From the NCBI GenBank assembly GCA_022824805.1, contig JAJDZE010000136.1, positions 1 to 38,637 on the forward strand: a DNA stretch of 38,637 nucleotides, in the 5' to 3' direction. Origin of the DNA: Acidimicrobiia bacterium (lineage in GTDB: Bacteria; Actinomycetota; Acidimicrobiia; Acidimicrobiales; Poriferisodalaceae). The stretch's first letter is position 1; every line of letters starts with the position of its first letter. Below, one piece after another: positions 1 to 38,637 of the stretch. Below the pieces are notes generated by a model, which saw nothing but the letters and a program-made list of their open reading frames with translations, had not been told where the DNA came from and ran no database searches. Position numbers and translations under genes: made by a program.

Positions 1-933
1 CTGCGCATCGGCGCTCAGGCGGATGCGGTGACCGAGCACCGGCTCAGCGACGGCCTTCACATCGTCGGGCACCACGTAGTTTCGGCCGGCGGCGAGCGCG
101 CGTGCCTGTGCGACGCGTTGGAGGTCGAGCGTGGCGCGCGGGCTGATGCCCAGCGTGATCGTGCCGCGCTGCCGCGAGGCGTCGGCCACGGCGACGATGT
201 AGCGGCGCAACACCGGCGCTACATGGACCTCGGTGACGATACGGGTCATTGCCAGCACCTCTCCGGCAGTGGCAACAGGCTCCAGCGTGATCGCGGTGGT
301 GCCGTCGTGGAGATCGAGCACCTCGACGGCCGAGTCCGCATCGGGGTAGCCGATGCTGACGCGCATCAGGAACCGGTCCAGCTGGGATTCGGGCAACGGG
401 TAGGTGCCTTCGTGCTCGATCGGGTTCTGGGTGGCAATCACCATGAACGGCCGACCGAGCGGCCGTGTCGTGCGGTCAGTGGTGACCTGGCGTTCCTGCA
501 TCGCCTCGAGCAGTGCCGCCTGCGTCTTCGGCGACGACCGGTTGATCTCGTCGACGAGCACGATGCTGGAGAAGAGCGCGCCGGGACGGAACTCGAATGT
601 GCGCTCGCGCTCGTCCCAGACGTTGACGCCGATGACGTCCGATGGCAGCACGTCCGGGGTGAATTGGATCCGGCCGAACGGTGCGTCAATCGAGGATGCG
701 AGCGATTTGGCGAGACTGGTCTTGCCGACCCCCGGCACGTCTTCGATCAGCAGGTGTCCATCGCACAGCAGGCACAGCAGTGAGAGCCCGACCGCATCAG
801 GCTTGCCGCGGATGACCCGCTCCACGTTCGCGGTGATGCGCTCGAAGGTCTGCCGGAATGTGTCGGCGTCGGCCGCGTGCGTTTCCGGGGGAGTGTGATT
901 GCGCACGGCGTCTGGCTTTCGGGGCTGGAGCAT
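1..933 (-). CDS. MoxR-family AAA+ ATPase (C-terminus cut by window edge)
   Basis: This is an AAA+ ATPase of the MoxR family, chaperone-like ATPases that usually work with von Willebrand factor A proteins in cofactor insertion or complex maturation. Seen: Walker A (DVPGVGKTS, about residues 65-73), Walker B with the MoxR signature ([12 protein letters not shown]), the sensor-like [10 protein letters not shown] and the LPESQLDRF segment, then the lid domain ([12 protein letters not shown]). The frame runs off position 1, with 311 residues visible; family members are about 320 residues, so only a short C-terminal tail is missing. The start is uncertain: ATG at 933 is used, but GTG at 906 is possible and neither has a clear ribosome binding site. 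The gene diverges from the gene at 1165. In relatives a DUF58 and a VWA gene usually follow moxR; here they would lie outside the window. Confidence 0.93.
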
Positions 934-1062
934 TCCGTGTATCCGGCCTCTGGGCCGGCACTCGGAGAACGCTGTGAGGCTACTCAGCATCACTTCACCG
1001 CCGTCTCCCGCTGCGTCACCGATTGCCTCGCGCTCTTGTTCCCCGTCCTCATTCGATTCGGA

Positions 1063-1079
1063 CTCACGGGCCGCTCGGG
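1063..1079 (-). repeat. Partial copy of dispersed intergenic repeat
   Basis: Read on the minus strand this is CCCGAGCGGCCCGTGAG, identical to the core of the copies at 1102-1138 and 27792-27828. A matching outer block (minus-strand reading AACAAGAGCG, at 1031-1040) lies farther away than in the other copies, so this copy appears to carry an insertion or to be diverged in the middle. It sits in the 231-bp gap between moxR and the gene at 1165, where I see no gene. Confidence 0.6.
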
Positions 1080-1101
1080 TCACGGCTTCGCACTGCACTT
1101 T

Positions 1102-1138
1102 CCGCTCTTGTTCGCTGCGCTCACGGGCCGCTCGGGCC
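1102..1138 (-). repeat. Dispersed 37-bp intergenic repeat, copy A
   Basis: On the minus strand this 37-bp stretch matches 27792-27828 on the plus strand at 35 of 37 positions, counted by eye. Its core is CCCGAGCGGCCCGTGAG, followed by AGCGAAC and AGAGCGG blocks separated by single mismatches. Both copies are intergenic, and each is preceded, in repeat orientation, by a related GAGGCTGAG string. The function is unknown. It may be a REP-like element or part of a transcription-end structure. Confidence 0.65.
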
Positions 1139-1152
1139 CCGTGCTCAGCCTC

Positions 1153-1158
1153 TAGGGT
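1153..1158 (+). promoter_or_regulatory. Candidate -10 box (TAGGGT) of a leaderless transcript
   Basis: TAGGGT fits the actinobacterial -10 consensus TANNNT and ends 6 nt before the GTG at 1165, so transcription would begin at or next to the start codon. The same geometry recurs at four other genes in the window. The AGGG inside the box could instead be a ribosome binding site. No good -35 was found. Confidence 0.5.
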
Positions 1159-1164
1159 GGCCCG

Positions 1165-1494
1165 GTGCGCGGTTCACGGACTCCACGCGGCCCCGGCATC
1201 GGGCCGGCTCTGGCGGCCGTGGCAATGCGCCCGCACCTCTGGCTCACCGCAGTGCGCGCCATGAGGCGTTTGATCCCGTCGCGCTGGTGGATGCGCCCGC
1301 CGTTCCTGCCGGTGCCTGACCGCGAATATGTGCGGTTCCGGCTGCTGACCGCCGTCGGCGCCGACGGCAGCACGGCCGCCGATCCCGCCGATCTGATCGA
1401 ATGGCTCGCATGGTGCCGACACTGGCCTTGCGCTGCTGCGGTGCAACCGTCGCATGACGCCGGTGATCCTGAGCCGGCGCCCCTGAGGCGGTGA
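1165..1494 (+). CDS. Small conserved actinobacterial protein of unknown function
   Basis: A 109-residue soluble protein with a GTG start. I recognise the pattern of a small conserved hypothetical family of actinobacteria, with a basic Trp-rich segment (about residues 24-50, including SRWWMRPPFLP and DREYVRFRL) followed by an acidic helix ending in EWLAWCRHW. No enzyme motif, signal peptide or membrane segment is visible. The stop lies one base before the ATG of the HNH gene, so the two are almost certainly co-transcribed. The N-terminus is poorly fixed: the first 20 residues are Pro/Arg/Gly-rich and a start at an internal codon is possible. Real gene: likely. Function: not known. Confidence 0.6.
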   Translation: MRGSRTPRGPGIGPALAAVAMRPHLWLTAVRAMRRLIPSRWWMRPPFLPVPDREYVRFRLLTAVGADGSTAADPADLIEWLAWCRHWPCAAAVQPSHDAGDPEPAPLRR

Positions 1495-1495
1495 C

Positions 1496-2131
1496 ATGAC
1501 GTCCGTTCGAACGGTCGCATACGCGCCGCAGCCGGCTGCCGATGCGGTCAACGGGAACTGTGCGATCAACCAACATGCGGTCATTGGTGATGGGAAGATC
1601 TCGCGGCCCCGCACTGTGCTGTCCGAACGGACGCTGGTGCTCAATGTCACCTATCAGCCGCTGTCGATCACGACCGTGCGGCGCGCCCTGCTGCTGGTGC
1701 TGGCGGGCAAAGCCGATGTCATTCACACCAGGCCCGGTAGCATTCGCTCGCCTCGCTTCACGATGTCTGTGCCCTCGGTCGTGCGGTTGACATATCACGC
1801 ACGGGCGCCCTACCGGAGGCGTGCCCCGCTCCACCGGCGAGCCGTGTTCGCGCGCGATGCCTACCGCTGCCAGTACTGCGGGGACCGGGCCGAGTGCATC
1901 GACCATGTCCACCCGCGCAGCCGCGGCGGGGAGCACACGTGGGAGAACGTGGTGGCCTGCTGCCGGGCGTGCAACGTGGGCAAGGGAGACTCGTTGCTGT
2001 CGCAGGGCCGGTACAGGCTGCGCCAGACCCCCTACGCCCCCGAGCCGCTCGCCGTGGTGGCGGCGATGCGCAGCGATACTCCCGCCGAGTGGACCGACTA
2101 CCTCGGCGGCCTGCGGCCCCAGCTCGTCTGA
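1496..2131 (+). CDS. HNH endonuclease family protein
   Basis: A 211-residue protein with a C-terminal HNH nuclease domain. The zinc-binding pairs C125-x2-C128 and C156-x2-C159 flank the core IDHVHPRSRGG, whose His137 is the expected general base, and the motif ends in NVGKGD. The N-terminal half (NVTYQPLSITTVRRALLLVL onward) is the conserved lead-in of the common actinobacterial chromosomal HNH family, a group that is not part of an intein or phage and whose substrate is unknown. It begins 1 nt after the previous gene's stop. A role in DNA repair or metal-dependent nicking is only an inference from the domain. Confidence 0.88.
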   Translation: MTSVRTVAYAPQPAADAVNGNCAINQHAVIGDGKISRPRTVLSERTLVLNVTYQPLSITTVRRALLLVLAGKADVIHTRPGSIRSPRFTMSVPSVVRLTYHARAPYRRRAPLHRRAVFARDAYRCQYCGDRAECIDHVHPRSRGGEHTWENVVACCRACNVGKGDSLLSQGRYRLRQTPYAPEPLAVVAAMRSDTPAEWTDYLGGLRPQLV

Positions 2132-2171
2132 ACCGCGCTGTGCCAAGGCGCGGACGGCTGTCTGCCATCGT

Positions 2172-2834
2172 GTGCTGGTGGCCGCGTGGGTACGCGACGA
2201 ATGGCGCGCAAGCGCCGGATTGCTGCACGCACGGCCGATGCCGCGCGACGGTCGACGACGCGTCTCGTGGTTGCGCCCGGTCGCACCTGCACTGATCCTG
2301 GGTTCTGCAAGTCGAGACCCCTTCGACGGGGCACGGACTGATCTCGTCCGGCGGCGCAGCGGCGGGGGCTTGGTGTGGCTGGATCCTGAGACAAGCGCGT
2401 GGGTGGATGTCTTCGTGCCCGCCGGTGATCCGCTCTGGCATGCAGACCTCAGCAAGGCCTTTCATTGGCTGGGTCGCACGCTCGCCACGGCGTTCGCCGC
2501 CCTCGGCGCACCAGCCAGTGTGCACCTTGGCCCCTACGAAGCCGGGCCGTCGGATGGTCTGGTGTGTCTTGCGTCGCTCGGCCCAGGCGAGGTGATGGCG
2601 GACGGCCGCAAACTCATCGGCATCTCCCAGCGCCGCACCCGTGAAGGCAGCCGCTTCCAGTGCATTGCCTACAACCGCTTCGAGCTCGGCCCCCTCGAAA
2701 CGGTCCTGGATCCCGCTACCGCTTCCCGCGTCCACAGCCGAGCAGTGGGCTGGGCCGACCTTGGCATCACAGCCTCACCCACCCAAATCGCCAAGCAGAT
2801 GGTGAGTTTCATCGCCGCACACGACGCTGACTAG
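2172..2834 (+). CDS. Lipoate--protein ligase (BPL/LplA) family protein
   Basis: A 220-residue protein of the biotin/lipoate A/B ligase fold. Seen: RRSGGG (residues 61-66, the acyl-adenylate loop of LplA-type enzymes) and DGRKLIGISQRR with Lys147 in the catalytic-lysine position, followed by the usual C-terminal strand region. Length is close to that of single-domain members, without the C-terminal accessory domain of E. coli LplA. The substrate (lipoate, octanoate or another acyl group) cannot be told from sequence. GTG 2172 is chosen because the protein then begins near the family's usual N-terminus; GTG 2178 is an alternative and there is no clear ribosome binding site. It lies 40 nt after the HNH gene and may share its transcript. 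It ends 54 nt before the mraZ promoter. Confidence 0.75.
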   Translation: MLVAAWVRDEWRASAGLLHARPMPRDGRRRVSWLRPVAPALILGSASRDPFDGARTDLVRRRSGGGLVWLDPETSAWVDVFVPAGDPLWHADLSKAFHWLGRTLATAFAALGAPASVHLGPYEAGPSDGLVCLASLGPGEVMADGRKLIGISQRRTREGSRFQCIAYNRFELGPLETVLDPATASRVHSRAVGWADLGITASPTQIAKQMVSFIAAHDAD

Positions 2835-2888
2835 CCCCAGCCAAGCGTCCCGCCGCCTCCGCTGCGGGTGCGCGCAACACATCAGGGG

Positions 2889-2918
2889 TGGACAGAGTGG
2901 GTGAATTACCCATAAAGT
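2889..2918 (+). promoter_or_regulatory. Candidate mraZ promoter (start of dcw operon)
   Basis: TGGACA (2889-2894, five of six matches to TTGACA) and TAAAGT (2913-2918, fits TANNNT) are separated by 18 bp. Transcription would start near 2925. The -10 is overlapped by the AGTGG box at 2916, which fits repression by MraZ. Confidence 0.55.
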
Positions 2919-2940
2919 GGTGCGAAGTGGTTTGCAGGGG
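2896..2940 (+). promoter_or_regulatory. MraZ operator: phased AGTGG boxes
   Basis: AGTGG occurs at 2896, 2916 and 2926, and AGGGG at 2936. All four are in the same 10-bp phase; only the 2906 register is empty. Three consecutive boxes with 5-nt spacers lie just ahead of mraZ. MraZ is known to bind tandem TGGGN-like repeats of this spacing at its own promoter and repress the dcw operon, so this is very probably its operator. Confidence 0.75.
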
Positions 2941-2981
2941 TACACATGCCCAAGCAGGCCGGGTTCCCATTCGGACGCTGC

Positions 2982-2986
2982 GGAGG
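2982..2986 (+). promoter_or_regulatory. Ribosome binding site fixing the mraZ start
   Basis: GGAGG ends 7 nt before GTG 2994. The ATG at 2946 has no such site and would add 16 residues not found in the family, so GTG 2994 is preferred. Confidence 0.65.
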
Positions 2987-2993
2987 CCAAGCG

Positions 2994-3440
2994 GTGGAGA
3001 GTCTGTTCGTCGGACAGCATGAGCACTCGCTCGATGCCAAGGGCCGCATCGTGCTCCCGGCGAGCTTCCGCAGCGCTTTCGAGCCGTCGGGCTTCCTCAC
3101 CAAGCACAGCGAGGGCTGCCTGGCGCTCATGACGCCGGAGCGGTTCGGCGACATCGCGGGCCAGATGTCGCAGCGGTCGCAGTCGGGCGGACCACGAGGG
3201 CGTGCAGCCAAGCGCTCATTCGGAGCAGGCGCCGCCCGGGTCATGCCCGACAAGCAGGGCCGCATCGCGGTTCCCGAGGAGCTGCGCCGGTTCGCAGGCC
3301 TGCAACGGGAGTGCGTGGTGATCGGCGCCATCGACGAGGTGGAGATCTGGGATGCCGGTCGCTGGCAGGAGATGAACGCACAAGGCGAATCACTGCTGGC
3401 GGCACCCGAAAGCGGCGCCGAAGCACCGGAGCAGGCATGA
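2994..3440 (+). CDS. mraZ: Transcriptional regulator and cell-division protein MraZ
   Basis: MraZ is a DNA-binding protein with two SpoVT/AbrB-like half-domains that forms a ring and represses the dcw operon. Both copies of the signature are visible: HSLDAKGRIVLPASFR near residue 11 and PDKQGRIAVPEEL in the second half. The length from GTG 2994 is 148 residues, normal for the family. It is the first gene of the division cluster, sits directly downstream of phased AGTGG boxes that are probably its own operator, and overlaps rsmH by the ATGA arrangement. The segment between the half-domains (about residues 55-80) is Ser/Gly/Arg-rich. Confidence 0.95.
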   Translation: MESLFVGQHEHSLDAKGRIVLPASFRSAFEPSGFLTKHSEGCLALMTPERFGDIAGQMSQRSQSGGPRGRAAKRSFGAGAARVMPDKQGRIAVPEELRRFAGLQRECVVIGAIDEVEIWDAGRWQEMNAQGESLLAAPESGAEAPEQA

Positions 3441-4396
3441 CCGTGACTGCTCCGCCTGCGAGGTCGTTCCACCAGCCAGTCATGGTCGACGAGATCGCCG
3501 AGGTGTTCGCGCCCGTCGGCGGGGGGCTGTTCGTGGACGCGACCTTGGGGGGAGGCGGCCACGCGGAGATGCTGCTGCGCCAGCATCCCGACCGGCGCCT
3601 GCTCGGCATCGATCGCGACCCGGAGGCCATCGCCGCCGCAGCGGAACGCTTGGCGCCCTTCGGCGACCGTGTCACGTTTCGCTGCGAGCGCTTCGACCGT
3701 CTCGGTGAGCTGGCGGACATGGCCGACGCAGAACCGCTTGCCGGAGTGCTGTTCGACTTCGGCGTCAGCAGCCGCCAGCTCGACGCCGGCGAGCGCGGTT
3801 TCTCGCATCGTCACGACGCCCCGCTGGACATGCGCATGGACCCCCGATCGGGGCCCGACGCGGCCGTGGTGGTGAACACCTACGAGTTCGCCGAACTGCG
3901 CGATCTGCTCGAGCGCCACGCCGACGAGCGCTACGCCCACCGCATCGCAGCCGCCATCGTGGCTGCCCGGCCGCTGCACACCACCCGCGAGCTGGCCGAC
4001 ACCGTCAAGGCCGCAGTGCCGGCTGCTGCCCGCCGCGCCCGGCGCCATCCGGCAATGCGGACGTTCGCAGCGATCCGCATCGAAGTGAACGACGAACTGA
4101 ACCTCATCGAACCAGCAATGCGAGCGGCGCTTGCGCGCCTGCGGCCACGCGGGCGCCTTGCCACGCTCGCCTATCACTCAGGAGAAGACAGCATCGTGAA
4201 GATCATTCTGCGAGAAGCAGCCGACGGCGTGTGCGAATGCCCATCGACGCTGCCGTGCATCTGCGGAGCGGCGCCTGCGGTTCGCCTGCTGCGTCGCAAG
4301 GTGACACGGCCCAGTGCCGCCGAGGTGGAGCGGAACCCGCGCGCTGCCAGTGCCGTGATGCGCGCTGCCGAGCGCCTCGAGCCTGCCCTGCGGTGA
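3437..4396 (+). CDS. rsmH: 16S rRNA (cytosine1402-N4)-methyltransferase RsmH
   Basis: RsmH (MraW) transfers a methyl group from S-adenosylmethionine to N4 of C1402 in the ribosomal P-site. Seen in its 319 residues: HQPVMVDEI at the start, the SAM-binding DATLGGGGHAE and GIDRDPEA, FDFGVSSRQLD, the DMRMDP loop, RTFAAIRIEVN, and the C-terminal LAYHSGEDSIVK. These are the diagnostic order and motifs of the family. ATG 3437 overlaps the mraZ stop (ATGA) and is preceded by GGAG at 3428-3431, indicating translational coupling. Four Cys cluster near residues 266-276 (CECPSTLPCIC), as often seen in actinobacterial RsmH. Confidence 0.97.
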   Translation: MTVTAPPARSFHQPVMVDEIAEVFAPVGGGLFVDATLGGGGHAEMLLRQHPDRRLLGIDRDPEAIAAAAERLAPFGDRVTFRCERFDRLGELADMADAEPLAGVLFDFGVSSRQLDAGERGFSHRHDAPLDMRMDPRSGPDAAVVVNTYEFAELRDLLERHADERYAHRIAAAIVAARPLHTTRELADTVKAAVPAAARRARRHPAMRTFAAIRIEVNDELNLIEPAMRAALARLRPRGRLATLAYHSGEDSIVKIILREAADGVCECPSTLPCICGAAPAVRLLRRKVTRPSAAEVERNPRAASAVMRAAERLEPALR

Positions 4397-4429
4397 CCCG
4401 CACGCCTCGAGAGAACCGAACGTCGCCCG

Positions 4430-4888
4430 ATGGCTCTCGCCACTGCCCACTTCCCTGTCGCGGACGCATCGCCCCGGCTCGTGCAGCCCTCGACGCGGCG
4501 CGCTGCGGGGCTGCGCATGGTGGGCGTCACCGCGCTGCTGGCGGCAGCTGCCATCGCCGTGCTTGCCGGGCTGGCGGTGTTTCACTCGGTGCTGGCAGCA
4601 GGTCAATACCGGCTGTCTGAGCTGGAGTCGGAGATCGCGTTGGAGCGGGAACGCCTGATCGACCTTCGCTACGAGCTGCAGACCCTGCACGGGCCCGCAG
4701 AGATCGAATTGATGGGTGTGGGGGCGCTCGGCCTCGTGAGCGCAACCGATCCGATCGATGTGCGGATCGAGCCGCGGCACATCGCCGCTGTCGAGCCGCC
4801 GCAGCGAAGCATCCATGAAGGCGGGGACTGGCTCTCGATCAAGACGCTGCTGACCGACGCGTCCACAGCGCATGACCGACGTTCTTGA
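4430..4888 (+). CDS. FtsL-like septum formation protein
   Basis: A 152-residue single-pass membrane protein with a cytoplasmic N-terminus (1-30), one transmembrane helix (about 31-53), a short coiled coil rich in Leu/Glu/Arg (about 58-88, YRLSELESEIALERERL), then an extracytoplasmic tail. This is the architecture of FtsL/DivIC proteins, which bridge FtsQ to the FtsW-FtsI synthase, and the position between rsmH and ftsI is the classical ftsL slot. Sequence conservation in FtsL is low, so the call rests on topology and synteny. ATG 4430 is 33 nt after rsmH; its ribosome binding site is weak. It overlaps ftsI by 17 nt. The tail of about 60 residues after the coiled coil is longer than in E. coli FtsL. 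Confidence 0.8.
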   Translation: MALATAHFPVADASPRLVQPSTRRAAGLRMVGVTALLAAAAIAVLAGLAVFHSVLAAGQYRLSELESEIALERERLIDLRYELQTLHGPAEIELMGVGALGLVSATDPIDVRIEPRHIAAVEPPQRSIHEGGDWLSIKTLLTDASTAHDRRS

Positions 4889-6857
4889 GCACGCCGAGCG
4901 CCGAGGCAGGCTGAGCCCAACGGCAACGCCGTGGCACCCCTCGATGGGTGCTCCGCCGGGGCTGCGGCGGCCGTCGGCGCGCTCGGGTTCGACGTCGCGT
5001 CCGGGAACGGGCACAGGCTCGGAGCCGAAGGCGGGAGCGACGGCAACCCGGAGGTCAGATTCGACAGCCGCGCGCCGCTGGCACCCCGCAGCAGGAGGGA
5101 ACGGGACGCGTGAGGGGCCCAAGCGCGAACGCGCCGCAGGCCAGGCCGGGCGAGGTCCGCGCAGGCGCACGGCTCGCGCTGGGCCGCCGCGCCGGCGGGC
5201 GGCGCTGCTGATCATCGCGTCGGCCGTGGCGTTGGCCACGCTGGGCGCTCGACTGGTGCAGGTGCAGGTGCTCGACCGCGAGACCTACGCCTCCCTGGGC
5301 GAGCGTCAAGGGACGGCACAGTGGGAGCTCGAATCGGTTCGCGGGGCGATCCTCGACCGAAATCTGAACCTGCTCGCCGTGTCGGACAACCTGCCCACGA
5401 TCTGGGCCGACCCCCGCCAGGTCACCGACCCGTACCAGACGGCTGCCATATTGGCGTCGGTGCTCGATGTTGACTCCGACGTCATCGCCGAACGACTCGC
5501 GAGCGACCGGCATTTCGTGTACGTGGCCCGTCAGGTGAGCCCCGAGGACGGACTGGCCGTGCAGGAGCTGCAGCTTGACGGTGTCGGCGTACGCGGTGAG
5601 TCGTCACGGCTGCGGCCCAACGGCGACGACTTCGCCCGCGGCCTGCTCGGCGCCACCGACATCGACCAGAACCCGCTGGGCGGCGCCGAGAAACAGTTCG
5701 CCGAGGTGCTCGGGGGCACAGACGGTCGTGAGGTGGCTCGGATCGCCCAGAGCGGCATGCCGCTGCCGACGGGGACTGAGCTGTTCGAACCCGTCAGTCA
5801 CGGCGACGACGTGGTGCTGACGCTGCACACCCAGATGCAGTGGGTTGCCGAGCGATCTGTGAGCGACGCGGTTGGGGCCACCAACGCCAAGGGCGGCATG
5901 GTGGTGGTGATGCAGGCCGATACCGGCGACGTGCTGGCGTTGGCGGCGGTCGCCCGCGACCCCGAGACCGGCGAGGTCAGTCCGGTGGCCTACAACCCCG
6001 CGTACACAGATGCCTTCGAGCCGGGATCGGTGGCGAAGAGCTTCACTGTCGCCACGGCCCTGGAAGCCGGCCTCACCACGCCGGTCGAGCTGCATTCCAC
6101 GCCAGCCAGGTACACGTTCGCCGACAAGGAGTTCATGGAGCCCTATTCCAAGCCCAGCGACCAGATGACGACCTCGGAGATCCTCGTTCATTCCTCGAAC
6201 ATCGGCACGATCAAGCTCGCCGAGCGGATCGGCGCCTCCGAGATGCAGCGCTCGCTGCGATCATTCGGTTTCGGCCGCCTCACCGGCGCCGACGAAGCCC
6301 CCGCACTGCCCGGCGAGAGCCGCGGCATCCTGCGTGCGGCCAACCAGTGGCGCGGCACCGACCTCGCCACGATCGCCTTCGGCCAGGGCATCGCTATGAC
6401 TGCGATCCAGCTCGCCGCTGCCTACAACGCCATCGCCAACGACGGCGTCTATGTCACACCGCGCCTCGTGCTGGGCAGCGTGGGCAGCAACGGCGCGCTG
6501 CGGCCTGCCGACCCGGTGCGGGGACACCGGGTGCTGTCTGAGCAGACCGCTGCGCAGATGCAGGCAATCCTGGCCGACGTCGTCCGCTCCGGGACAGGCA
6601 AGCGAGCCGCCATCGACGGCTTCCAGGTGGCGGGCAAGACCGGCACAGCACAGAAGCCCAGCCCCGACGGCGGCTATTCGCCCGACTCCTACACCAGCTC
6701 CTTCGCAGGATTCCTTCCCGCCGACCGTCCCGAACTCACCGTGGTGGTCGTGCTCGACGAGCCTGACGAGTACCGGGCTGCCATCGTGGCCGCACCGGTG
6801 TTCGCAGAGGTCGCCGAATACGCCCTGCGCATGCTCCAGGTGTCGCCAGATGTGTGA
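4872..6857 (+). CDS. ftsI: Peptidoglycan D,D-transpeptidase FtsI (PBP3, class B)
   Basis: This class B penicillin-binding protein cross-links septal peptidoglycan next to FtsW. Of 661 residues, about 1-108 form an unusually long cytoplasmic tail rich in Arg, Pro, Gly and Thr. One transmembrane helix (about 110-130) precedes the dimerisation domain (GAILDRNLNLLA) and the transpeptidase domain with all three active-site motifs: S386-x-x-K389 in EPGSVAKSF, SSN at 441-443, and KTG at 589-591. No PASTA repeat is present. ATG 4872 lies inside the ftsL-like gene and lacks a good ribosome binding site, so translation is probably coupled. A later start would shorten the tail but I see no better candidate. 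Confidence 0.96.
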   Translation: MTDVLEHAERRGRLSPTATPWHPSMGAPPGLRRPSARSGSTSRPGTGTGSEPKAGATATRRSDSTAARRWHPAAGGNGTREGPKRERAAGQAGRGPRRRTARAGPPRRRAALLIIASAVALATLGARLVQVQVLDRETYASLGERQGTAQWELESVRGAILDRNLNLLAVSDNLPTIWADPRQVTDPYQTAAILASVLDVDSDVIAERLASDRHFVYVARQVSPEDGLAVQELQLDGVGVRGESSRLRPNGDDFARGLLGATDIDQNPLGGAEKQFAEVLGGTDGREVARIAQSGMPLPTGTELFEPVSHGDDVVLTLHTQMQWVAERSVSDAVGATNAKGGMVVVMQADTGDVLALAAVARDPETGEVSPVAYNPAYTDAFEPGSVAKSFTVATALEAGLTTPVELHSTPARYTFADKEFMEPYSKPSDQMTTSEILVHSSNIGTIKLAERIGASEMQRSLRSFGFGRLTGADEAPALPGESRGILRAANQWRGTDLATIAFGQGIAMTAIQLAAAYNAIANDGVYVTPRLVLGSVGSNGALRPADPVRGHRVLSEQTAAQMQAILADVVRSGTGKRAAIDGFQVAGKTGTAQKPSPDGGYSPDSYTSSFAGFLPADRPELTVVVVLDEPDEYRAAIVAAPVFAEVAEYALRMLQVSPDV

Positions 6858-6866
6858 GCGTCCCCG

Positions 6867-8351
6867 ATGAATGGGCGCTCGCCCGAGAACCCGATCACGG
6901 TGGGGGAGCTGACCGCAATCGTCGGCGGCGCCTATGTGGCGCCCCGGCGCCAGCGAGGGGATCAGGCGGCGGGCAGCGAAGCGCTCGTGCGCGGCATCAC
7001 TCACGACAGCCGCTCGGTGACGCCCGGCGCGCTGTTCGGCTGCGTCGTCGGGCAGCACCACGACGGCCACTCATTCGCCGCTGAGGCGCTCGCTGCGGGT
7101 GCCGGCGCGCTGCTGGTGTCGCAGGTGCTCGATGTCGAGGTGCCCCAGATTGTGGTGCCCGACGTGCGAGCGGCGCTCGGGCCGGCGTCGGCGGCGGTGT
7201 GGGGCCAGCCATGGCGCCGCTGCAAGGTCGTGGGCGTCACCGGCACCGCGGGCAAGACCACGGTCACGCACGCAATCGCCGCCATTGCGGGCGCGTGCGG
7301 TACCACTTGTGAGGTCATGGGCACGCTGGACGGAACGCACACCACGCCCGAGGCGCCCGACCTGTGCCGGCGGCTCAGCCAGGCTGCCGATGACGGCGTC
7401 GAGATGGTGGTGCTCGAGGTGTCGTCCCACGCGCTCGCCCAAGGCAGGATCGACGGGGGCAGATTCGCTGCGGGAGTGTTCACGAACCTGGGCCATGAGC
7501 ATCTCGACTTCCACGAGAGCATGGAGGACTACTTCAGCGCCAAGGCGCGCCTGTTCGACGGTCGCAGCGACATCGCCGTGCTGAACGTCGCCGATCCGTG
7601 GGGTCGCCGCCTGGCACTGATGGCGGCCGGCACCACGGCGGGCGTCGTCGAATGGCGACCGTCCGACTTCGGCGGCGTCGTGGCGACCCCCGACGGACTG
7701 AGCGGCCAGTGGCGCGGCCGGCCTGTGCACTGCGGGCTGCTGGGCCGATTCAATGCAGCGAACGTGGCGGCAGCTGCAGCGGCGGCCGGCGCTCTCGGAT
7801 TCGACGATGACGCGATCGCAGCAGCGATCGCTGCGGTGCCACCGGTACGAGGGCGTCTGTGGCCGGTCAGCGGCCCCGATGACGACATCACGGTCTTGGT
7901 CGATTACGCCCACAAGCCCGACGCTCTTGGCGCAGCACTGACCAGCGCACGTGAGCTCGGTGCCTCAGGCGGCCGTCTGTGGGCAGTCTTCGGCGCAGGC
8001 GGCGATCGGGACCACTCGAAACGGGCGCTCATGGGCGCCGCGGCCGATCGCCATGCCGATGTGGTCGTGCTCACCTCCGACAACCCTCGCAGCGAGGATC
8101 CCGCCCAGATAGCGACCGACATCGCCGCAGGCGCCCGCAGACGACCTGACGCAGACGGCAGCTTGCACCTCGAATTGGACAGGTCGAGCGCCATCGCATA
8201 CGCCGTGCGGAACGCTCACGCCGGCGACGTGGTCGTCGTGGCCGGAAAGGGTCACGAGACCGCGCAGGTGCGCGCAGGCCATTCGGTGCCGTTCGATGAC
8301 GCAGTCGTCGCTGCTGAGCACCTGCATCGGCGCAGGAGCGCACTGCGATGA
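6867..8351 (+). CDS. murE: UDP-MurNAc-L-Ala-D-Glu--meso-diaminopimelate ligase MurE
   Basis: MurE adds the third residue of the peptidoglycan stem peptide using ATP. Seen in 494 residues: N-terminal UDP-substrate domain (GITHDSRSVTPGALF), ATP loop GTAGKTT at 126-132 (Asn of the usual GTNGKTT replaced by Ala), EVSSHAL, FTNLGHEHLDFH, and in the C-terminal domain DYAHKPDAL, DNPR at 405-408 and GKGHE. The DNPR motif is diagnostic for meso-diaminopimelate rather than lysine. It starts 9 nt after ftsI and overlaps mraY by ATGA. murF, normally the next gene, is missing; nothing in this protein suggests a MurE-MurF fusion, as only one ligase module fits the length. Confidence 0.96.
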   Translation: MNGRSPENPITVGELTAIVGGAYVAPRRQRGDQAAGSEALVRGITHDSRSVTPGALFGCVVGQHHDGHSFAAEALAAGAGALLVSQVLDVEVPQIVVPDVRAALGPASAAVWGQPWRRCKVVGVTGTAGKTTVTHAIAAIAGACGTTCEVMGTLDGTHTTPEAPDLCRRLSQAADDGVEMVVLEVSSHALAQGRIDGGRFAAGVFTNLGHEHLDFHESMEDYFSAKARLFDGRSDIAVLNVADPWGRRLALMAAGTTAGVVEWRPSDFGGVVATPDGLSGQWRGRPVHCGLLGRFNAANVAAAAAAAGALGFDDDAIAAAIAAVPPVRGRLWPVSGPDDDITVLVDYAHKPDALGAALTSARELGASGGRLWAVFGAGGDRDHSKRALMGAAADRHADVVVLTSDNPRSEDPAQIATDIAAGARRRPDADGSLHLELDRSSAIAYAVRNAHAGDVVVVAGKGHETAQVRAGHSVPFDDAVVAAEHLHRRRSALR

Positions 8352-9400
8352 TCGCGCTCCTCATCGCTGCGAGTTCGGCGATGTTCGTTTCGCTTGTGGG
8401 CACTCGCTACCTCATCCCGTCGCTGCAGGCGCGCGGCGTCGGCCAGCCGATCCGCCTCGACGGTCCCCGAGGTCACATCACCAAAGCAGGCACGCCGACG
8501 ATGGGCGGCGTCGCCGTCGTCACCGCAGCCGTCGTGGGATACGTCGTCAGCCACCTGCGAGCCGAGACCGTCATCACGCGGTCGGGCATCGTGCTGCTGG
8601 CAGCCGTGTGCGGTGCAGGCCTCGTGGGTTTGGCCGACGACTGGATCAAGGTGAGCCGCGAGCGCAATCTCGGGTTGAACAAGCGGGCCAAGCTGATCGG
8701 GTTGATCGGGGTCGGCGTCGGCTTCGCCGTCGCAACGGTGTGGTGGGTGAACCTCGATGCTGCAATCGGGTTCACCAGGCTCGACGGCAATTCGCTGCGC
8801 ATACCTGCTGTGGCGTGGATGCTGTGGGCGGTGGTCATCGTGCTCGGTACGTCCAATGCCGTGAATCTCACCGACGGCCTCGACGGCCTTGCCGCCGGCG
8901 CAGCTTCGGTGGCATTCGCGGCCTTCGTCGTGGTCGGCTACTGGGCGTTCCGGCACCCCACCTCCTATGACGTCAAGCACCCGCTCGACCTCGCCATCGT
9001 CGCCGCCGCAATGGCCGGAGCGTGTGCGGGCTTTCTGTGGTGGAACGCGCCCCCGGCGCGGATCTTCATGGGCGACACCGGCTCGCTGGCCATTGGCACC
9101 GCGATGGCCGGGCTTGCCATGCTGCTGCATGTCGATCTTCTGCTCCCGGTGATCGGCGGCCTCTACGTCATCGAGACCGCATCGGTGATCATCCAGGTCG
9201 GTTCGTTCCGGCTCTTCGGCCGCCGCCTGTTCCGGATGGCGCCGATGCACCACCATCTTGAGTTGGGCGGTTGGCCGGAAACCACCGTGCTCATCCGTCT
9301 CTGGGTCGTCAACAGCCTGCTTGTCGCGCTGGCGCTGGGCTTGTACTACGCCGATTTCCTGAGTCTGGACCTCGTCGAGATTCCGGCGGGTTCGCTATGA
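8348..9400 (+). CDS. mraY: Phospho-N-acetylmuramoyl-pentapeptide transferase MraY
   Basis: MraY transfers phospho-MurNAc-pentapeptide onto undecaprenyl phosphate to make lipid I. It is a 350-residue polytopic membrane protein with all family signatures in order: GTPTMGGVAV, the Mg-binding LADDWIK, NLTDGLDGLA, the catalytic FMGDTGSLAIG, and the cytoplasmic MHHHLEL loop. About ten hydrophobic segments are visible. Its ATG overlaps the murE stop and its stop overlaps the murD ATG (ATGA at both ends), so it is translated as part of a tight operon. The substrate would be the complete pentapeptide, which needs a MurF encoded elsewhere. Confidence 0.97.
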   Translation: MIALLIAASSAMFVSLVGTRYLIPSLQARGVGQPIRLDGPRGHITKAGTPTMGGVAVVTAAVVGYVVSHLRAETVITRSGIVLLAAVCGAGLVGLADDWIKVSRERNLGLNKRAKLIGLIGVGVGFAVATVWWVNLDAAIGFTRLDGNSLRIPAVAWMLWAVVIVLGTSNAVNLTDGLDGLAAGAASVAFAAFVVVGYWAFRHPTSYDVKHPLDLAIVAAAMAGACAGFLWWNAPPARIFMGDTGSLAIGTAMAGLAMLLHVDLLLPVIGGLYVIETASVIIQVGSFRLFGRRLFRMAPMHHHLELGGWPETTVLIRLWVVNSLLVALALGLYYADFLSLDLVEIPAGSL

Positions 9401-10824
9401 GCGCCCCGGCTGCCGATGGACGGACGCATGGCGACGTGACTCCCGCTGACGGGCCGGTCGTGGTGGTGGGCATGGGAGTGACGGGGCGCGCGGTGGCCGC
9501 GGCGCTGACGGCGCGCGGCCACGAGGTCATCGCTGCCGATGACAAGCCCGGCGAAGCGACAGGCACACAGGCCGCTGCGCATGGCGCCTTCGGCGACATT
9601 CACGACTCCACCGATGAACGCCTGCTCAGAAAGCTGATCTCGCACGCAGCGGCCGTGGTGCCTGCGCCGGGCGTGCCGCCGCGACACCTCAGCTACACCC
9701 TGGCGGACGGCGCCGGCGTACCGGTGGTGAGCGAGTTGGATCTGGCAGCTCAGTGGGACAGTCGGCCTCTCGCGGCGATCACGGGCACCAACGGCAAGAC
9801 GACCGTGACGGTGCTGACCGAACGCATGCTGAACCGGAGCGGCATCTCCGCTGTCGGCGCCGGCAATACCGACATCGCCCTGGTGGAGGCGATCGACCGG
9901 GACGTCTCCGCGTTCGTGGTGGAGGCATCGTCATTCCGGCTGCACCGCGTGCGCCGGTTCGCTCCCGCGGTGGCCGCGTGGCTGAATCTGGCCCCCGATC
10001 ATCTCGACTGGCATCGCGATCTGCGCGACTACGCCGCTTCCAAAGCCCGGATCTGGGCGGCGCAGGGTCCCGACGATGTTGCGGTGGTTCCCTTCGGCGA
10101 CTCCGATGTCGAACCGTGGGCATCTGGGATTCGCTCACGACGTGTGGCGTTCGCAGCGCCCCGGCAGCTCGAGGCGCCCTGCGATGTGCACTATGAGCGC
10201 GGCATCCTGGTTGCACATGGCGACAGGGTGGTGGCGGCGGCGGACTTGCCCCGACGGCGTCCCCACGATTTGTCGAATGCTGCCGCCGCAACAGCGGTCG
10301 CGCTGGAGATGGGCGCATCTGTCGAGGCGGTGGCGGCGGAGCTGCGATCGTTCGATGGCCTGCCTCACCGGCTCGCATTCGCGGGGCGCGTCGGTGACGT
10401 GAGCTTCTACAACGACAGCAAGGCGACGGCGCCCCACGCGACGGTGGCGGCGCTGCGAGGCTTCTCCGCAGCGGTGCTGATCGCAGGCGGCAGGAACAAG
10501 GGCCTCGACCTCGGCGAGCTCGCCGCCATTGCTGCCCACGTCCACGGCGTGGTGGCGATCGGCGAGGCCGCCGGCGAGGTCATCGACTGCTTCAGCGGGC
10601 CCGCGTGCGGCCGCATCGAGCTGGTTCGTGCCGATTCGATGCCCGAAGCCGTCGAGGCGGCCTACCGGCTGGCGCAGCCCGGCCGCGACGTCGTGCTGTC
10701 GCCCGGGTGTGCCTCGTTCGACTGGTACTCCGGCTATGGCCAGCGGGGCGAGCACTTCGCTGCTGAGGTCGCAGATCTCGGTGAGCGCGTGCGTTCACGC
10801 GGTCGGGCAGGGGACAGGCGATGA
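9397..10824 (+). CDS. murD: UDP-N-acetylmuramoylalanine--D-glutamate ligase MurD
   Basis: MurD adds D-glutamate to UDP-MurNAc-L-Ala. In 475 residues: Rossmann-like N-terminal domain (VVVVGMGVTGRAVA), ATP loop GTNGKTT at 130-136, ASSFRLH, the LNLAPDHLDWH motif of the central domain, and the C-terminal domain with FYNDSKATAPHA, IAGGRNKG and the closing LSPGCASFDWYSGYGQRG. These are specific for MurD. ATG 9397 overlaps the mraY stop (ATGA) and gives a normal N-terminus; the protein also overlaps ftsW by ATGA. The first 20 residues before the Rossmann strand are a non-conserved extension. Confidence 0.96.
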   Translation: MSAPAADGRTHGDVTPADGPVVVVGMGVTGRAVAAALTARGHEVIAADDKPGEATGTQAAAHGAFGDIHDSTDERLLRKLISHAAAVVPAPGVPPRHLSYTLADGAGVPVVSELDLAAQWDSRPLAAITGTNGKTTVTVLTERMLNRSGISAVGAGNTDIALVEAIDRDVSAFVVEASSFRLHRVRRFAPAVAAWLNLAPDHLDWHRDLRDYAASKARIWAAQGPDDVAVVPFGDSDVEPWASGIRSRRVAFAAPRQLEAPCDVHYERGILVAHGDRVVAAADLPRRRPHDLSNAAAATAVALEMGASVEAVAAELRSFDGLPHRLAFAGRVGDVSFYNDSKATAPHATVAALRGFSAAVLIAGGRNKGLDLGELAAIAAHVHGVVAIGEAAGEVIDCFSGPACGRIELVRADSMPEAVEAAYRLAQPGRDVVLSPGCASFDWYSGYGQRGEHFAAEVADLGERVRSRGRAGDRR

Positions 10825-11951
10825 GCAAGCTGGAGAGTCCGCGCACTCCGCCTGGCGGTGCTCAGACGGGCCCGTCGGTGCGCTATGCAGCGCTCCTGTC
10901 AGCGGTGTTCCTGCTCCTGCTCACTGGTGTCGTGCTCGTGCTGTCGGCCACATCGGCAACCGGGATCGAGTCGCCGGGCCGCCCCTTGCAGTACTTCACC
11001 CGGCATTTGTGGTCGGTCGGGATCGCCGTCGCCGCTTTGCTCGTTGCGCTTGGCATCGATTACCGGCATTGGCGACGCATGGCGTTGCCCCTCGCAGCTG
11101 CGAGCGTGAGCCTGCTGCTCGTCGTGCTGGCCGTGGGCAGTCGCACGGGAGGTTCGCGCCGCTGGATCGAGGTCGGCCAGTTCAGCATCCAACCGTCGGA
11201 GCCGGCGAAACTGGCGCTCATCGTGGCGCTGGCTGCCTTCCTCGACGCCCGCAAGGACCAGATCGAGCGGCCCGATCGGATCCTGCGGCCCGCAATGCTC
11301 GTGCTCACCGCCGGCTGCTCGCTGGTGCTGCTGCAGCCCGACCTGGGGACCACGCTCATCCTGGCGGGCATCGGTGTGGGGATGCTGTTCGTCGCGGGCC
11401 TGCCGGGCCGCGATCTGGCGAAGATCGCTGCCATCGTGGCTGTGGCGGCGCCGCTGCTGGCGTACGCGGCGCCGTACCGCCGTGCGCGGCTGGCCGGCTT
11501 TCTGGATCCGATCTCCGAACGGGCATCCAGCGGTTACCAGACGTTCCAGAGCCTGGTGGGTCTGGCACAGGGAGGGCTGCGGGGCACCGGGCTGGGTGCA
11601 GGTCAAGCCAAGTGGGGCTGGGTGCCCAATGCGCCTACCGACTTCATCTTCGTCATCGTGGGCGAGGAGATGGGTCTCCTCGGTGCTCTCGGGCTGCTGA
11701 CGCTGCTGGGGGTTGTGGGCATCGGAGGGCTGCGGACAAGCCAGAAGGCGCCCGACCTGTTCGGTTCGCTGCTCGCAGCCGGCATCGCCATCTGGTTCGT
11801 GCTCCAGACGTTGGTGAACGTCGGCGGTGTGGTTGGATTGCTGCCGGTGACTGGTGTGACGCTGCCATTCCTGTCCTTCGGCGGTTCGTCATTGGTGGTG
11901 ACAGCAGCAGCCGCTGGCTTGCTGCTGAATGTGACACGGCGATCCGGTTAG
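10821..11951 (+). CDS. ftsW: Septal peptidoglycan glycosyltransferase FtsW
   Basis: FtsW is the SEDS-family polymerase that joins lipid II into glycan strands at the septum, working with FtsI. Its 376 residues show about ten membrane helices and the SEDS landmarks: GGSRRWIEVG, QPSEPAKLALI, LQPDLGTTLI (with the conserved essential Asp), SGYQTFQSL, GLGAGQAKWGWVPNAPTDFIF, GEEMGLLG and the C-terminal LSFGGSSLV. The AHTDFIF-type loop and position between murD and murG favour FtsW over RodA. It overlaps murD (ATGA) and lies 3 nt before murG. Confidence 0.95.
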   Translation: MSKLESPRTPPGGAQTGPSVRYAALLSAVFLLLLTGVVLVLSATSATGIESPGRPLQYFTRHLWSVGIAVAALLVALGIDYRHWRRMALPLAAASVSLLLVVLAVGSRTGGSRRWIEVGQFSIQPSEPAKLALIVALAAFLDARKDQIERPDRILRPAMLVLTAGCSLVLLQPDLGTTLILAGIGVGMLFVAGLPGRDLAKIAAIVAVAAPLLAYAAPYRRARLAGFLDPISERASSGYQTFQSLVGLAQGGLRGTGLGAGQAKWGWVPNAPTDFIFVIVGEEMGLLGALGLLTLLGVVGIGGLRTSQKAPDLFGSLLAAGIAIWFVLQTLVNVGGVVGLLPVTGVTLPFLSFGGSSLVVTAAAAGLLLNVTRRSG

Positions 11952-11954
11952 AAC

Positions 11955-13136
11955 ATGGCGACATCCGCCAGATCCCCCAGCCTGTTGATCGCGGGAGGCG
12001 GAACTGCGGGGCACCTGATGCCCGGCTTGGCGGTGGCCAACGCGCTGACCGAACGCGGCTGGCCTGCCGAAGAGATCCACTTCGTCGGCAGCACTCGGGG
12101 CATCGATGCACAGATCGTGCCGGGTGCGGGCTTCGGCGTGACCCTGCTGGGAGGCCGAGGTCTGACCGCGCGCCGGATGAACCTGACCAACGCGCGTGCT
12201 GCGGCGAGCTTGGCGTGGGCCACCGTGCGGGGCGTCGCGCTCGTGAGGCGGCGGCGCCCTGCTGCGGTGCTGTCGCTGGGCGGATACGCCGCGCTTCCCG
12301 CAACCGTGGGCGCAGTGATCTGGCGGGTTCCGCTGGTGATCGCTGAGCAGAATGCCGTGGCTTCGGCGACGAACCGCCTGCTGGGTCGATTCGCGCGTGC
12401 CGCGGCCGTTCCCGTCCGGGGGACGGGATTGCACAGGGAGGTGGTCACCGGGAATCCCGTGCGCCAAGAGGTGGTCGAGGCTGCGCACGAGGCGGCAGAT
12501 GCCCGTACCCGGCTTGGCTGGCCCGCGGACGCCACCGCCGTGGTCGTCTTCGGCGGTTCGCTGGGTTCGCGCCGGATCAACACCGCCATATGGAAGGCGC
12601 TGCCGTCACTGCAGCACCGTGACGATCTGTTCATCTATCACGTGGTGGGCAAGCGCGATTGGGACGAGCGTCCGCCGGCGCCGCCGCCGCGCCCCGACGG
12701 TTCGCGGGTTCGCGAGTGGTACCGGGCCGTGCCGTTCGATGAGCACCTGCCCGCGGCACTGGCCGCAGCCGACTTGGCGATCTGCCGTGCTGGAGCATCG
12801 ACGGTGGCCGAGCTGTCTGTTGTCGGCACACCGGCTGTGCTCGTGCCCTTGCCGATAGCGACCAACGACCACCAGCGCCGCAACGCGGAAGAGATGGTCG
12901 CAGCGGGCGGGGCCCGCGTCGTCGTCGACGCCGAGTTCGACGGCGACCGCATGCTCGCGGAGCTTGATCAGATGCTCAGATCGCGGCACCGGGCAGCGCC
13001 CGAGCGTCTCCACGAAGCAACCTTTGGTCGCCACGACTCTGCTCAACGGGTCGCAGAACTCGTGATACAGCACAGTTCGGCGGTTCCTGGCTCAGTGGAG
13101 CACGAGGATCCTCCGCCGAGAAAGCACACAGCGTGA
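11955..13136 (+). CDS. murG: UDP-GlcNAc:lipid I N-acetylglucosaminyltransferase MurG
   Basis: MurG converts lipid I to lipid II on the inner face of the membrane. Seen in 393 residues: the first glycine loop GGGTAGHLMPGLA, GGYAALPA, the second-domain loops EQNAVA and GGSLGSRRIN, the UDP-GlcNAc-binding segment CRAGASTVAEL, and the VPLPIATNDHQRRNAEE motif. The last 30 residues (SAVPGSVEHEDPPPRK) are a poorly conserved tail. It starts 3 nt after ftsW; its stop overlaps the murC GTG (GTGA). Confidence 0.95.
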   Translation: MATSARSPSLLIAGGGTAGHLMPGLAVANALTERGWPAEEIHFVGSTRGIDAQIVPGAGFGVTLLGGRGLTARRMNLTNARAAASLAWATVRGVALVRRRRPAAVLSLGGYAALPATVGAVIWRVPLVIAEQNAVASATNRLLGRFARAAAVPVRGTGLHREVVTGNPVRQEVVEAAHEAADARTRLGWPADATAVVVFGGSLGSRRINTAIWKALPSLQHRDDLFIYHVVGKRDWDERPPAPPPRPDGSRVREWYRAVPFDEHLPAALAAADLAICRAGASTVAELSVVGTPAVLVPLPIATNDHQRRNAEEMVAAGGARVVVDAEFDGDRMLAELDQMLRSRHRAAPERLHEATFGRHDSAQRVAELVIQHSSAVPGSVEHEDPPPRKHTA

Positions 13137-14557
13137 CCATGCCGACGTCCATCGAACCAGCGCTTCTGGCCCAGAGGCCGTCGGGCCGGTCGCCCGATCT
13201 CGACACGCCGCGCAGCATCCACTTGGTCGGCGCCGGCGGGGCAGGCATGAATGCCATCGGGCTGGTGCTCGCCGAGATGGGCCATGCCGTCAGCGGCAGC
13301 GACCTGAGAGCAGGCCCTGGCATGACGCGGCTCGCAGCTCACGGTGCTCGTGTCGTGATCGGTCATGAGGCCGCCAACATCGGCTCGGCGGACATCGTGG
13401 CCCATTCGAGTGCGGTGCCACAGGGCAATGCGGAGCTCATCGAGGCCCGCCGCCGGGGCGTTCCGGTGCTCAGCCGCGCGGAGCTGCTCTCGGGGATCTG
13501 CCGGCGCAAGCAGACGCTGGCGGTCGGCGGAACCCACGGCAAGACGACCACCTCCTCGATGCTGGCGCTGTGTCTGGTCGCAGCCGGTGAACACCCGTCG
13601 TTCCTCGTGGGCGGAGAGGTGAACGAAATCGGCTCCGGCGCCGTCTGGGACACTGCAGGGGAGTGGTTCGTTGTCGAAGCAGACGAATCCGACGGGACGT
13701 TTCTCGAGCTCGGTGCCGATGCGGTGGTCGTGACCAACATCGAGCCAGACCATCTCGACCACTACGGCAGCTTCGGCGAGCTGACGGCCGCATTCGAGAC
13801 CTTCGCCGGCAACGCTGCGGGGCCACGCATCGTGTGCGCCGATGACCAGCGGGCTGCCGCCTTGGCCGAGCGCGTCGGCGATTGCGTGACTTATGGAACG
13901 GCCCCCGGCGCCGATTACCGGATCACCGACGCGCACAGCTCGCGCACGAGCGCCAGCTTCGAATTGGTCACCGGCGCCACGTCGATCGGCCGTTGCGAGC
14001 TGCCGCTGCCCGGGCTGCACAACGTGACGAATGCGGCAGGCGCTCTTGCGGCAGCGCTCGAGCTCGGGGCCGCAGCGGCGCCGATGATCGATGCCATCGG
14101 TCGATTTGCGGGCGTATCCCGGCGATTCGAACGGCGCGGCGAGCGGGACGGGGTGTCGTTCATCGACGACTACGCGCATCTGCCCACCGAGGTGGCCGCG
14201 GCGATTGCCGCTGCTCGCAGCGGAGGCTGGAAACGGGTCGTCGCCGTTTTTCAGCCGCACCGCTACTCGCGGACCGCGGCGCTCTGGCAGGACTTCGCCG
14301 ACTCCTTCGCAGGCGCTGACCAGGTGGTGCTCACCGGCATCTACGGTGCCGGCGAGCTGGCTCTGCCCGGCGTGACCGCCGAGCTGGTGCTCGGCGCCGT
14401 GCTTGATTCCCATCCGTACGCGTCTGTGGCCTATCTGCCGGGCCGGTCGGAACTGCGCTCGTACCTGCGCGCCAACCTGCGGCCTGGCGACCTGTGCCTC
14501 ACGTTGGGCGCAGGCGACCTGACGACGCTCCCAGACGAGCTGCTGCATGTCGGCTGA
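13133..14557 (+). CDS. murC: UDP-N-acetylmuramate--L-alanine ligase MurC
   Basis: MurC catalyses the first amino-acid addition to UDP-MurNAc. In 474 residues: HLVGAGGAGMNAIG at the start of the UDP-binding domain, SGSDLR, ATP loop GTHGKTT at 133-139 (the His form typical of MurC), EADESDGTFL, TNIEPDHLDHYG, DDYAHLPTEV, FQPHRYSRT, and GIYGAGE in the place of the usual DVYPAGE. It starts at GTG 13133 overlapping the murG stop; ATG 13139 two codons later is equally possible. It overlaps murB by 11 nt. Confidence 0.96.
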   Translation: MTMPTSIEPALLAQRPSGRSPDLDTPRSIHLVGAGGAGMNAIGLVLAEMGHAVSGSDLRAGPGMTRLAAHGARVVIGHEAANIGSADIVAHSSAVPQGNAELIEARRRGVPVLSRAELLSGICRRKQTLAVGGTHGKTTTSSMLALCLVAAGEHPSFLVGGEVNEIGSGAVWDTAGEWFVVEADESDGTFLELGADAVVVTNIEPDHLDHYGSFGELTAAFETFAGNAAGPRIVCADDQRAAALAERVGDCVTYGTAPGADYRITDAHSSRTSASFELVTGATSIGRCELPLPGLHNVTNAAGALAAALELGAAAAPMIDAIGRFAGVSRRFERRGERDGVSFIDDYAHLPTEVAAAIAAARSGGWKRVVAVFQPHRYSRTAALWQDFADSFAGADQVVLTGIYGAGELALPGVTAELVLGAVLDSHPYASVAYLPGRSELRSYLRANLRPGDLCLTLGAGDLTTLPDELLHVG

Positions 14558-15518
14558 GTGCCGCTCGCCAGGGCGATGGTCGAACCCTGATGCAGTGCAA
14601 CGCGCGCTGGCAATGCTTGGCGACGCGGCCCGCGTCGATGCGCCGCTGGGGGCGTTGACCACTTCGAGAGTCGGCGGTCCGGCGGCGGTCGCGCTCGTGG
14701 CGAACGGCCCGTCCGACCTGCAACGCGCCGGAGAGGCCGCCGCGGCTTCAGGGCTGGAGATTCTCGTGGTCGGGCGAGGATCGAACCTGCTGGTGGCAGA
14801 TCGGGGCTTCGAGGGCATCGCTCTGTTTCTCGGCGATGCCTACGACACGATCGAGGCCGATCATGCGAGCGCCACTGTCACAGCGGGTGCATCTGCGGCC
14901 TTGCCTGTGCTGGCGCGCCAGTGCGCGACGGCGGGCATCGGCGGGCTGGAATGGGCGGTCGGCGTGCCGGGTTCCGTGGGCGGCGCCGTGCGCATGAACG
15001 CAGGAGGGCATGGCAGCGATATGGCGTCGTGTCTGATCGACGCCGACATCGTCGATCTGAGCCCCGAGCCCCGAGGCGAAGCCGCGGCCCGTGACGTCGA
15101 TGCCTTGAACTTGGGCTACCGCAGCAGCGGGCTCGAGAACCATCACGTCGTGGTTCGCGCGCGGTTCAGCGGGCAGAAAGCCTCCCCGTCGAAGGCGATG
15201 GACCAGATTGCCGAGGTCGTGCGCTGGCGCAGGGAGCACCAGCCCGGCGGGCAGAACTCCGGTTCGGTCTTCATGAACCCGCCTGCTGAGTCCGCCGGGG
15301 CTCGCATCGACCAGACAGGCCTTCGCGGCTTGCGCATCGGCACGGCGGAGGTATCGCGCCTGCACGCGAACTTCATCGTCTCTGATCCCGGCGGCACGGC
15401 GGCCGATGTCGTCGCGCTCATGGCCGAAGTCCGCCGTCGTGTGGCCGACTCGTCCGGGATCGTGCTGCAGCCTGAGATCCGCATGGTGGGCTTCGAGACG
15501 GCACCGTCACCGTCTTGA
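14547..15518 (+). CDS. murB: UDP-N-acetylenolpyruvoylglucosamine reductase MurB
   Basis: MurB is the FAD- and NADPH-dependent reductase that finishes UDP-MurNAc. Seen in 323 residues: TSRVGGPA, the FAD-binding VVGRGSNLLVADRGF (about 75-88), GVPGSVGGAVRMNAG (139-153), YRSS, catalytic-serine motif NSGSVFMNP (Ser240), LHANFIV and QPEIR with Glu310 as the second catalytic residue. The gene order murC-murB-ftsQ is usual in several bacterial lineages. Its first 25 residues are not conserved, so an internal start cannot be excluded, but the ATG overlap with murC supports 14547. Confidence 0.95.
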   Translation: MSAECRSPGRWSNPDAVQRALAMLGDAARVDAPLGALTTSRVGGPAAVALVANGPSDLQRAGEAAAASGLEILVVGRGSNLLVADRGFEGIALFLGDAYDTIEADHASATVTAGASAALPVLARQCATAGIGGLEWAVGVPGSVGGAVRMNAGGHGSDMASCLIDADIVDLSPEPRGEAAARDVDALNLGYRSSGLENHHVVVRARFSGQKASPSKAMDQIAEVVRWRREHQPGGQNSGSVFMNPPAESAGARIDQTGLRGLRIGTAEVSRLHANFIVSDPGGTAADVVALMAEVRRRVADSSGIVLQPEIRMVGFETAPSPS

Positions 15519-15521
15519 GCA

Positions 15522-16274
15522 ATGGCTGGTGGAGAGGAGGAGAAGCCAGCGCGGGCAGGGCGTCGCCGCCGGCGCTGGCTGACAGCGGCGGCGCTCGTCG
15601 CAGTTGTTGCATCAGCCGCCACGATCATCTTCGCAGCGGGCACATTCGCAGTCGACCGCGTTCACTTCAGCGGTCTGCATCGCGTGAGCTACGACGAGGC
15701 ACACGAAGCTGCGGGCATCCGCAGCGGGGATTTCATGGGAACGCTCGACACCGGCGAAGCTGAACAGGCGCTCGAGGAACTGCCCTGGGTCGCTCACGCT
15801 CGAGTCCGGCGGCGATGGCCCGCCACCGTGGACGTGAACGTCGTCGAGCGCACCGGCGCCGCGATTGCGCTTGCCGCTCCCGACAGCTGGGTTCTCATCG
15901 ACATCGAAGGTCGGGTGCTCACATCACCGCTCTTCGTCCTGCCTGAGCATCCGCGCTTGTCAGGCATTGCTGCGGCGCCGGGGCCGGGCGGCTTCCTCGC
16001 GGGCGATGCGGAGGCGCTGCTCACGGCGTTGCGTGCAGCTCACGGACAGCCGGAGTTCGTCGTTGCTGCGCTGTGGCGGGACCAACGCGGCGACATACGC
16101 GCACGTGTACGCCAACAGCCCGGCAGCCTCATGCTGGAGGTGACCCTGGGCGACGAGTCGGCGATCGGGGCCAAGACGGCGGCGATTGCGGCGGTCATCG
16201 GGGAGATCACGACCTCCGATGCCATCTTGGATGTGTCGGTTCCTCACTTGCCGTTGATCCGCCCGTCGGGCTAG
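15522..16274 (+). CDS. ftsQ: Cell division protein FtsQ
   Basis: FtsQ is a bitopic divisome scaffold. The 250-residue protein has an Arg-rich cytoplasmic N-terminus (10-19), one transmembrane helix (about 19-43) and a POTRA domain (about 45-112) that opens with VDRVHFSGLHRVS and ends in the typical PWVAHARVRRRWPATVDVNVVER segment; the beta domain follows. Length and topology are normal. It begins 3 nt after murB and ends before the largest gap in the second half of the cluster, ahead of ftsZ. Confidence 0.93.
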   Translation: MAGGEEEKPARAGRRRRRWLTAAALVAVVASAATIIFAAGTFAVDRVHFSGLHRVSYDEAHEAAGIRSGDFMGTLDTGEAEQALEELPWVAHARVRRRWPATVDVNVVERTGAAIALAAPDSWVLIDIEGRVLTSPLFVLPEHPRLSGIAAAPGPGGFLAGDAEALLTALRAAHGQPEFVVAALWRDQRGDIRARVRQQPGSLMLEVTLGDESAIGAKTAAIAAVIGEITTSDAILDVSVPHLPLIRPSG

Positions 16275-16333
16275 GAGGCGGCGCGCAAGGTCTTGCCGAT
16301 CGGCCGAGGCATCAGTACTGTCGTCAATTGCGC

Positions 16334-16339
16334 TATTTT
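16334..16339 (+). promoter_or_regulatory. Candidate ftsZ -10 box in the ftsQ-ftsZ gap
   Basis: The 130-bp gap 16275-16404 contains one AT-rich patch with TATTTT, which fits TANNNT; no convincing -35 is seen. A separate ftsZ promoter between ftsQ and ftsZ is common in bacteria. An in-frame GTG at 16387 lies in this gap but is not thought to be the ftsZ start. Confidence 0.35.
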
Positions 16340-16394
16340 TCCTAGAAGGTGCCCGTCGGCGACACGCGTGATGTCGCGGCCGGCCAGTGAACGC

Positions 16395-16400
16395 AAGGAG
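16395..16400 (+). promoter_or_regulatory. Ribosome binding site fixing the ftsZ start
   Basis: AAGGAG lies 4 nt before GTG 16405. This start gives [15 protein letters not shown], matching actinobacterial FtsZ N-termini (typically MAAPQNYLAVIKV), whereas GTG 16387 would place the ribosome binding site inside the coding region. Confidence 0.75.
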
Positions 16401-16404
16401 CCCT

Positions 16405-17487
16405 GTGGCCTCACCACAGAACTACGTGGCAGTCATCAAGGTGGTGGGTGTCGGGGGCGGCGGCTCGAATGCCGTCAACCGGATGATCGATTTCGGATTG
16501 GGCGGAGTCGAGTTCATCGCCGTCAATACCGACGCCCAAGCCCTGCTGTTGAGCGACGCCGACGTCAAGCTGGACATCGGCCGCCAGCTGACTCGCGGGC
16601 TCGGCGCCGGCAGCGATCCCGAGGTCGGCACACGAGCCGCAGAAGAGCACCGTGATGAGATCGCCGAAGCGCTGCAGGGTGCGGACATGGTGTTCATCAC
16701 CGCCGGGGAGGGCGGCGGCACCGGCACCGGCGGCGCCCCGGTGGTGGCAGAGGTGTCCAAGGAAGTAGGAGCGCTGACCATCGGCGTGGTGACACGCCCG
16801 TTTGCCTTCGAGGGCAAGCGCCGGCAGATCCAGGCCGAACAGGGCATCGAGCGACTCAAGGAACGCGTCGACACGCTGATCGTGATCCCGAATGATCGGC
16901 TGCTGACCGTGGCGAGCGAGCACACGTCGATCATCGACGCCTTCCGCATGGCCGATGACGTCCTGCGTGAGGGCGTTTCGGGCATCTCGGGGCTGATCAC
17001 CACGCCGGGCCTCATCAATACCGACTTCGCCGACGTCAAGGCGATCATGTCGAGCGCCGGCACCGCCTTGATGGGAATCGGTCGCGCCCATGGCGAGAAC
17101 CGCTCCAAGAATGCGGCTCGACAGGCAGTCTCGTCGTCGCTGCTCGAGGAGTCCATCGACGGTGCCCGCGGCATCCTGCTGAACATCGCCGCGGGGCCAG
17201 AACTCGGGCTGTTCGAGGTCAACGAAGCAGCCGAAGTCATCCGTGAAGTGGCGCACGCCGAAGCCAACATCATCTTCGGCACAGTGATCGACGATTCGCT
17301 CGGCGAAGAGATCCGCGTCACGGTCATCGCTGCAGGGTTCGACCGATACGGACCGGGCCGCTCTGGGAGTGCCGCGCTGGGCGACTACGCCTCCTCCGAT
17401 GAGACTGGCGATATGGCCGACCCGTTCGGCGACCCCGACCTCGACGAGGACGACGGATCATTCGACGTGCCCAGCTTCTTGCGGTGA
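16405..17487 (+). CDS. ftsZ: Cell division GTPase FtsZ
   Basis: FtsZ is the tubulin-like GTPase that assembles the Z-ring. In 360 residues: [20 protein letters not shown], the T4 glycine box GGGTGTGG at 103-110, NDRLL, and the T7 loop N205-x-D207-x-x-D210 (NTDFAD) that completes the neighbour's GTPase site. The linker after the core is short, and the conserved C-terminal peptide FDVPSFLR ends the protein; in actinobacteria this is the SepF docking tail. With SepF encoded downstream and no FtsA in the cluster, SepF is the likely membrane anchor. Confidence 0.98.
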
Positions 17488-17521
17488 CGCCTGGGCCGTG
17501 CGGTAACCACCTCACGCCGCT

Positions 17522-17540
17522 GCGCACCGACGCGGTGCGC
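17522..17540 (+). terminator. Hairpin after ftsZ, possible terminator or attenuator
   Basis: GCGCACC and GGTGCGC form a perfect 7-bp stem with a 5-nt loop, 34 nt after the ftsZ stop. There is no T-run, as is common for actinobacterial terminators, so partial termination or mRNA protection is also possible. It separates highly expressed ftsZ from pgeF. Confidence 0.5.
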
Positions 17541-17593
17541 CCATGTCGCAGCGAGACTGCACTGCGCGGCACGCCACTCCGGTAGGTGCGCGG

Positions 17594-18280
17594 ATGTTGA
17601 TGTTGCGCCGGCGCTGCGGGAACAGTGTGGTGCACATCGTGTTCACCGAGCGCGACGACGGCGACTGCGCTCCGATCGACGGCACTGCCCCCGCCGACAT
17701 GACGGTCCTGCGGCAGATCCACGGTGCGCGCATTGTCGAGGTCGGGCGACCAGGAGAGCATCGGGGTGTCTGCGCAGACGCTGCGTGGACATCGATGCCG
17801 GGCGCCACGCTGGCTGTGAGAACCGCCGACTGCGTACCGATTGCCCTGTACGGCGCCGATACGGCGGGTCGGGGGGCGGTCGGGGTGGTGCACGCAGGGT
17901 GGAAAGGCTTGCTCGACGGCGTCATCTCGGTGGCCCTCGCCGAACTTGGCCGTCACGGGATCCATCACCCGCGCGCCATCGTCGGACCCCACATCGGCCC
18001 GCTGCACTACGAATTCGGCGCCGATCAGCTGCAAGCTGCCACGGTGGCACTCGGTGCTTCGGTGTCGAGCACGACGCACTGGGGCACCCCGTCGCTGGAT
18101 CTGGGCGAGACCACACGGCTGGAGCTGCGACGGCACGGGGCCGTCATCGACAGCGAGATCGGCCGTTGCACCGCTTCCGATGAGCGCTATTTCTCGCATC
18201 GAGCCCGTGCCGAGCAGGGCCGGACGGCGGTGCTGGTGCGGCTGGAGAATGAACCGGCCGGGGCGCCGATCGATGGCTGA
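17594..18280 (+). CDS. pgeF: Peptidoglycan editing factor / YfiH-type laccase-domain protein
   Basis: A DUF152 (YfiH/PgeF/YlmD) family protein, whose E. coli member removes mis-incorporated residues from peptidoglycan precursors; related proteins have purine nucleoside phosphorylase or deaminase activity. The three metal ligands are present: His43 in RQIHGARIV, Cys80 in RTADCVPI and His100 in VVHAGWKG, with near-canonical spacing, then GPHIGPLHYEFG and the C-terminal CT...YFSHR. At 228 residues it is short: the usual N-terminal SLNLG and NR-containing segment seems to be missing or strongly diverged. ATG 17594 has AGGTG 5 nt upstream; ATG 17543 would add 17 residues but lies against the hairpin at 17522-17540. 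It overlaps yggS by 8 nt. Confidence 0.85.
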   Translation: MLMLRRRCGNSVVHIVFTERDDGDCAPIDGTAPADMTVLRQIHGARIVEVGRPGEHRGVCADAAWTSMPGATLAVRTADCVPIALYGADTAGRGAVGVVHAGWKGLLDGVISVALAELGRHGIHHPRAIVGPHIGPLHYEFGADQLQAATVALGASVSSTTHWGTPSLDLGETTRLELRRHGAVIDSEIGRCTASDERYFSHRARAEQGRTAVLVRLENEPAGAPIDG

Positions 18281-18956
18281 CGCCACCGAGGTCCGCCGGC
18301 GCACCGAGCGTGTCAAGCAGCGGATCGTCGATGCCGGCGGCGATCCTGCCCAGGTGAGCATCGTGGCTGTGACCAAGGGCTTCGACAGTTCGGTTATCGA
18401 AGCTGCAGCTCGTGCCGATCTGGTGATGATCGGTGAGAACTATGCCCAAGAGTTGCAGGGCAAGTGGGCCGAGATGGACGCCGCGACCCGCACAGCACTC
18501 GAGATCCACTTCATCGGGCGTCTGCAGTCGAACAAAGTCCGGCAGCTCGCGGGAGTGGTGGACGTGTGGCAGAGCGTGGACCGGATGCGCCTGGTTGCCG
18601 CTATAGCCCGCCATGACCCCGGAGCTGCCATCTTCGTGCAGCTCGACGTGAGCGGCAGCGCCACGCAGGGTGGCTGTCCGCCAGACGAGGCGCCGTCGTT
18701 GGTGGCAGCCGCTCGTCAGGAGGGGCTCGATGTAGCGGGTTGCATGGCCATCGGCCCGCAGGGTTCACCAGCTGAAATCGAAAGCGCATTCGGCGAGTTG
18801 ACCCGGTTCGCTGATCTCCACGAACTCGAGCATCGCTGCATGGGCATGAGCGCAGATCTCGAAGCGGCGGTCAGAGCGGGTTCGACCATGGTGCGCATCG
18901 GGACGGCCCTCTTCGGCAACCGCCCACCCCGAAGCGCCTCAGATCAGAGTGCCTGA
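18273..18956 (+). CDS. YggS/PROSC-family pyridoxal-phosphate homeostasis protein
   Basis: A PLP-binding TIM-barrel protein of the YggS family, which keeps vitamin B6 and amino-acid pools balanced and has no known enzymatic activity. Its 227 residues show Lys35 in the AVTKGF motif (PLP Schiff base), GENYAQELQGKW, HFIGRLQSNKVRQL, a GCMAIG strand and the phosphate-binding end CMGMSADLEAAVRAGSTMVRIGTALFG. Typical length. The slot between pgeF and sepF is conserved across Gram-positive bacteria. ATG 18273 overlaps the pgeF stop by 8 nt. Confidence 0.93.
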   Translation: MADATEVRRRTERVKQRIVDAGGDPAQVSIVAVTKGFDSSVIEAAARADLVMIGENYAQELQGKWAEMDAATRTALEIHFIGRLQSNKVRQLAGVVDVWQSVDRMRLVAAIARHDPGAAIFVQLDVSGSATQGGCPPDEAPSLVAAARQEGLDVAGCMAIGPQGSPAEIESAFGELTRFADLHELEHRCMGMSADLEAAVRAGSTMVRIGTALFGNRPPRSASDQSA

Positions 18957-18963
18957 CCCCATC

Positions 18964-18969
18964 TTGACA
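18964..18969 (+). promoter_or_regulatory. Perfect -35 hexamer upstream of sepF
   Basis: TTGACA lies in the 75-bp gap between yggS and sepF. The best -10 partner at normal spacing is weak (TTGAGA at 18988-18993). TACCCT at 18976-18981 fits TANNNT but is too close to pair with this box. A sepF promoter in this gap is likely; its exact elements are not certain. Confidence 0.4.
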
Positions 18970-19031
18970 AGTCGGTACCCTGTGCCGTTGAGACGGCTCG
19001 TTGATCGAGGCTGTTGTTACCGAGGTTCTGC

Positions 19032-19544
19032 ATGGCATCGTTCATGAAGCAGGCAATGAGCTATCTGGGCTTGGGCCCCGATGACAGCTATGCGCCGTCA
19101 CCAGAACGCGCCATGCCAGGCGACATGCCCACCGCTGAGGCATTTCCCGATCAGACCGGCCAGAGCGGCGTCACCGTTGTGGAGCGACCGGCGCCAGCGA
19201 CATCCCAAGCCGCCCCCGCCGCGCCGACGTCGGCCGTGCGCCGCGTCGCCACCTCCACAGCGCAGCCATTCGTGCTCATGCCGCGGATGTTCGATGATGC
19301 ACAGCAGATCGGAGACCGATTCAAGCGCGATCAACCGATCATCTTGAATCTGCAGGGGCTCGATCGCGATACCGCTCGCCGGCTCCTCGACTTCGCCAGT
19401 GGGCTGTGCTACGCCCGTGACGGAGAGATGCGCAAGGTCGCGAACGCCGTGTACATGCTCGTGCCCGCGAACGTTGTGGTCAGCGATGGCGAGCACCACG
19501 CGGCGGCCGCACAGGACGCCCCCGCACAGGACGTCAGGCGCTGA
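19032..19544 (+). CDS. sepF: Cell division protein SepF
   Basis: SepF tethers FtsZ to the membrane and replaces FtsA in actinobacteria. In 170 residues: an N-terminal amphipathic segment (ASFMKQAMSYLGLG) expected to bind membrane, a Pro/Ala-rich linker (about 17-78) and the SepF domain (about 79-155) with PFVLMPRMFDDAQQIGDRF, ILNLQGLDRDTARRLLDFASG and VANAVYMLVPANVVV. ATG 19032 is preceded by GAGG at 19022-19025. The C-terminal tail is Ala/Gln/Asp-rich. The gene lies between yggS and yggT, the usual order. Confidence 0.95.
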   Translation: MASFMKQAMSYLGLGPDDSYAPSPERAMPGDMPTAEAFPDQTGQSGVTVVERPAPATSQAAPAAPTSAVRRVATSTAQPFVLMPRMFDDAQQIGDRFKRDQPIILNLQGLDRDTARRLLDFASGLCYARDGEMRKVANAVYMLVPANVVVSDGEHHAAAAQDAPAQDVRR

Positions 19545-19580
19545 GACGCTCCACCGCGGACCCTCAAGCGGAGCGGTGAG

Positions 19581-19835
19581 ATGCTGTGCACGCTGGTTTC
19601 GCTCTACGTGTTCGCGATCTTTGCGCGTGTGCTGTTCAGCTGGATCCCGCTGGCGCCGGAGAGCCCGGTCATGGTGGTGCGAACCTGGCTGGTGCGCATT
19701 ACCGAACCGGTCATGGGTCCGTTGCGGCGGGCGCTCCCCGCGGTGCGACTGGGCCGGGTGGCACTCGACCTGTCACCGATCGTGCTGATCATCGGACTGC
19801 AGGTCTTCGTGGCGGGCATGCTGCTGGGTTGCTGA
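19581..19835 (+). CDS. YggT family membrane protein
   Basis: An 84-residue membrane protein with two hydrophobic helices (about 2-22 and 64-82) separated by a loop with RITEPVMGPLRRALP, the YggT family signature. Members are found near division genes and are involved in osmotic tolerance or division; biochemical function is not established. GGAG at 19570-19573 precedes the ATG. It lies 36 nt after sepF. Confidence 0.92.
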   Translation: MLCTLVSLYVFAIFARVLFSWIPLAPESPVMVVRTWLVRITEPVMGPLRRALPAVRLGRVALDLSPIVLIIGLQVFVAGMLLGC

Positions 19836-19843
19836 GACGCTGG

Positions 19844-19849
19844 TACATT
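19844..19849 (+). promoter_or_regulatory. Candidate -10 box (TACATT) of a leaderless transcript
   Basis: TACATT fits TANNNT and ends 7 nt before ATG 19857. There is no ribosome binding site, so the mRNA probably begins at the start codon. Confidence 0.6.
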
Positions 19850-19856
19850 CCGCGCC

Positions 19857-20561
19857 ATGGCGAGTCCTGATTCTCCTCCCGTCGAACCCTCCGATACCGA
19901 GGGCGAGGGCTTGCTCGAGACCATCGGCGCCCAGCTCGCGACGCTCACGGCGCAAGTGTCCGAGATCGACCAGCGCATGAGCAGCGTGGAATCGGGAACG
20001 CCATCACAGCCGGTGGAAGTGCGGCTGTCGCCCGAGACGGTGGCGCAGATTGCCGATGCACTCGCCGCTCTGCAGGCCGCAGGCAGTCAGGCACTGGACG
20101 AAGCCTTCAAGACAGCAAGCGACGACCTCACCGAGGCGCTGTCGGGTCTCGTACGGTCCGAAATATCGAGGACGCTGACCGACGCCGGTTACACCGTCGA
20201 GGTCACCGAGGTCGCCGAGTCGGACATCGACGACGGGCCGTCCGAGGACGACACAGGCGCCTCTCTCGCCGGCGAGAGCAACGTCGATGAGCTGAGTGAG
20301 CCCGAACCGGTTGCAGCCTCGGTTCGCTCCGGGCCCGATGCGGGCGCCGTGCCGGCGATCGTCGCGCCATTGGCCGCAGCCGAACGGGTTGACGCCGCGT
20401 ACGAATCGATCGGTTCTGGCTCGCAGGGTGCCACGGGCGACGACGACTCCGATGAAGCCGACAGTCATCTGATCGACGCGGATCGGGCGCCGCTCCGGCT
20501 CGACGAACTCGATGATCCCTTCCTGGATGCGCTGATCCGCAAGGAACCCCTGTCCGCTTAG
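19857..20561 (+). CDS. Acidic protein of unknown function in the DivIVA slot
   Basis: A 234-residue soluble, strongly acidic protein that I do not recognise. A predicted helical or coiled-coil region covers about residues 18-110 (LLETIGAQLATLTAQVSEIDQRM; then a segment of heptad-like Leu/Ala spacing to LVRSEISRTLTDAGY). A low-complexity Asp/Glu/Ser/Gly stretch covers about 120-215, and a short hydrophobic-acidic C-terminus follows (LDELDDPFLDALIRKEPL). No signal peptide or membrane helix is seen. In most actinobacteria the gene after yggT is divIVA (wag31), but the DivIVA N-terminal motif is absent here. It may be a partner of the division machinery by position only. Its stop codon overlaps that of the convergent ileS. 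Confidence 0.7.
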   Translation: MASPDSPPVEPSDTEGEGLLETIGAQLATLTAQVSEIDQRMSSVESGTPSQPVEVRLSPETVAQIADALAALQAAGSQALDEAFKTASDDLTEALSGLVRSEISRTLTDAGYTVEVTEVAESDIDDGPSEDDTGASLAGESNVDELSEPEPVAASVRSGPDAGAVPAIVAPLAAAERVDAAYESIGSGSQGATGDDDSDEADSHLIDADRAPLRLDELDDPFLDALIRKEPLSA

Positions 20562-23500
20562 CCCCTGTCTGCTGAGACGGGCGCCGGCGAGCAGACCGCC
20601 AGATCGAGGTCGGGCTCGTCGCTGCCGTCGAGCCAGCGGATCTCCTGCGCGAGCACGGCGGCTTCCACCAATGGCTGGTGCTGACGGATCGCATCCAGAT
20701 TCGACGGGCTCCAGCGGATCGTCAGGGTGATGCGGTCGGTGACGTCGAGACCGTGCTCCTTGCGCGTTTGCTGGATGTGGCGGATCAGATCGCGAGCTGC
20801 ACCTTCGGCTTCCAGCTCAGGTGTGACCGTGGGGTCCAGCGTCACGACCAGTTGCTGGTCTTCCAGCACTGACGTCGTGGCCGGGTCGGCGGGCTGCAGG
20901 GTGAGCTGGTATTCGCCCTCAAGCAGTTCGTGGCCTCCGGCAACCACCCCACCCTCTGCCGTCACGCGCCAGTCGCCCCCTCGGGCGGCCACGAAGACTT
21001 CCTGAACGGCGGCGCCCAACCGCGGCCCCAGCACCGAGCCGTCAGGGCGCAGCACATGGGTTGCGAGGTCGCCAAGCTCGTCGAGCAGCTTCACCTCCCG
21101 CACGTTGATCTCCTCAGCCAGAAGCTGCGCGAACGGTTCGAGCAGCTCGGCGCCGGCGCCGGCCACGGTCACGCTGTGCAGCGGCAGCCGGACGCGCAAG
21201 CCGGCGTCTTCGCGCACTCGCAACGCTGCCGACGCCGCTGCGCGCACCGCATCCATCCGGTCGACGAGATCGGGATCGAACGGGAGCATCTCGGGGTCAG
21301 GCCAGTCGCTCAGGTGCACGCTGTGGCCGCCGGTCAGCCCGCTGTATATCTCTTCGGTGATCATCGGCAGCAGCGGGGCCGCTATGGCCGCAAAGATCCT
21401 CAGCACCGTGTACAGCGTGTCGAAGGCGTCAGATTCGCCCGTGCTCGCGCCTTCGGCGGACAGGGCGCGGGCGGACTCGCCCCAAAAGCGTGTCCGGCTG
21501 CGGCGGATGTACCAGTTGTTGAGCGCGTCGATGAATGACTGCAGCGCGGCAGCGGCCCCCGGCAAGTCGTACGCGTCGAGACTTGCCGTCACTGACTCCA
21601 GCGTGACCCTGGTCTTGGCCAGCAAGTAGCGATCGAGCACATGCGGAGAGTCGACTCGTACCTTGGCCTCGTAGCCATCGGCGTTCGCGTACAGCGTGAA
21701 GAATGCGTATGAGTTCCAGATCGGGATCAGCACCTGCCGGGCGACCTCGTCGATGCCGCTGTCGGAAATGCGTGTGTCGCCGCCCCGAACGATGTTCGTC
21801 GCCATGAGGTACCACCGCAGTGCATCGGCGCCCTGGTTGGCGAAGATGTCGGTGGGCTCGGTGTAGTTCCGCAGCCGCTTGGACAGCTTGTTGCCGTCGG
21901 CGGCCAGCAGCACGCCATGGCAGATCACGTTCTGGAACGCCGGCTGGCCGAACAGCGCTCCCGCCAGCACGTGGAGCGTGTAGAACCAGCCGCGGGTCTG
22001 GTTGATGTACTCCACGATGAAATCAGCCGGAAAGTTCTCTTCGAACCACTCGGAGTTCTCGAACGGGTAGTGCACCTGCGCGAAGGACATCGACCCCGAC
22101 TCGAACCAGCAGTCGAGCACCTCGGGCACACGTCGCATGGTCGAGCGGCCCGTGGGGTCGTCGGGGTTCGGTCGTGTCAGCTCGTCGATGAACGGCCGGT
22201 GCAGATCCGTCGGGCGCACGCCGAAGTCCGCCTCGAGCTCATCAAGACTGCCGTAGACATCGATTCGGGGGCAGTCGGGGTCATCGCTCATCCAGATCGG
22301 GATGGGCGAGCCCCAGAACCGGTTGCGACTGATGGACCAGTCACGGGCCCCCGCCAGCCATTGGCCGAACCGGCCATCGCGGACGTGGCCGGGAACCCAG
22401 TTGATCTGCTGGTTGGTCTCGGCCAACAGATCGGAGATCTCGGTGACCTTCACGTACCACGAGCTGATGGCTCTGTAGATGATCGGCGTGTCGGTGCGCC
22501 AGCAGTGCGGGTAGTTGTGTTCGTAGCTGTCGTGGCGCAGCACCCTGCCGCGTCGCTTCAGCTCAGCGATGATCTGCGGGTTTGCCTCGAAGACGTTGAG
22601 GTCGGCCCACGGAGTGACAGGTTGGGTAAAGCAACCCCGGTCGTCCACCGGCACGGCGTCGCCGATCTCGATGCCGTGAGCCTCGCAGAGGAACTGATCC
22701 TCCTCGCCGAAGCCAGGTGCCAGGTGAACCACGCCGGTGCCTTCGGTGGTGTCGACAAAATCGCCGGCGAGCACCCGGAACGCCTCGGTGCGATGAGCGA
22801 AGAACTCGAACATCGGCGAGTAGCGGCGGCCGGCGAGCTCAGCGCCGCTCATCGTGCCTACGACGGTGTACGGCTCGAGGTCTGCTGCATACTGCTCGAG
22901 ACAGTCCGACGCGAGGACGTAACGGCCGGCACCGAGCGCCTCCGATTGCACCACGGCATAGGCAATCTCCTCGCCGACGGCGACCGCGAGATTGGACGGC
23001 AGGGTCCACGGCGTTGTGGTCCAAGCGAGCAGTCGCAACGGACCGCCTGTGCCGGCTGTGCTGCTTGCGCCGGTTGGCTCATCTGCGTCCGCGAGTTCGA
23101 ACCAGACCGTGATGGCAGGATCCTGGCGAGGTCTCGTGGCATCGTCGAGCCTGATCTCGAAATTCGACAGCGGTGTCTCCGCACCCCACGAGTAGGGCAT
23201 CACCCGGAACGCCTGGTAGACGAGACCGCGGTCCCAGAGCTGCTTGAACGCCCACATGACCGATTCCATGTAGGGCAGGTCCATCGTCTTGTAGTCGTCG
23301 TCGAAGTCGACCCATCGTGCTTGGCGGGTGACGGTCTTGCGCCACTCCGCCGTGTATCGCAGCACCGAATCACGACATTGGGCGTTGAAGCGTTCGATGC
23401 CGAATTCCGTGATCGCAGCGCGTCCGCTCACGCCGAGCTCGCGCTCGGTCTCCATCTCGGCAGGCAGGCCATGGCAGTCCCAGCCGAAGCGCCGGTTGAC

Positions 23501-23758
23501 ACGGTGACCACGCATCGTCTGGTACCGAGGGATCACGTCCTTGACGTAGCCAGTCAGCAGGTGGCCGTGGTGCGGCAGCCCGTTCGCAAAGGGAGGACCG
23601 TCGTAGAAGACGAACTCGTCGTCCGCGGGCCTGTTCGCGATCGACGTCTCAAAGGTGCCCTGCTCGTGCCAGCGCGCGAGGATCCGTTCCTCGATGTGCG
23701 GGAAATCTGCTTGCGCAGGTACACGTGGGTACACGGTGTCGGTCGGCTCTCGCTTCAC
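20558..23758 (-). CDS. ileS: Isoleucyl-tRNA synthetase, type 2 (eukaryote-like)
   Basis: IleRS charges tRNA-Ile. In 1066 residues: the canonical HxGH motif as HHGH at 63-66 (in PPFANGLPHHGHLLTG), the WTTTPWTLPSN editing-domain motif, GTGVVHLAPGFGEED, DCWFESGSM, and the KMSKS-equivalent KLSKR at 624-628 followed by LRNYTEP. The KLSKRLRNY form, the GLPHHGH context and the long C-terminal region are typical of the type 2 IleRS that is generally less sensitive to mupirocin. Start GTG 23758 is chosen because AGGAGG lies 5 nt upstream; an ATG at 23824 lacks this. The gene is inverted relative to the surrounding operons: it is convergent with the acidic-protein gene (4-nt overlap of stops) and divergent from the traR-like gene. 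Confidence 0.96.
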   Translation of the reverse strand: MKREPTDTVYPRVPAQADFPHIEERILARWHEQGTFETSIANRPADDEFVFYDGPPFANGLPHHGHLLTGYVKDVIPRYQTMRGHRVNRRFGWDCHGLPAEMETERELGVSGRAAITEFGIERFNAQCRDSVLRYTAEWRKTVTRQARWVDFDDDYKTMDLPYMESVMWAFKQLWDRGLVYQAFRVMPYSWGAETPLSNFEIRLDDATRPRQDPAITVWFELADADEPTGASSTAGTGGPLRLLAWTTTPWTLPSNLAVAVGEEIAYAVVQSEALGAGRYVLASDCLEQYAADLEPYTVVGTMSGAELAGRRYSPMFEFFAHRTEAFRVLAGDFVDTTEGTGVVHLAPGFGEEDQFLCEAHGIEIGDAVPVDDRGCFTQPVTPWADLNVFEANPQIIAELKRRGRVLRHDSYEHNYPHCWRTDTPIIYRAISSWYVKVTEISDLLAETNQQINWVPGHVRDGRFGQWLAGARDWSISRNRFWGSPIPIWMSDDPDCPRIDVYGSLDELEADFGVRPTDLHRPFIDELTRPNPDDPTGRSTMRRVPEVLDCWFESGSMSFAQVHYPFENSEWFEENFPADFIVEYINQTRGWFYTLHVLAGALFGQPAFQNVICHGVLLAADGNKLSKRLRNYTEPTDIFANQGADALRWYLMATNIVRGGDTRISDSGIDEVARQVLIPIWNSYAFFTLYANADGYEAKVRVDSPHVLDRYLLAKTRVTLESVTASLDAYDLPGAAAALQSFIDALNNWYIRRSRTRFWGESARALSAEGASTGESDAFDTLYTVLRIFAAIAAPLLPMITEEIYSGLTGGHSVHLSDWPDPEMLPFDPDLVDRMDAVRAAASAALRVREDAGLRVRLPLHSVTVAGAGAELLEPFAQLLAEEINVREVKLLDELGDLATHVLRPDGSVLGPRLGAAVQEVFVAARGGDWRVTAEGGVVAGGHELLEGEYQLTLQPADPATTSVLEDQQLVVTLDPTVTPELEAEGAARDLIRHIQQTRKEHGLDVTDRITLTIRWSPSNLDAIRQHQPLVEAAVLAQEIRWLDGSDEPDLDLAVCSPAPVSADRG

Positions 23759-23763
23759 CAGCG

Positions 23764-23769
23764 CCTCCT
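23764..23769 (-). promoter_or_regulatory. Ribosome binding site fixing the ileS start
   Basis: On the minus strand AGGAGG lies 5 nt before GTG 23758. The 139-bp divergent region 23759-23897 otherwise shows only a GGGTACCC palindrome and the plus-strand -10 at 23865. Confidence 0.75.
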
Positions 23770-23864
23770 GGGCCTTGCCTGAGCCCACGAGACAGCGAGG
23801 GTACCCCTGAGGCAGGGAAATCAACGGAGTTGCAGACTGCCAAACGCAGCCGAAATCGGCGACC

Positions 23865-23870
23865 TAGACT
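23865..23870 (+). promoter_or_regulatory. Candidate -10 box (TAGACT) for the TraR/DksA-like gene
   Basis: TAGACT fits TANNNT. Transcription from about 23877 would give a short leader containing GGGGAGGAG just before ATG 23898. This gene is therefore leadered, unlike the five leaderless candidates in the window. Confidence 0.45.
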
Positions 23871-23897
23871 GCCGCGTCGCTTCTGTGGGGAGGAGCC

Positions 23898-24644
23898 ATG
23901 GCCACTGCGAAGAAGGCTTCCGCCCGTAAGGCCGCCGCGAAGAAGGCTTCCGCCCGTAAGGCCACTGCGAAGAAGGCGTCGGCGCGGAAGCAGGCAGCGA
24001 CTTCCTCGAAGGCCAAGACTGCCGCAAGGAAGACAGGCACTGCGAAGAAAGCCGCCGCGAAGAAGACCACTGCGAAGAAGGCCACCGCGAAGAAGGCCAC
24101 CGCGAAGAAGGCTGCTGCGAAGAAGACCACTGCGAAGAAGACCGCCGCGAAGAAGACCGCCGCGAAGAAGGCTGCTGGGAAGAAGACCACTGCGAAGAAA
24201 GCCAGCACGGCCAAGAAGACCGCCGCGAAGAAGGCCGCATCCCGCCGCAAGGCGCCGAGACCCCGCTTCGGGGAGGCGTTTCTTGAGAAGCAGCGACAAG
24301 CGCTGCTGGCTGAGCGCCGTCGCTACACCGAGCATGCTGAGCGGTATGAGGCCGAGGCCGAGCAGCTCGTGAGCGAACGCGAGCCGGGCGATGTCCAGTT
24401 CGATGAGGAGTCGGGTGAGGGAGACTCCATCGCTGTGGAACGCGATCGGGCGCTGCAGATCTCAGCTCGTGAGCGTGAGGAAATAGCCGAGATCGACGCC
24501 GCCTTGGCGCGTATCGACGACGGCACCTATGGCATCTGCGTCGTCTCGGGCAAGCCGATCCCCAAGGAGCGCCTCGAAGCGATCCCGCACGCGTCCATGC
24601 GCGTAGAGGTCAAGAGCAGCGGACCGGCGTGGCGCCGGCCCTGA
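23898..24644 (+). CDS. TraR/DksA-like protein with histone-H1-like Lys/Ala tail
   Basis: A 248-residue two-part protein. Residues 1-118 are Lys/Ala/Thr repeats of the AAAKK or ATAKK type, as in histone-H1-like and AlgP-like DNA-binding tails. Residues about 124-235 form a DksA/TraR module: a long charged coiled coil ([16 protein letters not shown] to [16 protein letters not shown]) then DDGTYGIC and [15 protein letters not shown]. DksA proteins normally bind RNA polymerase through its secondary channel; this one probably also binds DNA (inference). The zinc finger is degenerate: only Cys214 remains of the four expected, with Ser217 in place of the second Cys and HASM in place of the last pair. 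It has a strong ribosome binding site (GGGGAGGAG). The ileS-dksA-lspA-rluD neighbourhood is common in actinobacteria. Confidence 0.85.
23910..24240 (+). repeat. Coding tandem repeat, about 15-bp units (xxxAKK)
   Basis: Imperfect units of the form GCCACTGCGAAGAAG repeat through the N-terminal half of the gene at 23898 and encode the Lys/Ala tail. Such units are prone to copy-number change, so tail length may vary between strains. Confidence 0.85.
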
Positions 24645-24654
24645 CCGGCGCGAG

Positions 24655-25176
24655 GTGTTCGCAAACCGCCCGTCAGCCCCGCGAGACCGTGTGACGCGCA
24701 ACCTCAACATCGCCATTGCCTCCGGCGCGGTGGTGTGCCTGGATCAGATCACCAAGGCGTGGGCTGTTGCCGCGCTCGACGACCGGATCATCGATCTGGT
24801 GTGGACGCTGCGCCTGAGACTCGTGCACAACACCGGCTTCGCCTTCTCGGCAGGGAGCGGTCTCGGCCCGGTGCTGGCGATTGTGGCCATCGTGATCGTG
24901 GGCGTGCTGTGGTCGTCTCGCCATCGTGTGCAGGGCCGTTGGGCCACGACGGCCCTCGGCGGCATCATCGGGGGAGCACTGGGCAATCTCGCCGATCGTG
25001 TTTTTCGGGGCGCGGCCTGGGGACGTGGCGCAGTGGTCGACTTCATCGATCTGCAGTGGTGGCCGATATTCAACGTGGCTGATGCCGCCATTACCGTCGG
25101 GCTCGTCATCGTGTTGTTCCACCTGTATCGAAGCGACCGGCGTCGGGCCACGGCAGGCCGAGAGGCATCTGGGTGA
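24655..25176 (+). CDS. lspA: Lipoprotein signal peptidase LspA
   Basis: LspA is the aspartic protease that cuts signal peptides of diacylated prolipoproteins in the membrane. In 173 residues from GTG 24655 there are four transmembrane helices and the conserved blocks [27 protein letters not shown] with catalytic Asp114, and VVDFIDL...FNVADAAIT with catalytic Asp143. The start is unsure: GTG 24691 would remove 12 residues and bring the N-terminus closer to the first helix. It starts 10 nt after the TraR/DksA-like gene and overlaps rluD by GTGA. Confidence 0.95.
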
Positions 25177-26123
25177 GCGATCGGCCCCAGCGCTTCGAGA
25201 TACCGGAGTCGCTGTCTGGCGAGCGCATCGATCGAGCGCTGTCGCTGCTCACCGGGCGTTCTCGATCGGACACGGCCAGGATGGTCGCGCAGGGGACCGT
25301 TCTGATTGACGGGCAACCGGCCCGAGCCGGCTCGACTCGAGTCGCCTCGGGTTCGACGGTCGACGTCCCCGGGGTGCAGGCGCCCGAAGCGATCCCCGAA
25401 CAACGTCATGAGATCGCCCCGTTTGATGTCGTGTACGACGATGCCGACATCGTGGTCGTGGACAAGCCGCCCGGAGTGGTCACCCATCCCGGCAGCGGAC
25501 ATGCGGCGGGCACGCTCGCGGACGCACTGGTCGAGCGGTATCCGGACATGGCCGATGTGGGCCAGCCCGGCCGGCCTGGCATTGTGCACCGGCTCGACCG
25601 GGGGACCAGCGGCGTCTTGGTGTGCGCACGCAGTTCGGAGGCGTACGACGCGCTGGTGGAGCAGCTCTCGAAGCGGCAGGTTCGCAGAACCTATGCAGCC
25701 CTCGCACGCGGGCACCCCTCTTCGCCGACGGGCACCATCGACGCGCCGATCGGTCGGGATCGCGAGCATCGCACGCTCATGGCCGTGACCTCCGAGGGTC
25801 GTGAGGCCCGGACGCATTACAGCGTCGTCGATACCTATGTGCATCCGACGGAGGCGTCGCTGCTCCGCTGCGGGCTCGAGACGGGGCGGACGCACCAGAT
25901 CCGGGTGCATCTGGCGAGCATCGGGCTGCCGCTGCTCGGCGACCTGACCTACGGCGTGCCGGATCCGTTCGGCATCGGCCGCCCGCTGCTGCACGCGATC
26001 CGGTTGGCCTTCCAGCACCCCCTCACCGGTGCGGGCATGAGCTTCGAGGCCCCGATGCCAGATGACTTCGTCGAGGCGCTGACGCGCTTCGGTGCGAATC
26101 CATCGGTGTTCCCGACGGAGTGA
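25173..26123 (+). CDS. RluA/RluD-family 23S rRNA pseudouridine synthase
   Basis: A pseudouridine synthase with an N-terminal S4 RNA-binding domain (about 14-60, [23 protein letters not shown]) and the RluA-type catalytic domain with [11 protein letters not shown], the catalytic Asp142 in HRLDRGTSG, and [12 protein letters not shown]. The 316-residue length and the lspA neighbour fit RluD, which modifies 23S rRNA helix 69, but the exact target is inferred. The GTG start overlaps the lspA stop (GTGA). It ends 4 nt before the stop of the convergent Rrf2 gene. Confidence 0.93.
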
Positions 26124-26127
26124 GGTG

Positions 26128-26580
26128 TCAGGCGGCTGAGCCTGCGGCGTCGGGCCATGGCGCGCGACCACGGGCTATCTCGGCAACAGCAGCGAGGCTG
26201 TGGGAATCCAGTTCGGCGCGCATGCGACTGCCCACCGAGTCCCAGATGGCGAGCAGCACGCACTGACCTTCGTGGTCACAGGCACCATCTTGATGGGGCT
26301 GGCCAAAATCGCCGAGAGCGATCGGCCCGTCGACCGCCCGGATGATCATCCCGATCGTGATCTCGGCCGGATCGCGAGCCATGACATAGCCGCCGCCGAC
26401 ACCGCGTTTGGATCGAACCAAACCCGCGCCTTTGAGCGCGAGCAGGATCTGCTCGAGGTAGGGCTGGGGCAGGCCTGTTCGTTCCGCGATATCGCGCACC
26501 GAGGTCGGCCGGCCGTTGTCGTTGAGGACCAGGGACAGCAACGCGCGGCTCGCGTAGTCTCCCCGCGTCGAGACCGCCAC
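26128..26580 (-). CDS. Rrf2-family transcriptional regulator
   Basis: A 150-residue winged-helix repressor or activator. The Rrf2 domain is clear: YASRALLSLVLN, RDIAERTGLPQPYLEQILLALKGAGLV, and the wing SKRGVGGGYVMARDP. C101 and C107 (CDHEGQC) occupy two of the three positions that hold an Fe-S cluster in IscR and NsrR; the first Cys is missing, with His96 and Pro95 nearby. It may bind a cluster with a non-Cys ligand, or sense without one. GTG 26580 follows a TACGCT box by 6 nt and has no ribosome binding site, so the mRNA is probably leaderless. It diverges from the phosphodiesterase gene, an obvious candidate target. Confidence 0.92.
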   Translation of the reverse strand: MAVSTRGDYASRALLSLVLNDNGRPTSVRDIAERTGLPQPYLEQILLALKGAGLVRSKRGVGGGYVMARDPAEITIGMIIRAVDGPIALGDFGQPHQDGACDHEGQCVLLAIWDSVGSRMRAELDSHSLAAVAEIARGRAPWPDAAGSAA

Positions 26581-26586
26581 GGTGGC

Positions 26587-26592
26587 AGCGTA
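26587..26592 (-). promoter_or_regulatory. Candidate -10 box (TACGCT) of leaderless rrf2
   Basis: Read on the minus strand, TACGCT ends 6 nt before GTG 26580. It shares a 48-bp divergent region with the oppositely directed box at 26616. Confidence 0.55.
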
Positions 26593-26615
26593 GCCCCGGC
26601 GCCGGCTCGCTCTCC

Positions 26616-26621
26616 TAGGGT
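26616..26621 (+). promoter_or_regulatory. Candidate -10 box (TAGGGT) of a leaderless transcript
   Basis: TAGGGT ends 7 nt before GTG 26629. The hexamer is the same as at 1153. The two divergent -10 boxes are 23 bp apart, so a single bound regulator could cover both. Confidence 0.55.
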
Positions 26622-26628
26622 CAGCATC

Positions 26629-27765
26629 GTGGAGGACGACGCCGTCGAGCACAGTGGGGGCAGCGAGCCGCTGGCGCTCGACCGCACACTGCCGAAGTAT
26701 GACGACCGGTGCGTCACTGCTGTGGTGCCGGCCCTGTGCGCCGGCGTAGAAGCCGACATCGTCAGCGATGCTGCTGCAGCAGCACGCACGGTGGTGCTGC
26801 TGGTGGTGGATGGCCTCGGCTGGCACCAGTTGCACCGCCATCGATCGATCGCGCCGTCGCTCGCTGCGGCGAGCGACGCGACGCCGCCGATCACCACGGT
26901 TGCTCCCAGTACCACCGCAACGGCCATGACCTCGCTGACCACCGGGGCAGCGCCGGGTGAGCACGGACTCGTCGGTTACCGCATTGCGACTTCTCTCGGG
27001 CTGCTCAATGCCCTTCGGTGGCGGGCCGACGGCCGCGATGTGCGAGCTGCGCTGCCGCCCGATGAGCTGCAGCCAGTCGCACCCTTCTGCGGCCAGCCAA
27101 CCGCCGTCGTGACACACACCAAATTCCGCCACAGTGGCTTCACCGGTGCCCACCTGCGCGGCGGCACCTTCTGGGAATGGCACGACCTGCCCGGCTTCGT
27201 CGCCGCGGTACTGGGTGCGGTCGGCGATGGCTTCCGGTTCGTCTTCGCCTACTACGACGCGATCGACAAGATCGCTCACGAGTTCGGGCTTGGCCGGCGT
27301 TACCACTCCGCGCTCGCGGAGGCGGAGCGTCTGGCTGTCGCCTTGCGCAGTGACCTGCCCGCTGAGGTGCCGCTCATCGTCACTGCCGATCACGGCATCG
27401 TCGAGGTGCTCGAACCTCCGGTGATGATCGATCCCGAGGTCGTGGCACTCACCGACGGCTGGTCAGGCGAGGCCAGGCTGCTGTGGCTGCACGCCTGCGC
27501 AGGTGCCGAGTCCGGGCTCGCATCGGCCTGCGAGCGCTACGCCGACATTGCCGAGATCGCTCCTGTCGAGCAGGTGCTCGACGAGCAATGGCTGGGGCGT
27601 CATGTCACCGTGACGGCCAGAGGTCGGCTCGGTGATGTCGCGCTCGTGCCCCGTGGTCTGCAGGCGTTCACCATGCCCGACGAGAAGAAGCCCCGCCATG
27701 CGCTCATCGGCCGCCACGGAGGATTGACCGCCGAAGAAATGCTGGTGCCGTTCGTCCAGCTCTGA
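26629..27765 (+). CDS. Type I phosphodiesterase / nucleotide pyrophosphatase family protein
   Basis: A 378-residue alkaline-phosphatase-superfamily hydrolase. Metal-site and catalytic features are seen: LLVVDGLGW (first Asp), APSTTATAMTSLTTG with the nucleophilic Thr, GEHGLVGYR, YDAIDKIAHEFG (Asp and His ligands), TADHGIVEV (Asp-His pair) and a late GGLTAEEMLVPF. No signal peptide or membrane helix is visible, so it is likely cytoplasmic, unlike many family members. The substrate is unknown. GTG 26629 follows TAGGGT by 7 nt; the upstream frame is open but overlaps the divergent rrf2 and is not coding. The final segment has KKPRHALIGRHGG, similar to other actinobacterial homologues. Confidence 0.85.
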   Translation: MEDDAVEHSGGSEPLALDRTLPKYDDRCVTAVVPALCAGVEADIVSDAAAAARTVVLLVVDGLGWHQLHRHRSIAPSLAAASDATPPITTVAPSTTATAMTSLTTGAAPGEHGLVGYRIATSLGLLNALRWRADGRDVRAALPPDELQPVAPFCGQPTAVVTHTKFRHSGFTGAHLRGGTFWEWHDLPGFVAAVLGAVGDGFRFVFAYYDAIDKIAHEFGLGRRYHSALAEAERLAVALRSDLPAEVPLIVTADHGIVEVLEPPVMIDPEVVALTDGWSGEARLLWLHACAGAESGLASACERYADIAEIAPVEQVLDEQWLGRHVTVTARGRLGDVALVPRGLQAFTMPDEKKPRHALIGRHGGLTAEEMLVPFVQL

Positions 27766-27791
27766 GAGGCTGAGCCGGCAGGCGACGCCGT

Positions 27792-27828
27792 GGCCCGAGC
27801 GGCCCGTGAGCGAAGCGAACCAGAGCGG
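27792..27828 (+). repeat. Dispersed 37-bp intergenic repeat, copy B
   Basis: It matches the minus strand of 1102-1138 at 35 of 37 positions. It begins 26 nt after the stop of the phosphodiesterase gene, in the 143-bp gap before bpa, and is preceded by GAGGCTGAG as in copy A. No gene is seen in the gap. Confidence 0.65.
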
Positions 27829-27908
27829 GGAGCGCCGAGCCGCACGACCACGCTGGAACGACGCCTGCCCAGTGTTTATGCGGCCGGGAGCACGGTGGCC
27901 CGGCGGGG

Positions 27909-28433
27909 ATGGATTGCCCGCCAGATAGCATTTTGCTGGTGGTCGGCGATCCAGTTCCAGGCCCAGAACAGGGCGAGTTGCTGGCGGGCGGGCCGCTCAC
28001 CGAAGACGACGTCGACAACGAGGCCTTCGTTCCCGAACCGGCGAAGCTCATGCGCATCGGAGGCATGATCCGCAAGCTGCTCGAAGAAGTCCGCCATGCG
28101 GAGCTCGACGAAGCAGGTCGCGACCGCATGCGCGACGTGTATCACCTGTCGGTTGACGAGCTGGCAACAGCGCTGTCCGATCCGCTCGCCGAGGAGCTGC
28201 ATCGGATTGCGCAGCCATTCGACGAGGACATCCCGTCGGGTCCTGAGCTGCGGATCGCCCAGGCTCAGCTCGTGGGATGGCTCGAAGGGCTCTTCCACGG
28301 CATCCAAGCGGCGGTATCGGCGCAGCAGATGATGGCGGAGCGGCAGCTTCGCACCATGCGCGGCAATGCGCTCGAAGCCGGCGGGCAGTCCCAACACTCT
28401 CCGGCAGCGAGTCGGGGCGGTGTCTATCTGTGA
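27909..28433 (+). CDS. bpa: Bacterial proteasome activator Bpa (PafE)
   Basis: Bpa forms a 12-mer ring that opens the 20S proteasome gate without ATP and feeds it unfolded proteins. The 174-residue protein contains the DUF2587 core: IGGMIRKLLEEVR, LAEELHRIAQPF, and the diagnostic ELRIAQAQLVGWLEGLFHGIQ with AQQM. The C-terminus reads GGVYL, a hydrophobic-Tyr-X ending that matches the HbYX rule for docking into the proteasome; Mycobacterium Bpa ends in GQYL. The N-terminal 35 residues are acidic and poorly conserved. ATG 27909 has a G-rich stretch just upstream. The proteasome genes themselves are not in this window, but this gene implies they exist. Confidence 0.9.
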   Translation: MDCPPDSILLVVGDPVPGPEQGELLAGGPLTEDDVDNEAFVPEPAKLMRIGGMIRKLLEEVRHAELDEAGRDRMRDVYHLSVDELATALSDPLAEELHRIAQPFDEDIPSGPELRIAQAQLVGWLEGLFHGIQAAVSAQQMMAERQLRTMRGNALEAGGQSQHSPAASRGGVYL

Positions 28434-28518
28434 GCAATCACTGAATGCAATAACCAAAGGAATGAGCTGACCGGCACCGGGGCGCCGGCCAGCGAGCATC
28501 GCAGGGAGCGAGAATCAC

Positions 28519-29184
28519 ATGGCGCTCGAGGTTGAGACAAAGGACTGCACGGCACTCAGCGATGCTGAGATCTCTGAGATGGCTGAGCTGGTCACCGGCG
28601 AGAACGTCCACTTCGACGTCGGCCATCTGTCCAAGCAACGCGATGCATGGGTGCTCATCACCCATGTGCGAGACGGTGCCAAGCTCTCGGCATACGGCTT
28701 CTGCACGCTTGAGCGGGTCGGCGGCGATCCGACTGTGCTGATGGGCGCCGGCGCCACCCGGCGTTCGGCCCGCCGCGACAGCGCACTGCGGGCGATGATG
28801 ACCGACCAGCTTCGGCGCGCCGTGCTGGCGTTCCCCGATGAGGACGTGCTGGTGGCCTGCCAGATGGCCGACGCAGCCGCGTTCACGGCATTCAAGCCGC
28901 TTGACCGGGTGGTGCCCCGTCCCGGATACGAGCCGAACGGCGAGGACCGAGCCTGGGGGCGGCGCCTGGCCAAGCGCTTCGAAGTGCAGGGCGAGTACAA
29001 GGCACGCGAGTTCAAGGTCTATGGCGACGGCGGGCCGTCGTTCGTGCTGAATCACACGGCACCACGGCCAGAGAAGCTCGATCCGGCGATGATCGGTCTG
29101 TTCGACGGATTCGATGCCGCCAACGGCGATGCGCTGATCGCGTTCGGCTGGGCCAGCCGGGAAGATCTCGCGAAGCTGCTGTAA
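28519..29184 (+). CDS. Conserved hypothetical protein
   Basis: A 221-residue soluble alpha/beta protein I cannot place in a named family. It alternates predicted strands and helices (HFDVGHLSKQRDAWVLITHV, YGFCTLERVG, a basic helix ATRRSARRDSALRAMM, ending in LIAFGWASREDLAKLL), a pattern loosely like acetyltransferase-type folds, but no acetyl-CoA loop is evident. Codon use resembles its neighbours. No classical ribosome binding site is obvious, although GGGAG at 28503-28507 lies 11 nt before the ATG. The 85-bp gap from bpa contains a short CCGGC/GCCGG inverted repeat at 28471-28488. Confidence 0.75.
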   Translation: MALEVETKDCTALSDAEISEMAELVTGENVHFDVGHLSKQRDAWVLITHVRDGAKLSAYGFCTLERVGGDPTVLMGAGATRRSARRDSALRAMMTDQLRRAVLAFPDEDVLVACQMADAAAFTAFKPLDRVVPRPGYEPNGEDRAWGRRLAKRFEVQGEYKAREFKVYGDGGPSFVLNHTAPRPEKLDPAMIGLFDGFDAANGDALIAFGWASREDLAKLL

Positions 29185-29225
29185 CGCTCGCGGCCCATGG
29201 GCTCGTGCAGGGAGCGCATGCGCTG

Positions 29226-29885
29226 GTGACCTCTGGATTCGGCGAATTCGCCCGTCGTCGCAGGATGACCCGGCATTTCCTGCCGGATCGGGTCGATGAC
29301 GACGTGCTCGAGCGCATCCTCGACACCGCCCGCCGTGTCCCCTCGGCCGGCAATACGCAGGGATTCGACTTCGTTGTGCTCCGGGGCCACAGCGAGACGG
29401 CTCGTTACTGGGACACCACGCTGCCACCAAGCCGCCGGGAGAGCTTTCGCTGGGACGGGTTGCTGGCCTGCCCGGTCCTGGTCACTTTGTGGGCCGATCC
29501 GCAGGCGTACATCGACCGCTACAGCGAGACCGACAAGGAACGCTCCGGACTGGGCTCGGGCACGGAGGCCTGGTCGACGCCGTATTGGATCGTGGACACG
29601 GCGTTCGCGGCGCTCGCTCTGCAGTACGCGGCGCTCGACGAGGGCCTTGGGATGCTGTTCTTCGGCATGTTCGATCATGCTGCAGACGTGGCGGCCGCTC
29701 TCGGTGTGCCGCCGGCGCACGAGCCGGTCGGCGTTGTGGCGCTGGGCTGGCCCGATCAGGCGGCCGAGGCGTCCAGCGGTCCCGCAGCGAGCCAGAACAG
29801 ACCCCGCCGCCCGCTGTTCGTCGACGGGCCGAGCGACACTGCGGCAGCTGCCGACCGCCCGTTGGTGCACTGGGGCCGCTGGTAA
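29226..29885 (+). CDS. Nitroreductase family protein
   Basis: An FMN-dependent nitroreductase-fold oxidoreductase of 219 residues. Seen: RRRRMTRHFLPDRVDDDVLERILDTA with the basic FMN-phosphate segment, VPSAGNTQGFDFVV, a central STPYWIVDTAFAALALQYAALDEGLGMLFFG helix pair (dimer interface), and PVGVVALGWP near the end. The natural substrate cannot be told; actinobacterial members act on quinones, nitro groups or in F420-related chemistry. GTG 29226 gives the family-like N-terminus; GTG 29205 is an alternative. It lies 41 nt after the hypothetical gene. A Pro/Arg-rich tail of about 40 residues ends the protein. Confidence 0.85.
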   Translation: MTSGFGEFARRRRMTRHFLPDRVDDDVLERILDTARRVPSAGNTQGFDFVVLRGHSETARYWDTTLPPSRRESFRWDGLLACPVLVTLWADPQAYIDRYSETDKERSGLGSGTEAWSTPYWIVDTAFAALALQYAALDEGLGMLFFGMFDHAADVAAALGVPPAHEPVGVVALGWPDQAAEASSGPAASQNRPRRPLFVDGPSDTAAAADRPLVHWGRW

Positions 29886-29901
29886 GTTGCTGGAAGGCAG
29901 T

Positions 29902-29920
29902 GGCCGAGCACTGTTCGGCC
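29902..29920 (+). other. Small inverted repeat after the nitroreductase gene
   Basis: GGCCGA and TCGGCC form a 6-bp stem with a 7-nt loop, 17 nt after the nitroreductase stop. It could be a weak terminator or an mRNA stability element. No T-run. Confidence 0.35.
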
Positions 29921-29951
29921 GCGCCGATCCCGACCCGAGAGGAATGCTGAC

Positions 29952-30383
29952 GTGGGCGACGAGACTGCGCCAGATGAGATCGGGCCAAAGCGGATGGCGA
30001 TGGTGGAATACCTCAAGCTCGGCGACGATCCGCACTTGGTTGCGTATGTCTGCGATGCATGCGGGGCCACATACTTCGACCGGCGAAATGCCTGCGCCGC
30101 CTGCGGGGCACGCGAGTTCTCGACTGTGCGGCTCGCCAACACCGGCGCTGTGCGCGCCTTCACCATCGTGCATCGTGCTGCCCGGGGGGTACCGGCGCCC
30201 TATGTCTCCGCTGTCGTCGATCTGGACGGAGGCGGCCGAGTCAAGAGCAACATCATCAATATCGAGCCCACTCCGTCCAACGTGAGTCTCGGCATGCGTG
30301 TGCGCCTTGCCACCTATGTCACTGCCACCGACGACGACGGCAACGAAGCCGTCGCCTTCGGCTACGAGCCCGAGGCGGCCTGA
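29952..30383 (+). CDS. DUF35 zinc-ribbon/OB-fold protein (thiolase partner)
   Basis: A 143-residue protein with a rubredoxin-like zinc ribbon (C34-x2-C37 ... C48-x2-C51) followed by an OB fold (about 60-135, including VRAFTIVHRAARGVPAPYVSAVVDLDGG). DUF35 proteins form complexes with thiolase-like or acyl-CoA enzymes and are thought to bind the CoA-linked acyl chain, as ChsH2 does with Ltp2 in mycobacterial sterol side-chain breakdown. The next gene is a thiolase, which supports a two-protein complex. GTG 29952 has AGAGGA upstream (29935-29940). Confidence 0.85.
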   Translation: MGDETAPDEIGPKRMAMVEYLKLGDDPHLVAYVCDACGATYFDRRNACAACGAREFSTVRLANTGAVRAFTIVHRAARGVPAPYVSAVVDLDGGGRVKSNIINIEPTPSNVSLGMRVRLATYVTATDDDGNEAVAFGYEPEAA

Positions 30384-30467
30384 GCCTGCATTCCTCACCC
30401 GCTCGACCCTGCCAACCGACAAGCAACCGCATCAGCGACAGACCCGCCCAACGACTAGGGAGCACCC

Positions 30468-31679
30468 ATGAGCAACCAAGACCCGGTGTGGATTCTCGGC
30501 ACCTCCATGACCAAGTTCGGCCGTTATGCCGACAAAGACCTCATCGATCTGGCTGCGGAGGCCTCGCTCGGAGCGCTCGACGACGGCGGGGTGACCATGG
30601 CCGAGATGGACGTCTTGGCGGCGGGCTGTCTGTACGAGGCCAACGGCGGTGTCGGTCAGCGTCTCCAGAAGCAGCTCGGCCAGACGGGCATTCCCGTGTA
30701 CAACGTCGCCAATGCCTGCGCGACCGGCGCCACCGCAGTACGGACGGTGATGATGGCGATCAAGGCCGGCGAGGCTCAGATGGGCCTGGCCGTCGGCGTC
30801 GAACAGATGGGCAAGATGGGCATGCTCGGTGCCGATCGGGCCGCCCGCTCCGACAAGCAGGTGTTCCAGCGCAAGGGCCGCTTCGGCTCCGTCGTCGGCG
30901 TCGAGGGACGGCTCGGCACCAACATGATGCCCGGCGTCTTCGCCCAGGCCGGCATGGAGTACGCCTATGAGAACGACGGCGTGGGCTTCGAGCAGTTCGC
31001 CAAGGTGGCGCAGAAGAACCACGAGCACTCCACGCTGAACCCGTTGGCGCAGTACCGCAAGGCGTTCACCCTCGACGAGGTCATGAGCTCGGAGGTGATC
31101 GCCTACCCGAACACGCTGCTGATGTGCTGCCCAACCGGCGACGGCTCGGCGGCAGTGGTGCTGGTTTCCGACGAGAAGCTCAAGACGCTGCCGCGTGAAC
31201 AGCAACGGCGTGCGGTCAAAGTCTCGGCCTCGGTGCTGACGTCAGATCCCTGGACCGAGGGCTGCCAGGTGCAGCCCGACGTCAACACGCTCACACGCAA
31301 CGCCGCTGACGCGGCATACGAGGATTCGGGCGTGGACCCTGCCGATCTCGACTTGGTGGAGTTGCACGACTGCTTCGCCACTGCCGAGCTGCGGCACTAC
31401 GACAACCTGCGGCTGTGCGAACCCGGCGGCGCCGGCGAGTGGATCGACAAGGGCGGCCCATGGCGCGACGGGGAGATCCCAGTGAACGTGTCGGGCGGCC
31501 TGCTGTCGAAGGGGCACCCCATCGGCGCCACCGGTGTGGCCAACCTGTTCGAGGTTGCCACCCACATCCGCGGCGAAGCCGGCGATCGCCAAGTGCCCGA
31601 CGCCAAGGTCGGTCTGGCCCACGTGATCGGCCTCGGCTCCAGCTGCGGCGTGCACATTCTGGAGCGCTCCGGCCTCTAG
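30468..31679 (+). CDS. Thiolase (SCP-x/lipid-transfer type acetyl-CoA acyltransferase)
   Basis: A 403-residue thiolase-fold enzyme for acyl-CoA cleavage or condensation. The catalytic set is complete: nucleophile Cys84 in VANACATGATAV, His350 in GHPIGATG, and Cys393 in GSSCGVHIL. It also has CCPTGDGSAAVVL and ELHDCFATAEL, typical of the SCP-x/DitF-like thiolases that partner DUF35 proteins. Presence of Cys84 argues for true thiolase rather than Ltp2-type retro-aldolase chemistry. AGGGAG at 30454-30459 precedes the ATG. Acyl substrate unknown; fatty-acid or steroid side chain is an inference. It is separated by 84 nt from the DUF35 gene; I see nothing in that gap. Confidence 0.92.
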   Translation: MSNQDPVWILGTSMTKFGRYADKDLIDLAAEASLGALDDGGVTMAEMDVLAAGCLYEANGGVGQRLQKQLGQTGIPVYNVANACATGATAVRTVMMAIKAGEAQMGLAVGVEQMGKMGMLGADRAARSDKQVFQRKGRFGSVVGVEGRLGTNMMPGVFAQAGMEYAYENDGVGFEQFAKVAQKNHEHSTLNPLAQYRKAFTLDEVMSSEVIAYPNTLLMCCPTGDGSAAVVLVSDEKLKTLPREQQRRAVKVSASVLTSDPWTEGCQVQPDVNTLTRNAADAAYEDSGVDPADLDLVELHDCFATAELRHYDNLRLCEPGGAGEWIDKGGPWRDGEIPVNVSGGLLSKGHPIGATGVANLFEVATHIRGEAGDRQVPDAKVGLAHVIGLGSSCGVHILERSGL

Positions 31680-31681
31680 CC

Positions 31682-32569
31682 CTAGCTTGTGAATGCTGCG
31701 AGGGTGGGGGCGAGTTCGTCGAGGTACTGCAGGGTTTCGTCGGCTGAGGGCAGGTCGAAATTGACGGGCGTGAGAATGAACTGGCTGACGCCGGCTTCGG
31801 CGTAGGACTCCAGCCGGTCGATGCGGGGCCGGCCCCAGATATAGAGCGTGATCGGGATGTCGTCGGCGTTCTCGCGTCCTGCCTCGGCAGCGAGGCGGCG
31901 GAATCGCTCGATGCCGCCGAGCACGTCGGGCTTGCCGGTGGTGTTCATGACGCCCACGTCGATGGGCGCCCATTCGTCGGCGTACTCCGCCGCATGCTGG
32001 ATGCCCAGCGGGCCGGCGTTGCCGAGCGCGATGGGCACGGTGCCGTTGGCGGGTTTTGGGTAGATCCACGACTCGCTGTAGCTGTCCCACTCGCCCTCGA
32101 AGGCGGGTACGGGATCGTCGGCCCAGATCGAGCGCATCGCAGCGATGCGCTCGCGCATGGCGCCGTAGCGGCGACTGAAGGGCATGTCGGGGCGATGGTC
32201 GGCGAGTTCCTCTTTGTTCCAGCCGACGCCGACGCCCAGCACCACGCGGCCGCTGGCCAGCACGTCGGCGCTGGCAACGGTGCGGGCGAGGTCGATGAGG
32301 TCGTGCTGGAGGATGAGGCAGATGCCGGTGCCGAGCGTGATCTGGCTGGTCCGTGCCGCGGCGACGCCGATGGAGACGAACGGGTCCATCATGTGGAAGT
32401 AAGTGCCGGGGAGTTGGCCGCCGTTCGGATAGGGACTTTCGCGGGACGTCGGGATGTGGGTGTGCTCGGGGTACCACACCGATGCGAAGCCACGTTCTTC
32501 AAGTTCTTGCGCCAAGTCGCCTGGGTCGATGCCGCCGTGGTGATTGCCTGTCAGGTATCCGAACTTCAT
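31682..32569 (-). CDS. Luciferase-like (LLM) F420-dependent oxidoreductase
   Basis: A 295-residue TIM-barrel oxidoreductase of the luciferase-like family, in the actinobacterial F420-using branch (inferred from motifs): MKFGYLTGNHHGGIDPGDLAQELEERGF, VWYPEHTHIP, TSQITLGTGI, GRVVLGVGVGWNKEELADH, and PIALGNAGPLGIQHAAEYADEW. Substrate not predictable. ATG 32569 follows a TAGGCT box by 7 nt and has no ribosome binding site, so the mRNA is probably leaderless. It is convergent with the thiolase gene, with only 2 nt between the two stop codons. Confidence 0.92.
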   Translation of the reverse strand: MKFGYLTGNHHGGIDPGDLAQELEERGFASVWYPEHTHIPTSRESPYPNGGQLPGTYFHMMDPFVSIGVAAARTSQITLGTGICLILQHDLIDLARTVASADVLASGRVVLGVGVGWNKEELADHRPDMPFSRRYGAMRERIAAMRSIWADDPVPAFEGEWDSYSESWIYPKPANGTVPIALGNAGPLGIQHAAEYADEWAPIDVGVMNTTGKPDVLGGIERFRRLAAEAGRENADDIPITLYIWGRPRIDRLESYAEAGVSQFILTPVNFDLPSADETLQYLDELAPTLAAFTS

Positions 32570-32576
32570 GCCGCGC

Positions 32577-32582
32577 AGCCTA
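32577..32582 (-). promoter_or_regulatory. Candidate -10 box (TAGGCT) of leaderless LLM gene
   Basis: On the minus strand TAGGCT (TANNNT) ends 7 nt before ATG 32569, the same geometry as at 19844 and 26616. Confidence 0.6.
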
Positions 32583-32599
32583 GATATGTGGGCCCGCTG

Positions 32600-32626
32600 T
32601 GGGAGCGGCACGACCCTCTGCTCCCA
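32600..32626 (-). terminator. Hairpin downstream of the glnS-SDR operon
   Basis: TGGGAGC (32600-32606) and GCTCCCA (32620-32626) are perfectly complementary with a 13-nt loop. It lies 80 nt after the SDR stop and just before the LLM promoter, so it may separate the two minus-strand transcripts. No T-run. Confidence 0.4.
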
Positions 32627-32705
32627 GCGATCCAACAGGTCGCAACGTCGCAGAGTCCCGCGCCGCGCCCACAGCTATGGCATCTGTGCCTATTCGTGGA
32701 GTCTG

Positions 32706-33497
32706 TCAGCCGCGGCCGACGAGGGGCATGCCGTTGGCCATCACTGTCATGGTGAGCACGTTGGTGTCGGCGGGCAGTTCTGCCATGTACAGCACGGCAC
32801 GGGCTACGTCGTCGACGTCCATCAGCGGCTCGGCACGGATGCTGCCGTCGGCTTGGGGAACGCCCGTGGCCATTGGGGCCGTCAGGGGCGACTCGGCGTT
32901 GCCGATGTCGATCTGGCCGACGGTGATGCCGTGATCCCGTCCCTCCAGCGACAGGGCCTTGGTGAGCCCCGTGAGCGCATGTTTCGTTGCCGTGTACGGC
33001 GACGAGTTCGGCCGTGGCGTCTGTGCCGACACTGATCCGTTGTTGATGATGCGACCGCCGGAGGGCTGCTGGCGCTTCATCTGCGCGAACGCGGCGCGGG
33101 CGCACAGCCACGATCCGGTGAGATTCACCCCGACCGTGGCCATCCAGTCGGCGATCGGCAGTTCATCCACCGGTACCGGGCGAGTGCCCATGCCGGCGTT
33201 GTTGAACAGCAGGTCCACACGGCCGAACTGTTCGACGGCGGCGGTGAACAAGGCGTCCACGTGAGAGGGGTCCGACACATCTGCAGTCACGGCGAGTGCG
33301 TCAGCGGCGCACTGATCCGCCACCTCGTCGAGCAGCTCCCGGCGGCGTCCGCACACGACGGTCATCCAGCCGGCTTCCGAGAGTGCGAGCGCACATGCCC
33401 GGCCGATGCCCGTGCCGCCGCCGGTGATGATGGCCACCCGGTCTGACGGGTGTGATCCTGCCGCGTGTGCGGCCGTGGCGCCTTGCTGCTCAGTCAC
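32706..33497 (-). CDS. Short-chain dehydrogenase/reductase (SDR)
   Basis: A classical SDR of 263 residues: cofactor loop TGGGTGIGRA, GRRREL at the end of the second strand (basic, suggesting NADP), DVSD, NNAG, and the catalytic Ser (NNGSVSA) with Y-x3-K in SPYTATKHA. Substrate unknown. GTG 33497 is chosen because GGGAGG lies 6 nt upstream; the frame is open farther up but there overlaps glnS. The start codon overlaps the glnS stop (GTGA), so it is translated with glnS. Confidence 0.92.
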   Translation of the reverse strand: MTEQQGATAAHAAGSHPSDRVAIITGGGTGIGRACALALSEAGWMTVVCGRRRELLDEVADQCAADALAVTADVSDPSHVDALFTAAVEQFGRVDLLFNNAGMGTRPVPVDELPIADWMATVGVNLTGSWLCARAAFAQMKRQQPSGGRIINNGSVSAQTPRPNSSPYTATKHALTGLTKALSLEGRDHGITVGQIDIGNAESPLTAPMATGVPQADGSIRAEPLMDVDDVARAVLYMAELPADTNVLTMTVMANGMPLVGRG

Positions 33498-35308
33498 CTG
33501 CTGCCTCCCTGATCTCCTGGACGAACGGAGCCACCGGATTGCCGCTGGCGTTTCTGGATGTTCGCCCACTCGTCGCGCAGGCCGACGGTGCGGTGGAACA
33601 GAGGCACTCCGGAGCTGCCCGAGTTTGCGTCGCTGGCCACGACGCTGTCGGCGCAGAAATAGCCGAGGCGCTCGAACTGCACCGCTTGGCCGGGGATGAT
33701 GTCGCCGATCGCGGGTTCGGCGACCCCGGCACAGAGTTCGCGTGAGTTCGGATGCAGGTCGTCGAGCGGATCACCGGTGCGCTCGCCCGGCAGTTCGGCG
33801 TGGAAGAGACGTTCGTACAGTGCCGCTTCGATGGGCACGGCGTGGTCGGCACTGACCCAGTGGATCGTCGCCTTGACCTTGCGGCCGTCTGGCGCCTGAC
33901 CGCCGGAGGTCTCGGGGTCATAGGTACAGCGCACCTCGGTGACGTTTCCCTCGGAGTCGGTCACCGCGTCGGTGCAGCGAACGAAATAGCCGGCGCGCAG
34001 CCGCACCTCGCGTCCAGGCGTCAGCCGGAAGTACTTGGGCGGCGCCTCCATCCGGAAGTCATCCTGCTCGATCCACAAAGTGCCGCTGAAGGGCACCCGT
34101 CGGGCGCCTGCTGATGGATCCTCAGGGTTGTTGACCGCTTCCCGGTACTCGACGAGAGGCGCCCCGTCATCGTCGGTCGGCCAGTTGGTGATCACCAGCT
34201 TCAACGGTCGCAGCACGGCCATCCGCCTGGGTGCAGTGGCATTCAGCTCGGTGCGCACGAATGACTCGAGCAGCTCGGGTGCGTGCCGGCTGTTGGTACG
34301 CGCCACGCCGATGAAGCCGCAGAAGTCCCGGATGGCCGAGGGGGGATAGCCGCGCCTGCGCAGGGCCCGCAGCGTGGGCAGCCGTGGATCGTCCCAGCCG
34401 TCCACGTGACTGTCTTCCACGAGACGGCGAAGGATTCGTTTGGAGGTGATCGTGTGGGTCAACTCGAGGCGGGCGAATTCGGTCTGATGGGGGCGGTCGC
34501 CCCGATGACCCAGCTCGGCGAGGGGCAGGTGCTCCAAGTACCAGTCGTACAGCGCCCGGTTGTCCCTGAATTCCAGCGTGCACAGCGAATGGGTGACGCC
34601 TTCGATGGCGTCGCTCTGGCCGTGTGCCCAGTCGTAGGTGGGATAGATGCACCAGCGATCGCCGCTGCGGTAGTGGTGCTTGTGGCGGATGCGGTACATC
34701 ACCGGGTCACGCATCTGCATGTTCTCGTGCTGCATGTCGACACGGGCCCGCAGCACTCTGCTGCCTTCGGAATGCCGGCCGGCGGCCATCTCCCGGAACA
34801 GGCGCAGGTTTTCTTCAACTCCCCGATTGCGGCACGGGCTCTCGACGCCTGGCTGCCCGAAGCCTCCCCGCCCGGCCGAGATGGCGTCTGCATCCTGGTC
34901 GTCGACGTAGGCCAGCCCCCGTTCGATGAGGTGCTCAGCCCATGCGTAGAGCTGTTCGAAATAATCGGAGGCGAACCGGATCTCATCAGGCTCGAAACCC
35001 AGCCATCTCACGTCGTCGACGATGGCCTCGACGTACTCGGGACTCTCGGTTGCCGGGTTCGTGTCGTCGAAGCGGAGAAAGCAACGGCCGCCGAACTCGG
35101 AGGCCACCGTGAAGTCCAAGCAGATTGCCTTGGCGTGACCAACGTGGAGATACCCGTTCGGTTCCGGCGGGAAGCGGGTCTGGACCCTGCCCGCGAAACG
35201 CTCCGACCCTAAGTCGGCCTCGACTTGATCTCGAACGAAATCGCGACCGCCGTTGGAGGATTCGCTCAACGGGGCAGATCCTCTGGACGTACTTGATCGG
35301 TCTGACAC
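33494..35308 (-). CDS. glnS: Glutaminyl-tRNA synthetase GlnRS
   Basis: GlnRS directly charges tRNA-Gln. In 604 residues: FPPEPNGYLHVGHAKAICLDF with the HIGH motif HVGH at 55-58, LRFDDTNP, IYPTYDWAHGQSDAIEGVTHSLCTLEF and DNRALYDWYLE (GlnRS rather than GluRS signatures), and the KMSKS-equivalent TSKR at 288-291 in HTITSKRIL, followed by the two beta-barrel anticodon-binding domains (RVPFSGTLWIEQDDF). Longer than E. coli GlnRS (about 554) mainly at both ends. GTG 35308 has GAGGA 5 nt upstream. Most actinobacteria lack GlnRS and make Gln-tRNA by the GatCAB amidotransferase, so the gene is likely of transferred origin in this lineage (inference). It shares a transcript with the SDR gene. Confidence 0.96.
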   Translation of the reverse strand: MSDRSSTSRGSAPLSESSNGGRDFVRDQVEADLGSERFAGRVQTRFPPEPNGYLHVGHAKAICLDFTVASEFGGRCFLRFDDTNPATESPEYVEAIVDDVRWLGFEPDEIRFASDYFEQLYAWAEHLIERGLAYVDDQDADAISAGRGGFGQPGVESPCRNRGVEENLRLFREMAAGRHSEGSRVLRARVDMQHENMQMRDPVMYRIRHKHHYRSGDRWCIYPTYDWAHGQSDAIEGVTHSLCTLEFRDNRALYDWYLEHLPLAELGHRGDRPHQTEFARLELTHTITSKRILRRLVEDSHVDGWDDPRLPTLRALRRRGYPPSAIRDFCGFIGVARTNSRHAPELLESFVRTELNATAPRRMAVLRPLKLVITNWPTDDDGAPLVEYREAVNNPEDPSAGARRVPFSGTLWIEQDDFRMEAPPKYFRLTPGREVRLRAGYFVRCTDAVTDSEGNVTEVRCTYDPETSGGQAPDGRKVKATIHWVSADHAVPIEAALYERLFHAELPGERTGDPLDDLHPNSRELCAGVAEPAIGDIIPGQAVQFERLGYFCADSVVASDANSGSSGVPLFHRTVGLRDEWANIQKRQRQSGGSVRPGDQGGSR

Positions 35309-35314
35309 AGGTCC

Positions 35315-36214
35315 TCAGGCGGCAACGGTGACGTGCGGCGGTGGCCAGACACCTGCCACGATGCCGGTCTCGACCAGATAGCCCATGATGCGCTCAAGCT
35401 GTTCCAGCAGTGCCTCGAGGTCGTCGGGAGGCAACGCATCGGCAGCGGCCAACGAGAGCCGGTCTGTGTCGTGCTCGACGGCCCGGCGCGCAGCGTTGCC
35501 CTCGGGTGTCTGCTCGCCGTCAGCCGTGATCCAGCCGCGATCGAGGAGCCGTTGACACGCGGCATCCCATTCGTCGGCGCTCCAGCCCCGGATCTTCTGG
35601 ATCGTGGCGCCGTTGCCATGACCGCCGGTGGTCATCATCACATGGCATTCGACGGGATCGAGATCGCCCGCGGCGAGCGCGATGTTGTGGCCGTCGAAAC
35701 GGAACTCTCGCAGCAGTGTGCAGCCGTGCCAGAGGTCCATGACATCGCCCCCGCCGGTGCTGTCGCTCGGCCACGGTTCCGCTGCCCACCCTGCATACAG
35801 CGGTCGAGCGCCGATGGGCAGATCGCCGGCGAAGGTGCGCAGCGCGGACGCCGCTGCGGCGATCTCGCCCTGATCGGGGTACTCGCCCAGCGCCCGCTGC
35901 ATCGCCGCCGTCGTGAGTTCGAGCTGGCGGGCCCGGACGGCGTCGGGCTCCATGATGTCCCAGCAGCTCGGCACCGCCCGTTCCACCATGCGTGGGGCGA
36001 AGTTGTAGAACGCCGCCGTCACGGTTGCGGCGCTGACCCTTCCCATGGGCGCTGATCGATAGGCGAAGTAGGCATGCCACCAGCCCTTGAATCCGTCGTC
36101 GTTGAAGCCGTAGATCTCGGGCGAGTAGTAGGCGACGGTGTGAATCGGCTCAACCGTTCGCCCGAGCCGCCGGATCGGGCTGCGACGGTCCTCGGTTCGG
36201 GGAATCTCGCCCAT
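35315..36214 (-). CDS. SCO6745 family protein (HTH-like)
   Basis: A 299-residue protein of the actinobacterial SCO6745 family: an N-terminal region IHTVAYYSPEIYGFNDDGFKG, WWHAYFAYRSAPMGRVSAATVTAAFYNFAP, then a C-terminal winged-helix-like region (SADEWDAACQRLLDRGWI, TPEGNAARRAVEHDTDRL) and a helical end. The family is widespread in actinobacteria and of unknown function; some versions are annotated as helix-turn-helix proteins. GAGGAG precedes ATG 36214. Only 6 nt separate its stop from the glnS start, so it heads the glnS-SDR transcript. TACCAT (minus strand, 36290-36295) in the 168-bp upstream gap fits TANNNT and may be its -10 box. Confidence 0.82.
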   Translation of the reverse strand: MGEIPRTEDRRSPIRRLGRTVEPIHTVAYYSPEIYGFNDDGFKGWWHAYFAYRSAPMGRVSAATVTAAFYNFAPRMVERAVPSCWDIMEPDAVRARQLELTTAAMQRALGEYPDQGEIAAAASALRTFAGDLPIGARPLYAGWAAEPWPSDSTGGGDVMDLWHGCTLLREFRFDGHNIALAAGDLDPVECHVMMTTGGHGNGATIQKIRGWSADEWDAACQRLLDRGWITADGEQTPEGNAARRAVEHDTDRLSLAAADALPPDDLEALLEQLERIMGYLVETGIVAGVWPPPHVTVAA

Positions 36215-36346
36215 TTGTGCTCCTCGTTCCCGTAACTCTCGGCATCAGCGGCAGCGAGTGGCAACCCGGCCCGCCACGATCGCCGCAATGGTATGGCTCA
36301 ACGGGCTGCAACGCAGCGCCTGACCGGTTTCCTTGGCGTGCCGCTT

Positions 36347-36366
36347 GGACGACCGGGTTGTCGTCC
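36347..36366 (-). terminator. Hairpin after the phosphotransferase gene
   Basis: GGACGAC and GTCGTCC form a perfect 7-bp stem with a 6-nt loop, 16 nt after the stop codon at 36383 on the minus strand. The 168-bp gap 36215-36382 holds this hairpin and the promoter of the next gene and no coding sequence. Confidence 0.5.
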
Positions 36367-36382
36367 GCAACGCGCGCGGCCG

Positions 36383-37930
36383 TCACATGGTGGCGATGTG
36401 GCGGAAGGCTGAGTACTTGGGCTGGTCGATCGCTACTTGGTGGGCGACGGAGGTGCGCAGGTAGTCGGCGAGGCCGGGCTCGTCGAGCGGCATGGCCCCG
36501 TCGCGCAGCGCGTGCACGAGGCGCCAGCGCAGTGCCGTGACCTGCTCGGCAATCTGTGTATCTGGGGCGGCGCGGTCGCTGGCCATCGAATCGCTGTCGC
36601 CGACCAGCGCGGTGAGCCGCTCCAGCTCGTAGCGATGCAGCTGCGGCCCGATCAGGCGTTCGCGCAACACGATGTCGAGGGAGTTGCCTGCCACGAGCGC
36701 CAGAAAATTCGTGCGTCCCTCGGTGGCTTGGCGGACCTCGCCATGCAGAAAGTCGCGCACGCTCTCGAGCAGCTCGTCCACGCGGGGCATGTCTGCGGCC
36801 GCGGCGTGCGCCTGAGCACTGGTCTCGCTGCCGCCGAGCGGCGACAGTGACTGAGGTCGCCGACCGATATCAGGCTCAAGCAGGCCCAGTTCACCCACGG
36901 CAGGTTGGAACTCCACAGGCCCCGGGATGATCAGGTTGACGCAGTCGAGCTGGCATTCCGAGCTGCGGCGACCGATTCCTGGTCGCTCGACGGTGGCGTC
37001 GGAGCCCATCCGGTAGCGATCCGCCATGGACAGGCAGCCGACCGCCCACCAGAACGAGCCGAACACCTCCCAGTACTGCACCCGATCCCGATCGACGGGG
37101 TGGCCGGCCACGTTCTCGTAGCCGGCAAACAGGTCTTCGTAAAGGCCGAAGCCGCCGACCGGCAGGTGCCGCTGCCCGAAGCGCCACGAATTGGTGCACA
37201 TCCAGCCCAGGTCGCGCATCGGGTCGCCGATGTGGGCCGTCTCCCAGTCGAGCACCGCATTCAGACCCTCGTCGGGGTCGACCATGACATTGCCGTTGCG
37301 GAAGTCGTTGTGCACCAGGGTCAGCTCGACCGGTCCGCGGCCCGCCAACTGCTCAGTCAGCCAGCGTCCCGCGTAGTCGATCATGGGCTGGGGTGTCGGC
37401 ATCTCCCTGTAGCGGTCCCACGATTCAGCGAGGTATTCGGCGGGCTCCACCCGGCGCAGCACGGCCCCCAAGCCCGAAGCGTCGAGATCTATGCCGTGGA
37501 TGCGGGCCATCTCCTGGCCGCACTGGAACGCCAGCCCCGAGCGCACGCTGGCCAGCTCGGGTGCCCTGGCAATGCGGGCACCCAGTGTCACGCCGTCGAG
37601 CCACTCCATCAGGAAGCCGGCGCCGACTCCATCTTCGGGCGTCAGCACGTACAGCACTTCGGGCTCGGGAACCCCGGCTGCGCGGGCCGCCGCCATGCAC
37701 TGTGCCTCGGCAGCCACGCCCGTGACGTTGTCTCCCTCACGATCCTCGCCGTCCGGCCCCCGGCGCAGGCAGATGTCGAAGCTGGTATTGGGGTCGGACG
37801 CCCGCCGGCACACCAGTCGGTAGGTCTCCATGCTGGCCCCACCGCTCAGCCGTTCGGCCTCGACGAGGCCCTCACAGTCGGGCACCTCTCGCCGGATGAC
37901 CCGGTCCAGCGCGTCGAAGAATTCAGGCAC
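36383..37930 (-). CDS. Phosphotransferase-family protein fused to a DUF6285-like domain
   Basis: A 515-residue two-domain protein. The N-terminal domain (about 1-340) is an aminoglycoside-phosphotransferase/ACAD10-like kinase fold: RLSGGASMETYRL (nucleotide loop), catalytic VHNDFRNGN (H207, D209) and metal-binding LDWETAHIGDPMRDLGW (D228). After a linker (about 345-380) the C-terminal domain (381-515) matches the pattern of DUF6285: DELLESVRDFLHGEVRQATEGRTNFLALVAGNSLDIV. In relatives these are usually separate adjacent genes. Relatives of the kinase domain are linked to acyl-CoA dehydrogenases, possibly phosphorylating hydroxyacyl-CoA. GTG 37930 starts 13 nt after the PhyH stop, so the two genes are probably co-transcribed. 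Confidence 0.87.
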   Translation of the reverse strand: MPEFFDALDRVIRREVPDCEGLVEAERLSGGASMETYRLVCRRASDPNTSFDICLRRGPDGEDREGDNVTGVAAEAQCMAAARAAGVPEPEVLYVLTPEDGVGAGFLMEWLDGVTLGARIARAPELASVRSGLAFQCGQEMARIHGIDLDASGLGAVLRRVEPAEYLAESWDRYREMPTPQPMIDYAGRWLTEQLAGRGPVELTLVHNDFRNGNVMVDPDEGLNAVLDWETAHIGDPMRDLGWMCTNSWRFGQRHLPVGGFGLYEDLFAGYENVAGHPVDRDRVQYWEVFGSFWWAVGCLSMADRYRMGSDATVERPGIGRRSSECQLDCVNLIIPGPVEFQPAVGELGLLEPDIGRRPQSLSPLGGSETSAQAHAAAADMPRVDELLESVRDFLHGEVRQATEGRTNFLALVAGNSLDIVLRERLIGPQLHRYELERLTALVGDSDSMASDRAAPDTQIAEQVTALRWRLVHALRDGAMPLDEPGLADYLRTSVAHQVAIDQPKYSAFRHIATM

Positions 37931-37943
37931 GGAAGCGTCCCGC

Positions 37944-38637
37944 TCAGCCGTCGGCGTCTTTCTGCTGGGAACCGAAGATGGTCGGCGGACCCTTGCGGGA
38001 CCAGTCGGGCGCACCGTGCATCTGGCGGCCGCCGATCGTGAGCATCTGGGACGCCTCGCCGCCGCAGATGCGGCCGCCGCTCGACCCCAGCACACCGTTC
38101 GCGCCGATGTGGCTGATCGGGTACGAGTCGACCGCCGAGTAGGTCTGCAGCAGCAGCGGCCGGGGGCGCGGCGAGTTGTTGGGCAGCGAGCCATGGATCA
38201 TGCAGCAGTTGTGCACCGTGACCGAGCCTGCCGGCCCGCCGAGGTACACCATCTGGTCCAAGTCCAGGGTCGCCACATCGGCATTGGCCATCGACCCCGC
38301 CCAGCTCCCGTCGGGCGCGTACTGGTCGAACAGCGGGCCCCGATGGCTGCCGGGCAGCACACCCATCGGCGACATCTCGGCGTCGACATCTTCGAGATAG
38401 ACGCCGATCGTGAGCGGGGTGAAGTCAGTGTGAGGCCAGAACTGGATGTCCTGGTGCCACTTCACTTCCTCACCGCCGCCTGACCACTTGAAGTTGAGCT
38501 TGGAGTGGTGGTAGCGCACCGGGCCGCCGAGCAGGGCCGAGGCAAGCTGCGCCGGGGGGCCTTCAAAGGTAAACCTCGCGTAGGTCGGGTGCTGATCGAC
38601 CGGCGAGATCAGCCGCCGTAGCCGGGGCGCATCGGAG
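37944..38637 (-). CDS. Phytanoyl-CoA dioxygenase (PhyH) family protein, N-terminus cut
   Basis: A non-haem Fe(II)/2-oxoglutarate-dependent oxygenase. The frame is open to the window edge, so the N-terminus is missing. Visible: the HxD iron motif in VKWHQDIQFWPHTDF, LEDVDAEMSPMGVLPGSHRG, and the distal His and 2-oxoglutarate-binding Arg in TVHNCCMIHGSLPNNSPRPRP. 231 residues are visible; the full family length is about 280-300. Substrate unknown; marine actinobacteria carry many PhyH paralogues. It lies directly upstream of the phosphotransferase-DUF6285 gene. Confidence 0.9.
   Translation of the reverse strand, partial: SDAPRLRRLISPVDQHPTYARFTFEGPPAQLASALLGGPVRYHHSKLNFKWSGGGEEVKWHQDIQFWPHTDFTPLTIGVYLEDVDAEMSPMGVLPGSHRGPLFDQYAPDGSWAGSMANADVATLDLDQMVYLGGPAGSVTVHNCCMIHGSLPNNSPRPRPLLLQTYSAVDSYPISHIGANGVLGSSGGRICGGEASQMLTIGGRQMHGAPDWSRKGPPTIFGSQQKDADG

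Follow-up and report, generated by a model that had tools for sequence, protein, structure and literature searches.

The window, i.e. the whole analysed stretch of 38,637 nucleotides, carries close to its end a gene on the minus strand that encodes an APH-type kinase and a DUF6285 domain in one polypeptide. The features of the locus were as follows.

36383..37930, minus strand: fused kinase-DUF6285 gene (LvaA-LvaB-like), 515 aa, GTG start
36920..37930, minus strand: kinase fold, residues 1-337 (Pfam APH at 25-274; AlphaFold2 (AF2) model aligned to 3dxp over 2-336)
37289..37312, minus strand: catalytic loop HNDFRNGN, residues 207-214 (from the translation; Asp and Asn columns invariant in 124/124)
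37241..37249, minus strand: metal-binding DWE, residues 228-230 (from the translation; invariant in a 71-row alignment)
36800..36919, minus strand: linker, residues 338-377 (alignment occupancy and low pLDDT)
36386..36799, minus strand: DUF6285/LvaB module, residues 378-515, a predicted four-helix bundle (Pfam 402-506, own-genome search 36413-36727, AF2 models)
36662..36664, minus strand: codon of Arg423, the near-invariant Arg of DUF6285 (conservation counts)
37944..38636, minus strand: gene of the phytanoyl-CoA dioxygenase family (PhyH), truncated at its 5' end where the contig stops (PF05721, E 3.5e-19)

Translation starts with GTG at 37930, the final codon ends at 36386 and the stop codon occupies 36385-36383. 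An alternative open reading frame (ORF) of 603 aa, with ATG at 38194, would overlap the PhyH gene in a different frame, and most relatives align from residues 1-4 of the 515-aa protein. GTG was therefore considered the better start. No clear ribosome-binding site was seen by eye upstream of it. Pfam assigned residues 25-274 to APH (PF01636, E 6e-29, 101.9 bits against a cut-off of 23.2) and residues 402-506 to DUF6285 (PF19802, E 7.8e-23, 81.4 bits against a cut-off of 28.1). With both domains in one chain and one ORF, the natural fusion proposed in the preliminary description is real, and the C-terminal part does match DUF6285. The motifs HNDFRNGN and DWE, there taken as catalytic, are indeed kept; all 124 aligned kinase domains linked to DUF6285 have the catalytic Asp, an Asn five positions after it and the DxE Asp.

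An intact fused gene was found in 10 of the 11 genomes of the genus, the window's own included, and was 85-93% identical in 9 of the 10 other genomes. The linker is the variable part of the protein: its residues 346-370 were occupied in 0% of far relatives and residues 371-375 in 36%. It holds a genus-specific insertion of about 25-30 residues (36821-36895, minus strand), absent from nearly all far relatives. A second genus-specific insertion of about 15 residues lies in DUF6285 (residues 446-460; 36551-36595, minus strand), and is likewise missing from nearly all far relatives.

The PhyH gene noted earlier upstream of the kinase was confirmed. It lies on the same strand at a distance of 13 nt, and the contig terminates at 38637. 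As judged by eye from the translation, which lacks the 5' end, the HxD motif and the distal His are retained. Downstream, 168 nt after the kinase gene, is a gene for a SCO6745-family HTH protein (NF047719; 35315-36214, minus strand), which was also seen in related loci, e.g. L014. It is followed by a 604-aa ORF (33494-35308, minus strand) which, by eye, we take to resemble glutaminyl-tRNA synthetase, an enzyme unusual for an actinobacterium. An ORF of similar size is found downstream of the fused gene in six related loci.

The AF2 model of the fusion had a pLDDT of 88.3 and a pTM of 0.89. That these values were high in spite of the poorly predicted linker, where pLDDT dropped to 49, suggests that the two parts hold a fixed arrangement. 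The best structural match of the kinase part was 3dxp (Z 24.3, 309 residues, 3.6 Å), tied with the 25-hydroxysteroid kinase (25-HSK) 9ft5 (Z 23.6, 317 residues, 3.9 Å). Modelled in isolation, DUF6285 was predicted as a four-helix bundle with a weaker pTM of 0.66. A fold search with this domain gave no matches at E <= 0.001 and a best Z of 5.9 over 46 residues, a result which does not show a new fold, and no solved relative of the DUF6285 part was found in the structure searches. In its C-terminal region the blocks of pLDDT were 86-98 in the fusion versus 56-94 alone, with alignments of different depth (71 versus 30 rows). Such a higher confidence within the fusion is as expected if DUF6285 packs on the kinase.

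The identity of DUF6285 was approached through the lva operon. LvaB of the P. aeruginosa plasmid p12939-PER, annotated as '4-hydroxypentanoyl-CoA kinase subunit LvaB', matches PF19802 at E 4.8e-24. The plasmid genes are ordered as in the lva operon (regulator, phosphotransferase, lvaB, acyl-CoA dehydrogenase, SDR-type 'glucose 1-dehydrogenase', acyl-CoA synthetase), with a 4 nt overlap between the kinase gene and lvaB. Three further separate partners, encoded on plasmids of Sulfitobacter, Thermus and Azoarcus, match PF19802 at 5e-22 to 2e-17. Because the annotated LvaB of the plasmid operon matches PF19802, DUF6285 is, by sequence, LvaB, a subunit of the kinase. According to the account of Rand et al. 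(2017) given in passages of PMC6692424, the 12 kDa LvaB was pulled down with LvaA, and both proteins are required in P. putida for conversion of 4-hydroxyvaleryl-CoA into 4-phosphovaleryl-CoA. The earlier suggestion that DUF6285 works directly with the kinase as a subunit thus agrees with a published partnership. The same phosphorylation is described, in the parts of PMC12440821 and PMC11342911 consulted, for the LvaA-like kinase domains of ACAD10/11, followed by elimination of phosphate by the dehydrogenase domain; 4-hydroxyacyl-CoA kinase activity of LvaA and ACAD10/11 is accordingly reported across excerpts of these two papers and PMC6692424.

In the tree LvaA fell inside the DUF6285-linked kinase group (124 rows), with 99% SH-aLRT support against four paralogues. 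The window protein shares with lva the pairing of an LvaA-type kinase with LvaB. The lva context of an Asp-type LvaC, LvaD and LvaE was not found: PhyH is upstream, the SCO6745-family protein is downstream, and no lvaC, lvaD or lvaE adjoins the gene. The functional guess made earlier is mostly right, and much of it is already implicit in the lva literature. As observations on the operons themselves, the complete-looking lva (levulinate) operon of the large Pseudomonas plasmid p12939-PER lies near partition genes, and in Thermus brockianus (L088, 7312-7953) and Azoarcus sp. KH32C (L092, 7370-8047) the gene immediately after the split kinase-DUF6285 pair belongs to the histidine phosphatase family. 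For P. citronellolis, PMC6692424 reports a gene of this sort next to lvaA.

The fused relatives studied were the best 80 of 224, a biased sample with patterns drawn from both domains of the query. Both parts were in one ORF in 79 of these 80 and the remaining one runs off its contig. They came from Acidimicrobiia, Gamma- and Alphaproteobacteria, with single members of Myxococcota, Acidobacteriota and Chloroflexota. A survey with DUF6285 only found the domain in 58/198 genomes of the class, 18/246 of the phylum (overlapping the class sample) and 24/299 of the phylum of the Pseudomonadaceae MAG G422. All places from these three samples, leaving out the window and the seed genome (G422), made up a set of 92 together with L185 (one of seven in a further search). 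The domains were fused in 24, always with the kinase first, and split in 62, where the kinase gene lies directly upstream on the same strand with no more than 95 nt between the domain ends. DUF6285 is thus usually a separate neighbouring gene, as described earlier. Neither arrangement was seen at six places: the domains were 736 nt apart in L100 and 1077 nt apart in L185, no kinase lay in the 4.5 kb retrieved for L117, contig ends intervened at L103 and L137, and L149 was the sixth. At L149 (G031) a Glu-type dehydrogenase gene is followed by DUF6285, and the kinase, which sits on a very long branch, is on the far side. By sample, the fused form made up 22/59 of the class set, 0/9 elsewhere in the phylum, 2/23 of the G422 set and 0/1 of the further search; L152, missed by the DUF6285 profile built here, was counted as fused from Pfam coordinates.

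The fused form is widespread rather than odd. The preliminary description would have been refuted by a fusion both common and already described; the fusion is common, but no published description was found in the literature searches, including those by the name DUF6285. The window kinase belongs to a clade of 35 rows with 100% support, all fused. Over the whole tree of 128 rows the labels fused and split changed 15 times, of which 6 were forced by starred branches. When six long-branch rows were removed (122 rows), 10 label changes were left and a single origin had a p-AU of 0.0003; the contig-edge fragment L142 had been left out of the tree by the length filter. A single origin of all fused forms was rejected on these grounds. 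As judged from the tree, the fused forms do not share one origin, gain and loss are not distinguishable, and isolated fused rows may be assembly errors.

For the 80 fused genes (best 80 of 224), the next gene upstream in the same orientation encoded an acyl-CoA dehydrogenase (ACAD) in 35 loci, PhyH in 26 and another protein in 11, and none was found in eight, two of them at contig ends. The ACAD genes, at distances of -4 to 88 nt, occupy this slot mostly in Proteobacteria. PhyH-upstream loci with a class name were from Acidimicrobiia (19 of the 26) and Actinomycetes (1). In all 35 directly upstream dehydrogenases the active-site motif was RITEGxEEIQ, the Glu type. The plasmid LvaC carries Asp, in RIYDGPSEVHR or a close variant, and so do the dehydrogenases found in the split operons of Thermus and Azoarcus. 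The Glu/Asp column is presumably the catalytic position. An Asp-type ACAD was found in the flanks of only 3 of the 80 fused loci, never directly upstream, and in the Sulfitobacter split operon a Glu-type ACAD directly follows DUF6285. A catalytic Asp is named as typical of LvaC and ACAD10/11 in PMC12440821. A plain label of 'lva operon' was dropped, since the adjoining ACAD carries Glu and not Asp in 35/35 directly upstream copies. The second step or the substrate of the fused clade must therefore differ from lva.

The window genome has a Glu-type ACAD on contig C4 (63% identical over 416 residues). A Glu-type ACAD at E <= 1e-90 was found in 17/198 class genomes, and all 17 also have DUF6285, compared with 58/198 overall; the hypergeometric value of 1.3e-10 ignores relatedness, and is inflated because the 17 genomes fall into 7 family codes. 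The dehydrogenase and the kinase-DUF6285 pair thus go together: their genes adjoin in Proteobacteria and lie at separate sites in the window's lineage.

Nine of the 26 PhyH loci have the exact downstream order polyketide-cyclase-like protein, ACAD, alpha/beta hydrolase, thiolase, ChsH2-type OB protein and PHP-associated protein, and the nearest solved structures of this ACAD are 4x28 and Tcur3483. These two we take to be steroid side-chain enzymes. From this gene order and the relatives of the ACAD, the best guess at a putative substrate is a branched or isoprenoid hydroxyacyl-CoA. The idea that PhyH oxidation is followed by phosphorylation of an acyl substrate stood in part: hydroxyacyl phosphorylation is a reaction known from LvaA and from the kinase domains of ACAD10/11, and the link to PhyH is only local (26/80 fused loci among the best 80 of 224, with ACAD in 35/80). 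A literature search on PhyH, Acidimicrobiia and phosphotransferase together returned nothing.

In ACAD11, CoA is held by R176 (PMC12440821). The corresponding column, in an RQxxxW stretch, was Arg in 36/36 related kinases without DUF6285 and in 0/124 kinases with a DUF6285 partner, the window's included, in a gappy alignment of the loop. The former are ACAD11, 3dxp, 9o56, four paralogues from the window genome and 29 more; these were the 29 top loci when a single paralogue served as the query, so the kinases are related to each other. The plasmid LvaA likewise lacks the CoA-site Arg. A loose, alignment-free motif for this Arg gave 52/124 with DUF6285 versus 32/36 without, no clean separation, and R86 of ACAD11 was left out because the numbering of the paper did not fit the chain. 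In DUF6285, Arg423 was kept in 80/80 fused rows (best 80 of 224 relatives), in 29/29 rows including four separate partners with LvaB among them, and in 90/91 survey domains. Because the partner kinases lack the CoA-site Arg and the DUF6285 Arg is near-invariant, we propose that LvaB/DUF6285 would make up for the missing CoA contact and complete the acyl-CoA site. R423 could have a structural role instead, and the Arg contrast follows one split of the tree, and may reflect a single event. The main text of PMC12440821 and PMC11342911, as far as consulted, never mentions LvaB in connection with the assays of ACAD10/11 and a Burkholderia kinase; kinase activity there without mention of LvaB, next to the need of P. 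putida LvaA for LvaB, fits the compensation idea. The window genome also holds Asp-type (ADGPDEVH) dehydrogenases and the four APH paralogues with the CoA-site Arg (contigs C208 and C164; L187, L189), and an additional 4-hydroxyacyl route of ACAD10/11 type may operate in it.

Alternatively, the substrate of the kinase could be a free alcohol, tertiary or secondary, such as a steroid or isoprenoid side chain, as for 25-HSK, and not a CoA ester. The tied second place of 25-HSK (9ft5/9fsg, Z 23.6) among the structural matches and the missing ACAD11-type Arg point in this direction, as do some Acidimicrobiia operons that encode, besides a ChsH2-type OB protein and a thiolase, an ACAD with 4x28 as its closest solved relative. 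However, the neighbouring families act on CoA esters, and LvaA acts on a CoA ester without the same Arg and shares the DUF6285 partner, so we regard a free alcohol as unlikely. Near-universal pairing would also be seen if DUF6285 were the phosphorylated substrate in a protein kinase-substrate pair, and Y506 is conserved in 77/91 survey domains. This role, also raised earlier, was not upheld: the domain has no strictly conserved Ser, Thr or Tyr, nor one that is near-invariant once LvaB is included, and the best Ser/Thr column reaches 72/91 with Arg at that column in the window, which makes it very improbable.

An aminoglycoside or macrolide antibiotic phosphotransferase would share the APH fold, and weak matches to macrolide kinases were obtained, but the best, MphF, scored 25.5 bits against a cut-off of 650, all NCBIfam resistance models were far under cut-off and the conserved neighbours are of beta-oxidation type; the chance of such a function is slight in the extreme. 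Given the 4 nt overlap of the separate genes in the plasmid lva operon, one indel could fuse the pair, and the fusion could then be an artefact of assembly or of a frameshift. For the window's clade this is refuted by the single ORFs among the best 80 of 224 relatives, from many assemblies, and by fused genes free of stops in the genus, and an artefact is hardly credible.

The window protein is probably a single-chain kinase of the LvaA-LvaB type acting on a hydroxyacyl-CoA, in which DUF6285 would complete acyl-CoA recognition and the phosphate would then be removed by an ACAD. By homology, the APH-type N-terminal domain would move phosphate from ATP to a hydroxyl on the acyl-CoA, and this hydroxyl may be made by the PhyH oxygenase encoded just upstream. 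The C-terminal DUF6285 would be the obligatory partner LvaB, as judged from homology, operon position and the partnership published for P. putida; packed on the kinase, it may offer R423 in place of the CoA-binding Arg. The phosphate would turn the hydroxyl into a leaving group, and the dehydrogenase, in the window genome probably that of contig C4, would yield enoyl-CoA for beta-oxidation. A wider reading is offered tentatively, and we consider it rather doubtful as a whole: DUF6285/LvaB would be a substrate-site subunit that takes over CoA binding via its own Arg, and the fused clade an undescribed ATP-driven route by which a hydroxyl on a branched acyl-CoA, made by PhyH or otherwise, is phosphorylated and removed by a Glu-type ACAD. 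New here, within the literature searched, are the fused arrangement with its several origins, the partners of the fused clade (PhyH and a dehydrogenase of the Glu type) and the contrast in the CoA-site Arg. The analysis ties a 'domain of unknown function' to a known enzyme subunit, and the fusion offers a natural single-chain construct for learning the function of LvaB. The results point to a second phosphorylation-elimination route into beta-oxidation in environmental bacteria, and the kinase family bears on ACAD10/11, the enzymes with this role in mammals.

Among solved structures, 3dxp (Ralstonia eutropha Reut_A1007, by title a putative aminoglycoside phosphotransferase) is the best fold match of the window kinase but has the CoA-site Arg. 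With 25-HSK the kinase shares the fold and, in the findings of PMC8449060 consulted, a phosphorylation that readies a hydroxyl for elimination; its solved chain, about 370 residues long, covers just the kinase part in the alignment, and 25-HSK acts on free steroid alcohols. The kinase domains of ACAD10/ACAD11, as presented in parts of PMC12440821 and PMC11342911, have the fold, the catalytic motifs and a kinase step before an acyl-CoA dehydrogenase in common with the window protein, but they are fused to the dehydrogenase instead of DUF6285, and ACAD11 carries the CoA-binding Arg which the window kinase lacks. LvaA and LvaB of the P. putida lva operon are likewise an APH-type kinase and a DUF6285 partner with the same catalytic residues, and LvaA, in the plasmid copy tested, is also without the ACAD11-type CoA-binding Arg. 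Unlike the two genes for LvaA and LvaB, the window gene encodes one chain, has no lvaC, lvaD or lvaE beside it and belongs to a clade whose linked ACAD has Glu and not Asp.
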